DNA of 64,000 bases from assembly GCA_003223245.1 (NCBI GenBank), contig QHYI01000107.1, positions 1 to 64,000 of the forward strand, read 5' to 3'. This document shows, in pieces, positions 1 through 64,000 of this stretch. The stretch's first letter is position 1. Every line of letters begins with the position of its first letter. The stretch is from Acidobacteriota bacterium. GTDB lineage: Bacteria > Acidobacteriota > Terriglobia > Acidiferrales > UBA7541. Made by a program: the position numbers and the translations under genes. The notes beneath the pieces were generated by a model. The model worked only from the letters and a program-made list of their open reading frames with translations. It had not been told where the DNA came from and did no database searches.

Positions 1-182
1 CGGCTGGTTGTAACTCGATCGCCAGACCTGTGTTCGGCATGACGGAGATCATAGCTAGCCCAGAAAACATGTCAAGCTATTTATGGGACACTACACTAGC
101 TTGCAAGCTAAGATGCTCGCATTTTTCGGGCAAGAAGTCCACTTCATCAAATTGCCGCAATTGCCGCTGCTCCTGACTCGTT

Positions 183-575
183 TTAAACAGCGGAAGCGGA
201 GCGGAAGGCTTTCCGACATTCCGCACAAGGACAGATGCTGCGAAGGTGGTCGTAAGCGTAGATGCCCGTGGAATGCCCGTCGTTGAAGGTAATCTGAATG
301 GCGTAATTGCCTACCTGTGTGGCGGCCTTCGCGCTAGGCTTCGGTTTGAACATTGGCAGCACCGGAGAAGAAGCCGCTCCCGGTGCGAGAGACTTGAAGG
401 CCGCCTTCTTGGCGCGCTCGTCGTTGCAGGTGGCGCAAGGGCATTCGTCGCGCAAGTACGAAAAATCGTAGTGGCTGGCATGTCCGTCAGCCCAGGTGAT
501 GTCCACGCCCGCGCCGCTCGATACGTGAATTTTGACGCTGAGCGGCTTTTTCCTGGGATCGAGGGAAGTGGGCAT
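183..575 (-). CDS. DUF971 domain-containing protein with two CPCxxC motifs
   Basis: Translation contains LRDECPCATC and LRSICPCAEC plus the DUF971-like ITWADGHxSxYxxxYLR pattern. Confidence 0.8.
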   Translation of the reverse strand: MPTSLDPRKKPLSVKIHVSSGAGVDITWADGHASHYDFSYLRDECPCATCNDERAKKAAFKSLAPGAASSPVLPMFKPKPSAKAATQVGNYAIQITFNDGHSTGIYAYDHLRSICPCAECRKAFRSASAV

Positions 576-715
576 TTTATAAGCTCAAGGTCGTTAGTGT
601 GTAAGTCTTTAGTTCCCTACGAAGCAAAAGGAACGCGCTATATTGTTTTCGTATGCGGCTTTCAGCGGGACATGGCGGCTCCCCGTCGTGAGGCCCACCC
701 ACCCTTCTCGATGGG

Positions 716-1927
716 TCACGATTTCACCTTTCCGTCGCAGCAATCGCCCGGGGGAATGGGATTGCCATGCGGGCAGGTCTTCGGGTGGCCCAAGAAAGTG
801 CAAATGCGCGCGTCGAGTTCCGGGCTGATGATGTGTTCGAACCGGCACGCTTGCGTTTGCGCTTCGGTCTCGTCGACCGCAAAAGTGTCCTTGAACAAGC
901 GCTCCGCCAAACGATGGCGGCGCACCACATCGCGCGCGCGCTGGCTCCCTGCAGGAGTGAGTTGTGCTTCTCCATTTTGCAGCGCGACCAAATGCAGGTC
1001 CGCCATGCGCGCAAGAACGCGCGAGGCAGGTTCCTCGGGCACGGTCGAGAGTTTTCCGGAAGCTCCCGCAGCTCGCAGGCGCGCAACCTCGGCGGGCTTG
1101 CCTTCCTCGCCACAAACCCAAATTTGTTCCAGCAGGTGATCGAAGCGGATTTCGTCGTCGGTCGAGACGGACTTACAGCAATCTGGCGTGTCCACCAGCG
1201 GGCAATTGAGCGGCTGGCTGGGGCCGTGCAGCGCGGAGTCGAAATGCAGGTGGCCATGGGCCAGTTCAATGCGGCGGTCCGCCTGGCGCGCGATATCCGG
1301 GTCGTGCGTGACCATCAGAATGGTGTGCCCCGCGTTGTGCAGCTTGCGGAAAATCTCGATGACAATTCTTTCGTTGGCTTCGTCGAGATTGCCGGTGGGC
1401 TCGTCCGCAAGAATGAGCTTCGGTTGATTGATCAGTGCCCGCGCGATGGCCACGCGCTGCTGTTCTCCGCCGGAAAGCTGCGCGGGCAAATGCGTCAGGC
1501 GGTCGCCAAGGCCAACGCGCTTCAGCGCCTCTTCGGCCTCTTTTTCGTCGGTGACGCTGTGAAAATACTGAGCCAGCATCACGTTTTCGAGCGCGGTGAG
1601 ATACGGTACGAGGTGAAACTGCTGAAAAACAAAGCCCACTTTTTCTGCGCGGTAGCGAACCAAGTCGTTTTCGCTCAAATTCGCAAGATCCACGCCGTCA
1701 ACGATCACACGACCAGACGTGAGCGTGTCCAACCCCCCGAGAATGTTGATGAGCGTAGTCTTGCCCGAGCCCGAGGGACCCATGAGCGCGACCCATTCGC
1801 CGCCGTTGACCGCGAAGCTGACGCCATTGAGTGCGCGCAACGAGCCGTACTGCTTGATCAAATTGTCGATGACGACTTGCTGCGCCCCAGCGCGCGGCTG
1901 CAACTGGAGGGGAGCAACGACACTCAC
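716..1927 (-). CDS. ABC transporter ATP-binding protein (MacB/LolD-type) fused to a C-terminal DtxR/MntR-type metal-dependent regulator domain
   Basis: Walker [10 protein letters not shown], signature [15 protein letters not shown], Walker [14 protein letters not shown]-terminal part has wHTH-like region, [42 protein letters not shown] typical of DtxR. Confidence 0.9.
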
Positions 1928-3108
1928 GCTTCACCTCGGAATACGGATGCCGGGCGGAGGCTCGCCAGCCGCCGCAACGGGAAGGCGCTCAGAATGGCCA
2001 CCAGCATCGTCAAACCCACAGCTACAGGATACACAATCAGGCGCGGACGCGCCGCCACTCCAAAAACGGCCTTGCCTAAGGCGATAGAAAGCAAAATCCC
2101 GAGCGCTGCGCCGATTAAACCGCCCGCCAAGCCTAGCAGTGCCGCCTCCGCCAGGAAAAGGCGCACCACGCGGCGCGTTGCCCCGCCAATGGCCTTCATC
2201 AGACCCACATCCATCTTGCGCTCGATGGCCACGTTGGTCATGGCGGCCATGACGCACAGTGCGGTCAACAACAAAACGATGCCTACCGTTGCTGTCAGCA
2301 ATCCGCTGATGCGGCTGTAAATTTTTGCTTCGCCCTCTGTGAATTGGCGGATGGGACGAACGTCAACATCGGGAAGCCGTCGTTGAAGGTCCGCGATGTA
2401 CGTCTGGATTTCCCCGGGAGTGCCTGGAACGGTCAGCTCAACCATGCTAATGCGATCAGCAAGACCGGCCAGGCGTTGCGCGGCTGATAGGCCAATTTCA
2501 AGGCGGTTGTCCTCGGGTCCGCCGGTCTGGCGAATGCTGGCGACGCGGCACGATTCCCGGCGGTCGCTGCTGGTTAAGACGAGCGCTGTTCCCGGCTGCG
2601 CGCCCAGCTGCTGCGCGAATTTTGCACCTGCCACACATACATCTTGCGACGATGGGGTTGCTTCACTCAGGTTGCTCGCGGCAGCTGAAGAAGAGCGCAG
2701 CGAACCTTTGACAATACCTAGCGGATTCAATCCGGCAACAACCGCATTGACTGATTTTCCCGACTGCGGAACGGAAACATTGATGATCAGGTAGAGAGAC
2801 GATGACACGGTTACTCGACCACCGGGCAGGTTGCCGGGCACTCGGTCGATCGTGGACTCGCGTAACGTTCCAGAACTTGAACCAGAAGAACCTCTCGGAA
2901 CAAGCAGCACATTCGGCCCAAAAGCCCGAAATTCCGTGGTGAGACGGCGCTTGGCGTCCACCTGCAGATTGAGCAGAGCGGCGGTGACGGCGGCGCCGGC
3001 ACCGAGCGCCAGCAGCATGACGAAGAGCCGTCCGCGGTTGGCTCCCAGCAGCCGCCGCAGGATGCGCCAGAACATTGCACGATTGGTGTCTCTAAGCTCG
3101 GTCATCAT
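1924..3108 (-). CDS. FtsX-like ABC transporter permease (second permease)
   Basis: MMTELRDTNRAMFWRILRRLLGANRGR start, C-terminal FtsX-type TM block; overlaps neighbours by 4 nt. Confidence 0.85.
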   Translation of the reverse strand: MMTELRDTNRAMFWRILRRLLGANRGRLFVMLLALGAGAAVTAALLNLQVDAKRRLTTEFRAFGPNVLLVPRGSSGSSSGTLRESTIDRVPGNLPGGRVTVSSSLYLIINVSVPQSGKSVNAVVAGLNPLGIVKGSLRSSSAAASNLSEATPSSQDVCVAGAKFAQQLGAQPGTALVLTSSDRRESCRVASIRQTGGPEDNRLEIGLSAAQRLAGLADRISMVELTVPGTPGEIQTYIADLQRRLPDVDVRPIRQFTEGEAKIYSRISGLLTATVGIVLLLTALCVMAAMTNVAIERKMDVGLMKAIGGATRRVVRLFLAEAALLGLAGGLIGAALGILLSIALGKAVFGVAARPRLIVYPVAVGLTMLVAILSAFPLRRLASLRPASVFRGEA

Positions 3109-4418
3109 TCCCCTCGCAGGATTGGCGCCGGCTCCATGCGCGAAGCGCGGCGCAGCGGAATGGCGCTGCCGAGCAGCGTCACAACCGCAGCGAGCCCAAT
3201 CACCACGGAAAAGACCAGCAGGGTCGGCTCCGGTGCTGCACCGAAAATCTTTTCGCCCAGCAGGCGCGCCAAGACGATTCCCAGGGCATAACCAACACCT
3301 CCGCCCACAAACGCGAGCAGGAGTTGCTCCGCGGCAAGCAAGAAGCCAACCGTGCCGGAACCGGCGCCCAAGGCCTTCATCAAACCGATTTCGACCTGCC
3401 GCTCGATCACTGAGGCCGCCGACGAGGCACCAACCGCCAGCGCCGCAGCCAGCATGGCTGCGAGAGAGACCAGCCAAAGCAGCATTTCCACGTGCGTGAG
3501 GATCTGGCCTTCGCCTTCCGCGACACGGCGAATCACGCGCACATCGGTCCCCGGCAATTCCTGCTGAATCTGATACGCAATCGAAGAAATGTACGGCGTG
3601 CAGAACCATCGGTCGTATTCGGGGGGGGTCATCGTTTTCGGGTCTTTGCGCGCAAAGGCATCTTCCGGTTTCGTTAGAGCGCTGACGTAAAGTTTGCGGT
3701 ACTGCCCCGGCTTTCCGGCAAGCTCTTGAGCAATCGAAAGAGGCACGACAATGGCATCATCCTCCGGGCCTCCGCTGTCCAGAATCCCAACAATAGCCAG
3801 CGTCGGGCCAGGTTTGCCGTCGAGGTTGTACGTCAACAGGCCAGCGGAGCGGCTGATTCCGTTCTTCTGGGCAAAGTTCTTGCCTATTACGCACTCATTG
3901 TTTCCTTCGACGAACCAACGGCCTTCCACATGCCACCACGGATTCGTTTTTTCGATTCCCGTTACAAAGGTACCGCCATCAGGAAGTTTCACTTCGTGAT
4001 TTACCCAAGTTCCGAGAACCGGCATAAATGTAGGGACGCTCCGGTAGTCCAATACTAGCTTGTCCTTGGGATAGGTTGACGCTTTGACCTGGGCTTCCAA
4101 AACCGGCGCGAAGCCCATGATGTTGTTGTGCCAGAAAATCGTTTTGAGTTTCGGCAGGTCTGCTTCCGGCAGGTAAGCGCCTGCGTTCACCGGCCGATAA
4201 TCCACTCCGCCTATTTCGAGCGGCAGGGAATCGGCCTTCGGCGTGACTACCAGGTTCGCGCCCAGGCTGCGAAACTCCTTGGCGAGGCGGTCGCCGACAT
4301 CCAGCGCCACGCTGAGTGCCGCGGTGGCCACACCCATGCCCAAAGCCAGCGCCGCGCCAGTCAGCAGCTTGTGCCGCGGACGCCGCCCGAAAGAATCGGC
4401 CACGAGTCGTAGAAACAT
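3105..4418 (-). CDS. FtsX-like ABC transporter permease (first permease)
   Basis: N-terminal TM, periplasmic MacB-like region, C-terminal ERQVEIGLMKALGAGSGTVGFLLAAE block. Confidence 0.85.
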   Translation of the reverse strand: MFLRLVADSFGRRPRHKLLTGAALALGMGVATAALSVALDVGDRLAKEFRSLGANLVVTPKADSLPLEIGGVDYRPVNAGAYLPEADLPKLKTIFWHNNIMGFAPVLEAQVKASTYPKDKLVLDYRSVPTFMPVLGTWVNHEVKLPDGGTFVTGIEKTNPWWHVEGRWFVEGNNECVIGKNFAQKNGISRSAGLLTYNLDGKPGPTLAIVGILDSGGPEDDAIVVPLSIAQELAGKPGQYRKLYVSALTKPEDAFARKDPKTMTPPEYDRWFCTPYISSIAYQIQQELPGTDVRVIRRVAEGEGQILTHVEMLLWLVSLAAMLAAALAVGASSAASVIERQVEIGLMKALGAGSGTVGFLLAAEQLLLAFVGGGVGYALGIVLARLLGEKIFGAAPEPTLLVFSVVIGLAAVVTLLGSAIPLRRASRMEPAPILRGE

Positions 4419-4420
4419 TT

Positions 4421-4458
4421 TCTTAGTTTTCAGTTCTCAGTGGTCAGTTCTCAGTTCA
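4421..4458. repeat. Degenerate period-7 repeat (tCAGttct...)
   Basis: cag/tag recurs at 4424, 4431, 4438, 4445, 4452. Confidence 0.75.
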
Positions 4459-4582
4459 AACATCACGGGAAAAACCATGCTCAGTAGCGATTCATATTTC
4501 TTCTAACTGAAAACCGAGGCCTGCAAACTGATAATTTGCTATTACGGCAAACCTTTCTAGCGTGCCGATCGCGCCATCACGC

Positions 4583-5816
4583 CTATTTCGGAATCTCCGT
4601 AGACTCCTGAGCGAGGGCGGAAATGTCGATCACAATGTTGTCTTGATCGACGTGCGCGGGCACGCCGATAGGATTGCAGCCTCCCTGGTCGCCAATTGAG
4701 GGAATATAAATCGCCGAAGCGCAGTGCCGACAAATGACGTTCTGGCCGTCCTGGCGGTAACCTTCCGCGCCGCAAATCCGGCAGGCGTCCAGCGCCACGC
4801 CCCAGCCGTTCGGCTTCTTGATGACCATGAAGCGCAGGGACTGGCTGCCCGTACTGACCGTGAACAGATGCATAGCGCCGTCTTGCACCGCGCCGACAGG
4901 CACGCGCACGATGTTGCCAACGGGGTCAACCGGCTGAGCCGCTGGGGGCGCCGAATTTGCGCGCGCGTAAATGAAATCCGCGGTTAAAACCAGGATCACC
5001 GCCAGCGAAGCGGTCGCGGCGGCAAGCATCCAGCCACGCTGGCGCCGATTTTGCGATTCGAACAGGCGCTTTTCCGCGGCGTTCAGGGAATCCCGATCGA
5101 TTTTGGCCTGCGAAGCCGTCTGCCATTCCCGCAGAATCAGGAGGATCGCCGCGCCAAAAATGAAAACGAAGAAGAACAGCTCGTTGCGCACGACGGGTCC
5201 TAAAATGGCCATCTCGCCTTTGCTAGAAGGCAGCCACTGCGCCTCACTTAATTCGTGCAGGCCCGTCAAACCCAATTGAAAGGCCACGAGCATCAAGATG
5301 ACGCTGGTGGCCGCGAAGAACCGCTGCAGCGGAATGCGTAGCGTGCCTTTGAAAAAGAACAGTCCAACTGCAACCGCCGCGCCAATTCCGGCGATGGTGC
5401 CACTCCACAGCGCGCAGGATCAGCGCGAGTTCGGCGCCTTCGCGCAAAACCATCAGAAACACGAAGAGAAAAATGCCCCAGCCCGCGGCTTTTCCGGCCC
5501 GCTCGGCGTAGGACTCCACTTTTTCCTCAATTTCTTTTCGCAGGTGGCGCGCAACGCGGTTCATCCATACAATCATCGTAACCACGAAGACCGCGGCCAC
5601 CAGGAGCATCAGCCCCTCGAAGCCGTCTTCGCTGATGCGCCAGCGTTCCAGCCCCACCGCCACAGCCAGGCTAACAGCAGCGGCTGCCGCCAGGCCGTAC
5701 CAAACGAAGCGCGCCAACTGACGGCGGCCAGTGCGAGAGAGGTAGACCAGGATGATGCCGACCACGAGCGCCGCTTCCACACCTTCGCGAAGCGCGATAA
5801 GAAAAGCCGAAAGCAT
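4583..5816 (-). pseudogene. FTR1-family iron permease fused to DUF2318 Fe-S-like domain, frame-disrupted near 5400
   Basis: Frame 1 (from 5816) has REGVEAALVVGI and REGAELALIL; frame 2 (ORF 4583..5296 plus upstream in-frame TIAGIGAAVAVGLFFFKGTLRIP) continues FTR1 then CRICGAEGY...CRHCASAIYIPSIGDQGGCNPI of DUF2318. Confidence 0.8.
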
Positions 5817-5895
5817 GAGTTGTCCTGTAAGTCTAGTTGTAAGTCATTTGCAACTACAAGCTCGAGTTTACCTTAGCGGGACGCTCCTGGTCAAC

Positions 5896-5912
5896 CGGAC
5901 TAATTCAGTCCG
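5896..5912. promoter_or_regulatory. Palindromic operator CGGACTAATTCAGTCCG resembling an IscR/Rrf2 type-1 site
   Basis: Perfect CGGACT/AGTCCG inverted repeat; core GACTAATTCAGTC fits GACTrwwwyAGTC; about 80 bp upstream of the FTR1 start. Confidence 0.6.
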
Positions 5913-5952
5913 ATTTCTTAACCGGCAGGATAGGGTATTCTGTTTCTTACCC

Positions 5953-8900
5953 ATGGGCACGTTTCGCCAAGCCTTGTCCTTGACGCTCTCTAGCCTCTTT
6001 CTGTTTTCTCAAGCGTCCTTCGCTCAAGCAGTGCCTGCTTCTCTGCAGGCGCCCACTGCGCGCGTCCGGCCGGACCTCAAGCGCGCGCGCAAGGCCGCCG
6101 AACAGGGTGAGAAAGCAGAGGCCTCCGGGCATTTGGAGGATGCCTTGGCCGCTTACGAGGAAGCCGCGCGCTATGCTCCACAAGACACGCAGTTCGCAGC
6201 TCATGCCGAAGCGCTGCGCTCGAAGCTGGTTCGCTCCTACGCCGAGGCAGCGGAGCGGGACGCGATCGCAGGCCGGCTGGACCAGGCAACCGAGGACCTC
6301 GCGGCAGCGCTGGCAGTTGATGCAACGAACACTGCCGTCCTGGAGCGCTTGCGGGAAATGAAAAGCATGCGGGAACAGTCCCCGCCGAAGGTCGCCCCGG
6401 AAATTCCTGGATTGCCCAAGTTGAAACCGCAAGCTGGCAAGCATAGTCTCGACCTGCGGGGCGACACTAAAACGGTGTATGAACAACTGGCCGGCATTTT
6501 CGGCCTACGGGCTACCTTCGACCCTGACCTGATTGCTAGAAATGCGCGCTTGAATCTCAAAGATGTGGATTTCCGCGACGCCATAACGGTTCTTGCCACG
6601 GAGACCGAAACTTTTTGGCGTCCGGTGAATGCCACATTGTTCTTTGTCGCCCAAGACACGTCAGAAAAGCGGCGCGAGTATGATTTGGAAGCGGAGCAGA
6701 CTTTTCCTCTTTCATCCGCTAACACTTCCGAGGATGCCACGGAAGTTTTGCGCATCCTGCGCGATATCACCGGCTCCACGCGCATAACTCTTGACGCGAA
6801 TAGTCACAGCCTTACCATGCGCGATACTCCGCAGCGGCTGGCCCTTGCTGGCGAGCTCATCCAGCAGATGGAGAGGGCGCGCGGCGAATTGCTACTTGAA
6901 ATTGAGCTGCTGGAAGTCGACCGCAACACCGCGACGAAACTCGGCATCGAACCTCCCACCAGGCAGAGATTAATTGCAATTCCTCCCAACTTGATCAGCC
7001 AGTTGAACCAAGCAAGCAATCTGTCGGCGCTCCAAACGCTTTTAGCCGGAATTTTTGGAACCGCCGCCACCGGCAGCACTTCGATCAGCTCCCTGATTCC
7101 TCCGCTCGTTGCTATTGGCGGCGGCAACTCCACGTTTCTCCTGACTCTTCCCGCAGCAGCGGCAGACTTCTCCGATGCGCTGTCGCTGGTAGAAAGCGGC
7201 CGCGAAGTTCTCCTGCGCGCGCAAGATGGGAAGCCGGCTACCTTTTTCGTCGGTCAGCGCTATCCGGTCACGCTTTCCCTACTTTCCGGCAGCCTGGGAA
7301 CTTCTTCCTTTACGCCGAGTCCAGGGGGAGTGAGCAATCCTTTTCCCAGCACTTCCTATCCCGCCGGAACCGGCCCGGCCGCGCTGGTGGCTGCGGATTT
7401 TATGAATAATGGTTTATCGGATTTGGCAGCAGTCAACGAAATCGACAACTCGATTACGGTTCTATTGAACCAGAGCAGCAATCAGGGAACATTTGCCCAG
7501 GCTACGGGTTCCCCCATCTCGCTCGGGACTTCTCGCGCCGCAGCCCCGGCAACTCATCCGGGAATAGCTTCGGCAACGTTTACCAGCAGTGGGTGCCACG
7601 ATTTGATCGCCAGCGATCCCCTGGCGAACTTGGTGAACGTACTGTTCAGCAATTGCGACGGGACGTTTCAGAAGCCCGTCGCCATTCCCGTGGGTTTCAA
7701 CCCGGGTGCGCTTGCCACGGGCGACTTCAACGGTGATGGACACCAGGATTTTGCAGTGGCTAACGAAGGCGACGACACGGTCTCGATTTTTCTTGGCGAT
7801 GGCACCGGAAAGTTTACGCCCGCGAAGAATTCTCCTTTTCTTTTCGCGCCGCAACTCATGATCCGCACGACCTCACTTCCTGACGGTGTTCTGAATGCCG
7901 CTTACAACGCAACGGTGCAATCGACCGGAGGAACCGGGGCGGTGGCCTGGAGTTTGGCGACGGGGACGCTTCCAGCGGGCCTGGCTTTGGATCCCAGCAC
8001 GGGCGCCATTTCGGGCACGCCAACGGCAGCGGGAACATCACCAATTACGGTGAAGGTGACCGATTCCGCCACGCCTCCGAGTTCCGTTACCACCCGACTG
8101 AGTATTACGGTCAACACTGCCGCTCCGACTTTTGCGATTTCTACTTCATCACTCCCGAACGGAAACCTTGCGACGCCCTACGACCAGGTCCTGACGGTTA
8201 CCGGGGGAACCTCCCCATTTACCTGGAGCATTTCATCCGGATCGCTTCCGGCGGGCTTAAGTCTGAACGCCAAGACCGGTGAAATGACCGGCGCTTCGAC
8301 AGCCGCGACAGTTGGCGCAAGTTCCACTTTTGTGGTAGCAGTCACAGATTCCAGCGCCCCACCCTTAACTGCGCAAAAGCAGTTTACCTTGACGCCCTTC
8401 ACTGCCGCGGAGCGGGGCCCGGTGGCAATGGTGATGAATGACTTTAATGCGGATGGCAACCAGGACCTGGCCATCGTCAATCAAGCGACCGACAACGTGA
8501 GCATCCTCTTGGGTCATGGCGACGGGACGTTTGCAGAAGCCACCGGCTCGCCCATTTCCTCGGGCATTGGCAAAGCTCCCGTGGCCATCGCCGCCGGCGA
8601 TTTAAATGGCGACGCCAAGCCGGATCTTGCGGTCGTGAATCAAACCGATAACACCGTCAGCGTTTTGCTGAACAACGGGGACGCCACCTTTGCGCCGGGA
8701 CCCTCGCCGCTTCTGCAAACAGCTGCGTCACCCACGGGCGTGGCGATCGCCGACTTCAATCAAGACGGCCACGCGGATATCGCGGTGACCAACGGGGGAG
8801 CCAACACCTTTCGTGTATTCGTGGGCCTGAGCGGCGGACTGTTTAGCTTAGCCTTCGAGCCACCGGCAGGTCCCCCTGGTTCTACGCCAACCGCCATCGT

Positions 8901-9600
8901 TGCGGGGGCTTTTGCGACGGGCGGATTCCCGGATGTGGCGATCACCAATGACGTGTCGGGGGCGGCGGGCGATGTCACTGTGGTTTTGAGTCCAGCCAGT
9001 CTTTTTTCCAATGGGGTAGCCCCGGGGGTCCTGCAACAGCCCTACCCCGCCTCGGAATACGTCGATCTCGGTTTGAAGATCAAAGCTACGCCGACACTTC
9101 ACCCCGACAGCGAAGTAACCTTGCAGTTGGAATTTGAAATCCGCGCTCTTTCCGGTAGCAGTGTAAACGGCATCCCCATCCTTTCGAATCGCACGTTATC
9201 GCAAACTGTGCGTGTGAAGGAAAACGAACCGACGCTCATTAGCGGAATGACCGACCGGGAAGAAACTCGCTCTATCGTCGGCTTACCCGGATTCGCGGAA
9301 ATTCCCGGCGTAAGATATGCCTTCAGCTCAAAAAGCCAGTCGTTGCAAGACACGGACTTGCTCATCGTGGTTACCCCGCGCAGACTACGGCTGGCGGACC
9401 ACATTACACGTACGATCTACGCCGGGCGCGGTGAAATTCAAGGCGGCGCTGCTGGATTTCGTGGAGTTCCTGCACCGACACTGCCGCAACAACCGCGACA
9501 ACCGCAACCCGAACGACCGCTTGAGCAACCGCCGCTCCAGCAGCAGCCGCCTCAGCAACAGCCCCAGCCGCAGCCTCAACAGCAACCGGAGAAGCCCTAG
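5953..9600 (+). CDS. Secretin (type II/IV pilus-type) with TPR N-terminus and inserted FG-GAP/VCBS and Ig-like domains
   Basis: Signal-like MGTFRQALSLTLSSLFLFSQASFA; secretin N-region; DFNGDGxxDxAVxN repeats; GVxLKxTPxL...VRVKENEPTLISGMTDREETRSIVGLPGFAEIPGV secretin C-terminus. Confidence 0.85.
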   Translation: MGTFRQALSLTLSSLFLFSQASFAQAVPASLQAPTARVRPDLKRARKAAEQGEKAEASGHLEDALAAYEEAARYAPQDTQFAAHAEALRSKLVRSYAEAAERDAIAGRLDQATEDLAAALAVDATNTAVLERLREMKSMREQSPPKVAPEIPGLPKLKPQAGKHSLDLRGDTKTVYEQLAGIFGLRATFDPDLIARNARLNLKDVDFRDAITVLATETETFWRPVNATLFFVAQDTSEKRREYDLEAEQTFPLSSANTSEDATEVLRILRDITGSTRITLDANSHSLTMRDTPQRLALAGELIQQMERARGELLLEIELLEVDRNTATKLGIEPPTRQRLIAIPPNLISQLNQASNLSALQTLLAGIFGTAATGSTSISSLIPPLVAIGGGNSTFLLTLPAAAADFSDALSLVESGREVLLRAQDGKPATFFVGQRYPVTLSLLSGSLGTSSFTPSPGGVSNPFPSTSYPAGTGPAALVAADFMNNGLSDLAAVNEIDNSITVLLNQSSNQGTFAQATGSPISLGTSRAAAPATHPGIASATFTSSGCHDLIASDPLANLVNVLFSNCDGTFQKPVAIPVGFNPGALATGDFNGDGHQDFAVANEGDDTVSIFLGDGTGKFTPAKNSPFLFAPQLMIRTTSLPDGVLNAAYNATVQSTGGTGAVAWSLATGTLPAGLALDPSTGAISGTPTAAGTSPITVKVTDSATPPSSVTTRLSITVNTAAPTFAISTSSLPNGNLATPYDQVLTVTGGTSPFTWSISSGSLPAGLSLNAKTGEMTGASTAATVGASSTFVVAVTDSSAPPLTAQKQFTLTPFTAAERGPVAMVMNDFNADGNQDLAIVNQATDNVSILLGHGDGTFAEATGSPISSGIGKAPVAIAAGDLNGDAKPDLAVVNQTDNTVSVLLNNGDATFAPGPSPLLQTAASPTGVAIADFNQDGHADIAVTNGGANTFRVFVGLSGGLFSLAFEPPAGPPGSTPTAIVAGAFATGGFPDVAITNDVSGAAGDVTVVLSPASLFSNGVAPGVLQQPYPASEYVDLGLKIKATPTLHPDSEVTLQLEFEIRALSGSSVNGIPILSNRTLSQTVRVKENEPTLISGMTDREETRSIVGLPGFAEIPGVRYAFSSKSQSLQDTDLLIVVTPRRLRLADHITRTIYAGRGEIQGGAAGFRGVPAPTLPQQPRQPQPERPLEQPPLQQQPPQQQPQPQPQQQPEKP

Positions 9601-9720
9601 CTTTAGCTAATGGCACGGAGTTTGCGTAGCCAGGAAAATTGAACCTCAAATCCGAAATTGTAAGTGTGCTGAAGAGCTTTTCGCTTGCGCGAAAAAGTGC
9701 CTTATGCCCGAAAAAGTTTC

Positions 9721-10695
9721 TCATGGCAGCGGTTCGAACACCACGAGGGGCTGGTAGGTTCGCGGCACCACGGCTTCCGCAATGGCAATCAATTTGTCCT
9801 GCTGGTTGAAGACGCGCAGCCGTGGAGTTTTCGGCGGTCCGCCATCGAGTTCCGTCGTGGCGCCCGGAGGAGGCTCGACACGGCCAGCCTGGAGTTGGGA
9901 AAGCGAAATATTGAATTTCGAGCCGTGGCGCACACGCTTCTCTATTACCGGCAAGACATGGACGCGCGGAAAGTTGGGGAGCAGATTTTCAAGCTTGATC
10001 AGGCAGTTCGCGAAGCGGCCCGCCCGGCTGGCTTCCGCAAGTTCCTCGAGCGCGATGGCTTGCTCGAGAGAAAACTCACCTACGGCCGTGCGCGTAATTT
10101 CCGCCAGATGCGCGCCGCAACCCAGCTTCTGTCCCATTTCATGCGCGAGCGAACGAATATACGTGCCCGAGGAACACTCGATGACAAAATGCGCGACGCT
10201 TCCTTGAATCCCCGTCAACTGGTATTCGTAAATTTCTACCTGGACGGGTTTGAGCGCCACCTCGCGCTTTTTTCGTGCCCACTCGTAGGCAGGTCGGCCT
10301 CCGACTTTCTTCGCCGAAAAGGCCGGCGGCATCTGTTCGCATTGCCCAATGCGCTCTCCTGCAAGCTCTTGGAGCACGGCCGCATCGAGCGACGGCGCCG
10401 TATCCGGGCCTTGCGCTTCGCCGTCGGAATCGTAGGTATCCGTGGCGAACCCAAAACGGAAGCCCGCCGTGTAGCGCTTTCTCCTGCCTGCGTAGAACTG
10501 GACCAGCCGCGTCGCCCGGCCAAGCAGCAACACCAGAACCCCGGTTCCCAACGGGTCTAAAGTGCCCAAGTGCCCGATTTGCCGAAATCCCGCCAAGTGG
10601 CGCACGGCGTCCACAACGTCGTGCGATGTTTTTCCTTTGGGCTTGTTGATGACGAGCGCGCCGTCAAACGGCGCTGGTTGTGGCTGGCGTGGCAT
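9721..10695 (-). CDS. truB: tRNA pseudouridine(55) synthase TruB
   Basis: DGALVINKPKGKTSHDVV, GHLGTLDPLGTGVLVLLLGRATRL. Confidence 0.95.
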   Translation of the reverse strand: MPRQPQPAPFDGALVINKPKGKTSHDVVDAVRHLAGFRQIGHLGTLDPLGTGVLVLLLGRATRLVQFYAGRRKRYTAGFRFGFATDTYDSDGEAQGPDTAPSLDAAVLQELAGERIGQCEQMPPAFSAKKVGGRPAYEWARKKREVALKPVQVEIYEYQLTGIQGSVAHFVIECSSGTYIRSLAHEMGQKLGCGAHLAEITRTAVGEFSLEQAIALEELAEASRAGRFANCLIKLENLLPNFPRVHVLPVIEKRVRHGSKFNISLSQLQAGRVEPPPGATTELDGGPPKTPRLRVFNQQDKLIAIAEAVVPRTYQPLVVFEPLP

Positions 10696-10697
10696 GA

Positions 10698-10734
10698 AAA
10701 TGAGTTTTTAGTCTTAAGTTCTAAGCTGTTAGTC
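10698..10734. repeat. Degenerate period-7 repeat (nnnnnAG)
   Basis: AG at 10703, 10710, 10717, 10724, 10731. Confidence 0.7.
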
Positions 10735-10806
10735 AAAAAAACGAAACAAAAAAACGACGAGAGCGTGCCTGCGAAAAAGAGCAATCCCACTTCTTGTTTT
10801 CTTTCA

Positions 10807-10834
10807 CTTGGTACTTATGACTTAAGGCTTAACT
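10807..10834. repeat. Degenerate period-7 repeat (CTTnnnn)
   Basis: CTT at 10807, 10814, 10821, 10828. Confidence 0.65.
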
Positions 10835-10857
10835 GAAATCTGACGATGGAATCCCGA

Positions 10858-11232
10858 TTACTTCCTCTTCGGGGACGGCTTATCTTTTTTAACTTCCCTC
10901 AGCAGCTGCTCGATGCGTTCCACGCGCTCTTCGGAAAGATCCAATGCAAAGTGCAATTCGGGCAGGCGGCGAAGCTGCAAACGCTCCATCAGTTCGTGCC
11001 GGATAAAACCAGCCGCATGTTCCAGCGCTTTAATCGCGTCGTTTTGCTCCTCGCTGGTCCCTTTTACGCTGATGAACACGCGCGCGTGCTTCATGTCTGG
11101 CTGCACACGCACTTCGCTCGCGATGACGCTGCCTTCCAGCCGCGGATCCTTCAGTTCTCCCGCGAGCATCGCGTTGATTTCATGGGCGATTTCCTCGCCC
11201 ACGCGTTCATGTCGATGGTTGGTGGAACTCAT
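10858..11232 (-). CDS. rbfA: 30S ribosome-binding factor RbfA
   Basis: RHERVGEEIAHEINAMLAGELKDPRL...ELHFALDLSEERVERIEQLL. Confidence 0.9.
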   Translation of the reverse strand: MSSTNHRHERVGEEIAHEINAMLAGELKDPRLEGSVIASEVRVQPDMKHARVFISVKGTSEEQNDAIKALEHAAGFIRHELMERLQLRRLPELHFALDLSEERVERIEQLLREVKKDKPSPKRK

Positions 11233-11252
11233 CTGGATTTCCTGCCGCGCTG

Positions 11253-11534
11253 CTAGATAATCTCTACCCCCTGGTGGATCAAAATCGAACCGAGAATGCT
11301 GTCCGCCTCTTCCAAAACCTTCTGAAGCACTTCGTTGACGTGCTTTTCTTCGTTCGCAATCGTCACTACACCCACTACCGACCTTTGCCACGTGTCGTGA
11401 TGGCCCAACTCCGCCACCGCCACGTTGAAATCCCGCCTCAACCGGTCTTTCAGGCTGCGCAACACCTGGCGCTTGTCCTTCAGCGATTGCGCGTCGGGAA
11501 TATGGAGCTCGAGGGTGAGTAAGCCGACTGGCAT
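11253..11534 (-). CDS. DUF503 domain-containing protein (YlxP-like)
   Basis: MPVGLLTLELHIPDAQSLKDKRQVLRSLKDRLRRDFNVAVAELG. Confidence 0.9.
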   Translation of the reverse strand: MPVGLLTLELHIPDAQSLKDKRQVLRSLKDRLRRDFNVAVAELGHHDTWQRSVVGVVTIANEEKHVNEVLQKVLEEADSILGSILIHQGVEII

Positions 11535-11563
11535 CTGCGGCTCCGGGGAAAAGCTCGGCGGTT

Positions 11564-14449
11564 TTATTTCTTGCCGGAAGGCGCGCCGGCCTGCCCGGCC
11601 GCTTCCGCGGCGCTCATTTTGGTGACGCTGAAGCATTCCAGAACGTCGCCGACCTTGACGTCGTTGAAGTTGGCAACGCCCGCGCCGCATTCAAATCCCG
11701 TGCGCACTTCGTTGACATCATCCTTGAAGCGCTTCAGCGAGCTCAACTTCGACGTATAGACCACCGCGCCGTCGCGAAGCACGCGCACTTGCGCATCGCG
11801 CTTTAGAATACCGTCGATCACATGACAGCCTGCCACCGTGCCCGCACCCTTTACGCGGAAGGTGTTGCGCACTTCCGCCCGGCCAAGGTAAGTCTCCGTA
11901 ATGACCGGCTCGAGCAGGCCCTCCATGGCCTTCTTAATTTCATCAGAAACCTCATAAATGATGTTGTGCGTGCGGATGTCAACATGTTCCTGCTGCGCCA
12001 GGTCCGCTGCTTTGCGGTCCGGGCGAACGCCAAAGGCGATGATAATCGCGCCCGAGGCCGAAGCCAGCAGCACGTCGTTTTCCGTTACCGCGCCCACGCC
12101 CGACCCGATAATCTTCAGCTTCACCTGCTCGGTCGAAAGCTTTGGCAGCATTTCGCTGAGCACTTCCACGGAACCTTGCACGTCCGCCTTGATGACAATC
12201 GGCAGCTCTTTGACTTCGCCAGCTTTTAGCTGTTCGTGCAATTGGTCCAGCGTAATGCGCCCGCCGACGCTCGCGCGCATGGCCGCGTCGCGTTGCTTGC
12301 TTTGGCGGTATTCGACGATGTGGCGCGCCTTGGCTTCGTCGGCTACCTGAAAATGGTCGCCCGCTTCCGGGACTCCTTGCAACCCCAGCACTTCGACGGG
12401 CGTGGAAGGCGGAGCGTTCTTTGCCGTGCGGCCGCGATCGTCAAACATGGCGCGCACTTTACCGAACACCGAGCCGCAGATGAAGAAGTCACCCGGGTTA
12501 AGCGTGCCGTTTTGCACCAGCACCGTAGCCACCGGCCCTCGTCCTTTGTCCACGCGCGATTCCAGCACCGTGCCGCTTGCGGGCGCGTCCGGATTCGCCT
12601 TGAGGTTACGAAGCTCCGCTATGACCAGAATCGTCTCCAACAGCTTGTCGATTCCCGTCTTCTTCTTGGCGGACACTTCGACAAATTCCGTGTCCCCGCC
12701 CCACTCCGCGGGCATCAAACCCAGGTCGCTCAATTGACGCTTCACGCGCTCCGGCTGCGCTTCCGGCTTGTCAATCTTGTTGATGGCCACGACGATGGGC
12801 ACATTCGCGGCCCTGGCGTGGTCGATCGCTTCTTTGGTCTGTGGCATCACGCCGTCATCGGCGGCCACCACCAACACCACGATGTCAGTGACTTTCGCGC
12901 CGCGCGAACGCATGCGCGTGAACGCTTCGTGGCCCGGCGTGTCCACAAAAACCACGCTGCGATCGTTCACCAAGACTTTGTATGCGCCAATGTGCTGCGT
13001 GATTCCGCCGGCTTCGCCCGCGGCTACCTCCGCTTCGCGAATCGCGTCCAGCAGGCTCGTTTTCCCGTGATCGACGTGCCCCATCACCGTTACTACCGGT
13101 GGGCGCGGCTTCAAGCTTTCCCTGGTTTCTTCCTTCGCAACCTCCAGCACCATTTCTTCTTCGAGCGACACCACGCTTACGACGCCGTTGAAGGATTCCG
13201 CCAATGTCGTGGCCGTCGGAACATCCAGCGCCTGGTTGATGCTGGCAAAAACGCCGCGGTCGAGCAGGGTCTTCAGCAAGTCCTTTGCGCGGACGTCGAG
13301 CTTTTCCGCGAGTTCGCGAATGGTGATGCCCTCGGTAATGGTCACTTCGCGCGGCGGGCGCGGTTCGGGCGGGGCAATGACGGCGGCGGCAGCAACGCCT
13401 CGACCCGCTCCTTGACGCAAGCGCGTCGGATGCAGCTTGCGCTCACCCTCGATTTCCCGCTTGTCAATCACCGGCCGCTGGCGCGGTGGAGTTTTCCGCG
13501 CATAAAGCGGTTTTCCTGGCTCCGCCTTCGGCGGCATTTTCTCCGGAAGCGGCGGCAACATTCCTGGCCGTCCGGGCGTGCGCGGTCCAGGGCGTGTCCC
13601 ACTCGGAAGAGGTCCTCGCCGGTGCTCGAAGGGACGTGCGGGCTCCGCACCCCCAGCAGACCGCATCGGTCTACCCTGACCTGGCTGTTGGGGGCGGATC
13701 GGCTGTCCGGGCCGCGGACCGCCTGGACGCTCGCGCGAGATATCGGGTAACGGCCCGCGATTTCCCGTAGGAAGCGGGCCGCGATTTCCCGTAGGCCGTA
13801 ACGGTGCCGCAGGTCGGGCAGCGGCTCCAGAACGAGCTGCCGAAGCGCCCGGCGCAGCGGCTGCTGGCCGCGCCGCAGATGGTTGTTTTGCCGCCAGTGC
13901 GGCAGCGGCTGGCCGAAGCGGCACAGCTCCGGGCGGTGCGGGGGGAGCCCCGGGACGAGTTGATGCCGGTGCACCTGCAGGTGCCGCAGGCTTCGCAGCT
14001 GCTGGCGTGCCTGCTGGCGCTGGAGCCGGTGCCTTCGGAACCACCTTGGGAGCCACGGGCGCGGCGGTCGGAGCGGGTGTCGCGTGCGTTGCTGCCGGAG
14101 CTGCAGGCTTCGCTGCTGGCACGCCAGGAGCGGCGGGCTTGGCGGCGGCAGGAGTTCCCGGTTGAGCCTGCGGGGGAGCCGCCGGGACGGCCGGCCTCAT
14201 TCGCGCAGCCTTCGCTGCGGATTCTTTCGCTTCCTTCTCCGCTTTGGCGGCCGCTTCGGCTTGCGCTTCGGCTTCGGCAACTCCCCGAATTTTCTTTCGC
14301 ACCTTGTCCGCGACGTCCTCGGGAATGGAGCTCGAGTGCGTCTTTTTCTCGGTGACGCCAAAGCCGGACAGAAGGTCAATGATGGCTTTGGCCTTGACCT
14401 CCAGTTCACGGGCCAGTTCATTGATTCGGACTTGATTCGTCTCGCTCAT
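11564..14449 (-). CDS. infB: Translation initiation factor IF-2
   Basis: [57 protein letters not shown]; long Ala/Pro-rich N-terminus. Confidence 0.97.
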
Positions 14450-14483
14450 GCGCTCGGTTTGCTATTCGCACCCTGGTTCTCGG

Positions 14484-16019
14484 TTACTCCGACTTTGCCT
14501 CTTCGCTCTTCCCTGCGTTGCCATCGTTCTCGACGGGGGTGGCTTCTCGTTCGGCTTCATAAGCAGCGTTCGCCGTTTCTTCTCCGGCCGCCGCTTCAGG
14601 CTCCGTTGAACTTTCTGCGGGGTTCTCTGTTGCCTCAGCCGTCTCGGCCGGGCCTTCTTCTCCTGCGCTGACCGACGACGCGGTTTCTTCCCCGCCTTCA
14701 GCTGCTCCTTCCGCAGTTTCTGCCGTTGTCGCGCCTTCGCCCGTGGCCACGGCCTCGGTGCCGCTTTCATAGAAGCGGTTCACCGCCTGATAGATTTTGT
14801 CCACCATCTTTTCGCCGATTCCCGGAATCTCCATCAATTGCTCCGGAGTCATCGAAGCGAGTTTCTCCACGGAATTCACTCCCGCGGCCTCCATCTTCTC
14901 GATGGTCTTCGCGCCAACACCCGCCAGCGAGGTCAGCGGAGTGGCCGGAGCCGTGAGCGCAGTCATCTCCGCTTCAATTTCCTGGCGCTTTTCTTCTTCA
15001 CTCTTGATGTCGATGTCCCAGCCGATCAGCTTGCTCGCCAGGCGGACGTTTTGCCCCTTCTTGCCGATGGCCAGCGAAAGCTGCGAATCTTCGACGATCA
15101 CTTCCAATTTCTTGGCTTCGGGATCGACGATTTGCACGCGAGTCACTTTCGCCGGGCTCAACGCCTTTTGCGCAAACGCTACGGTCTCTTCGCTATACGG
15201 AATGATGTCAATTTTCTCGCCGCGCAATTCGCGGATAATCGACTGCACGCGCATGCCCTTCATGCCCACGCACGCGCCCACCGGGTCCACATCCTTATCG
15301 CGGCTCATCACCGCCACTTTGGTGCGCTCGCCGGCTTCGCGCGCGGCATGCCGAATTTGCACCGTGCCGTCATAAATTTCCGGGACTTCCATTTCGAACA
15401 AACGCTGCACCAAGCTCGCGTCGGCGCGGGACACGATCACTTGCGGCCCTTTCGCCGCGCGATCCACGGCTTTAATCACCACCCGCAGCCGTTCTCCAAT
15501 GTTGTACGTCTCGAGCTTGGATTGCTCGCGTTTCGGTAGCCGCGCTTCCGTCCGCCCCATGTCGACAATCAAGTCCGGGCCTTCGGCGCGCTTTACAATC
15601 ACGGTCACTAACTCGCCCACTCGTCCGTTGTACTCGTTGAAAATCGTGTCGCGCTCAGCTTCACGCACTTTCTGCAGGATTACTTGCTTCGCGGTTTGCG
15701 CTGCGATGCGCCCTAGCACGTCGGTTGGCTTCGGGGTCAGAATCTCCGTGCCAACCTCCGCGGAAGGATCCTTCTTCTTCGCGTCCGCCAGCGTGATCTC
15801 TTTCTTCGGGTCGGTCACTTCCTCAACGACCGTCTGCACCGAGTACACGTCCACTTGCCCTGTTTCCGGGTTGAACTTGCCGCGCAGATCTTCTTCCGTT
15901 TTATAAAATTTCCGAGCCGCCACCACCATCGCGTCTTCGATCGCCGACACGACCACTTCCGGCTCGATATGCTTTTCGCGGCTCAACATCTCGATTTGTT
16001 GGTAAAGCAGATTCGCCAT
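14484..16019 (-). CDS. nusA: Transcription termination/antitermination factor NusA
   Basis: S1/KH regions (VDPVGACVGMKGMRVQSIIRELRGEKIDII), HhH C-terminus and acidic tail. Confidence 0.95.
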   Translation of the reverse strand: MANLLYQQIEMLSREKHIEPEVVVSAIEDAMVVAARKFYKTEEDLRGKFNPETGQVDVYSVQTVVEEVTDPKKEITLADAKKKDPSAEVGTEILTPKPTDVLGRIAAQTAKQVILQKVREAERDTIFNEYNGRVGELVTVIVKRAEGPDLIVDMGRTEARLPKREQSKLETYNIGERLRVVIKAVDRAAKGPQVIVSRADASLVQRLFEMEVPEIYDGTVQIRHAAREAGERTKVAVMSRDKDVDPVGACVGMKGMRVQSIIRELRGEKIDIIPYSEETVAFAQKALSPAKVTRVQIVDPEAKKLEVIVEDSQLSLAIGKKGQNVRLASKLIGWDIDIKSEEEKRQEIEAEMTALTAPATPLTSLAGVGAKTIEKMEAAGVNSVEKLASMTPEQLMEIPGIGEKMVDKIYQAVNRFYESGTEAVATGEGATTAETAEGAAEGGEETASSVSAGEEGPAETAEATENPAESSTEPEAAAGEETANAAYEAEREATPVENDGNAGKSEEAKSE

Positions 16020-16055
16020 ATCGCGTCCCTAAATCCCCAGAATCTCTGGCCAGCT

Positions 16056-16586
16056 TTAGAACTCGACTACCAGATTCGCCTTTCGAATCGCCTCCAGCGG
16101 AAGCTCCACCGTCCGCGCTTCTTTCCCTTTCAGCTCCATTCGCACTTTCCCGTTGGCAAATCCCGCCAGCCGCCCTTCAAAAAACTTGGCATCCCCCACA
16201 GGCTCCGTGGTCGTAATCTTCGCCAGCCGGCCCCGGAAGCGCTCAAAATCTGTTGCCTTCTTGAGCGCCCGGTCCATACCAGGCGAACTGACCTCCAAAA
16301 TGTATGCAGGTCCGGGCACCAGCTCTTCCACGTCCAAAATCACGCTGAGCTGTTGGCTCACACGTTCGCAATCCACGTGACTGATCTTGGGAAAAGGATC
16401 GTTTACGATCTCACCTGCTCCCAGGGGTCCGGCGGCATCGCTAATCACCGCCGTCGGCTTCGCCACGCGGTCGATATACACGCGCAGGAATCGTTGCTTG
16501 CCGATTTTCCATTCGACATCAACGACTTCCAAACCTTCCGAACGCGCCACTCGCTCGGCAACCGCCCGGATTCTCTCCAAATCCAC
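16056..16586 (-). CDS. rimP: Ribosome maturation factor RimP
   Basis: GLEVVDVEWKIGKQRFLRVYIDR, LEVSSPGMDRALKKATDFERFRG. Confidence 0.93.
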   Translation of the reverse strand: MDLERIRAVAERVARSEGLEVVDVEWKIGKQRFLRVYIDRVAKPTAVISDAAGPLGAGEIVNDPFPKISHVDCERVSQQLSVILDVEELVPGPAYILEVSSPGMDRALKKATDFERFRGRLAKITTTEPVGDAKFFEGRLAGFANGKVRMELKGKEARTVELPLEAIRKANLVVEF

Positions 16587-16638
16587 TACAGAGACTCCTC
16601 GACCCTAGCCGGCCTGCAGTGCACTCCGCCCGGCCCCA

Positions 16639-16664
16639 ACAAAAAAGTGGGCTCGCGCCCACTT
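16639..16664 (-). terminator. Intrinsic terminator-like hairpin upstream of rimP
   Basis: AAGTGGGC-gcga-GCCCACTT stem followed by a T-tract on the minus strand. Confidence 0.7.
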
Positions 16665-16853
16665 AACCGTTCGACCCGTTTCAGAGCGAAACTAAAGTAT
16701 ATTCCCCTCACACGGCAAATGCAAGGTACCGCCCCCTTCAATCCGATATCAAGAAAACCCCTAACTCTTCATGTAATCTGGTGCTTAGGCTGTGGCAGAG
16801 CGAATTCGTTGGCTGGCTCTCCAGGGAGGGAGAACTGTATCAAGAGAAAGGAG

Positions 16854-17585
16854 TTAGACCGACTGACAAAGCTCGTTGCTGTGCAGAAGAGGCCCGCCGC
16901 CCAGTGCGCCCGCATCGTCTCCGGAAAATCCCGACGCGCCCGTTCCGGGTTGGTTATCGTTCATATCGGGCCGCAAAAGTTTCCGCAGCCGTACGCGCGC
17001 TTTGTGCAATTGCGATTTCGCATTCCCGACGGAACATCCCAGCAGTTTGGCGATTTCACTATGTGCGTAGCCCTGGATGTCGTACAGCACGAACATCAGT
17101 TTGCATCGCGGCGGAAGTTGCTTAATAGCGTTCTCAATGGCCACGCGGTCGACGTATCCCTCCAAACGTGAATCGGGTGCGCCCAGTTCGCGCCGCGGCA
17201 TCCCGGTTTCCTCGTTCCCTTCCGTATTCTCGACCAGCGCCGCTTTCGCAAGTTTGGATCCCCGAATTCGCATCAGCACGGTGTTCACCGCCACCCGATG
17301 CAGCCAGGTGGAAAAAGCCGAAGCGCCGCGAAATCCCTGAATTTTGCGGAATACGTGCAGAAAGACTTCTTGAGTGGAATCCTCGGCTTCGTCGGGATTC
17401 CTCAGCATGCGCATGCACAAGGCATAGACACGCGCGCTATGCAGGCGGTAAAGGCGTTCGAACGCCCCTTCGTCTCCCCCTTGCGCCATCCGTATGACCT
17501 TGGCTTCGGGCAACTCACAAAGTTCGGTCGTTCTCTGACGATGCACCACAGACCTCCTCATCCTCAGGCGCACATCCCTGCGCAC
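16854..17585 (-). CDS. RNA polymerase sigma factor, ECF (sigma-70 family)
   Basis: RLHSARVYALCMRMLRNPDEAEDSTQEVFLHVFRKIQGFRG; region 4 LPPRCKLMFVLYDIQGYAHSEIAKLLGCSVGNAKSQLHKARVRLR. Confidence 0.92.
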   Translation of the reverse strand: MRRDVRLRMRRSVVHRQRTTELCELPEAKVIRMAQGGDEGAFERLYRLHSARVYALCMRMLRNPDEAEDSTQEVFLHVFRKIQGFRGASAFSTWLHRVAVNTVLMRIRGSKLAKAALVENTEGNEETGMPRRELGAPDSRLEGYVDRVAIENAIKQLPPRCKLMFVLYDIQGYAHSEIAKLLGCSVGNAKSQLHKARVRLRKLLRPDMNDNQPGTGASGFSGDDAGALGGGPLLHSNELCQSV

Positions 17586-17981
17586 TTTTTGAAATTTGAA
17601 TTTGTAGGCAGCTAGCCCCGCCAGCTAACGCCTAGGAACTTGAATGCATCAGCCCTGCGCAATCACACTGCCAATGCCGAATTTATTTGTAAATGCGTGG
17701 GATAGCCCAACTTAGTGCAGTTCTGCGATGACATTCTGTGATTTTCTAGCGGTACTAGGCCTTGCAATCCTTCCCGAACTCGGTTCCTTTCTTCCCAGAG
17801 TAATTACCTCATATTTTCGCAGCAGGATTCACCTTACGCTCTGCGACGCATTTTTTTTGGGCGTTCTTTTTTGTACCACCGCACCCTATCGCACAGTCCT
17901 GTGGCTAACGGAAAGCGCAGGGATTAGAGATTATTTGCCAGGGCTCTCCCTTGCAGCGCTTCCCGAGGAGCACCGATGCAT

Positions 17982-18647
17982 TTAGGAGTGGTCGATCAAA
18001 CGATGATGAATGGCGTAAAGCGCGAGTTCGAGGCGGTCGGAGACACCGAGTTTGTCAAAAATGTTGTGAAGGTGGTTCTTGACGGTTTGCTCGGAGATGA
18101 AGAGTTTTTCGCCAATTTCTTTGTTGCGGAAGCCTTGAGCGACGAGTTGGACAATTTCTTTCTCGCGGTCACTGAGCAGCGGCTTTTCGCGGCGCGGCCC
18201 AGCTTCGGAAGATTTCGAGAACGCCTTCATGACTTCCGCGGTCATGCGATTGTCGAGCCAGATTTCGCCGGCATGCACGCGATGAATGCTTTTAACCAAG
18301 AGATCCGTAGCGGACTGCTTCAGTACTACGCCGCGAGCGCCCAGCCGCATGGCGCGAACCACGTCGCGATCGTCTTCGGCAGCCGTGAGCACCACAACAC
18401 GCGTGGGCAGCGTGTCGAAATTCACTTCCTCGAGGACGGCAAGCCCGTCCTTATCGGGCATGCGCAAATCGAGCAGCAGAATGTCAGGCTTCAGCTTGGT
18501 GAGCAGCTTGATGCACTCCACACCATTCTGCGCTTCGCCCACAATGGCAATTTCCTCGTCGGAGTCCAAGAGTTTACGCAGGCCATCGCGGAAGATGGCG
18601 TGGTCATCGGCTAGTAGTACCCGTATTTGCTGTTTCGTTTTGGCCAT
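17982..18647 (-). CDS. LuxR/NarL-family response regulator
   Basis: Receiver VLLADDHAIFRDGLRKLL...DILLLDLRMPDKDG; HTH LSDREKEIVQLVAQGFRNKEIGEKLFISEQTVKNHLHNIFDKLGV. Confidence 0.95.
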   Translation of the reverse strand: MAKTKQQIRVLLADDHAIFRDGLRKLLDSDEEIAIVGEAQNGVECIKLLTKLKPDILLLDLRMPDKDGLAVLEEVNFDTLPTRVVVLTAAEDDRDVVRAMRLGARGVVLKQSATDLLVKSIHRVHAGEIWLDNRMTAEVMKAFSKSSEAGPRREKPLLSDREKEIVQLVAQGFRNKEIGEKLFISEQTVKNHLHNIFDKLGVSDRLELALYAIHHRLIDHS

Positions 18648-18648
18648 A

Positions 18649-20331
18649 TTACCCGAGCGGCACTTCGATTATTAAACGCGCCCCATGCCCTGGGTTTGAC
18701 TCGACGGTCAAAATCCCACCCACGGTTCGAGAACGTTCCTTTATGGAAATGGGTCCTAACCTCAGGCGATCCAGTTCGTCAGCCGTGAATCTGCCGGCAA
18801 AGCTAAAACCCTCGCCGTTGTCGTCTACTACAAGTACTAGACGACTGTCGTCCTGCGACAGTTTTACCACGACATGGGAAGCCTTGGCATGCTTTTTTAT
18901 GTTATTGAGTGCTTCTCGGTAAATCTGGAAAATCTCCCGGCAGACACGGTCGGGAGCCCGCAATTGTGTCGAATCAATTAGTAGGTCCAGGGCGATCGTG
19001 GATTCATTGCGGTAGCGCTCGGCAAAGCCGCGCATAAGGTCCACCAGGTCAGCGCTCTGCACGCGCAGGGGGCGCAGGTCAGTAACAATTTGGCGGAGCT
19101 CGGCAGCTTCGTTCTTGACGGTTTGTTGGAGGTTGGCGAGGGCTTGGGAGGCCTGTTCGGGCGTAGCGGGAACGCGGCGGCGAAGGACGTCGAGTTGAAT
19201 TTCGATGCTCAGAAGGGTCTGAAGAATGCCATCGTGGAGGTCACGAGCGATGCGGCTGCGCTCCGCTTCGATCGCGCGGGCGCGGAGGTGCCTCAAAAGA
19301 AAGGTGTTTTCGAGGGCTGGACCGACGTGCTGAGCAATGCTTTCCAGCCAGGCTAAGTCTTGTTCCCGGAAGGGCTTACGACCGTTGAGAAGAAACACTC
19401 GGCCAGTGGGTTGCCCACTCTGGTCGAAAGACACGGTCACGAGTGAGCGAATCTTAAATTCCTGCAGTACGGGACCGGGCAGCCGCGGCAGGTTTTTGAT
19501 GGTCCGGCCGTCGCGTCGGTCCCAGCCAAAGCCTGAGCCTGGGCCGACCACCGAGTTCCAACAAAGCGTGGCGTCCATATCATCCAGGAGAAAACCATCG
19601 GTGCGGGAAAGCGGGAAGCTTTCCGGGATGAGGCGATCGTTCTCCCCTGTCTTCATGCGCCAGAGGAAGATGCGCTCCAAATCCGCATCCCGATAGAGAA
19701 GCAGAGCTTGCTCCGCATCGAAAGTCGTGCCGAGTTCCTGCAGAAAAAGGCGCAACGACTCCGCGAGTCCCTGATCGACCTGCATGGTGGCATTGATTCG
19801 CGAAAGGAACTCAATTTGAGAAGCGAAACGCTTGTTGCGATCCCCAAGAAAAGCAAGGCCCCCGCCCCCCGCGAAAGTGGCTGCCGTGAGGCCAAGCCAA
19901 GCGACCACGCGCATCCAGTGAATTTCGCCTTTAACGGCAGTTAGCAGGACTAACGTCAGGGAAAGCGCACCGGCTAACGGTAGCGCCAGGTCAAAACCCC
20001 AACGAATGCCCGCGGCGTAGCAGATAAACATGTACGGGAACCAGACGGGAACCGACGACGGGCTGATAAACATGAGGTAACCGAGGGCTAGAAGATCGCA
20101 GGCCAGCGGGAGATACCAGGAACGGCGGTGCGGCAGGCGCTCAACCTGGGTAATCAGCAGCGCCACGATGAGATAGGCAGTCAGAAACGAAACGGAGCGG
20201 CGTTCCTGGAGCGAAGAAGGTCGTTCCAGCACAGCAAGAAGCGCGAGCAACACAAAGATGGGGCGCGCAAATAGGATTTGCCGCTCGAAATGGTTCCGAT
20301 CGGTTTGATGAGCGCTCATGCGCGGGGACAC
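18649..20331 (-). CDS. Membrane sensor histidine kinase (HisKA_3/NarX type, GAF-like)
   Basis: ERSRIARDLHDGILQTLLSIEIQLDVLRRR; HATPase VDDNGEGFSF; 1 nt from the response regulator gene. Confidence 0.9.
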   Translation of the reverse strand: MSPRMSAHQTDRNHFERQILFARPIFVLLALLAVLERPSSLQERRSVSFLTAYLIVALLITQVERLPHRRSWYLPLACDLLALGYLMFISPSSVPVWFPYMFICYAAGIRWGFDLALPLAGALSLTLVLLTAVKGEIHWMRVVAWLGLTAATFAGGGGLAFLGDRNKRFASQIEFLSRINATMQVDQGLAESLRLFLQELGTTFDAEQALLLYRDADLERIFLWRMKTGENDRLIPESFPLSRTDGFLLDDMDATLCWNSVVGPGSGFGWDRRDGRTIKNLPRLPGPVLQEFKIRSLVTVSFDQSGQPTGRVFLLNGRKPFREQDLAWLESIAQHVGPALENTFLLRHLRARAIEAERSRIARDLHDGILQTLLSIEIQLDVLRRRVPATPEQASQALANLQQTVKNEAAELRQIVTDLRPLRVQSADLVDLMRGFAERYRNESTIALDLLIDSTQLRAPDRVCREIFQIYREALNNIKKHAKASHVVVKLSQDDSRLVLVVDDNGEGFSFAGRFTADELDRLRLGPISIKERSRTVGGILTVESNPGHGARLIIEVPLG

Positions 20332-20512
20332 ACGTCCTGTGCACTAAGTCTAGCAAGACGCGTGCCGTGGTGGCCATCCGCGCTCGACTTTGCAGCGTAG
20401 CAATAACGGTCTCGGGAACCACGTGCGCTCGCTCACGCCTTTGTCCGTGCATGCCGTGCATGAGCGCTTTTCGCTGCTGCGCATTTAGCGTAAAATGGAT
20501 TGCATTCCAGAT

Positions 20513-20589
20513 GGTGGGAGTAGCTCAGCTGGTAGAGCGTCGGACTGTGGCTCCGAATGTCGTGGGTTCAAATCCCATCTCCCACCCCA
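20513..20589 (+). tRNA. tRNA-His (GTG), CCA encoded, G-1:C73
   Basis: Cloverleaf: GTGGGAG/CTCCCAC acceptor, TCGGA-CTGTGGC-TCCGA anticodon arm, TGGGTTCAAATCCCA T-arm. Confidence 0.95.
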
Positions 20590-20661
20590 AACCTCCCAAA
20601 AACATTCCTTGGATGCCTAGGATGGCCCAACCACTCGCTCAAGTCTGTCGACGAGGAGCAA

Positions 20662-21330
20662 ATGAATTCGATGCGATGTCGCGGCGTGCTGTTTGACCTG
20701 GACGGAGTGCTGGTGGATTCGACCCCGGCAGTGGCGCGGGTGTGGGCCTGGTGGGCGCGAGAGCACGGGTTTGACCCGGACAAGATCGTGAGAGAAGCGC
20801 ACGGAAAGCCCAGTATCGCCACGATTCGGGAACTGCTGCCAAATGCAGACCACGAAGCCGAAAATCGCGAAGTCGAGCGTCGGGAAATCGCGGACATTGC
20901 AGGCCTTGTTCCCTTGCCCGGCGCGCTTGAGCTGCTCCAGGCTCTGCCGCCCGACAAATGGGTCATCGTAACGTCTTGCACGCGGCGGTTGGCTGAAGTG
21001 CGAATCGCGGCAGCCGGGCTTCCGAACCCGAAAAATATGGTCACGTCAACAGAGGTGAGGAATGGCAAGCCCCACCCCGAGCCCTACCTAAAGGCAGCGC
21101 AAATTTTGCGCCTCCCTTCAGACGACTGCGTGGTGATGGAGGATGCGCCTGCGGGAATCCGGGCAGGCAAAGCCGCGGGAGCAAGCGTGGTCGCTCTGCG
21201 AACCACTGCGCGTGACTCGGAACTTCGCGAAGCGGGCGCCGACTGGATTGTCGAGGACTGTTCAGAATTGTCCGTTGAACGACCAGCTGGGGTTGAGGAG
21301 TATTTCCTCCTGCGCCGTCGAACAAAATAG
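20662..21330 (+). CDS. HAD-family hydrolase / sugar phosphatase-like
   Basis: GVLFDLDGVLVDSTPAV, VMEDAPAGIRAGKAAGASVVAL; RBS-like gaggag upstream. Confidence 0.9.
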   Translation: MNSMRCRGVLFDLDGVLVDSTPAVARVWAWWAREHGFDPDKIVREAHGKPSIATIRELLPNADHEAENREVERREIADIAGLVPLPGALELLQALPPDKWVIVTSCTRRLAEVRIAAAGLPNPKNMVTSTEVRNGKPHPEPYLKAAQILRLPSDDCVVMEDAPAGIRAGKAAGASVVALRTTARDSELREAGADWIVEDCSELSVERPAGVEEYFLLRRRTK

Positions 21331-21408
21331 GCCTATCATTCATAGAAACAGTTAGAATCCCAAGTTCCACAGAATCTTGAAACCAGTCTGCTTCGAGGGA
21401 GAAAGTTC

Positions 21409-22968
21409 ATGATCCACGTGAAGAACGTGAGTGTGTTGCTGCTGGCCGCGGTAGCGATTAGCGCGGTCACAACAAGAGTGAGAGCTCAAGAGAAAGAGCC
21501 CAAGCCGGCGGAGAAGCCTGCCGAAGCGCCAACCGCGCCACCTAAAGAAGAATCGTCGGCCACCGATCACACCATTAAAATTGGCGGGCAATCCATTCCT
21601 TACAAAGCCACCGCCGCGACCATCCTCATCAAGAATGAAAAAGATGAACCGACCGCGCTGATTTATTACACCGCTTACACCCGCAGCGACATCAAGGACA
21701 TCAGCCAGCGCCCCTTGGCTTTCCTTTACAACGGGGGCCCAGGTTCAGCCTCCGTGTGGTTGCACATGGGCTCGTTTTCGCCGCGCCGCGTTCTAACGGT
21801 AAACGCCGACGCCACGCCACCTCCTCCCTACAAGCTCGTCGAAAACCCCTACTGCCTCCTCGACAAAACCGATTTGGTTTTCCTCGATCCCGTCGGAACT
21901 GGCTTTAGCCACGCCGTTGGCAAAGCGCAAGACAAAGACTTCTGGGGCGTCGACCAGGACGTCAAATCCCTCGCGCAATTCATCAATACCTACGTCAGCC
22001 GCAACAGCCGGTGGAACTCGCCAAAATTTCTGATCGGCGAAAGCTACGGCACGTTCCGCTCTGCGGCGCTTTCGAATTATTTGCAGTCTCGCGACGGCCT
22101 CTATTTCAACGGCATCGTGCTCATTTCTTCCGTGCTGAACCTGGGAACCATTTCCTTCAGTCCCGGCGAGGACATGCCGTACATTTTTTATCTTCCGAGC
22201 TACGCCGCCACGGCCTGGTACCACAAAGTTCTAAAAGATCCCCCGGCGAATTTGACCGCCTTGCTCGGCGAGGCCCGCGAGTATGCTCAGACCGATTATG
22301 CCGGCGCGCTGATGAAAGGGTCGAAGCTCGGCGGAACCGAAAGAGCCGCCGTCGCCAAACAACTATCTCGCTTCACGGGTCTCAGCGAAGATTACCTGAT
22401 TAGAGCGAATTTGCGAGTGAACCTGCCGCAATTCATGAAGGAGCTGCAGCGCAGCCGCGGCTTGACCACCGGCCGCTTGGACGCGCGCTTCTCCGGCTGG
22501 AGCTATGACCTGCTCGGGGAATACGCCGAATACGATCCGCAAGACACTTCGATCACCGGCCCGTTCACTGCGGCCTTCAACAATTATGTGCGCGAGGAGC
22601 TGAAGTTTGGTCAGGACAAGGTTTATCGCACCGCTTCAGACGAGGCGGGGAGCAATTGGGATTGGAAGCATCGCGGCGGCGAAAACTTCGGCTTCCCCGG
22701 ATCGCCGAACGTGGAAGGCGATCTCATTCAGGCCATGCTCACCAATCCGCACTTGCAAATCGAGGTGGAAAACGGGATTTACGATCTGGCTACGCCTTTT
22801 TTCGCCACGGAATACACCATGGAGCATCTAGGCCTCCCTGAAAAGCTTCAGAAAAACATTCATCTGCAGTATTACGACGCAGGCCACATGATGTACCTGC
22901 ACGATGAAGACCTCGCAAAGCTCAAGACCAAAGTGGCGGATTTCATCGAGGGTGCTTCCAAACTCTAA
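21409..22968 (+). CDS. Serine carboxypeptidase-like protein (peptidase S10 family)
   Basis: NGGPGSASVWLHMGSFSPRRV, LIGESYGTFRSAALS, YDAGHMMYLH. Confidence 0.9.
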   Translation: MIHVKNVSVLLLAAVAISAVTTRVRAQEKEPKPAEKPAEAPTAPPKEESSATDHTIKIGGQSIPYKATAATILIKNEKDEPTALIYYTAYTRSDIKDISQRPLAFLYNGGPGSASVWLHMGSFSPRRVLTVNADATPPPPYKLVENPYCLLDKTDLVFLDPVGTGFSHAVGKAQDKDFWGVDQDVKSLAQFINTYVSRNSRWNSPKFLIGESYGTFRSAALSNYLQSRDGLYFNGIVLISSVLNLGTISFSPGEDMPYIFYLPSYAATAWYHKVLKDPPANLTALLGEAREYAQTDYAGALMKGSKLGGTERAAVAKQLSRFTGLSEDYLIRANLRVNLPQFMKELQRSRGLTTGRLDARFSGWSYDLLGEYAEYDPQDTSITGPFTAAFNNYVREELKFGQDKVYRTASDEAGSNWDWKHRGGENFGFPGSPNVEGDLIQAMLTNPHLQIEVENGIYDLATPFFATEYTMEHLGLPEKLQKNIHLQYYDAGHMMYLHDEDLAKLKTKVADFIEGASKL

Positions 22969-23126
22969 CTAAAGGCCGTTACTCTCAGGCAATCCGATCG
23001 AGAGCTCGAAGGTTGAATCTTTACCTGCTCCCCTACAATAGGGAAGTCTCGTTGAGGCCCTTTCGACTCTGGTCACGACGAGGCCCCGCTCCCTCTCACC
23101 GGGTCTCGCAAAGGATCACCAACAAC

Positions 23127-24353
23127 ATGGAAACACCGAAACAAACACTTCCTCCACCGAGTGAGCAAGCGGCCGGATCGGCGCCACCACAAAGAAAAAT
23201 CCATACCGCGCAACTGGTTGCGGCCATGCTGAAGGCCAGCCCGCACGTCAGCGACCTGATTTTTTCGCCCGGGCGAGCCCCGCAAATCGAGGTCAGCGGC
23301 CAATTGGTCGAACTGAAATATAAAGGCCTTGAGTGTCTGACCGCGCAGGACACGAACGCCATTGCCAACGACATCCTGGGCAAGAACCAGACTCCGATCC
23401 GCAAACTCGAGCAAGAAGGGGCGGCGGACTTGTCCTACGGCCTCACGGGCATATCGCGTTTTCGCGTGAATATTTTCAAACAACGCGGGAGCTGCGCCAT
23501 CGTCATGCGGGTCATTCCGGACAACATTCCCGGATTTGAGCAACTGCATCTCCCGGCCGCATTACACGAAATCGTAGACCTGCGAAACGGCATCGTCCTC
23601 GTGACTGGCCCGACGGGATCGGGAAAATCTTCTACGCTCGCGGCCATTCTCGACAAGATGAACGAGGAAAAGTCCTACCACATTCTCACCATCGAGGATC
23701 CCATCGAATTCCTGCACCGTCACAAAAAAGCGACCATCCATCAGCGCGAACTGCATTCAGACACGCCCAGCTTTGCGCTAGCCTTGCGCGCCGCTCTGCG
23801 GCAAGCTCCCAAGGTCATTCTCGTCGGCGAGATGCGCGACCGCGAAACCATCGAGATCGCTCTCGAAGCTTCGGAAACCGGCCATCTAGTGATGTCCACG
23901 TTGCATACCATTGACGCTTCCAAGACCATCGAGCGCATCGTGGGAGTGTTTCCGCTCGCCGACCAGCAAGCGATTCGCACGCGGTTCGCAAAAGCATTTC
24001 GCTTCATCGTTTCCCAGCGCCTGCTTGCTAAGAAAAGCGGAAGCGGGCGCGTAGCTGCCGTGGAAATCCTGAAATCCACGATGCGCACTCGGGAATATAT
24101 CGAGAAGGGAGAAAACGAAGGCAAAACGCTTCTCGACGCCATGCGCGATGGCACGACAGAAGGGATGCAGCACTTCGATGGAGAAATTGAAAAGCTCATT
24201 CGCGCTGGAATCGTCGAATTTGAGGCGGGTATGTCCTACGCAACCAACGCGGGGAATTTGCGTCTGGAAATGGCGGATTTTCTGGAAGAGCGCCGAAGCG
24301 GTACACCATCCAGTAGCTCCAGCGGAACTACGGAAATCGAGATTGAACGATAG
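23127..24353 (+). CDS. Type IV pilus retraction-type ATPase (PilT/PilU family)
   Basis: LVTGPTGSGKSSTLAAILDKMNEEKSYHILTIEDPIEFLH, VGEMRDRETIEIALEASETGHLVMSTLHT. Confidence 0.92.
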   Translation: METPKQTLPPPSEQAAGSAPPQRKIHTAQLVAAMLKASPHVSDLIFSPGRAPQIEVSGQLVELKYKGLECLTAQDTNAIANDILGKNQTPIRKLEQEGAADLSYGLTGISRFRVNIFKQRGSCAIVMRVIPDNIPGFEQLHLPAALHEIVDLRNGIVLVTGPTGSGKSSTLAAILDKMNEEKSYHILTIEDPIEFLHRHKKATIHQRELHSDTPSFALALRAALRQAPKVILVGEMRDRETIEIALEASETGHLVMSTLHTIDASKTIERIVGVFPLADQQAIRTRFAKAFRFIVSQRLLAKKSGSGRVAAVEILKSTMRTREYIEKGENEGKTLLDAMRDGTTEGMQHFDGEIEKLIRAGIVEFEAGMSYATNAGNLRLEMADFLEERRSGTPSSSSSGTTEIEIER

Positions 24354-24451
24354 GCAAATTACGACAAGCGCGTTCCATCACAAAACAATCGGTTATCCTT
24401 TAGCGGTTCCGGCCTCGCGCTGAGGCTCTGAATCGCATATCCTTCCCTGAA

Positions 24452-26158
24452 ATGAAAATTCTTGGCAGCGACACGATGCTGCAGTTTCCCGGCGAATTTT
24501 GGACCCTCCTCGGTGTCGTGCTCGCGTCTGTTGTGCTCGCCGTGTTTGCGCCTCGACAGAGCGCAAACGCGCTGCGAGCGATCGCGCGGGCATTCGCAAA
24601 ACTGGCCGAGAGAAAAGTACTCGTTGCCGGGCTCCTCTTTTTCTCCGTGATCGGCGTTCGCCTCGCCGTGCTCCCGTTGCTTCCTGTTCCTGTGCCCGGC
24701 ATCCATGACGAATTCGGCTACTTGTTGCTGGGCGACACTCTGGCGCACGGCCGCCTCACGAATCCCACTCACGCGATGTGGATGAGCTTCGAATCGTTTC
24801 ACATCAATTGGTTCCCCACCTATTGTTCAAAGTACCCGCCCGGCCAAGGCGCCGTTCTCGCCCTCGGCGAAGTGCTCGGGCTTCCTTGGATAGGCGTAAT
24901 TCTGAGCGTTGGCGCGATGTGCGCTGCGATCCTGTGGATGTTCCAAGTTTGGTTGCCAGCAAAGTGGGCCCTGCTGGGCGCCGGGCTCGTGGCGCTGAAG
25001 TTTGGAATCGCGAGTTATTGGATGAACAGCTACTGGGGAGGGGCTGTGGCGGCCGCAGGAGGCGCCCTGGTGCTTGGCGCGATGCCCCGGATTGTTCGTC
25101 ATGCCAGGACCCGGGACGCGCTTCTGCTTGGGTTGGGACTCGCGATTCTGGCGAATACGAGGCCGTACGAAGGTCTGCTTTTCTCCATCCCGGTCGGACT
25201 TTGGTTTCTCTGGTGGCTCGCCGGAAAAACAAGGCCCTCCATAACCTTGCAAGCACGCTTGAGGCGCGTGTTCTCGCCACTGGCGGCCATACTGGTTTTG
25301 ACCCTGGCGTTCATGGGCTATTACAACTGGCGGCTCACAGGAAACCCCTTTCTCTTCCCGCACGTTTTGAATTCTCAGACCTACCGCAGCATGGGTCTCT
25401 TCCTCTGGGACCACCCCAAACCGCCCAAGCACTACCACAACCAGCAGTTCGAAGATTTCTACAATGGCTGGGAGCGAGAGGATTACCAAAACACGTGGAA
25501 AGACGTGTGGTGTGTTTCCAAGGAAAAACTGACGCGTAGCGGCACAACCTATTTTTGGTGGGGCGCCCTGCTGTTAATACCTGGACTCCCGATTGCCTTT
25601 CGAGATCGCAAGGCCCGCGTGCCTCTTTCTGCCCTCGTGTTAGTCGCCGCCGGCTTTTTTGCCTCGATTTGGTCTTTTCCGCACTACGCCGCGGCAGTGA
25701 CCTGTGTGATCTTTCTTTTGCTCGTTCAAGCGATCCGTCATATGCGCACGATGCGCATCGCCGGACGGGCCATCGGTCTCGCGCTTTCCTGTGCAGCGGT
25801 GTGCCTGCTGGCGGTGGAGATCGGTTTCCAAGTTTCGAACCGCTGCTGCGATCCACGGGAATGGACCTGCCAGGGGGATCCCAGCCGCGCCGCCATCCAG
25901 GAAAAGCTTATGCACACCCCCGGCAAGCACCTCATCCTTGTGCGTTACGGCGAAGACCACAACATCCATGACGAGTGGGTGTACAACGGCGCGGAGATCG
26001 ATTCCGCCAAGGTCCTCTGGGCGCGAGAGTTAAATCCGGAGCAAAATGCGAAGCTATTGGCCTACTTCAAAGATCGCCACATCTGGCTGGTCGAGCCGGA
26101 CAAAGACAACACCGAGTTAATTCCTTACCAGCCTCCGGGGCCATCATCGGAAAAGTAA
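24452..26158 (+). CDS. Multi-TM membrane protein, glycosyltransferase GT39/ArnT-like
   Basis: Multiple TM helices, early acidic loop VPGIHDEFGYLLLGDTLAHGRLTNP, soluble C-terminal region. Confidence 0.6.
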   Translation: MKILGSDTMLQFPGEFWTLLGVVLASVVLAVFAPRQSANALRAIARAFAKLAERKVLVAGLLFFSVIGVRLAVLPLLPVPVPGIHDEFGYLLLGDTLAHGRLTNPTHAMWMSFESFHINWFPTYCSKYPPGQGAVLALGEVLGLPWIGVILSVGAMCAAILWMFQVWLPAKWALLGAGLVALKFGIASYWMNSYWGGAVAAAGGALVLGAMPRIVRHARTRDALLLGLGLAILANTRPYEGLLFSIPVGLWFLWWLAGKTRPSITLQARLRRVFSPLAAILVLTLAFMGYYNWRLTGNPFLFPHVLNSQTYRSMGLFLWDHPKPPKHYHNQQFEDFYNGWEREDYQNTWKDVWCVSKEKLTRSGTTYFWWGALLLIPGLPIAFRDRKARVPLSALVLVAAGFFASIWSFPHYAAAVTCVIFLLLVQAIRHMRTMRIAGRAIGLALSCAAVCLLAVEIGFQVSNRCCDPREWTCQGDPSRAAIQEKLMHTPGKHLILVRYGEDHNIHDEWVYNGAEIDSAKVLWARELNPEQNAKLLAYFKDRHIWLVEPDKDNTELIPYQPPGPSSEK

Positions 26159-26215
26159 AAAAACTGCCGCCCTTGCACATCGACTCGTGGCCGTTAGCGC
26201 AGCCGAGCAGGCGCA

Positions 26216-27439
26216 CTATTTCAAGTCGTAGTCGCCGATGTAGGTGCCGCGGCTGATTCCGAGCATGCTAAGAAAGAAGGAAGCGAAAATCACCTGGATT
26301 CCGACGAAGAGCCACATGGACCAGAAAAGCACCTGGCGCACCTCGTGGAGCGGGCCAAAGCCGCTCGCTGCCCAGCGCCAAGTGATCCACGCACAGCCCA
26401 CAAAACCAGTGAGGAACAGCGCCCCACCGAACAACAGGCCGGATTCCAGCGTAATCCGTTTCAGCAAGCGTTTCAGAGAAACTGAGCCTCGGTCAAAACG
26501 CTCCGCGTAGCCGAACAGCTTCGCAAATGCGCCGATGGACAACGTTTGCACACCAAGCAGCGTGAAAATCACGCCAAAAATCATGGTGTGGACATCCAGC
26601 GTCACGCGAGGCGAAATCTGGCGCGGCCCCGGAAGCAGCCAAAATACGACAAAAAGCCCGAAAGCGGCCAACATGGCACCGGGGTATAGGAACAGCCAGT
26701 TCGGTGCGTACAACAACATAAACCGCAGGCTGCGCCAGCCATCGCGAAAACTGCGAAGATGCGGCGGACGCCCGCGTTTGTCGGGCCAAAGAATGATGGG
26801 AATCTCCGCGATGCGCGCCCCAATTTGCGCGGCTTTGATGATCATTTCCAGGGCAAATTCCATTCCTGTGCTTCGCACATCCAGCCGGTCATAAAGAGCG
26901 CGTGTGAATCCCCGCATGCCGCAATAGCTGTCGCCGATGCGCGCGTGGAACATGGTGTTAACCAGAGCCGTGAGCCCGGGGTTACCGAAATACTTGTGAG
27001 AACGCGGCATGGCTCCCGGCTTGATTTCGCCACGGAAGCGGTTACCCATCACCAGGTCATAGCCTTCGCGCAGCTTCTGGACGAAGCGCGGGACATCGGT
27101 GAAGTCATAGCTGTCGTCCGCATCGCCCATGACAATCAGTTGTCCGCGCGCAGCGGCAATTCCGGCTCGCAACGCCGCGCCATAGCCTCGCTCCGGCACG
27201 CGCACGACCCGGGCACCGTGCTGTTCCGCAATTTTAATCGAGCCGTCCGTCGAACCGTTGTCCGCCACAATCACTTCGCCGGAGAGGCCCGAAGCACGAA
27301 ATGCTTTCGCCGCCTTATCGACGCACAGTGCCAGCGAATTCGCTTCGTTGAGGCAAGGAATCACCACGGACACTTCCACCGGCCCTGTCGTGTCCACCCG
27401 CTCCGCCTGCGGCGTCTCCGACGCCAGTATAGTACCCAT
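26216..27439 (-). CDS. Family 2 glycosyltransferase (dolichol-phosphate mannosyltransferase-like)
   Basis: VSVVIPCLNEANSLALCVDKA, VIVADNGSTDGS, GDADDSYDF; C-terminal TM helices. Confidence 0.9.
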   Translation of the reverse strand: MGTILASETPQAERVDTTGPVEVSVVIPCLNEANSLALCVDKAAKAFRASGLSGEVIVADNGSTDGSIKIAEQHGARVVRVPERGYGAALRAGIAAARGQLIVMGDADDSYDFTDVPRFVQKLREGYDLVMGNRFRGEIKPGAMPRSHKYFGNPGLTALVNTMFHARIGDSYCGMRGFTRALYDRLDVRSTGMEFALEMIIKAAQIGARIAEIPIILWPDKRGRPPHLRSFRDGWRSLRFMLLYAPNWLFLYPGAMLAAFGLFVVFWLLPGPRQISPRVTLDVHTMIFGVIFTLLGVQTLSIGAFAKLFGYAERFDRGSVSLKRLLKRITLESGLLFGGALFLTGFVGCAWITWRWAASGFGPLHEVRQVLFWSMWLFVGIQVIFASFFLSMLGISRGTYIGDYDLK

Positions 27440-27587
27440 ATGAGGCCCATGATAGCGCTCTCGGCTCGGCATTTCACGTCAACGGCTAGGCGCGAGCAGG
27501 ATTCGGAGGGCCGCTTGCGCCCCCGTTCGCCTTGAATTGCATCTCTAGGTGTGGGAATCTGCGAAAGCTCTTCTCGATTGCCGAAGA

Positions 27588-28292
27588 ATGGCGACTGCTC
27601 CAAACAAAATGTCCGGAACGCAAGCAAATTCCGAAGCGCCGGCGACGCGCACTCCCAACCCCTGGGAAGCGGCTTATTTGCGTTTTGAAACACCGGAAGA
27701 AGAAATCCGCAAATTCACCGGCCGCCTCAATCGCCTTGGCGCGCACCAGTGGCCTCGGGATGTGGAGATCGTCGAACTCTTTTGCGGGCGCGGGAACGGG
27801 TTGGTCGCGCTCGAGCGCCTTGGATTCACGCGTTTGGAGGGCGTGGACCTTTCTCCGCGTTTGCTTGCCCAATACAAGGGCCCGGCAAAATGTATGGTCG
27901 CCGATTGCCGCAAGCTCCCTTTTCTAGACCGCACGAAGGATGTCCTCGTCGTGCAGGGCGGCCTGCATCACCTGCCCAATTTGCCCGCTGACCTGGAGCA
28001 AACCTTTTCGGAGATGCAGCGCGTCCTGCGAAAAACCGGGCTCGTGATCTTCGTGGAACCCTGGCGAACCCCTTTTTTGACTTTCGTGCACTTCGTTTGC
28101 GAAATTCCATGGGTCCGCAGGCTCTCCCGCAAGATGGACGCACTCGCCACCATGACCGAGCACGAAATCCGCACCTACACGCAATGGCTCGGCCAGCCAG
28201 AGCTCATCAGAAAAGTGGCTCGAGCCCACTTCTTGCCGGTTCATGAATCCTTCTCCCGGGGCAAGTGGAATTTTGTCGGCACGGCGCGCTGA
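27588..28292 (+). CDS. Class I SAM-dependent methyltransferase
   Basis: VEIVELFCGRGNGLVALERLGFTRLEGVDLS...DVLVVQGGLHHL. Confidence 0.85.
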   Translation: MATAPNKMSGTQANSEAPATRTPNPWEAAYLRFETPEEEIRKFTGRLNRLGAHQWPRDVEIVELFCGRGNGLVALERLGFTRLEGVDLSPRLLAQYKGPAKCMVADCRKLPFLDRTKDVLVVQGGLHHLPNLPADLEQTFSEMQRVLRKTGLVIFVEPWRTPFLTFVHFVCEIPWVRRLSRKMDALATMTEHEIRTYTQWLGQPELIRKVARAHFLPVHESFSRGKWNFVGTAR

Positions 28293-28421
28293 GGCATTGA
28301 AACACGTGCGAAACGCCTGCGCCCTCTGCCCGATTCGGCCTCCAGAAGCTTGCAATTTCTGCCCTTGTAGTTATGATGGCCGCCTTGCTCGTCCCACACA
28401 CTTTATTCTTAGCGGGGGAAA

Positions 28422-29819
28422 TTGACGACCAGTTCGTTGGCCTCGTCTAGGCAACCCTACAGCCGCGGTCGGCTGCTGAAAGTACTTGGCATGTGGTTCG
28501 GGGTGGCCGCAGCGGTTGGCAACGCCATTTCCGCAGGAATTGTGCGCACCCCGGGCGATATCGCCAGCCGCCTTCCCAACGCGTGGCTTTTTCTCAGCGT
28601 ATGGATCGTCGGCGGCCTGTATGCTTTGTTCAGCGCTCCTGCCATGGCTGAACTTGGGGCCGCTGTTCCAAGAAGCGGCGGCCAATACAATTTCTCCCGG
28701 CGCGCCATGGGCGAATTCGCTGGTTTCATCGTCGGTTGGAGCGACTGGCTTTCCACCTGCGGTACGGCTGCCGCTGTGGCCATCGTCATCAGCGAATACA
28801 GCGGGCATCTTTTTTCTATCCTCGCCGGGCCGGAGAAAGTAAAGGTCATCTCCGTCTCCGTCATCGTTGGATTCGGTGTTTTGCAATGGCGCGGCGTGCG
28901 CTGGGGCGGCAATACGCAACTTTTCACGGCCGCCGTCAAAACGGTTGGATTCTTGATTCTCGCTCTCGCCTGTTTGTTGAAGGGAAGTTCGGCGCATCAA
29001 GCCGCTCTACGATCTACAACTTCCCTTCCCGCTCCACCGTCAGCATGGCCCCTCGCCGTGGCGTTCATGGTGGGCCTGCAAGCCGTTTTCTACACCATCG
29101 ACGGCTGGGACGGCGTCATCTACTTCGGTGAAGAAGTTCGCGAACCGGGCCGTGACGTCCCTCGCGCCATTTTCGGTAGCGTTTTCTCCATCATGGGAAT
29201 CTACCTGCTGCTAAACCTTCTGCCTCTCTACCTTCTGCCCATGAACGAAATTTCCGGAAACACGTTTGTGCTTGGCACCGTGGCCGACCGTATCTTCGGT
29301 GTCTTGGGCGATCCCATCATTCGCTCCATCATGGTCATTTCCATGCTGAGCTGCCTCAACGCCAACCAGCTTTTCTGCTCGCGCACGCTTTACGCGATGA
29401 GCGTGGACGGGCTGTTCTTCCGCCAAGCCACAAAGGTGAACAAAGGTGGTACTCCAACCATTGCGCTTCTGCTAAGCAGCATTGTAGGAGAACTTTTTCT
29501 CCTCTTCGCGTTCTACCGCGGCCACGCTTTTGAACGCGTGACCGCCATGCTTTCGTTCTTCTTTGTCGCGAATTACACGCTCACCTACACTTCGCTTTTT
29601 GTGTTGCGCAAGCGCGAACCGCAGATGAATCGTCCTTACCGCGCGTGGGGCCATCCATGGACCACGGGAATCGCGCTCGGCGGCTCCGTGCTCTTTCTAA
29701 TCGGCTCCATTGTTGCCGACCGCGAAAACGCCCCGTGGGCGCTGGCCCTCCTGATTCTGAGCTACCCCGTCTACCGCCTGATGAAGTTCGCCTCCCGCCG
29801 AGACCTGACCCGTGCCTAA
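28422..29819 (+). CDS. APC-family amino acid permease
   Basis: About 12 TM; GNAISAGIVRTPGDIASRLPN, GGLYALFSAPAMAELGAAVPRSGGQYNF. Confidence 0.9.
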   Translation: MTTSSLASSRQPYSRGRLLKVLGMWFGVAAAVGNAISAGIVRTPGDIASRLPNAWLFLSVWIVGGLYALFSAPAMAELGAAVPRSGGQYNFSRRAMGEFAGFIVGWSDWLSTCGTAAAVAIVISEYSGHLFSILAGPEKVKVISVSVIVGFGVLQWRGVRWGGNTQLFTAAVKTVGFLILALACLLKGSSAHQAALRSTTSLPAPPSAWPLAVAFMVGLQAVFYTIDGWDGVIYFGEEVREPGRDVPRAIFGSVFSIMGIYLLLNLLPLYLLPMNEISGNTFVLGTVADRIFGVLGDPIIRSIMVISMLSCLNANQLFCSRTLYAMSVDGLFFRQATKVNKGGTPTIALLLSSIVGELFLLFAFYRGHAFERVTAMLSFFFVANYTLTYTSLFVLRKREPQMNRPYRAWGHPWTTGIALGGSVLFLIGSIVADRENAPWALALLILSYPVYRLMKFASRRDLTRA

Positions 29820-29898
29820 AGCTCAGGGTAAAAGCAGTAGCCAAGGCGAGTGGCGAGACTCGACCATGCCCCCTACCCCGGGTATATCGTGGTCCGCA

Positions 29899-30765
29899 TT
29901 ACACGCAGGCGTTCTGCGCGTTCGACCATTCCTTCTGAACGACGTAGGAAAGCGTTGCCGGAGGAGGCGGCGTAGCCGCACCAGCAGGCGTCAGCGTCAA
30001 CGTCAGATTTATCGGCGCGGAACCGTCCACGACCACAGTTTGCGGATTCACCGACACCGTAAAACTCGTCGTACCTGCTTTCGCGGCCGCGCCGTTGCTA
30101 ATGGTTTTGTTGGACCCTTCGCAGATGTCGCCAATTTCGCCGTTGGCATCGTCGTACCAGCCCTGGCCGGGGACCGGATCGGTAATTGCTTCGCACAATT
30201 CATGGGACGCAACTACCGTCATGGAATCAAACACGCTTGTGGTGAACTGGCAGCCCTGACAATTCGCGTACGGTACCACCGCATAAAACAGCTTGCCGTC
30301 CGGCGTATCGTGGTAGCCGCAGAATGCCTGGCACGAGGCCTGTCCTTGCAGCGTGACGGTCACGCCGGATGGCACAAACACGAAATAGAGCGAGTTGGCA
30401 TTTTGCGCCGGCACGGCGCCTGAGGAAACCTGGGATTTAACAAACGCTTGAATCTGCGAGTCGTCCACCGTGGCCGGCGGATCGCTGGACACGAGCAGTG
30501 AAGCGGAATGTGAGCCATGGCCAATGGTGAATCCGGGTACGTTGTATTCCGCAAGCTGGTCGATGAGCGAAGAAGTCACGACAAAATCAAAAAACGCATC
30601 CAGTTGGCCCCGCAAGGGGTCGCTGGCCCACGCCGAGCCCCAAAAAATCGTACTCACTTGCACGTTGGCAATGAGCGGGCCGCCGCGGTAGGTCAATTGC
30701 GGTCCAGTCGTCGAGCCCACGATTTTGCGGACAAGGTGATGCCTCGGTCGCACGATCTTTCGCAT
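29899..30765 (-). CDS. EXORDIUM/PHI-1-like secreted protein with zincin-like HELCEAITDP motif
   Basis: GPLIANVQVSTIFWGSAW, VVASHELCEAITDPVPGQGWYDDANGEIGDICEG. Confidence 0.6.
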   Translation of the reverse strand: MRKIVRPRHHLVRKIVGSTTGPQLTYRGGPLIANVQVSTIFWGSAWASDPLRGQLDAFFDFVVTSSLIDQLAEYNVPGFTIGHGSHSASLLVSSDPPATVDDSQIQAFVKSQVSSGAVPAQNANSLYFVFVPSGVTVTLQGQASCQAFCGYHDTPDGKLFYAVVPYANCQGCQFTTSVFDSMTVVASHELCEAITDPVPGQGWYDDANGEIGDICEGSNKTISNGAAAKAGTTSFTVSVNPQTVVVDGSAPINLTLTLTPAGAATPPPPATLSYVVQKEWSNAQNACV

Positions 30766-31251
30766 GTTCCACCCCTTTTGGTTATAAGGATTACATCTTC
30801 GAGAAACGTTCACGCCAGAACAGCGGCGCTGCCTCAGCACTACCGTGTGCCGCGGCTGGAACGCAGCGCGTCCATGGTGAGTCCTGGATGCCGTCGGTTC
30901 GGCGTGCTAAAGTTGGCTGGACAAATCGCCTGAAAACTTACGCCGCAGGTTCGAGCATGTCAAATGGTGTTAAGTCGCGTGGGTTCGGGAGCAGGCTTCG
31001 CGCGAACCGTCGGTGGGCCGCAGGCGTCTGGCCTTGAAGAAACTGCTCCCGAGCGTAGCATGCACATAAGGAAGGAACCCGCGGGAGGGTGTCATCCTCA
31101 CCGGTCCACCAATGACGCCGACGAAGCGCCACACACACGAATCGGTAGGACGGCGCCCGGCCCGATTCACCTGCTGCAGATGCAAGGCTTGGCCTTATTG
31201 TGCTGCTGAACGTGGGCCAGCAAGAATACTCTCGTTGCGCATTATCTCCGG

Positions 31252-31285
31252 GGGTAGGTTCCTTGCTGATTAAGGAACTTACCCC
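31252..31285. other. Long intergenic hairpin
   Basis: GGGTAGGTTCCTT-gctgatt-AAGGAACTTACCC, 13 bp stem with one G.U; no T-tract. Confidence 0.6.
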
Positions 31286-31546
31286 GCCCTGAGCCCGTCG
31301 CAAGCCTGCCCTCGAAAATGTCGAGCCATGAACCGAAAGAGAAAAGCGCAGTCCCGAGAAATTTGTGTTCCCCTCTCTAATGGGACGGCAGAGTGCGGTG
31401 TTGTCGTGGGGCTCCAGGTGATCGGCCGAGGGGACCAGCTTGCCCCGCACCTCAGTCCTAATCCCTCCGCTGTTTGGCTACGGCACTAGTGCATCCCGGC
31501 GTCCTTTCCATTGTCAAAGATTTGCCCGCCGTTCAAGGGAGGTCTC

Positions 31547-33106
31547 ATGAACAAGAAGGTTGCGTATCATCTGCCCGTCGCGAGAGCAGTCACTCTGGTA
31601 GCCCTGCTTTCCTTATTGGCTTTGCCCTCGCCTGCATGGGCGCAAACCGCAAGGCCTTGGCCCAACTGGGGTCAAAACCTAAATAACACGCGCTTCCAAG
31701 CATCCGAACAAACCATCAACACCAACAACGTGTCCCAGCTCATACCCAAATGGGTCTTTCACACCGCCGGAGACGTATCAGCTACTGCTTCTGTCGTAAA
31801 CGGGGCGGTCTACTTTCCCGATTGGGCCGGCTTTCTTTATAAAATAGATGCGCAGACTGGCTTGCTCCTCTGGAGGACCGCCATCTCGAGCTATACGGGG
31901 ATCACCGGCGACGTCTCACGCACCACTCCGGCCGTCAACGGAAATACGCTCTACGTCGGGACGCAAGCAGGCGCTTACCTGCTGGCCATCGATGCGCGCA
32001 ATGGGAGTCTTGTTTGGAAAACACAAATCGACTCCCATCCGACGGCGGTCCTCACGCAGTCTCCCACCGTCTATAGCGGAAAAGTTTTGATTGGCGTCTC
32101 TTCCAATGAGGAAATCCTTGCCAGCAATCCGATTTATCCTTGCTGCACCTTCCGCGGGAGCATGACCGCCGTTGATGCCTCGAGCGGGCAAATCTTGTGG
32201 AAAACTTATATGGTCCCGGATAACGGAGGCCAGCCAGGCGGGTACGCCGGAGCGGCTGTCTGGGGCAGCAGTCCCTCGGTCGATCCCGAACGGAACGCCG
32301 TCTATATCGCCACCGGGAACAACTACAGCGCCCCGCAGAGCATGCAGGATTGTGAGGCGAATGTTAAGGCTGGCCAACCCGATAACTGCGCATCACCCGA
32401 CGATCACTTCGATTCGATGCTCTCGCTCAGTCTCAATACCGGGCAAATCAATTGGGCCAGGCGGTTGTCGCAGTATGATGCTTGGACAGTGAGTTGTATT
32501 GGCTTGCCCGGCCCGAACTGCCCGAAGCCGCAAGGCTCGGATTATGACTTCGGTCAAGCTCCGATGTTATTTTCAATCCGCATTAGCGGAAAGATGACCG
32601 ATGTTGTGGGAGCCGGACAGAAGAGCGGTGTTTTTTGGACCCTAAACCGGGACACCGGCGAGGTCGTTTGGGGGACAATTGCCGGTCCCGGCGGACTGGA
32701 TGGCGGCATGCAATGGGGTTCGGCAATTGACGGCACTAGCATCTATTATCAGGACGCAAACTTTAACCAAACTCCTTACCCTCTGAAAAACGCCGCGACC
32801 ACGACCGGAGGATTCTGGGGAGCCCTTGACCCTGCCTCCGGGAGGATCGCCTGGCAAACTGCAGATCCAACCCAACAGATTGACCCCGGCCCGGTCAGCG
32901 CCGCCAACGGGGTTGTCTATGCAGGCTCATTCAGCGGGGATATGTACGCTCTTGACGGACACACGGGCAGGATTTTGTGGAATTTCCATACCACCGGGTC
33001 CATTAATGCCGGGCCCGCCATCGTGGATGGCGTCCTTTACTGGGGCACTGGTTACAGCCCTTTAGGGCAACCGGGTAACTCGTTCTATGCCTTCTCATTA
33101 CCCTGA
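31547..33106 (+). CDS. PQQ-binding-like beta-propeller protein (polyvinyl-alcohol dehydrogenase-like), secreted
   Basis: Signal peptide LLALPSPAWAQ; repeated blades with LLWRTAI, LVWKTQID, ILWKTYM, ILWNFHT. Confidence 0.85.
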   Translation: MNKKVAYHLPVARAVTLVALLSLLALPSPAWAQTARPWPNWGQNLNNTRFQASEQTINTNNVSQLIPKWVFHTAGDVSATASVVNGAVYFPDWAGFLYKIDAQTGLLLWRTAISSYTGITGDVSRTTPAVNGNTLYVGTQAGAYLLAIDARNGSLVWKTQIDSHPTAVLTQSPTVYSGKVLIGVSSNEEILASNPIYPCCTFRGSMTAVDASSGQILWKTYMVPDNGGQPGGYAGAAVWGSSPSVDPERNAVYIATGNNYSAPQSMQDCEANVKAGQPDNCASPDDHFDSMLSLSLNTGQINWARRLSQYDAWTVSCIGLPGPNCPKPQGSDYDFGQAPMLFSIRISGKMTDVVGAGQKSGVFWTLNRDTGEVVWGTIAGPGGLDGGMQWGSAIDGTSIYYQDANFNQTPYPLKNAATTTGGFWGALDPASGRIAWQTADPTQQIDPGPVSAANGVVYAGSFSGDMYALDGHTGRILWNFHTTGSINAGPAIVDGVLYWGTGYSPLGQPGNSFYAFSLP

Positions 33107-33303
33107 CCATTTCACTGCTAGCCATCAACCAAGAGAATCAGAAGCACCCAAGCGGCAGCTAACTGCCGCACCGGCTCCGCCGACTGTTATCCCGAACGCC
33201 GTGAGCGATCTGCTTTTCGTGCTCTCGCCACTCGTTTATCCCGAGGAAAAGAGAAGACGCTAGCCAAACCAGCCCAGGTCTTCAAACCCCAAAGTCTTCT
33301 GGC

Positions 33304-33336
33304 CGAGAATGGGAGCTCGCAGCCTTCCCATTCTCG
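33304..33336. terminator. Hairpin between convergent genes, possible bidirectional terminator
   Basis: CGAGAATGGGA ... TCCCATTCTCG inverted repeat between the PQQ-like gene (+) and pruA (-). Confidence 0.55.
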
Positions 33337-33357
33337 ATTTTCTATTCTCGAGTTTCC
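33330..33357. repeat. Degenerate period-7 repeat (attctcg attttct attctcg agtttcc)
   Basis: att at 33330, 33337, 33344; four heptads. Confidence 0.55.
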
Positions 33358-33367
33358 TGGCTGCGCC

Positions 33368-34969
33368 TTAGTTGACTTTTTCGGCGATGGACTTGGCTTG
33401 CAGGAACAACAGCAAATAATCTTTGCCGCCGGTCTTGGAATCGGTTCCGGACATGTTGAAGCCGCCGAAGGGATGCGCGCCGACCATTGCGCCAGTGCAC
33501 TTGCGGTTCAAGTACAAATTGCCCACGTGGAAGGCTTCTTCAGCTTTCCGGATCTTCTCCGGATTCTTCGTATAGACCGCGCCGGTCAAACCAAATTCCG
33601 TATTGTTGGCAATTTCCAGTGCCTCGTCGTAATTCTTCGCCTTGATCACCGCGAGCACTGGGCCGAAGACTTCCTCCTGCGCCAGCCGGGCTTTCGGAGG
33701 CACATCCGCAATAATCGTTGGCTCGATGAAATAGCCGTCGCCCGCCGTGCGCTTTCCGCCGGTAACCAAGCGGCCTTCCTTCTTGCCCACTTCGATGTAG
33801 TCCAGAATCGACTTCATAGCCGATTCGTTGATGACCGGACCCATGTAATTGTTGGGATCATCGCTAGGCCCCACGGTGATTTTCTTCGTGCGGTCTGCCA
33901 GTTTCTGCAGGAACGTGTCGTACACCTTCTCCGCCACAATCGCGCGCGAGCAGGCCGAGCATTTCTGGCCCTGGTAGCCAAACGCCGCGGCTACGGTTCC
34001 TTCCACCGCCGAGTCGATATCCGCTTCTTCATCAACGACAATCGCATCCTTGCCGCCCATTTCGAGCACCGTGCGTTTGATCCAAATTTGTCCCGGAGAA
34101 GGCTTCGCGGCCAGCTCGCTAATGCGCAAGCCAACTTCCTTCGAGCCCGTGAATCCGACGTAGCGCGTCTTGGGATGCGTCACCAGCGTGTCGCCCACGG
34201 CGCCGCCGGAGCCGGTGATGAAATTCACCGCTTCTTTGGGCACGCCCGCTTCGTAAAGAATGTCAATGAATTTTGCCGCGATAGCGGGCGAATCGCTTGC
34301 CGGTTTCAGGACCACCGTGTTGCCGGTCACCAGCGACGCAACAACAAGTCCGGCCATGATGGCGCTCGGGAAATTCCACGGCGGAACCACGACGCCGACA
34401 CCGAGAGGAATATATACAAGATAATTGCGCTCGCCGCGCATGGGCGTCAGCTTTTGAGGCTCCGCCAGACGCAGCATTTCGCGGCCGTAGAATTCGCAGA
34501 AATCGATGGTTTCCGCGATGTCCGCGTCGGCCTCCACCCAGGTTTTGCCGACTTCGTAGCAAACCAGCGCGGCCAGCTCAAACTTGCGCTCGCGCACGAT
34601 CTGCGCCGTGCGGAAAAGACATTTCGCGCGCTCCTGCGCCGGCACTCTTTTCCAGGTGTCAAAGTATTTGTTCGCGGCTTCCACCGCCTGCTTGGCCATG
34701 TCGGCGGTGGCGTTCTGGAAGACGCCAATCACTTCGGACGGCCGCGAGGGATTCGTCGAATTGCGCTTGCCAGGCGTGGTCACTTTCTGCCCGCCTAGCC
34801 ACATGGGATACTCGCGGCCAAATTCGGATTTCACCTTTTTCAGCGCCTCTTCCATGCGCTTGCGGTTTTCCGGTTTGGAAAAATCAATGAACGGCTCATT
34901 GGTGAACTCGGAGATGTGCGGTTTCTGTTCGGCAGTGGCCACGGGGAACCCTCCTCTAGCAGCAAACAA
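33368..34969 (-). CDS. pruA: L-glutamate gamma-semialdehyde dehydrogenase
   Basis: GVGVVVPPWNFPSAIMAGLV, TRYVGFTGSKEVGLRI, EMGGKDAIVVDEEADI, GYQGQKCSACSR. Confidence 0.93.
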   Translation of the reverse strand: MFAARGGFPVATAEQKPHISEFTNEPFIDFSKPENRKRMEEALKKVKSEFGREYPMWLGGQKVTTPGKRNSTNPSRPSEVIGVFQNATADMAKQAVEAANKYFDTWKRVPAQERAKCLFRTAQIVRERKFELAALVCYEVGKTWVEADADIAETIDFCEFYGREMLRLAEPQKLTPMRGERNYLVYIPLGVGVVVPPWNFPSAIMAGLVVASLVTGNTVVLKPASDSPAIAAKFIDILYEAGVPKEAVNFITGSGGAVGDTLVTHPKTRYVGFTGSKEVGLRISELAAKPSPGQIWIKRTVLEMGGKDAIVVDEEADIDSAVEGTVAAAFGYQGQKCSACSRAIVAEKVYDTFLQKLADRTKKITVGPSDDPNNYMGPVINESAMKSILDYIEVGKKEGRLVTGGKRTAGDGYFIEPTIIADVPPKARLAQEEVFGPVLAVIKAKNYDEALEIANNTEFGLTGAVYTKNPEKIRKAEEAFHVGNLYLNRKCTGAMVGAHPFGGFNMSGTDSKTGGKDYLLLFLQAKSIAEKVN

Positions 34970-35030
34970 ATCGCTTCGTTAGAGAAAAACATTGTACAGC
35001 GCTTGCAAACGCTCTCACAAGCAGGGGGTC

Positions 35031-35086
35031 CGGTTTGCGGTTTGCGGTTTGCGGTTCGTCGTTCAGAGTTTGCCGTTCAAGACTTG
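35031..35086. repeat. Period-7 repeat (CGGTTTG x3 followed by degenerate heptads)
   Basis: cggtttg cggtttg cggtttg cggttcg tcgttca gagtttg ccgttca agacttg. Confidence 0.85.
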
Positions 35087-35220
35087 TGATGCAAGCCCTG
35101 GAGGAAGAAGAGCGGCAGCCCTTCATACCTCAGGATAAACAAGGCTGCCGCACTCGATATGACTTCTTCGCAGGATTTTGAAATGAAGCAGGAGCATGAA
35201 TCAGAACAGGCAAAAGGTGG

Positions 35221-37197
35221 TCATTCAAAGTGGAATTGGATCTTGATGCTGACGTGCGCGGGAACCGGCCGGCCGTTCTGCCTGGCCGGCTCGTACCGGT
35301 AATACTTCAGCGCTTCCAAGGCGGGCTCGCGCAGGGAAGGAGGCCCGGAGAGCACCGTCGGGGACGTTACGTTTCCCGCTGTGTCGATAATCGCATCGAT
35401 GACTACGCTTCCGGTCTCGAAGTCCCGCAAATCTTCCAGCGAAGCAACCGCGCGCTCCGATTTAATCAATTTCGGTGGCAGGACCGTTGAAGACGGCACC
35501 GTCGGGACAGGGGCGACCGCCTTGGCGGTTGATTCCTTCGTTGTTGATGACCGAACGGGTGAACCCATCGCCGTCGAGCCAGGCCGTTTGTTTCTTTCCC
35601 TGACTGGCGGTTTGTCGATGGCTTCGATGGGCGCCGTCGCAGTGATCCTCTTTTCATTTCGAACGGCGCGGCCTCCCGGGCTTTTGCTCGATAAGCCCAA
35701 ATGGGGCGGAGTTTCTTCCACGGTAACTCCCGGCGCATTTCCGGAGGATGTCTCAGCTGCCGACACCGGACTTGGCGTCGTAGCCTCCGGCATAGCCACT
35801 TTCGTGGTGACCCCGCCTGCCCACGTGGCGACGGAGAACTTGGTTTGTTTGTGCATCCACGGAAACCAATGCTTGTACCAAGCGACGTCAATCAATGCGG
35901 CCAGGACGCAGCTCAAGATCGCCAGGCGAAACATTGCCGTTCGGAAACCGGGAGTGAACTGTCCGCGTGCGCGGAAAGATCGCTTCGGCCTTGGCACCGG
36001 GATGTGGAAATCCGGCGCCGGTTGCGGCGGCAAATTCTGACGCGGCACCGACTTGTGGCTTGGCCTTGGTTCGCTTTGGGTGGGGGATACATCGGCGGCG
36101 AGTTCCGCCCACTGGACTTTTTCGGTCTGGTACCTAACGGCCTCTGCCAGTGGCTCGCGCGTATCCTCAGACGGTACCGCAGGAACGCCGCGAATCGCGC
36201 CGGTGGATTCGTTCGCCCCGGGCTCGGTCCCCGCTTGAAGCCGGTCCAATTGGCTGCGCAGGGCTTCGACTTCCTTCCTGAGCACTTGCACTTCCTCGGC
36301 ATTGGCAGCCGGGACTGCTCCCTCAAGTTCGTCAGCGGTCATCTCCGCGGAGGCCACCAGCTCGAAGGCTTCAATTTCCTTGGAATCTTTGGGCAGCAAG
36401 GGCGTCGCCGCTGAAAATTCTATTCCCCAGAAACCTGACGCGGGCTCGGTGAATTCCAACTCCGCGAAGCAGCCCGTCGGCCGGTGCGCCCGCTTCCGGA
36501 TCACTTGGGCGACGACTTCGCGTTTGGATTCTTCGTTGGTCAAAAACAGGAGTTGCCCGGGTGTGACCGCTGCCGTCAAGCCGATCACACCACCTTTCTC
36601 AAACACCAACACGGTTGCCGTGGACTCGCTAAAGAGTTCGCGTTCCCCCGCACCCGAGGCGCTTCCCGCGCGCGCGCCTGTAACCCTTACCCGTATTTCG
36701 CGGGCTACCGCGTTGACTTTGGGAAGAGGTTTGGTCTTCAGCGGAATGTCCGCATGTTCATTGGGTTCCGCGTAGGTCGGGTCGGGCGGACCGCTGCTTG
36801 TGTTCAACTCGATCGGGCCGGATCCCTCGGGCGAAGAGACTTGCTCGTTTTTAGCTTCTTGATGCGGCCTGACCGGGAACTCTTCCGGCACAGTATCCGG
36901 GGACGCCGTGGGAGCCGAGACGGTCGAAGACGTGGTGTCGTCTGCGGAAGACAAATCTGTTGTCCTTTGTACGCTGGGCGTGCGAGGGGGCACTCCCCGC
37001 GGAAGGAAATATCGCGCCTTGGTCCGCTGCCCCGAAACGGGGCAACTCGACAAGCATACTATGCTTTCATCCCGCTTAGCCCACTCGCTATAGTACCAAC
37101 GTACTAGCGTGCGTAAGCAACATAATTCTTGAATATCAACAAATACCTCAAATTCCAGGACGACAATCCGCTGAATTTGGCACGCCGGAACTTGCAA
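35221..37197 (-). CDS. PilZ-like domain / TM / C-terminal TonB domain protein
   Basis: C-terminal ALEALKYYRYEPARQNGRPVPAHVSIKIQFHF (TonB_C); single TM; N-terminal PilZ-like beta region ending GFWGIEFS; N-terminal start uncertain. Confidence 0.7.
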   Translation of the reverse strand: MQVPACQIQRIVVLEFEVFVDIQELCCLRTLVRWYYSEWAKRDESIVCLSSCPVSGQRTKARYFLPRGVPPRTPSVQRTTDLSSADDTTSSTVSAPTASPDTVPEEFPVRPHQEAKNEQVSSPEGSGPIELNTSSGPPDPTYAEPNEHADIPLKTKPLPKVNAVAREIRVRVTGARAGSASGAGERELFSESTATVLVFEKGGVIGLTAAVTPGQLLFLTNEESKREVVAQVIRKRAHRPTGCFAELEFTEPASGFWGIEFSAATPLLPKDSKEIEAFELVASAEMTADELEGAVPAANAEEVQVLRKEVEALRSQLDRLQAGTEPGANESTGAIRGVPAVPSEDTREPLAEAVRYQTEKVQWAELAADVSPTQSEPRPSHKSVPRQNLPPQPAPDFHIPVPRPKRSFRARGQFTPGFRTAMFRLAILSCVLAALIDVAWYKHWFPWMHKQTKFSVATWAGGVTTKVAMPEATTPSPVSAAETSSGNAPGVTVEETPPHLGLSSKSPGGRAVRNEKRITATAPIEAIDKPPVRERNKRPGSTAMGSPVRSSTTKESTAKAVAPVPTVPSSTVLPPKLIKSERAVASLEDLRDFETGSVVIDAIIDTAGNVTSPTVLSGPPSLREPALEALKYYRYEPARQNGRPVPAHVSIKIQFHFE

Positions 37198-37199
37198 CG

Positions 37200-37943
37200 T
37201 CAGGTGGTTAGGGAGCGCGCGATTCGGAAGCCATAGTCGGCATATTGCAACTGTGGCGGGATGCTAGAGCGCGCTGCGTTGCGGCTCACCTTGATGTGGT
37301 GCCGCCAGGAACCGCCCCGCGATGCTTTGCGGGCGCCATCGGCAGGCCCCTGTGGGTTTCGCTCGGGAGAATAGCGGTAATAGCTTGCATCGTACCAATC
37401 CGCGCACCATTCGTGCACATTGTCACCCACATTGAAAAGCCCATATGCGTTCGGCGCATAGCGACCCACTGACTCCGGCCCATTCTTCCAGCGGTTCGCG
37501 TAATCAGGCAACGACTCCGGCGGAGAATCCCCCCAGGGGTATGCCGATCCTTCTGCTCCGCCCCGCGCGGCGCATTCCCATTCGGCTTCCGTCGGTAGGC
37601 GATAGGCCTTGGCCGTTACGCCGCTCAGCCATTGGCAATAAGCCATCGCCTCGTTCCAAGAGACGGCGACTGCCGGCATTTGGGGATGATTGAAATTGGG
37701 ATCCATGCAGCAAGAAGCTGCAGCAGCATGAGTCGCCGAAAGGAAAAACTGATATTCGGCGTTGGTCACCTGATAGGCCGCTAATTCGAACGAGTCGACC
37801 CACACGCGATGGACGGGCTTCTCGTCATCGCGCCCGGTTTCGCATCCCATCGAAAACCACTGCCCCGGTATGCGAATCATCACGGGCTCGAGGAAGCCTC
37901 CGCCTGGACCGCTCACTCCGAGCCCTGCCGATGCCGTGGTCAT
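37200..37943 (-). CDS. SUMF1/FGE-sulfatase (EgtB-like) domain protein
   Basis: GQWFSMGCETGRDDEKPVHRVWVDSFELAAYQVTNAEY, YRLPTEAEWECAARGG, GNVHEW-like DNVHEWCADWY, RGGSW...GFRIA. Confidence 0.88.
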   Translation of the reverse strand: MTTASAGLGVSGPGGGFLEPVMIRIPGQWFSMGCETGRDDEKPVHRVWVDSFELAAYQVTNAEYQFFLSATHAAAASCCMDPNFNHPQMPAVAVSWNEAMAYCQWLSGVTAKAYRLPTEAEWECAARGGAEGSAYPWGDSPPESLPDYANRWKNGPESVGRYAPNAYGLFNVGDNVHEWCADWYDASYYRYSPERNPQGPADGARKASRGGSWRHHIKVSRNAARSSIPPQLQYADYGFRIARSLTT

Positions 37944-37998
37944 ACGATTACTCGCTTTACTTCCCTCAAAGGCGCGGTCCGTGCGCCTTTTTCTCTCT

Positions 37999-39612
37999 TC
38001 AGATTCCGATGATCTTCCCCGAATCATCTACATCGATCAAAGACGCGCGGGAAACTTTTGGCAAGCCGGGCATCAGCATCATGTTGCCGGAAATCGCCAC
38101 CACAAAACCGGCGCCCGCGGAGAGCGAGGCGTTCGTTACGTTCAAAGTCCACCCCGTAGGCGCGCCGAGGAGTTTGGGATTCTCGGTCAAGGAATACTGC
38201 GTTTTCGCCATGCAGACAGGCAATTTGCCATAGCCCCAATCGGAGAACTGCTTCAACTTGGCGGCAGCCTCGTCAGAAAACTTTACGTCGTTGGCCCCGT
38301 AGATTCTATGCGCCACTTTTTTGATCTTATCCACAAACGGTTCATCAAAAGAATACAGCGCATGCACAGCGGGTGAGAGGGTTTTTTCGATGGTCTCGAC
38401 CAGTTTTTCCGCCAGCCCTTTCGCACCCGGACCTCCTTTCGCGAAACCCTCCGAGAGGGCACTTTCTACTCCTCGTTCTGCGCAATACGCTGCCAGTCGC
38501 TTTAATTCCGACTCCGAATCGTCCGGAAAACGATTGATGGCGGCAACGATCGGTACCCCGAAATTCTTAAGGATTTCGATATGCTTGCCAAGATTCGGCA
38601 GCCCGCGCTCGAAGTTCCCTTCCCCCTGATTCTTCATGCTGCGAACGGTTGTGACCAGGACTGCGGCCGAAGGCACGATACCCGACTGTTGCATGACAAT
38701 GTCGAAATACTTCTCGGCGCCGAGGTCCGCAGCGAACCCGCACTCGTTCACCACATAGTCCGCGAGGCGCAAGCCCATTTCCTGGCAGATGACGCTGCTG
38801 GTGCCATGCGCGATGTTCCCGAATGGCCCGGCATGCACAAAAGCTGGCGTGCCGTCAGTGGTTTGAACCAGATTGGGCAGAATTGCTTCAGCGAGCAGCG
38901 CCATCATGCCGCCGGTCGCGGAAAGATCTTTCGCACAAACGGGTTTCCCATCTCGTGTAACGCTGACAACGATGGCTTCCAGGCGCTTGCGAAGGTCCTT
39001 GCGGTCCTTCGCCAACGCGATGATCGCCATGATTTCCGAAGCCGCGGTAATGATGAACCCCGACTGGCGGTTGGCGTCTTCTTTTTTGCTATCGAGCGAA
39101 AGGCGGATGTGGCGCAGCGCGCGGTCGTTCATGTCCATGGCGCGTGGCCAGGTAATCTGCCCGGGATCAAGATGCAGCTCATTGCCGTGGAACAGATGGG
39201 CGTCCACCAGCGCGGCAAGCAAATTGTGCGCCGAGGAGATGGCGTGAAAGTCGCCGGTGAAGTGAAGATTGATCTTCGAGCTGGGCTCAATTTGCGAAAG
39301 CCCGCCGCCGGCCGCGCCGCCTTTCATCCCAAAAACGGGGCCGAGCGACGGCTCGCGGGAAGTGATAACCACCTTCTTGCCAATATGGGCAAGGCCCTGC
39401 GTCAGACTGATAGCCGTGACGGTTTTGCCTTCGCCCGCGGCGGTCGGCGTTGTGGCCGTGACGATGATGAGCTTGCCCCGCCGCATAAAAGCGGGATCAG
39501 AGAGCAGTTCGAGGCGAACTTTGCCGCTGTCCGAGCCAATTTGCTCGAAATATTTTTCAGGAACTCCGAGTTTGCGGGCTACCGCTTGAATCGGGAGAAG
39601 AGTATTTGCCAT
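37999..39612 (-). CDS. fhs: Formate--tetrahydrofolate ligase
   Basis: LIIVTATTPTAAGEGKTVTAISLTQGLAHIGKK, EPSLGPVFGMKGGAAGGG, NLHFTGDFHAI. Confidence 0.96.
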   Translation of the reverse strand: MANTLLPIQAVARKLGVPEKYFEQIGSDSGKVRLELLSDPAFMRRGKLIIVTATTPTAAGEGKTVTAISLTQGLAHIGKKVVITSREPSLGPVFGMKGGAAGGGLSQIEPSSKINLHFTGDFHAISSAHNLLAALVDAHLFHGNELHLDPGQITWPRAMDMNDRALRHIRLSLDSKKEDANRQSGFIITAASEIMAIIALAKDRKDLRKRLEAIVVSVTRDGKPVCAKDLSATGGMMALLAEAILPNLVQTTDGTPAFVHAGPFGNIAHGTSSVICQEMGLRLADYVVNECGFAADLGAEKYFDIVMQQSGIVPSAAVLVTTVRSMKNQGEGNFERGLPNLGKHIEILKNFGVPIVAAINRFPDDSESELKRLAAYCAERGVESALSEGFAKGGPGAKGLAEKLVETIEKTLSPAVHALYSFDEPFVDKIKKVAHRIYGANDVKFSDEAAAKLKQFSDWGYGKLPVCMAKTQYSLTENPKLLGAPTGWTLNVTNASLSAGAGFVVAISGNMMLMPGLPKVSRASLIDVDDSGKIIGI

Positions 39613-39790
39613 AGAAAATAGTGGGGCTCTGAGCGCCAAAGAATTTCAGCGCGGAAAAAAAAGAATAACACAGAAGCTGGGCAGAAAACGAACCAACGCG
39701 AGTCGCAGGTAGGGTCCTAATTTGAACGATGTCTTGCGAAGGGTGAAAGGTGGGAGTGAGGCAGTTGCCTTTTCAATCCAATCAAAGGTT

Positions 39791-40172
39791 CTATGCCAGC
39801 GGATGCTTGGGCTGGTAAAGCATGATGTCATCCGCGCCGGGTACGGCCATCATGACCACGAGTCCATATCCGCGATCCTGAACTTCGCCGCGGAACTCCG
39901 CTCCTCTGCCCTTCAGTTCAGCGATCGTGTGTGAGATGTCGTCGCACATGAGGGAGATCAGATGGTGGCGCGGCGATTCGTACGTCTTGCCGTCATAGAC
40001 GCCGTGGGTCGGGTGCACGCCCATCTCACTCCGCCCGGTCTTGAAGATCAGCCAACCCGCGCCTCCGCCCAGCGCACCCTCGACGTAGGGGCAGCCGAGG
40101 ACGTTCGCGAAGGAATGCGCGCGTGGCGGGGGCATCGTCGGAATAAATCAGGGCGTGGATGCTGGTAATCAT
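39791..40172 (-). pseudogene. VOC/glyoxalase family protein with a 1-nt frameshift
   Basis: MITSIHALIYSDDAPATRAFLR in one frame from 40172 and NVLGCPYVEGALGGGAGWLIFKTG...GYGLVVMMAVPGADDIMLYQPKHPLA in another; extra T at 40104-40105 explains the break. Confidence 0.8.
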
Positions 40173-40304
40173 CAGACTGAACTACTGAAATGCCGCGAAA
40201 TTGTACTATGTCGGTTTATCGCCAATCAAGAAGCCGGTCAGCGCACTGGATATCGAAATATAGGACACTACCCAGTCGCAGTGCTCTTCTGGGAAAAGAT
40301 CCTT

Positions 40305-41372
40305 TCAGTGCGTGGACTCGAGGCTCAGCTTCTGGACGCGCCAGTTAAGAAGCTCCGCAACAAACAGCTCATTTTCGCTCGGGCAGGCGATTTCGTGGAT
40401 CCAGCCGAATTGCCCAAGCTGCTTGCCCGACTTGCCGAGAACGCCAAGAACCTTGCCGTCGAGAGTCAATTTATAGATGCGGCCGGGAAAAGCGTCCGAG
40501 GCATAAAGAACCTGATTCGGTCCGGGCGTGATGCAGATGGCCCAGGGCGCGCCGGGCGACATCGTTCCCGTGGTCGCGGTGGGCTTATTGCCGATGGCAG
40601 GCCGAGCATCGGTGGGAACCGGCACATCAATGGTGAATTGCCGAAGAAATTTCCCCGCAGTATCAAAAACCTGGATGCGGCGATTGCCACGGTCTGCGAC
40701 ATAAATATTGTCGTGGGCGTCCATCGCGATACTGTGCGGAGTGTTGAATTGACCGGGCCCCGCCCCCGGCTCGCCCCAAGACATCACCCAGTTGCCTTCC
40801 TTATCCACTTTTGCGACGCGCGAATTGATGTATCCGTCGCTGATGTAAGTGTTGCCGGCTGAGTCCCAGGCCACGTCGGTGACTTGACGAAACATGCCGT
40901 CCACGGGAGGCAGCGGCGGTTTCACATGCTTCAGCGGCTCGGTGCCCTCGTCGGAAGCTTCCTGCTTGCGGCCAAACACCAGGGCGACGCGGCCTTCCGG
41001 ATTGAACTTGATCACCATATCCGAACCCTTATCCGTCACCCAGACGTTGTCTTCTTTGTCGATTTTCACGGTGTGCGCAAACGACCAGGCGTATAAGTTG
41101 TGACCAATCTCGCGCAGGAATTTTCCGTCGGGACTGAATTCCAAAAGTTGCGCAGCCGCCGCCGCATAGGCGGGTCCCGTCGTGTCACCGCGCGAAAACA
41201 CAAAAATGTGGCTTTTCGAATTGACCGCCACGCCCGTGGCCTCCCCCAGATAGCGATCGGGCGGAAGCTGCAAAAAATCCGGAGCGGAATGGAAACGAAT
41301 CTCCGGGGGCTGCTGTTGGGCAAAGGCAGGCACAGCGGAGGAAATCACAAGCAGCAACAGCGAGTGCTTCAT
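40305..41372 (-). CDS. Secreted NHL-repeat (peptidyl-alpha-amidating-lyase-like) protein
   Basis: Signal peptide; GATGVAVNSKSHIFVFSRGD, NTPHSIAMDAHDNIYVADRGNRRIQVFDTAGKFLR. Confidence 0.8.
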   Translation of the reverse strand: MKHSLLLLVISSAVPAFAQQQPPEIRFHSAPDFLQLPPDRYLGEATGVAVNSKSHIFVFSRGDTTGPAYAAAAAQLLEFSPDGKFLREIGHNLYAWSFAHTVKIDKEDNVWVTDKGSDMVIKFNPEGRVALVFGRKQEASDEGTEPLKHVKPPLPPVDGMFRQVTDVAWDSAGNTYISDGYINSRVAKVDKEGNWVMSWGEPGAGPGQFNTPHSIAMDAHDNIYVADRGNRRIQVFDTAGKFLRQFTIDVPVPTDARPAIGNKPTATTGTMSPGAPWAICITPGPNQVLYASDAFPGRIYKLTLDGKVLGVLGKSGKQLGQFGWIHEIACPSENELFVAELLNWRVQKLSLESTH

Positions 41373-41422
41373 GGGTACAAGCCTCCTTGGCCGTTCCGCA
41401 TCATACGCGCTTTTTGCGTTCT

Positions 41423-41809
41423 TTAGTCGCCCGTTAACGCTTTGTACTGCGCGGCTGTGAGCGGAACCACAGAGAGCCGGCCCTGGCGGACCAGCGGCGA
41501 ATCGGCAAAAAGCTTGCTGGCCTTGATTTGAGCCAAGGTCATCGGCTTCGCAAGAGGTTTTCCTGCTTTGATCGTGACCACCGGATTCTTCGGGTTGGAA
41601 GCGTCCACGGATACCACTGTCGCGGTACCCACAGCAGTCTTTTGGTCGCCGGTTTCATAGATGATGAGCCGCGTGCCAGCCGTCATCTCGCGGAGGTTTC
41701 GCAACGCCACGGGATTCGACACGCCGTCCCACTCTGTGACCCTATCGCGCCGCAGATCGGCAAAGGAGTATTCGGAAGGTTCGGTCTTGAGCAGATAGTC
41801 CGAGGCCAT
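41423..41809 (-). CDS. EVE domain-containing protein
   Basis: YLLKTEPSEYSFADLRRDRVTEWDGVSNPVALRNLREMTAGTRLIIYETGDQKTAVG. Confidence 0.93.
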   Translation of the reverse strand: MASDYLLKTEPSEYSFADLRRDRVTEWDGVSNPVALRNLREMTAGTRLIIYETGDQKTAVGTATVVSVDASNPKNPVVTIKAGKPLAKPMTLAQIKASKLFADSPLVRQGRLSVVPLTAAQYKALTGD

Positions 41810-41982
41810 GAGTTTGCCGCCTTTTCCCGCAATGTGAGCGGCTATTCTACATGCGCGACGGATATAGGCTCAACTCGATAGCTACCCCGCTGACTGTCTT
41901 TCGTTTTGTTTTTTGTCGCAAATTCCTTTCGCTTTTTCATTGACCTTAAAATTCTGCCTGAGTATTCTCTACTCGACTCCTC

Positions 41983-42699
41983 TTGGAGGTGTGGATGCCG
42001 CGCTCGCGCGTGGTTGATAGCCCGGCAGCCGGCCGTATTTTTCTCGCCGCTCTTCTCTCCTTGACGCTTTTGATGCCTCCTCTTTTGGCTGCCCCCGCTT
42101 CGGCACTGGGAACGGTAGTTTTTGCCAACCGCGCCCGCGTTGGCGCGGCCGATACATCCGCTGGCGCGACGATTTTTGGCGGCGATCGCCTCAGCACAGA
42201 CCAGGCGGGCACGGTGCAAATTCGCGCAGGCGCGGCCCGCTTCCTTCTTGGTAGCTCGAGTGCTGCGACGCTGGCCCAGGACGAAAGCGGTCCTTCAGCC
42301 ACCCTTACAGCCGGCACAGCGACGTTTTCGACCGCGAATTCAAAAGCTTTCGCGCTTCACGTCGCTTCGGCGACTATTCGTCCGAACACGGACCAACCTG
42401 CGATCGGAAAAGTGACCGTATTGACCCCCAAGGAACTTCTGGTAAAGAGCGTTCGCGGCTCTTTGCGGATCGCCGTCGAAGATGATGTTCGGGAAATCCC
42501 GGAAGGCGCCGCTTATCGTGTCGTTCTTGACCGGAACGCTCCCGAACCACAAGGCCGGCGCGGCGCCGGCACCAAAGGCGTGGGCGGTCCGCCTGCCAAA
42601 GGCGCCAAAAGCAGGTTCCTCTTGTACGCGATCGCGATCACCGGCGGGGCAACCGTCTGGGTGGCTCACGAAGCTATTGAAAGCGCGGATAAGCCTTAG
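41983..42699 (+). CDS. Secreted FecR-like protein
   Basis: Signal peptide; GDRLSTDQAGTVQIRAGAARFLLGSSS; C-terminal hydrophobic segment. Confidence 0.5.
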   Translation: MEVWMPRSRVVDSPAAGRIFLAALLSLTLLMPPLLAAPASALGTVVFANRARVGAADTSAGATIFGGDRLSTDQAGTVQIRAGAARFLLGSSSAATLAQDESGPSATLTAGTATFSTANSKAFALHVASATIRPNTDQPAIGKVTVLTPKELLVKSVRGSLRIAVEDDVREIPEGAAYRVVLDRNAPEPQGRRGAGTKGVGGPPAKGAKSRFLLYAIAITGGATVWVAHEAIESADKP

Positions 42700-42805
42700 A
42701 GGAAATCCTCCCGAACCACCGTACCGCACTCTCGGTTTCTTCGTTAATCCGGCAATGCTTTTCCGCCTGCCGGCGTCTTCGGTACCGCCAGGTTCCCGCG
42801 CGCTT

Positions 42806-43702
42806 TCACATCAATTCCTCAATAAAGCCGCGCGCCACATCGAGAGGCACGCGCGGATCGTGATGCACCAGCGGGCCTTCGTTCAGGACCGGCTCCGCCG
42901 CATGTAGAGCGGGCACGTCGGTGCGCTCGAAGAATTTCCCGGTGGGAATCTCCTCGCCCCAGAGGAGGGATTTCTCCATCGCAGCAGCCCAGTCCCTCGC
43001 ATCGTAAGAAGCGTCATCCTCGAGCTTCTTCACCCGCGGGCGGTACCACTGATAGGTGTTGTCGTGATTATAGGTGACGCACGGGCTGAACACGTCAAGG
43101 AACGAAAATCCTTTGTGCACGATGCCTTGCTTGATGAGTTCAGTAAGGTGTTTCTGATCCCCGCTGAAGCCCCGCGCCACAAAAGTAGCGCCCGCAGCAA
43201 GCGCCAGCAAAATGGGATTCACGGGCGCTTCGATGTTTCCAAACGGCATGCTTTTGGTCTTCATGCCAATTCGGCTCGTCGGCGAAGTTTGTCCCGTCGT
43301 GAGACCGTAAATCTGGTTGTCCATCACGATGTACAGTAGGTCCACGTTGCGGCGCATCGTATGGATGAAATGATTGCCTCCAATGCCGAAGCCGTCGCCG
43401 TCTCCCCCGGTTACCAAGACTGTCAGTTCATGGTTCGCAAGCTTTAGACCCGTTCCCACTGCCAGCGCGCGTCCATGCAAAGTGTGCATGCCGTAGGTGT
43501 TGATGAATCCTGGAAGATTGGACGAACAGCCGATGCCGCTGATGGCGACTACGTTGTGATTGGGAATCTGCAGTTCCACTAGCGCCTTCTGAATCGCCGC
43601 CAATACGCCGAAGTCGCCGCACCCCGGACACCAGTCGGGATCGACTCTGCCCTTCAAATCGGCCACCGTCAGTTGACTGGTTCGCTGTACGCTTGTAGCC
43701 AT
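42806..43702 (-). CDS. 2-oxoacid:ferredoxin oxidoreductase beta subunit
   Basis: DPDWCPGCGDFGVLAAIQKAL, GIGCSSNLPGFINTYGMHTLHGRALAVGTGLK, GGDGDGFGIGGNHFIH. Confidence 0.93.
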   Translation of the reverse strand: MATSVQRTSQLTVADLKGRVDPDWCPGCGDFGVLAAIQKALVELQIPNHNVVAISGIGCSSNLPGFINTYGMHTLHGRALAVGTGLKLANHELTVLVTGGDGDGFGIGGNHFIHTMRRNVDLLYIVMDNQIYGLTTGQTSPTSRIGMKTKSMPFGNIEAPVNPILLALAAGATFVARGFSGDQKHLTELIKQGIVHKGFSFLDVFSPCVTYNHDNTYQWYRPRVKKLEDDASYDARDWAAAMEKSLLWGEEIPTGKFFERTDVPALHAAEPVLNEGPLVHHDPRVPLDVARGFIEELM

Positions 43703-43727
43703 GTGCTCCTCCTCTCCTACTCAAGGC

Positions 43728-45533
43728 TTAAACCATAATCTCGTGCACTGGAACGGAAAGTTTCGTCTTTCCGTCGAGCTGTTCTCTAACGGCCTCCACG
43801 ATGTGGTGAGGCATGAAGGGTTCGCCGTCGTATTTGCGGATATGCCCGTCGGCCACAAAACTAGTTTCGCTTCGCAGATAGCGTGCAAACTGCCCGCTGT
43901 AGTTGTTTTCGACGATGATGACGTGCCGGGCATCTTTCAACAATTCGAGAATCGCTTTACCGTGCAACGGCACCAGCCAGCGAATTTGCAATTGATTGGC
44001 GGAGAGGCCCTGCTCGTTGAGGATTTCGCAGGCCTCTTCGATCACGCCTTTGGTCGAACCCCAGCCGATCAAGGTCACCTCGGCGTCGCGCGGGCCCCAT
44101 AGAGTTGGCGGGGGAACCGACGCTTCAATCCCCGCCACCTTGCGCATGCGCTTTTCCATCATGGCGCGACGCTTGATCGGATTGGTGAACTCGTCGCTAA
44201 TCAAGACTCCATCTTCCATGTGTTCGTCGGTGGCCACGGTGTGGATGTGGTCCGGCACACCGGGAACGGCACGCGGCGATATTCCGCTATCGGTGAACTT
44301 GTAACGCTTGTAGCCGCCGTTGGCGGCAATTGCATCGCTTGCCCCGTTGCCGTTGCCATTCAGCGGGAGTATGAGTTCTCCCCGGTCAACAACTTGGTTA
44401 AAATCCAGATCTTTCGGGTCGACGCCGAGCCGGCCCTCGGACAGCAATAGATCGCAAAGGACCAAACCCGGGCACTGGAAACGGTCCACGAGATTGAACA
44501 TTTCGGGAATCAGCTTGAAGCAATCGGCGATGTCCAAAGGCGCGGCAATTACGCGGGGATAGTCGCCGAAAGCCGCGCCCAGCATTTGCCACAGGTCGCC
44601 TTGCTCCGTTTTCGTTGGAACGCCCGTAGACGGTCCCGCCCGCTGGCAATCAATGACCACGACGGGAGTTTCGATCATGGCGGACATGCCCAGCCCCTCG
44701 CTCATTAACGCGAATCCGCCTCCCGAGGTGGCGCACATGGAGCGCACACCCGCGTGCGCCGCGCCAATCGCCATGTTGATGACGCCAATCTCATCTTCCA
44801 CCTGACGGACCATGATTCCGGCTTTGCGCGCATGGGCGGCCATCCAATGCAGCACGCCCGTCGAAGGGCTCATGGGATACGCGCAGTAGAACTTCACTCC
44901 CGCTGCCGCGCCACCCATGGCCATAGCGATGTTTCCGCTTAGCACCGCGTAACGCTTTTCCGTCTTGGGCAGCGGGTTTCGGAATGGCTGGAAATGTGCC
45001 GCTGCATAGTCGTAGCCTGCTCGCGCCACGCCAACGTTTTCCGCCACCACCGCTTCACCCTTTTTCTTGAACTGCTCTTTCAGGGCTTCTTCTAGCGCCG
45101 CAAAGCCGATGCCCATCATGTTTAGGCCCGCACCCATCGCCAAAGTGTTCTGCGCCACCTTGTTTCGGGTGATGTCGGCAAGTTCGGAAACCGGCAGCGG
45201 ACAGAGTTGCACCCCATCGGCCGCCGTGCCGGGCTTGATGGTGTCCGCATTGTAGATACATGCCGCGCCGCTCCTGAGCAGCCGCAGGTGGCGGTCCATG
45301 GTGTCCTGGTTGAGCGGAATCAGCAGGTCGATGCGGTCGCCCATGTTGGTGACCGGTTTCGGTCCGGTTCGAACGGTCAGAAGCGTGTGCCCGCCCCGAA
45401 TAATCGACTGATAGGCGTTGTAGGCATTCAGGCTCAGACCCCTTCGACTGAAGATTTTCGCGAAAATATCCCCTGGCGTGGCCACACCTTGGCCCGCCGC
45501 GCCACCAATGGCGATCGCAAAGGTCTGTTTCAT
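43728..45533 (-). CDS. 2-oxoacid:ferredoxin oxidoreductase alpha subunit (gamma-alpha fused)
   Basis: GGAAGQGVATPGDIFAKIF N-terminal gamma domain; GGAAAGVKFYCAYPMSPSTGVLHWMAAHARKAGIMVRQVEDEIGVINMAIGAAHAGVRSMCATSGGGFALM. Confidence 0.93.
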   Translation of the reverse strand: MKQTFAIAIGGAAGQGVATPGDIFAKIFSRRGLSLNAYNAYQSIIRGGHTLLTVRTGPKPVTNMGDRIDLLIPLNQDTMDRHLRLLRSGAACIYNADTIKPGTAADGVQLCPLPVSELADITRNKVAQNTLAMGAGLNMMGIGFAALEEALKEQFKKKGEAVVAENVGVARAGYDYAAAHFQPFRNPLPKTEKRYAVLSGNIAMAMGGAAAGVKFYCAYPMSPSTGVLHWMAAHARKAGIMVRQVEDEIGVINMAIGAAHAGVRSMCATSGGGFALMSEGLGMSAMIETPVVVIDCQRAGPSTGVPTKTEQGDLWQMLGAAFGDYPRVIAAPLDIADCFKLIPEMFNLVDRFQCPGLVLCDLLLSEGRLGVDPKDLDFNQVVDRGELILPLNGNGNGASDAIAANGGYKRYKFTDSGISPRAVPGVPDHIHTVATDEHMEDGVLISDEFTNPIKRRAMMEKRMRKVAGIEASVPPPTLWGPRDAEVTLIGWGSTKGVIEEACEILNEQGLSANQLQIRWLVPLHGKAILELLKDARHVIIVENNYSGQFARYLRSETSFVADGHIRKYDGEPFMPHHIVEAVREQLDGKTKLSVPVHEIMV

Positions 45534-45861
45534 GGCACCCTCTCAGGTTGGGAGTTTGCTTGGGAGCTTGTCGCTACAGTCCTGTACAAGCTTCGGGCAT
45601 ATCTCGAAGAATGACTCGGATTCCCTTGTAGCGAGTACTGCATGGGAATCTCCCGCTGCTTGACTTAGGTCGCGGGGAGTATACACCTAATTCCCAAATC
45701 TGTTCTTTCTTTTGGAGCGCCCCTCAGCCGCCAGAGTGCTGGCCAGCTCGGCCAGGTGAGGGTTCCTTAGCAGAATGCTGTCCAGAGAAGGCACGATAGA
45801 AAGGAAAAGCCCGAAACTTCTAAGAGAAACTGTTAAAAAAAGCAGGCAATCTCTTGAGGAA

Positions 45862-46329
45862 TCAGCGTTTCGCTGCGAACGAACACACGTGCGGCTCGGC
45901 CAGGTGGACGAAATCTGCGCTCCCCATGCGCACACAGTCCAAATGGGTACCTGCGCTCAGAATAATTTCCGGGTCTTCCGCCAACGCTTCGTCCAAATAA
46001 ACCGGCACGCCGTAAAGTTCCCCGAAGGGCGAAATCACACCACGCTCGCAGTCAGCAAAGAGCTCGCTGAACCCTTCCTCGTCCATCAGTCGGACGGGTT
46101 CGCCAACGATGGCCGAGAGTTTTTCGAAATTGATCCGGTAGCAGGCCGGCAGCACAGCCAGAATCTCCCGTCCACCAGCTTGCAGCGCTACGGCCTTCGC
46201 GACTTCCTTGCCCGGAAGGTGCATTGCCGAGGCCGCCATCTGTGCGCTGTCTGCCGGCGCATGGAAGATCATCGAATAAGGGACCTGTTTCATGTCCAAG
46301 TGGCATTCCAAGCGTCGTGGCATCAGCAT
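45862..46329 (-). CDS. YbaK/ProX-type aminoacyl-tRNA deacylase
   Basis: GKEVAKAVALQAGGREILAVLPACYRINFEKLS...GVISPFGELYGVPVYLDEAL. Confidence 0.9.
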   Translation of the reverse strand: MLMPRRLECHLDMKQVPYSMIFHAPADSAQMAASAMHLPGKEVAKAVALQAGGREILAVLPACYRINFEKLSAIVGEPVRLMDEEGFSELFADCERGVISPFGELYGVPVYLDEALAEDPEIILSAGTHLDCVRMGSADFVHLAEPHVCSFAAKR

Positions 46330-46507
46330 CTTGCTTTCTCCTATAGGTGTGGTCGGTCGGGCTTCTTACCGCACATCGTCGGCCCGGGCTGCGTTCCGCT
46401 CTCTTATACCGCCAGGCCGCCCACAAAGCGCCGTGACCACGCTCACGTATCCCCGTGACGGCCGATACCAACCCGCAACTCTGCCGGCCAGGCAAACCAA
46501 TATCAGC

Positions 46508-46867
46508 TTAAGGACGGGGAAAGTACAGAGGAAGGCTTTTGACCATAGCGATAGGAGAAAAGTCCTTATCCAGGGTGAAAACACTCGCTGAGTTTTCCAG
46601 AGCAATAGTGGCGATTAATGCGTCGATGGTCGTTAGAGCAAATCCTTTTGCTCGCGCTCGTCGGAAAAGAGCTGCCGCTACGCGGTAGGTTACAAAGCCG
46701 CTCGGTTCGAGCATTTGCCATTGTGAAAGATAACGCGCAATCTTGGCGGTGCCCTTGGTGAGACCTTGCAGAATCTCTGCCACCACCAGGCCTCGTGGGA
46801 AAAACCTAGCGGGAACAAACCGGCGTTGCAGACGGGCTTGCCCTGTTGGGCTCCTACGAAGCGGCAA
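46508..46867 (-). pseudogene. PIN-domain toxin remnant lacking its N-terminus
   Basis: LVVAEILQGLTKG and TIDALIATIALENSASVFTLDKDF present, but the N-terminal DTS/DTN strand is absent; ORF start overlaps the ridA-like 3' end. Confidence 0.65.
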
Positions 46868-47231
46868 TCACTTCAATCTCGACCAGCGCATCTTTAGGCA
46901 GCCGCGCCACTTGCACCGTCGAGCGGGCGGGCGGCGCTTGGGTAAAGAACTTTGCATAAGCTTCGTTCATCGCCGCAAAATCATTGATGTCCTTCAGAAA
47001 AACCGTCGTCTTCACAACGTGGTGCATGTTCGAGCCCGCGGCCTCCAAAATCCCTTTAATGTTTTCGAGCGTGCGCTCGGTCTGCTGCCGGATGTCCGTA
47101 CCAATGAACTCGCCCGTCTTCGGATCGAGCGCCACTTGCCCCGACACGTACAGAAATCCATTCGAGCGGATGGCTTGCGAATACGGCCCGATGGGCCTGG
47201 GACCCTTGTCGGTCAGTACGACGTCTCTCAT
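46854..47231 (-). CDS. RidA family (YjgF/YER057c/UK114) deaminase
   Basis: GPRPIGPYSQAIRSNGFLYVSGQVALDPKTGEFIG...ARSTVQVARLPKDALVEIEVIA. Confidence 0.93.
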   Translation of the reverse strand: MRDVVLTDKGPRPIGPYSQAIRSNGFLYVSGQVALDPKTGEFIGTDIRQQTERTLENIKGILEAAGSNMHHVVKTTVFLKDINDFAAMNEAYAKFFTQAPPARSTVQVARLPKDALVEIEVIAAS

Positions 47232-48712
47232 GGTGTCTTCTCCTTCTCCTCTAACGGCATCGCTGCAGCCGTTCCTGCATACCGCGCGCGAAACTCTTCC
47301 GGCACGCCCGGGCGCTTCATCCACATTCTTACAAATTCCGCCACATTTTGGTGTGTTTCTTCTTCAAACGCGGCTATCAGATCGTCGAGCCCGAAGCCTC
47401 TTTCCTGCCGAGCATGCAGCATATGCTCGGTGGCTTTGCGAAATGTTTCCCGCCCGTAACGGTCCTGTAAAGCGTAAAAGAAAAGGAAGCTTTTTACGCG
47501 AAGGACGAGCGGATCCTCCTCTCTTTGCTCCTTTTCCCTGACGGGAATCAGGCTAAGCGCGCGCCGAATCGTCTCGGCGCGCGAGTCTCCACCCTCAGCA
47601 GCATCGTGCCCGATCGCCGCTGCGAATGCTGGAAGCATGGTTAGCGGAAAGCTTTGTTCAAAAAAGGCCGGATTCTGTCCATAACCGAGCCAACTCGCGG
47701 CGAGTGAAGGAGCAGCCCGCGTCACCAGCTTCGGCGTACCTTCGCTAAAGTCTACTACCATGGTGTCGCGCGAAATCATCTCCGCCGTGGTTCGCTCGTC
47801 TTCCTCTTGTCCAAGAAGCCTTGCCCGCAGCGGATTGAGACTTGTAAAGCAGCCGGCGACTACCGGGCATTCCACGATCCAGATTTGCGCAGATTCTTGG
47901 CTGCGCTCTCCGAACGCTGCATCGTAAGCGCCAATCACCCGTGCCAGCGCGTCGCCGACGTCCCGCAGCTTGGCAGCGTCCTGCGGCTTGGCGGTCCAGA
48001 GGTGTACTTTCTCGCTGTCCTTGCCAATTTCGGCCGCGCTATATCGTCCGGCAATCACGGAAGGATACGGATCCTGTTTCCCTTGCTCTGCCAGGGCCAT
48101 TGTCTCCGCGCCTTTGTGCACACTCTTCTTCGGAATCCCGCTGGTATGAATTTGAAATCCATCCGGCACGGCCACGAGCAGATTCCACTTTGCCGGCGGC
48201 ACTCCTCCGGTTCCGAAAAGGCCCTCGGGGGGAAGCAATTCCGCGCTCCACGATGCGGCAGGAAGAAAAAACGCATCGCTTGAAAAGCTCAGGAACGTTT
48301 CTCCTTTGCCAGCGGGCAAAAATTCCGTCGTCAAATGCAGCGCGTGCCGCGAGGAGATTTTCCAAGGCTCTCTAAGCTTCGCGAGCATATTCCTCGGATT
48401 GTCGGGGTCCGGCGTGAGGGTCAGCGGCGATTTATCCCAGATTGCTTGCACGCCATTCGAACGAAACCGCTTTCCCGGCAGGCGCAATAAGAGTTCCTCT
48501 AGCGGTCGGGTGCCCACATTTTGCAGGTAGTAATCCGCCGCCACGTCAATGCGCGGTTCGGGCTTGACCACAAACCGCACGCGGATTTCCTGCTTTTTAA
48601 TCGTGTAGCTGGGTCCGAGCGCCACCGCGCACGACGTGGCCCAAAAGGAGAGTGCCACCGTGGGCATTACCCAGAAGAGGCGTGAACCATCGCGAGCTCT
48701 CATTAGTTCCAC
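47228..48712 (-). CDS. M1 gluzincin-like protein lacking a recognisable HEXXH site
   Basis: M1-like layout; APSLAASWLGYG lies where HELAHQWFG is expected; ATGA overlap with the RidA gene. Confidence 0.55.
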   Translation of the reverse strand: MELMRARDGSRLFWVMPTVALSFWATSCAVALGPSYTIKKQEIRVRFVVKPEPRIDVAADYYLQNVGTRPLEELLLRLPGKRFRSNGVQAIWDKSPLTLTPDPDNPRNMLAKLREPWKISSRHALHLTTEFLPAGKGETFLSFSSDAFFLPAASWSAELLPPEGLFGTGGVPPAKWNLLVAVPDGFQIHTSGIPKKSVHKGAETMALAEQGKQDPYPSVIAGRYSAAEIGKDSEKVHLWTAKPQDAAKLRDVGDALARVIGAYDAAFGERSQESAQIWIVECPVVAGCFTSLNPLRARLLGQEEDERTTAEMISRDTMVVDFSEGTPKLVTRAAPSLAASWLGYGQNPAFFEQSFPLTMLPAFAAAIGHDAAEGGDSRAETIRRALSLIPVREKEQREEDPLVLRVKSFLFFYALQDRYGRETFRKATEHMLHARQERGFGLDDLIAAFEEETHQNVAEFVRMWMKRPGVPEEFRARYAGTAAAMPLEEKEKTP

Positions 48713-48852
48713 GATTGTAGCGAGGAAAAGGCAGAAGAAAAAGTCGCGCCGCAGAAACTCACCGAGGCACCAGCCTCCGCATCACCCGAAGATCACGAAC
48801 TCGCCGGACCTTTTTGCGCCGCTTCCTTCGAAAGCATCCCACTCAAAATTAG

Positions 48853-49461
48853 TTAGTAGTGCCGGCGTCCGCGCACGCGCTGAAAACCGGTGTTCGCATG
48901 ATTTCGCGTGGCCTCTCGCACCGCAGCTTCCTTGTCCGCTTCCGCGTCCGTCATGCCCCGGTTGATGCGTTCCATGATTTGGCTCTCCGTAAGCCCCGTA
49001 TTCTTCAGCCGCCCGATTTCCCCGCTGCTCAGGGTTCGCTGGCCTTTCATTCTTTTACGCAAAATTGTGTCTACCGCAGCATCCGACAACCCCACCAGGC
49101 GAAGCATGACTGCGTCGCCGTTCAGTTTATCGAGCTGATCCACTTTCGTCATTTCCAGAATGATCGATTCGTTGTACCCCGCGTGCATCAAACCCATCGC
49201 GGAATCCGCACTGGCAAATGGATGCTGATGGTTGCGCGCATCCGCAATCACCGCAACGCAGGTATCGTCGCTAATCCCCGCTTGCTTCATCTTCGCGAGT
49301 TGCTCCACCTCTGTATCCGAAGTGTTCAGCTTCTTGAGCTCTTGTACGCTGCTCGACCACATGCCGGATTGCTCGAGCGGGCGGTAATCCGTGAACGGGT
49401 GCTCATTGCACCCGAAAGAGCGCAGGAGCAAAAAAGCCAACGGAATGAGTTTGTACTTCAT
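48853..49461 (-). CDS. Hypothetical secreted/lipoprotein-like protein
   Basis: N-terminal hydrophobic segment then Cys (LLLRSFGCNEHP); repeated helical segments. Confidence 0.6.
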   Translation of the reverse strand: MKYKLIPLAFLLLRSFGCNEHPFTDYRPLEQSGMWSSSVQELKKLNTSDTEVEQLAKMKQAGISDDTCVAVIADARNHQHPFASADSAMGLMHAGYNESIILEMTKVDQLDKLNGDAVMLRLVGLSDAAVDTILRKRMKGQRTLSSGEIGRLKNTGLTESQIMERINRGMTDAEADKEAAVREATRNHANTGFQRVRGRRHY

Positions 49462-49641
49462 ACTTCCATTTTATCGGGGACAAGAGAAGCCGTTCGGAAG
49501 TGTGCTGTGCGAGGCACCCGGCCAAAGTACAGGCGATCAAAACTACCTGCACAACACCGCCTCTGGCTGGGGCCGCCGGGCCAGCAGAACAGCAGCGTAT
49601 GGAAAGTATAAGAAAAGAACTGGAAAGGGCTGACAAGTGCC

Positions 49642-51864
49642 TCAGCGCGCGGCCTGGTAGATACGTTCAACGCCGTAAACGCCGGGAATTTTCTTGATAT
49701 TGACGAGAATCGTTTCGAGCTGCCGCCGGTCCGCAATTTCCAGGTTCGCGTCAATACGCGCATTGGCGCGGTCCGGCCGGCTTTCCAGATGGTGAATGTT
49801 AGAGCCCGCCCCGCTGATGACCGCCGTGATTTCCGCTAGCAACCCCGCGCGGTCTCGTGCGCGAACCGTGAGTTGCACCGGGAAAGTCGCGCCGCTGGCG
49901 CCGCCCCATTCCACGGCAATGCGCCGCTCGGTCTGGTACAAGAGGTTCTGCACGTTGGGGCAAGTCCGAGTGTGCACTGCAACGCCCCGTCCGCGCGTGA
50001 TGTAGCCAACAATTTCATCGCCGGGGATCGGGTTGCAGCATTTCGCTCGATACACCAGTAAATCCCCGTGGCCTTTGACGATCAGCGGCGCTTCGCCAAA
50101 GCCCAGCATGCGCTTGACGGTCTTCACCAATGTCGGCGAGGAATCGGGCGCAGGAGCCTCCTCGGCCTTCGCCGGCTCCCCCAACAAACGCGTCAGAATT
50201 TGCCGCGCCGAATATTTTCCAAATCCTACTGCCGCGTAGACGTCCTCCAATTTCGAAAGGCCATAATCGGCTAACAGCTTGGCGATCTCCGCTTCGGGAA
50301 TCTTCTTCAGGCTTCTGCCAAAATGCCGCGCTTCGTTTTCGAGCAGACGCTTGCCCATTTCCACGGCCTCTTCGCGCTCCTGCTCGTTAATCCAGTGGCG
50401 GATTTTGCTTTTCGCGGAAGACGATTTCACGAAGCTCAACCAGTCCCGGCTGGGATGGTGGCCCTTCTGGGTTAGAATCTCGACCACGTCGCCGCTCTGG
50501 ATTTCATGCCGCAGCGACACCATCTGCCCGTTTACCTTCGCGCCCACGCACTGGTGTCCCACTTCCGTATGCACCATGTACGCAAAATCCACCGGCGTGG
50601 CCCCGCGCGGCAGCTCCAGCACGCGTCCTTTCGGCGTGAACGCATATACTTCCAACGGCGCGAGATCCACTTTCAGGGTGGACAGAAACTCGCTGGGTTC
50701 CTGCATCTCCTGGGACCACTCGATGAGCTGGCGCATCCAGGAAATGCGCTGATCGTCGTCCTGCGCGCCGGGCTTGCCGGCCTTGTATTTCCAGTGCGCC
50801 GCCACGCCTTCTTCGGCGACGCGATGCATTTCTTGCGTGCGGATTTGCACTTCGAACGGCTGGCCGCTGTGCAAAACCGTGGTGTGCAGCGACTGATACA
50901 AGTTGGGCCGCGGAATGGCGATATAATCCTTAAACCGGCCCGGCACCGGCCGCCAAATATGATGCACTACTCCCAGCGCGGCATAGCAGCTGCGCTCCGA
51001 GTCTGTAATGACGCGAACGGCCAGCAAATCGTAAACCTGTTCGAGACCCGATTCCTGCCGCAGCATCTTGCGATGCAGCGAATACAGCGTCTTCACGCGC
51101 GCTTCCAGCTCCGCAGGAATGCCGGCCTCCACCAGCTTCGAACGAATGGTCGCCTGCACTTCATCCAGAAATTCCTTGTGGAACGCCGCTTTGTCGCTGA
51201 TCTCTTTTTGCAGCGCAAAGAACGCCTCCGGCTCGAGATACCGGAACGACAAATCCTCGAGTTCCCCGCGCACCACGCTCATTCCCAGGCGGTGCGCAAT
51301 GGGCGCGTAAATGTCCAGCGTTTCGCGGGCAATGCGCTGCTGCTTGTCGGGGTCCAGGTATTGCAGCGTGCGCATGTTGTGCAAGCGGTCCGCGAGCTTT
51401 ACCAATACGACGCGTACGTCGGTCACCATCGCCAGCAGCATCTTGCGTACGTTTTCGGCCTGGCGCGCTTCCGGTCTCGTAATATTCAACCGCCCGATTT
51501 TTGTTACGCCCTCAACCAGGTGCGCCACTTCCGACCCAAAGCGCTCTTCAATCCGCGAAACGGGATACTCCGTGTCTTCAACGGCGTCGTGTAGAATCGC
51601 CGCCGTCAGCGTGATGGCATCCAACCGCATGTCCGCCAGGATGTGTGCAACTTCAAGCAAATGAGAGAGATAAGGTTCGCCGGAACTCCGCAGTTGATCG
51701 TGATGCCGCTCCGAGGCAATCTCATAAGCCCTGCGGACAATCCAAGGATCCTCGGCAGGACGGTGCTTCTTCAGCTTTTCGAGAAGTTCTTCGAGGCGCG
51801 CGTCAAGCTGTCGAACCGCGCGGTCGCGGTTAAAGCTCAACGGCAGATTGCTGGGTGAAGGCAT
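49642..51864 (-). CDS. Bifunctional (p)ppGpp synthetase/hydrolase RelA/SpoT
   Basis: HD region LTAAILHDAVEDTEYP, RLHNMRTL; synthetase RFKDYIAIPRPNLYQSLHTTV; TGS and ACT domains. Confidence 0.95.
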   Translation of the reverse strand: MPSPSNLPLSFNRDRAVRQLDARLEELLEKLKKHRPAEDPWIVRRAYEIASERHHDQLRSSGEPYLSHLLEVAHILADMRLDAITLTAAILHDAVEDTEYPVSRIEERFGSEVAHLVEGVTKIGRLNITRPEARQAENVRKMLLAMVTDVRVVLVKLADRLHNMRTLQYLDPDKQQRIARETLDIYAPIAHRLGMSVVRGELEDLSFRYLEPEAFFALQKEISDKAAFHKEFLDEVQATIRSKLVEAGIPAELEARVKTLYSLHRKMLRQESGLEQVYDLLAVRVITDSERSCYAALGVVHHIWRPVPGRFKDYIAIPRPNLYQSLHTTVLHSGQPFEVQIRTQEMHRVAEEGVAAHWKYKAGKPGAQDDDQRISWMRQLIEWSQEMQEPSEFLSTLKVDLAPLEVYAFTPKGRVLELPRGATPVDFAYMVHTEVGHQCVGAKVNGQMVSLRHEIQSGDVVEILTQKGHHPSRDWLSFVKSSSAKSKIRHWINEQEREEAVEMGKRLLENEARHFGRSLKKIPEAEIAKLLADYGLSKLEDVYAAVGFGKYSARQILTRLLGEPAKAEEAPAPDSSPTLVKTVKRMLGFGEAPLIVKGHGDLLVYRAKCCNPIPGDEIVGYITRGRGVAVHTRTCPNVQNLLYQTERRIAVEWGGASGATFPVQLTVRARDRAGLLAEITAVISGAGSNIHHLESRPDRANARIDANLEIADRRQLETILVNIKKIPGVYGVERIYQAAR

Positions 51865-51923
51865 ACTTCAGTCTAGCCTAGACTGACAGGTGTGCAAACT
51901 CCGGGCTTAATACCTGGTGCTGG

Positions 51924-54380
51924 CTATTCATAGCGAAGAGCAACGAGCGGATCCACTCGCGTGGCTTTCTGGGCAGGCAACAAGCACGCAACCAGCCCGA
52001 CGGCGACCACAACCAGCACCACAGCGCTAAAGGTCAGTGGATCGGTAGCGGAAACTCCCCAGATTTGGCTAGCCAGAAGGCGCGTGAGGGCAAAACTGGC
52101 AAGCAGGCCAATGACAACACCTGCAGCGATCAGCCGCATGCCTTTCTGCACAACCATCTGCAAAACATTGTTTTGTTGTGCTCCCAGCGCCATGCGAATC
52201 CCGATTTCATGTGTCTGGAGCGACACCGTATAGGCCATGACGCTGAATACGCCGATAACCACGAGCATCAAACCAATCCCCGCAAAGGCCCCGAGCGAGG
52301 CCACGCCAAATCGGGGCTGCGCGTAAGAGAACTTCTCGAGGTAACTTTCCAGCGAGCCGGTGTCCGCCAGGGCCACGTTGCGGTCCACCGCCCAGATTTC
52401 TTTGCGTACATTGTTTAGAAGCGAGTCCGGATCTACTGCAGTCCTCACCAGAATCCCCCGATCTCCAAATCCGGAAAACGTGTAAGGCAAAAATGCCTCG
52501 GGCATCACCGGGTCTCGCAAGCCCCGATTCTTAGCGTCCGAAACAATGCCGATAATTTCAAAGTACATGCCATGAGGCGTTTGCGGGATCTCATCCAGAA
52601 TTTTGAAATTAATCTTCTGTCCGATAGGGTCTCCTTGGCCAAAGAAATCGCGCGCCAGCGTTTGGTTAATCACCGCCACCGGCCGAGCCGTTTCGATGTC
52701 ATTTTCGGAGAGCAGTGCGCCGCGCAGCAGGTGGCGGTCCATGGTTTGGAAATACGTCTCGCTGCACGCCTGGAACATCGCGGTCCACGTTTCCGAGTGC
52801 GTCTTCCCCGGAATCAGGACTTCGCTCCGCGGTCCCCCATAGGGAGGCAGCGAGATGGTTTCCGTTGCGCGCACCACGCCAGGGATATGTTCCACACGGC
52901 GCAGGACTTCCTCGAAAAACAGCTTTTTCTGCACGGCCGTGTCGTAGCGGCCCTTCGGCAATGGGATACGCACGACCAGGATGTTCTTGGGGTTGAAACC
53001 CAGGTCCACATGTGTGAGTGCGAAGACGCTGCGCATCATCAGCCCGGCGCCCGCCAACAGCACAATCGAGAGCCCCACCTCCGCAATAACCAACGCAGCG
53101 CGAAGCTTTCCGTGACGGAAACCACCCTGCACCCCGTGGCCTGTGTCTTTGAGCCGCGCCTGCAGGTCCTTGCGCGCAGCATGGAGCGCTGGCGCAAGGC
53201 CACAGAGAATCGTAGTGAGCATGGCCACGCCCAGCGTAAAGGTCAAAACTGTCAGATTCAGCCCAATCGCGGCCTCATCGGGGATCCATTGATGCAAAGG
53301 AATCGAAGCGACAATCCATTTCAGGCCGCCGAACGCCAGCAAACAGCCAACCGCTCCGCCCGCCAGGGCCAGCACAAAGCTTTCAACCAGCAACTGGCGG
53401 ACCAGTTGTCCGCGCGTCGCACCAATCGAAGCGCGCACGGCAATTTCCTTTTCCCGGGAGGTGGCCCGCGCCAGCAGCAAGTTTGCCACGTTGCTGCAAG
53501 CGATCAGCAGCAGCATCGTCACCGCCCCAATCAACGCGTATAACATGCCTTTAAAATCGCCGACCACGTTGCTTGCCAGCGTGGCGACTTGCACAGTGAA
53601 CTTCGGCGGATATCGCTTCGGGTAAGTTTTTGCCAGCCCATGCGCTACAACATCCAAATCCGCGACAGCGGCTCGCTCGCTGACGCCGGGTTTCAGGCGG
53701 GCAATGGTCCAGAAAAAATCTTCGTTAAAAACTTCCGAGTTCGGTGTGGCGCTGCGTTTCCAACTCGTGGGCATCCAGACTTCGCCGCCACAAAGGCCGA
53801 ATCGGCGCGGCATAACCGCCACCAGCGTGCGCGACACGCCGTTGAGAATCATCGTAGTGCCCACAATTTTCGGGTCGGCATTGAACTGCGTTTTCCAGAT
53901 CCGATAGTTCATGGCGAAAACCGGCGGCGCATCGGGTTTTGCGTCTTCTTCGGTGATCATGCGGCCTAGTAACGGCGGGACGTCTAGAAAGGTAAACGTA
54001 TTGGGAGTAAGCAGCACGCCATTGAACTGCTGCGTGCCTTCGCCGTTGTTGTACAGGACGTCCGTGTTGCTGCAACCCATGAGGTCCTCAAGGACGTGGT
54101 TTTGTTCGCGGTAGTCGAGCATTTCGGTCATGGAGTAACCGGAACGTCCGCCGGGACGGGACTCTCTTAGGTCATGGATCATGAAGTTGACCAGGCGGTC
54201 CCCTCCCTTGTACGGGAAGGGATGAAGAAGACCGTTATAAATCACACTGAAGACAATGGTCGTCGCTCCAATTCCCAGAGCCAAGGCAAAGATAGCCAGC
54301 AGCGTCAGACGCCGGTCTTTCTTCAGGCTGCGGAATGAGTAGCGAAAATCGCGGAGAATATTGTCGGCAAGATTCTTCAT
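51924..54380 (-). CDS. MacB/FtsX-type ABC permease of the ADOP (acidobacterial duplicated orphan permease) type
   Basis: NILRDFRYSFRSLKKDRRLTLLAIFALALGIGATTIVFSVIYNGLLHPFPY; two FtsX TM blocks. Confidence 0.9.
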   Translation of the reverse strand: MKNLADNILRDFRYSFRSLKKDRRLTLLAIFALALGIGATTIVFSVIYNGLLHPFPYKGGDRLVNFMIHDLRESRPGGRSGYSMTEMLDYREQNHVLEDLMGCSNTDVLYNNGEGTQQFNGVLLTPNTFTFLDVPPLLGRMITEEDAKPDAPPVFAMNYRIWKTQFNADPKIVGTTMILNGVSRTLVAVMPRRFGLCGGEVWMPTSWKRSATPNSEVFNEDFFWTIARLKPGVSERAAVADLDVVAHGLAKTYPKRYPPKFTVQVATLASNVVGDFKGMLYALIGAVTMLLLIACSNVANLLLARATSREKEIAVRASIGATRGQLVRQLLVESFVLALAGGAVGCLLAFGGLKWIVASIPLHQWIPDEAAIGLNLTVLTFTLGVAMLTTILCGLAPALHAARKDLQARLKDTGHGVQGGFRHGKLRAALVIAEVGLSIVLLAGAGLMMRSVFALTHVDLGFNPKNILVVRIPLPKGRYDTAVQKKLFFEEVLRRVEHIPGVVRATETISLPPYGGPRSEVLIPGKTHSETWTAMFQACSETYFQTMDRHLLRGALLSENDIETARPVAVINQTLARDFFGQGDPIGQKINFKILDEIPQTPHGMYFEIIGIVSDAKNRGLRDPVMPEAFLPYTFSGFGDRGILVRTAVDPDSLLNNVRKEIWAVDRNVALADTGSLESYLEKFSYAQPRFGVASLGAFAGIGLMLVVIGVFSVMAYTVSLQTHEIGIRMALGAQQNNVLQMVVQKGMRLIAAGVVIGLLASFALTRLLASQIWGVSATDPLTFSAVVLVVVAVGLVACLLPAQKATRVDPLVALRYE

Positions 54381-54767
54381 GCGCGCCTCCTGGCCTTGCT
54401 TCAGCTTGTGGTCGTGGCCGGAATGGAAGCGACGTTCTGGCTGCAGCGACAACTCACGCTTAACCCGCTCGGATGACCGATCCGCTGGCGGGGTTTTCCC
54501 GGCTCCCAGGTCAAGGTACGAAATCTTCCGGGAAATTGTTGCATGTCGAGACCTTCTCACGGCACGGCCCGTCCCCTAAACGATTGGAGACGCTGCCTAG
54601 CTGCCCTCCTAGGTCGTGGGAGGATACAACCACTTACGACTCCGGTTAAGCAGTAAGTGCCGTGTTTGCCGTGGGATAGCGAGCTGGTCTGAGGAATATG
54701 TGGTTCCAAACCAGCTTAGGACCACTCTGACTGGGAAGATGTCGTCAACACGGAACCACCCTCTTGA

Positions 54768-55880
<1,113 letters not shown>

Positions 55881-55901
55881 GCAGCAAAGAGTATCGCCAT
55901 G

Positions 55902-56324
55902 CTACAAATGGACCGCCGTCCCTCCCCAATCCTGCGGATGCACATCCGCGACCGACTGCGAAAAGGTCCACGAATGCCCCGCGAAGTCATCCGCGTTGTA
56001 CTGCCGCTCCCCATAGGCGTGAGTCACGGGCTCCTGTGTAATCCGCGCGCCGCCAGCTTTAGCACGAGCGCAGTGTGCATCAGCGTCCTCGACGCGAATC
56101 GTGACAGAATGTCCGATGCCCAGCATCCCGTTGGTCTCGTTCTGACGCATTTCTCTCACGATGACTGCTCCATCGCCCACGTTCAACTGGACGCGATGGT
56201 TGCCAATGCGCAAACGCACGGTAAATCCAAACGCATCGCACAGCCAAGCCGCAGCTTGGTTCACTTCCGGATACGCCAGAACCGGAATTACGGTAGCGCG
56301 CGGGACGGATCGGTTGGAAACCAT
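55902..56324 (-). CDS. VOC/glyoxalase-fold protein
   Basis: VIPVLAYPEVNQAAAWLCDAFGFTVRLRIGNHRVQL...YGERQYNADDFAGHSWTFSQSV. Confidence 0.9.
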   Translation of the reverse strand: MVSNRSVPRATVIPVLAYPEVNQAAAWLCDAFGFTVRLRIGNHRVQLNVGDGAVIVREMRQNETNGMLGIGHSVTIRVEDADAHCARAKAGGARITQEPVTHAYGERQYNADDFAGHSWTFSQSVADVHPQDWGGTAVHL

Positions 56325-56508
56325 CGACTTTCTCCTCTATGGCTGGTGAAGACGAAATTGGACCATAGAAAGGCGATGAACGAAAACATCGCTATTCAGG
56401 AAAAGCTCGGGGGAAAAAGGTTGTCAACTCGATGGAAAAAGTGCGCGGCGAACAATACCATAGGGATTCAAAATGAATCACAGAAAACAAGCATAAGCGG
56501 AACGAGGA

Positions 56509-56877
56509 GTGCCTACGCCAGTGCGGAAGGATGATTTAAGAGACCGGCTTTTACGATTTCGCGAAATCAACATCATGGTGACCGGCAGAAAGTCAGGACG
56601 CGCCATCTCCATCCCGGTTTGGTTCGTGCTGGACGACGAGAAGCTTTATCTGCTTCCCGTGAGGGGGTCAGACACGCAGTGGTACAAGAACGTGCTCGAG
56701 AACCCGTCGATTCGAATCGATGTGGGGGCCGCAGGGGCTGAATGCAAAGCAATTCCTATTACGGATGCCAAACTGGTATCGTCCGTAGTCGAGAAATTCC
56801 GGGCCAAGTACGGAGCCGGCCATGTGAAGAAGTATTATTCCAAGTTCGACGTTGCCGTCCTCGCTCAGAAGCGATGA
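56509..56877 (+). CDS. Deazaflavin/flavin-dependent nitroreductase-type small protein
   Basis: INIMVTGRKSGRAISIPVWFVLDDEKLYLLPVRGSDTQWYKNVLENPSIRI; GTG start with upstream ggaacgagga. Confidence 0.8.
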   Translation: MPTPVRKDDLRDRLLRFREINIMVTGRKSGRAISIPVWFVLDDEKLYLLPVRGSDTQWYKNVLENPSIRIDVGAAGAECKAIPITDAKLVSSVVEKFRAKYGAGHVKKYYSKFDVAVLAQKR

Positions 56878-56940
56878 GCGGCAAAGTTGTTAGCGCGCAA
56901 TTTCAATCACAATTTCCGCTGCAACGAACGGAGAGTGGAA

Positions 56941-57464
56941 ATGTACGGCGCACCAGACCGAGGCTTACTTGAGACACTGTTGGACTCCTGGGACCGGAAC
57001 AACACCATCCTGATCAACTTTCTGCGCGCCCTCCCGGCGGGCTGGAGGCCAGGGCGATGAAAGGAAGCCCATCCGTCGCGCAGATGTTCACGCACATCCA
57101 TTATGTGCGGCTTGTGTTGGTCTTCGAGGACCCGCCAGAATTCGCCGGAGACGTGCCCAACGAAGAGTGGGTGGACGAGCGTGACCCGGACCGCATTGCG
57201 CAAATCCTCAACGACAGCACCAAGACCGTGCGGGACGCGGTGAAGAGCAGAGTAGAGACAGGCCGGGACATGAACCTGCACTACGACCACCCGATCCTCC
57301 TCCTCCAACACATGCTTTGGCACGAGGGCTACCATCACGGTCAGATGAAGCTGGCGCTCAAGGCTGCCGGCTGTAGGATGACCAATGACGTGGCCGGACC
57401 AATCACGTGGCGCATTTGGATGCGCAAGAAGTCAGCTGGCCCAACACAATGTGCGCCATCCTGA
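56941..57464 (+). pseudogene. DinB-family protein, frameshifted near 57041
   Basis: MYGAPDRGLLETLLDSWDRNNTILINFLRALPAG in frame 1; LEARAMKGSPSVAQMFTHIHYVRLVLVFEDPPEFAG...HPILLLQHMLWHEGYHHGQMKLAL in another frame. Confidence 0.8.
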
Positions 57465-57814
57465 TTGCAACGCGATAGCCGGAGCCTCTCCATGTGCTTT
57501 GATTTTTATCAATGATCCGGAAGTGCAGCCCGCCTCGCGTGCCCCAGTTCTTTCCACTCTGTATCGATGGATACCAGCAGAACGCCGCTTGTGCGATCCT
57601 TTATGGGAAGGTTCGGACTTGGCGACTGCAGCCGAGCGCATGCGGATCGCCATAGAAACCGCTAGCTTCATGCTGAAGAGCGAGGCACCGCCACATTCGG
57701 AAGGCTGAAGCCTGCCGCGAGAATGTCTGGACCGCCTCATTCCGCTCGGTGAGCGGCACTTGCGAGCGCTGCCTCGAGAATGGGTAAACCAGAAGCGGTC
57801 TTGGTGACGAAGAA

Positions 57815-57843
57815 TTGACATAGCCATCGAAGATGGCTAGAAT
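57815..57843 (+). promoter_or_regulatory. Sigma70-type promoter with an embedded 19-bp operator palindrome
   Basis: TTGACA (57815-57820), 17 bp spacer, TAGAAT (57838-57843); TAGCCATC-GAA-GATGGCTA at 57821-57839. Confidence 0.75.
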
Positions 57844-57850
57844 CGGGACC

Positions 57851-58096
57851 ATGAAGGTAAGCGTGGCCGAAGCCAAGAACAAACTGCCGAAACTCATCAA
57901 GAAGGCCGAGAACGGTGAGCGCGTCACAATCTGTCGTCGCGGCAAGCCCGTGGCGGACCTGGTACGCACGACCAAGCCGACGGGGAAGAAGCCCGAGTTG
58001 GGCTTCCTGAAAGGCAAGAAGGTCGTGCTCGACCCGGACTGGTGGAAGCCGATGACGGACGCGGAAGTGGACGCCTTCTTGGCGGGCCGCTACTGA
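57851..58096 (+). CDS. Phd/YefM-type antitoxin
   Basis: MKVSVAEAKNKLPKLIKKAENGERVTICRRGKPVADLVRT; 1-nt overlap with the PIN toxin gene. Confidence 0.9.
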   Translation: MKVSVAEAKNKLPKLIKKAENGERVTICRRGKPVADLVRTTKPTGKKPELGFLKGKKVVLDPDWWKPMTDAEVDAFLAGRY

Positions 58097-58476
58097 TGCG
58101 TGTCCTGCTGGACACCGTGGCGTTTCTCTTTGCCATTGAAAACCCGGACAGGTTATCACGGACGGCGCGGGCCGTCATAAGAGAACCGGCAAACCAGCGC
58201 GAGCTGAGCGTTGTTTCGCTCGCTGAGGTCGCCATGAAGAATGCTGCAGGAAAGCTGAATCTCAGCCGTGAGGACGCGTTGGAGGCGCTAAGGCGCCTGC
58301 AGGTGAGCCTGGTGCCGTACGCAGAAGCGCACGTGTTACAGCTGATGATGCTGCCCGTGCACCATCGCGACCCGTTCGACCGCATGCTGATTGCGCAAGC
58401 GCTGGCCGACGACGTGCCTGTGATGACCTGCGACAAGGAGTTCGGCAAGTACAAGGGACTAGCGGTGATTTGGTGA
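58096..58476 (+). CDS. PIN-domain toxin (VapC-type)
   Basis: MRVLLDTVAFLFAIENPDRLS...VVSLAEVAMKNAAGKL...PVHHRDPFDRMLIAQALADDVPVMTCDKEF. Confidence 0.93.
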   Translation: MRVLLDTVAFLFAIENPDRLSRTARAVIREPANQRELSVVSLAEVAMKNAAGKLNLSREDALEALRRLQVSLVPYAEAHVLQLMMLPVHHRDPFDRMLIAQALADDVPVMTCDKEFGKYKGLAVIW

Positions 58477-58538
58477 AGAGAACTCCCATTAGTTGCCCGG
58501 ATCGCCCATTCCATCCCTATCACGAAAATAATCTGAGC

Positions 58539-58587
58539 GGCCTGGGTCGGCTTGAACGACTTGAACCACCGACCTCGCCCTTATCAG
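58539..58587 (-). other. 3'-half remnant of a tRNA-Ile(GAT) gene
   Basis: Minus strand CTGATAAGGGCGAGGTCGGTGGTTCAAGTC[GTTCAAGCCG]ACCCAGGCC matches the tRNA-Ile 3' half with about 10 nt inserted in the T-arm. Confidence 0.65.
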
Positions 58588-58595
58588 AATTGCGG

Positions 58596-58809
58596 TCATG
58601 CGTCCCGCGCGAAGAATTTATGCTCACCGTTCAGGTATTTCGACTTCCCCGTGTAAGTACCCGGCGTCGCCGCGTCCGCCGCAGCGACGACACGCTCCAC
58701 ACGCTGGCGCAGTACTGGCCAAGTCGAACTCGAAATAGCTGCGTTCTCCGCGTTTGGCGAGCGCCACGAGTTCTTCATGTGTCTTAGCCCTGCGACGGCG
58801 GTCTAGCAA
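58596..58809 (-). pseudogene. Frameshifted small ORF of unknown function
   Basis: KTHEELVALAKRGERSYFEFDL (frame A) appears to continue as PVLRQRVERVVAAADAATPGTYTGKSKYLNGEHKFFARDA (frame B). Confidence 0.4.
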
Positions 58810-59165
58810 TACTCGGGTGTGTCAGCAGGAACGTCTTAGGTGGCTGCCGGAGGATCGAACACCAATGGGCGGCAGCGAAACTCCGGTTTCTCTGAGTGCA
58901 GGACCGGGTGTAACTGAGGAGGTAGGAATGGCTCCAAATTTCGCGTAAGCGACACGAGACAGGGCGGTTAGACTTCTCAATTCATCGGCTGTTAGACGAA
59001 ATTGCAGGGTTTAGGTCCGCCTTGCGGTACCCTTCTTCATCCGTGTTACACGATATTCACAGTGCGTTGACCGACCTGTAAGAAACGGTCCTTACCGTCA
59101 GTCGCGGGCCGGAACGTATTGTTTTTCGAACCCGTTCGAACCACTTCACTTCAAAGAGAGACGAA

Positions 59166-61097
59166 ATGAAAAAATTAGTCGTATTTACGCTTTCCCTGTT
59201 CTTCGCTACGGGAATAGCCCTTGCTGATACACCTAAGGATGCCGACCCGAAGCCAGCTAAAACGGCCGAGACCGCTAAACCCAAGGCGGCCAAGGAGGCG
59301 GCGAAATCTGACTCAGCCGTCGCCGCCGAGATCGAAGAGCTCCGCCAGGCCATCCAATCACAGCAAGAGCAACTCCAACTCTTAAAGGAGGAACTCGCCA
59401 AACGCGACCGCCAGATCGACGAAGCTCGGGAGGCCGCGGCTGCTGCCAATGCCAGGGCCTCCGAAGCAAGCACCAAGGCCGTCGAAGCCGCAAACTCCTC
59501 CGCGGAAGTGAAGAGCGCCGCGGAAACGCTCAACACCAAGGTCGCCGACCTCAGCACCAGCAACGAAACACTTAAGACGACGGTCGCTACCGCGGCCAGC
59601 GCGAAGGCTCAGCAAAACAATAATCAGGAGAACGCCTACTCGATCAGATTCAAGGGTATTACCTTTTCTCCGGGCGGCTTCCTGGTTGCTGAAAGTGTTC
59701 TTCGCACGCGGGCAGCTCAGGCAGACGTGAATACTCCTTTGACAGGCATTCCGTTTCCGGGCAATGACCTTAGCAGGATTTCAGAATTGAACGTCTCGGG
59801 TCGTCAGTCCCGTTTGAGCTTCCTCGCTGAGGGCAAGGGCGACAAAGTCAAAGCCTCAGGTTATTACGAAATGGACTGGTTGGGCGCTTGCGTGACATCC
59901 AACAGCCGCCAAAGCAACAGCTATTGCATGCGTCAACGACAACTCTGGGGCCAGGCAGCTCTGTCCAATGGCTGGACCTTCACGGGCGGGCAGCAGTGGA
60001 GCTTGGTGACCGAAACCCGCAAAGGCATGGACAACCGCGCCGAGGCCCTGCCAATGACCATTGACGCGCAATACCAGGTCGGCTTCAGCTGGCAGCGCCA
60101 GTATGGCTTCCGCGTGACGAAGAACTTTGGCGATAAGACCTGGTTCGGATTCGCAATTGAGGAGCCGCAAATTACTCTCACCAACCACAATTCCCCAACG
60201 CCCTTCCTCGTTGGCGGTGTCGGCTCAGGAGGCGGATTGCTGAACTTCGCTGATACCACCGGCTATTCCAACAATAAACTCCCCGATTTCATCGTTAAGG
60301 CTGCTTTTGAACCGGGCTGGGGCCACTATGAGATATTCGGCATAATCAGCAATTTCCGCGATCGCATTTTTCCCTGCGGTGCTGCGACAACTCAGGTTGC
60401 GCTGCCGGCAAGCTGCCCGGGCACGACCCCTTCAGCCAACAATGCCTTTAACAAGAGCTCTACTGGTGGGGGCGTCGGCGTCAACGCCCGCGCGCCAATC
60501 GTGGCCAATAAGTTGGATTTCGGCGTCCATGCCCTGTTTGGCGATGGCGTTGGACGCTACAGTTCTGCCCAGTTGCCTGACGTGACGGCTCGCCCTGATG
60601 GCTCACTTGCCTTGATACGAGGTGGCGGTGCGCTCGGCACTCTCGAATTTCATCCGAACCCGAAGCTCGACGTCTATCTCAACTACGGCGTCGAGTATGC
60701 CTATCGCACTGCGTACACGTATCTGACAACGGCCGCGGCTCCGGCTACTGTTGCTGTCGGGTATGGATCACCACTTTTCAACGAGTCTGGCTGCGAGGCT
60801 CTACCACCGTTACCGGCTGGCAGTGGCGCTTTTGGGAACACCAACATTCCGGCTGGCTTCAACCCCAGTTCGGCGGCCGGTTGCACCGGCGACATCCGCA
60901 ACATCCAGGAAGGTACCCTCGGGTTCTGGCACAAGTTCTATCAAGGACCGAAGGGCGGCCTCCGGTGGGGCATGCAATACTCATACATTTTCAAAAATAC
61001 CTGGTCGGGCAATAACAACACGCCGACCGCCCCCGGGGTGAACGCTAAGGCCGTGGATAACATGGTCTTCACCTCTTTCCGCTATTACCTGCCTTAG
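59166..61097 (+). CDS. Outer-membrane porin (DcaP-like) with N-terminal coiled coil
   Basis: Signal peptide MKKLVVFTLSLFFATGIALA; coiled-coil EIEELRQAIQSQQEQLQLLKEELAKRD; beta-barrel ending MVFTSFRYYLP. Confidence 0.8.
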   Translation: MKKLVVFTLSLFFATGIALADTPKDADPKPAKTAETAKPKAAKEAAKSDSAVAAEIEELRQAIQSQQEQLQLLKEELAKRDRQIDEAREAAAAANARASEASTKAVEAANSSAEVKSAAETLNTKVADLSTSNETLKTTVATAASAKAQQNNNQENAYSIRFKGITFSPGGFLVAESVLRTRAAQADVNTPLTGIPFPGNDLSRISELNVSGRQSRLSFLAEGKGDKVKASGYYEMDWLGACVTSNSRQSNSYCMRQRQLWGQAALSNGWTFTGGQQWSLVTETRKGMDNRAEALPMTIDAQYQVGFSWQRQYGFRVTKNFGDKTWFGFAIEEPQITLTNHNSPTPFLVGGVGSGGGLLNFADTTGYSNNKLPDFIVKAAFEPGWGHYEIFGIISNFRDRIFPCGAATTQVALPASCPGTTPSANNAFNKSSTGGGVGVNARAPIVANKLDFGVHALFGDGVGRYSSAQLPDVTARPDGSLALIRGGGALGTLEFHPNPKLDVYLNYGVEYAYRTAYTYLTTAAAPATVAVGYGSPLFNESGCEALPPLPAGSGAFGNTNIPAGFNPSSAAGCTGDIRNIQEGTLGFWHKFYQGPKGGLRWGMQYSYIFKNTWSGNNNTPTAPGVNAKAVDNMVFTSFRYYLP

Positions 61098-61499
61098 TCC
61101 AGGCCGAGCAATTACGGGCCGACCCTCGGCGAGCCCTAGCCGTTGGCAACAGGCGGGGGCGAGTAGACAGCGAGAAACAGCAACCAGCATTCCACACGGC
61201 TCCTTTCCCCGAGATCGGTGCGGCCGAAAGTCCGCGCCGGTGCACCCAGGACTGAAAATGGTGTTGCACAGGTTGGCCCAGGATCATTCCTATTTCGTGC
61301 TCAAAGCCGAACTGTTCGAAGCTCGGAGCCGCAGAGCAGTGAATTCTCGCCTGACCTGGATCGTCACCCATCGCCGTATCATCCGTGAAGCAGAGAGCAT
61401 GTCACGATGCGCCAGGGGCAGCCGGAGGATGCGTTTGCGTGAAGCCGCATTGGCAAGCGGAGTTTTGAAGACGATGCTTCGGTTTGGGAACAGCGCGAG

Positions 61500-62543
61500 A
61501 TGATGACGTTTCGAGGAGGACGGTTAGAAGAGCTAGTGCTGCCCGCCCGGCTGATTCGCCTTATGATCGAGATTGCCGAATCCAAGGGGCATCAACAGCT
61601 ATTCGAGAGGCAAGCCTCACGATTGTTAAGAGCTCTACGAACCGCTGCGTTTCATCAAAGTGTTGAGTGCTCGAATCGGCTGGATGGTGTAACGGTTGCG
61701 CCGGAACGTTTGCTTCCAATAGTGTTAGGTCATGCCAATGCAGAGAATCAGGCAGAGAACGAGATTCGAGGTTATGCGCAAGCGCTAAGACTGATTTCTG
61801 CCGATGCTCCGCATTTTCGGCTGACCGCTGATTTCCTTCTCACGTTGCACTCCGTGATTCTCGAAGGTGCGGCTGAAGCTGGCCGATGGAGAGTGGAAGA
61901 AACACAGATTATCGAGTTTGCTGGGAACGAACCGCGTGGGACAGAGTTCCGGTCCGTTCCTTTTGGAGAAATTCCGCAGGCCGTAGATGAGCTGTGCGAG
62001 TCCTACAATGCGGCCCTGAGCCGTCAAGAGCTGCACCCCTTACTCATTATCGGCGCCTTTGTTTTTGACCTTCTATGTCTGCACCCCTTTTGTAAAGGCA
62101 ATGGGCGGATATCTCGTTTGCTTGGGCTTCTATGCCTTTATCAACATCGGTTCGAAATTGGCCGGTGTATTAGCTTGGAGCATCTCATCGAGGAGTCCCG
62201 CGAAGATTATTACAACGCTCTGCGCAAGAGTTGCGAAGGTTGGAGCGAAAGCAAGCATGACGTGCGCCCATGGCTAAGCTATTTCCTCGGCATGTTGCAG
62301 CGAGCCTACGGGGAATTCGAGCGACGCGTGCGCGAAGCCATGTCCCCTCGCGGGGCGATGACGATTTTGGTGGAGACCGCCATTGACTATCTCCCGGCTG
62401 AGTTCAGAGTTACAGAACTGGAGCGAGCGTGTCCGGGCGTGAGTCATGGGATGATCTGCCGCGTGCTTGATCAACTCAAAAACAAAAGTCGTTTGGAGCG
62501 CCTGGGTCGCGGCCACGCGAAGTCGTGGAGGAAAAAGATATAA
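61500..62543 (+). CDS. Fic-domain protein with C-terminal winged-helix-like region
   Basis: LHPFCKGNGRISRLLGLL Fic motif; Fic_N-like AFHQSVECSNRLDGV. Confidence 0.85.
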   Translation: MMTFRGGRLEELVLPARLIRLMIEIAESKGHQQLFERQASRLLRALRTAAFHQSVECSNRLDGVTVAPERLLPIVLGHANAENQAENEIRGYAQALRLISADAPHFRLTADFLLTLHSVILEGAAEAGRWRVEETQIIEFAGNEPRGTEFRSVPFGEIPQAVDELCESYNAALSRQELHPLLIIGAFVFDLLCLHPFCKGNGRISRLLGLLCLYQHRFEIGRCISLEHLIEESREDYYNALRKSCEGWSESKHDVRPWLSYFLGMLQRAYGEFERRVREAMSPRGAMTILVETAIDYLPAEFRVTELERACPGVSHGMICRVLDQLKNKSRLERLGRGHAKSWRKKI

Positions 62544-62847
62544 AACAAATCGACGTGCGTTTGTTCCGCCCAAATCTTTCACTGAAGCGGTTTTTCGCTG
62601 TGATCATGATGATGACCGCCGATGCGTTGACGCGAGAAGCGCGGACCTGGCGGGCGAGTTCGAGGCCATCTGGCGGCGGCATGCGCATCTCTAGAAAGAC
62701 AGCGTGGAACTTTTCTTTGGTCAGGAGCTCTGCGGCTTCGACTCTGCTCGTCCGTGAGATAGCTTCGAAGCCAGAGGACCGCAAGATCTCAGAGATGAGT
62801 TCAGACGAAGGTGCATGATCGTCCCCAACGAGGACCTGTGCAGGCAC
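62476..62847 (-). pseudogene. Truncated receiver (CheY-like) domain
   Basis: VLVGDDHAPSSELISEILRSSGFEAISRTSRVEAAELL...VFLEMRMPPPDG...VIIMITAKN then loss of homology into the Fic 3' end. Confidence 0.65.
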
Positions 62848-62901
62848 CTCTGATTCCTCCGGAAACGAGAAGCATCGCAGGTTCGACGGATGCTAACAAG
62901 T

Positions 62902-63294
62902 CTAGCGATTCGGCGTTAGCGCCTTAGTGTTTTCGAGCCAGCGGTCCAACTCTGCTCGAAGCAGCTGAAAGTCTATCGGTTTCGACAGGCACGCTCTGCA
63001 ACCCGCCTTCAGGATCCGCTCCTGCTCCGCTACTAGAGCGTGTGCAGTCACGGCAATCACGGGAACCCCGCGTGTCTCCGGTTTCTCGCGCATCCATGCG
63101 ATGAGGTCGAGGCCGTCATCTTTGCCGAGATTAATATCGAGTAAGACGGCATCGGGAATCTGCTTTGCGAAAGCCTCGTAACTGGTCTGCAGGTCCGTCG
63201 CGGACCAAACTTCGTAGCCTTCCGCATCGAGCCAGTCTCGAAGCAGTTCGCGGTTGAGCCGATTGTCTTCGACGATGAGGATGCAATGTTTCAA
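62902..63294 (-). CDS. Single-domain response regulator
   Basis: CILIVEDNRLNRELLRDWLDAEGYEV...PDAVLLDINLGKDDGLDLI...VIAVTAHAL...GCRACLSKPID; TTG start overlapping the upstream stop. Confidence 0.85.
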   Translation of the reverse strand: MKHCILIVEDNRLNRELLRDWLDAEGYEVWSATDLQTSYEAFAKQIPDAVLLDINLGKDDGLDLIAWMREKPETRGVPVIAVTAHALVAEQERILKAGCRACLSKPIDFQLLRAELDRWLENTKALTPNR

Positions 63295-64000
63295 GCGTCC
63301 TCCAAAGACAGAGAGGTCACCACACGCTCTAATTGCTTGATCAATGGTTCCCGCCAGGAATTCTGCTTCAGGAAAAGCGATTCGGCATGCGCGTGGATGT
63401 ACTTTTCCTCCTCTTTGGTTAAATCTTTGCTCGTCAGCACGAAGACGGAAAGCTCTGCTGTGCGAGGGTTGGAACGCCATTCCGCGAGTAATTCAAAACC
63501 GCTGATCCTCGGCAGCATTAAGTCAAGAATGACAATCTCTGGCAGGGATTGCGCTACGCTGGCACGAGCCTGCTCGCCATCCTCCGCGGTAGTCACGGCA
63601 TAGCCGTACCCGCTGAGCAACTCGACAATCATCTCCCGGGTGGCTAGATCGTCTTCCACCACCAAAATCGTCCTTGCCGGCGCCGCCCCTCCGCGAGACC
63701 TCAGGCAGCGCTCCACGGCAGCGAGCAACGTTGCCTTGTCCACCGGCTTGACCAAATACTCGTCGGCCCCGAGAGCAGTTCCGACTCCAGGCTGATCCAC
63801 GATGGTCACCACGATAACCGGTATCTTTGACGTTTGCGGATTATTTTTGAGTTGCAGCAGCACCTCGAACCCGTGCACCGGTTTCATAAGCAGGTCCAAA
63901 GTGATGGCATCGGGCTGAAGTTCAGCCGCCACTTCCGTAGCACGTTCCGGCCGGTCGCATCTCAGGGTTTCATAGCCGGAAGAAGCGAGTTGCGATTGGA
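63291..64000 (-). CDS. Multi-receiver response regulator, 5' end beyond window
   Basis: Two receiver domains (PDAITLDLLMKPVHGFEVL...; ILVVEDDLATREMIVELLSGYGYAV...IVILDLMLPRISGFEL); frame open to window end. Confidence 0.88.
   Translation of the reverse strand, partial: QSQLASSGYETLRCDRPERATEVAAELQPDAITLDLLMKPVHGFEVLLQLKNNPQTSKIPVIVVTIVDQPGVGTALGADEYLVKPVDKATLLAAVERCLRSRGGAAPARTILVVEDDLATREMIVELLSGYGYAVTTAEDGEQARASVAQSLPEIVILDLMLPRISGFELLAEWRSNPRTAELSVFVLTSKDLTKEEEKYIHAHAESLFLKQNSWREPLIKQLERVVTSLSLEDA

Follow-up and report, generated by a model that had tools for sequence, protein, structure and literature searches.

The window, by which we mean the whole stretch of 64,000 nucleotides analyzed here, belongs to a host genome of 6.3 Mb in 237 contigs and carries an iron-import operon on its minus strand. 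The operon starts with the N-terminal part of an FTR1 iron permease (5244 to 5816, minus strand; PF03239), whose frame is broken, and continues with the rest of the FTR1/FtrD-like frame, an Fe-S membrane protein (4583 to 5296, minus strand; PF10080). Relatives have one FTR1-FtrD frame of ~430 aa; compared with them, the FTR1 frame of the window shows a 29-bp gap at about 5400 on the minus strand, which is either a real deletion or an assembly error. The other members, all on the minus strand, are an FtsX/MacB-like permease (3105 to 4418; PF02687 and PF12704), a second FtsX-like permease taken from the open reading frame list only, with an approximate start (1924 to 3108), and an ABC ATPase with a C-terminal DtxR-type metal-binding/dimerization domain (716 to 1927; PF00005 and PF02742). 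The presence of a DtxR-family domain (PF02742, 97 bits) on an ABC-type ATPase suggests a possible built-in metal sensor. Divergent from the operon, on the plus strand, lies a gene for a secretin-domain protein (5953 to 9600; PF00263, PF03958, PF13517, and PF05345), with FG-GAP and Ig-like inserts noted in the copy of the window. Of 42 FTR1 loci compared (L133 to L174), 41 encode a secretin-domain protein in the divergent position, even where identity falls to ~37%.

Between the two divergent genes, at 5896 to 5912, we found the perfect palindrome CGGACTAATTCAGTCCG, with no strand assigned to it, which has 6-bp arms around a 5-nt center and a core, GACTAATTCAGTC, at 5898 to 5910. An imperfect 23-bp extension with one mismatched arm pair, AACCGGACTAATTCAGTCCGATT, spans 5893 to 5915. 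The sequence and coordinates of the inverted repeat and its extension are exactly those of the first-pass annotation, and its distances also agree with ours: the site is 79 nt from the FTR1 ATG (5816) and 40 nt from the secretin ATG (5953). The palindrome by itself is no evidence of function because such repeats are common, with 30 perfect repeats of 6-bp arms and a 5-nt loop in the window, versus 22 +/- 6 in a Markov control. The claimed fit of the core to the Escherichia coli IscR type-1 consensus was borne out, as the word GACTRWWWYAGTC has a single exact match in the 64-kb window, with 0 expected, and that match is the site at 5896 to 5912. We treat it as a predicted Rrf2-type operator on the combined basis of the sequence scan, the FTR1 promoters of relatives, and the rrf2-isc promoter described below.

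The site lies next to a putative promoter. On the minus strand, the order is the operator, 1 bp, TTGACC-18-TAAACT, and then the FTR1 start, with the -35 hexamer TTGACC at 5889 to 5894 and the -10 hexamer TAAACT at 5865 to 5870. This is the sole promoter-like match in the region (9/12 consensus positions with an 18-nt spacer), and both TTGAC and TAAACT are conserved in the alignment of FTR1 upstream regions.

It is important to consider how the motif is distributed outside this locus. Genome-wide, the loose word GACTN5AGTC is not enriched (35 occurrences versus 47 for the reversed control), and CGGACYN5RGTCCG shows no excess over its reversed control in 36 genomes. Thus, the informative part of the motif is its placement only. 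The 36 same-genus genomes together contain GACTRWWWYAGTC 48 times and the reversed pattern 21 times, and 33 of the 48 occurrences of GACTRWWWYAGTC fall at three targets: isc (23), FTR1 (5), and a gene for an outer-membrane-like protein (5). Apart from a few intergenic matches, the others lie mostly within open reading frames, and the intergenic ones (at a Crp/Fnr gene in G034 and G035 and at single genes in G015 and G031) were set aside, having no wider recurrence. In G034 and G035, the sequence GACTATTTCAGTC is found 52 to 58 bp upstream of the Crp/Fnr-type regulator (L175:869 and L194:2029).

At the FTR1 promoter, GACYN5RGTC was found in 22 of 29 same-genus upstream regions and in none of the 29 reversed controls; the conservation of the motif upstream of orthologous FTR1 genes, on which its regulatory reading depended, is therefore real within the genus, and FTR1 loci outside the genus have no such site. 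The same-genus alignment shows invariant GAC and GTC, an inner pair that is Y/R (T..A or C..G), and a variable 5-nt center, with the site usually placed directly 5' of the -35 box. Seven of the 29 promoters in the genus and all the more distant FTR1 loci compared are without it. When mapped onto a tree of FTR1 proteins from 40 loci, the distribution of the site needs about three changes (3 to 4 in bootstraps; shuffled mean, 13.7), which is best read as acquisition in the ancestor of the genus followed by losses. One locus, L150 (identical to L030), has its site between the -35 and -10 hexamers with the promoter spacing unchanged, and its sister, L148, has the same promoter and no site. We infer that the L150 site was re-invented in a position where an obstructing repressor would act. 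A further locus, L167, titled Betaproteobacteria bacterium (CAJCHZ010000007.1), falls inside the acidobacterial FTR1 clade and has the same promoter, and it is probably a mislabeled assembly.

The genome of the window has a candidate regulator gene for the site, a single Rrf2 gene, located on a different contig from FTR1, directly ahead of an IscS-like cysteine desulfurase gene, so that it heads the iscS operon. Its own promoter carries two matches, GACTATCTTAGTC and GACTAGAACGGTC, and the start of the gene holds a third. This third GACTN5AGTC overlaps the rrf2 start (L001:1908, G000:C148) in the genome of the window only, and it may be a chance match or a strain-specific extra site. The expected association of the motif with Fe-S genes was found throughout: GACYN5RGTC precedes all 27 Fe-S-linked rrf2 genes in the genus (consensus GACTGATTCAGTC), mostly as two sites ~108 bp apart in the rrf2-iscS promoters, and all 18 rrf2 promoters of Fe-S assembly operons examined in the wider class, where the proteins are 51 to 70% identical. 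In one of the latter (L263), the gene after rrf2 looks like SufB, and the cluster is apparently of the SUF type. This conservation at promoters of rrf2 itself is the strongest link of the motif to a candidate regulator. The outer bases of the sites are different, FTR1 sites favoring GGAC..GTCC and proximal isc sites CGAC..GTCG, and affinity could therefore differ between the two. Additionally, three loci (L048, L056, and L060) carry another Rrf2 gene, which differs from the first, lies about 15 kb away from FTR1, and has no motif upstream.

Domain scores place this protein within the Rrf2 family but outside the IscR, NsrR, and RirA equivalogs. It matches the Rrf2 domain PF02082 with 117.9 bits (gathering score, 30) and narrowly passes TIGR02944, the SUF-system Fe-S assembly regulator (112.2 versus a cut-off of 110.65). 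In contrast, it falls far short of the IscR equivalogs (TIGR02010, 74.3 versus 207.55; NF008110, 61.5 versus 275) and of the RirA equivalog (NF008886, 63.1 versus 193), and it did not match the NsrR equivalog. Three cysteines corresponding to the cluster ligands C92, C98, and C104 of E. coli IscR are present in 27/27 genus Rrf2 proteins. The H107 ligand is replaced by K or R in these 27 proteins, and the DNA-contact residues S40, E43, Q44, and R59 by T/M, A, K, and H in every one of them. Position 8 is Asp in all 27; in NsrR, an Asp at position 8 is the fourth [4Fe-4S] ligand (PMC5411485). Consequently, of the description of the site as an IscR/Rrf2-like operator, the Rrf2 part is supported, given the motif at every Fe-S-linked rrf2 promoter examined, and IscR proper is not, given the equivalog scores and residues. 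The regulator fits a TIGR02944/RisR-like Rrf2 protein rather than an IscR equivalog.

The third target is a gene for a secreted protein of ~305 aa (L184:2019-2927; L195 to L222) with no match in Pfam, NCBIfam, or PDB, whose outer-membrane-like assignment is our reading of its sequence. In 20 of 28 genomes, its promoter has an Rrf2-type site over the -10 hexamer, typically GACTAAGTTAGTC, and Fur-like boxes adjoin that site. In the genome of the window itself (G000:C55:210-1052, L211), the site is degenerate (GACTAAATTAATC).

A second palindrome, AGTTGTAAGTCATTTGCAACT, absent from the first-pass annotation, lies at 5835 to 5855 (no strand assigned; 0.01 expected), just downstream of the -10 hexamer and before the FTR1 start. 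Fur-family 7-1-7 boxes are 17- to 21-bp AT-centered palindromes placed to block transcription, and AGTTGTAAGTCATTTGCAACT resembles them in being an AT-centered palindrome at iron genes with such a placement. It differs in its half-site, which is TTGCAA here and GATAAT in E. coli. Distant FTR1 loci that have no Rrf2-type site still keep the box, so that its conservation reaches deeper than that of the operator. Its 17-bp core (allowing one mismatch) occurs four times in the genome and not once in the control. Of these four boxes, one is at FTR1 and another at the outer-membrane-like gene; the other two, which are within open reading frames, look like chance matches and were discarded. Genes of the fur family were found in 34 of 36 genus genomes, the genome of the window encoding two Fur-family proteins, and together with the AT-centered 17-bp shape, they suggest a Fur-family repressor, for which AGTTGTAAGTCATTTGCAACT is a predicted site.

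Sequence comparison shows that the motif is shared and conserved, where it lies and with what geometry, and that a second box is present; from this we infer which protein binds, that it represses, that repression depends on the cluster, and that Fur is a second factor. The Fe-S-sensing regulator of the cell very probably binds at the palindrome at 5896 to 5912. The full model, in which cluster-loaded Rrf2 represses the FTR1 operon and is released on Fe-S shortage, beside a Fur-family switch, is one that we hold with good confidence. The operator would be bound by the genome's single Rrf2-family Fe-S assembly regulator, whose gene opens the iscS operon. As long as Fe-S clusters are in ample supply, the dimer carrying its cluster would occupy the operator, with its center near -46 and its footprint over the -35 box, and the FTR1-FtrD-FtsX-ABC iron-import operon would be repressed. 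When the supply of iron or Fe-S fails, the cluster would be lost, and import and isc would be derepressed and induced together. A Fur-family repressor at 5835 to 5855 would add a parallel ferrous-iron signal. Against this model stand the FTR1 promoters without the site, both in the genus and beyond it, a center near -46 that would suit an activator as well, and the lack of conservation of the recognition-helix residues of E. coli IscR.

The last two points lead to an alternative that we consider unlikely, in which the same Rrf2 protein binds and either activates FTR1 from a class-II-like position near -46 or acts as the apo form. Apo-IscR acts at type-2 sites in E. coli. The usual place of the site, directly 5' of the -35 box, is compatible with activation, and with Ala at IscR position 43 and other contact residues lost, either form could bind. 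However, the site in the promoter spacer of L030/L150 occupies a repression position and therefore indicates repression; the sites overlapping -10 at the outer-membrane-like gene and the proximal isc sites downstream of their promoter are also repression positions, and RisR is a holo repressor. That another dimeric regulator with a similar GAC/GTC half-site is involved, the likeness to the isc motif being convergent, seems quite unlikely. The outer bases of the FTR1 and isc sites do differ, and the presence of Rrf2 in the same genomes tells nothing, since almost every genome of the genus (35 of 36) has the gene, but the half-site, spacing, and Y/R inner position are the same as at rrf2 promoters across the class, and GGAC is found in some isc sites too.

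The same comparisons bear on explanations that would detach the palindrome from FTR1. The secretin start is near the site, and the divergent arrangement is very widely kept, as expected if the palindrome served mainly the secretin gene. Yet the operator-promoter geometry is fixed on the FTR1 side, whereas the distance to the secretin is variable; furthermore, since the secretin is kept in loci with and without the Rrf2-type site, the secretin as operator target has no evidence behind it, and we regard this reading as very unlikely. A chance inverted repeat or a terminator-like hairpin has next to no probability. Repeats of the same shape are numerous in the window, and a terminator-like call was made in the scan, but conservation in 22/29 versus 0/29 upstream regions, a location between two divergent starts, which is an implausible place for a terminator, and the promoter-linked position kept in L150 all oppose it; the terminator reading was rejected on position and conservation.

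The proposed repression by cluster-loaded Rrf2 has its closest parallel in RisR of Myxococcus xanthus, an Fe-S assembly Rrf2 repressor with a GAC-N7-GTC operator overlapping promoter hexamers and without the conserved base-contact residues of E. coli IscR. In footprints, RisR covers TtGAC-N7-GTCC over -35/-10. Its holo form is the repressor, and repression is lifted by an iron chelator and by oxidative stress; the group of RisR, Rrf2 group IS6, is reported to include Acidobacteria (PMC9973013). The operator flanks of that group are T(t/g) ... C(t/a), and the geometry is identical here, with flanks partly alike. Since the geometry is that of RisR, we describe the site as a RisR-like Rrf2 operator with an additional match to the IscR type-1 word. 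The described targets of RisR are isc and suf (PMC9973013), whereas here the iron importer and the outer-membrane-like gene are included as well. With E. coli IscR, the system shares the GACTRWWWYAGTC word, a gene ahead of iscS, three conserved cysteines, and autoregulatory sites, but it differs in its scores far under the IscR cut-offs and in the replaced H107 and S40/E43/Q44/R59.

RirA of rhizobia is an Fe-S Rrf2 regulator controlling iron acquisition, from which the present protein differs in its score (63 versus 193) and in being isc linked. RirA is named an iron regulator (PMC9338935), and in Caulobacter, there are promoters common to IscR and Fur (PMC11475020). The Caulobacter overlap is similar in having promoters with both an Fe-S Rrf2 regulator and Fur, but it involves a proteobacterial IscR with conserved contact residues and other motifs. 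Rrf2 control of iron acquisition is thus already known in kind (RirA; Caulobacter IscR-Fur, PMC11475020), and for Rrf2 control of FTR1, or in Acidobacteriota, we found no report on point in the literature consulted.

For an uncultured and abundant soil phylum, these results define an operator and put forward an Fe-S/iron regulon that can be tested. They would carry the RisR-type operator beyond Fe-S assembly, to iron import, and they propose that an uncharacterized outer-membrane-like family takes part in iron uptake. Furthermore, a single promoter provides a natural series in which an operator is gained, lost, and re-sited. We give about even chances to the broader interpretation that, in gp2 Acidobacteriota (Candidatus Acidiferrales), a RisR-type repressor was recruited within one genus onto a promoter with an ancient Fur-like box, so that import would be switched by two separate signals, ferrous iron and Fe-S supply; the outer-membrane-like protein, whose gene bears the same pair of sites, would be a likely new component of the import route. 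The chief interest is that this promoter of an uncultured phylum offers a clean and testable candidate for dual control, in a lineage that appears to tie iron import to the success of its Fe-S cluster making.
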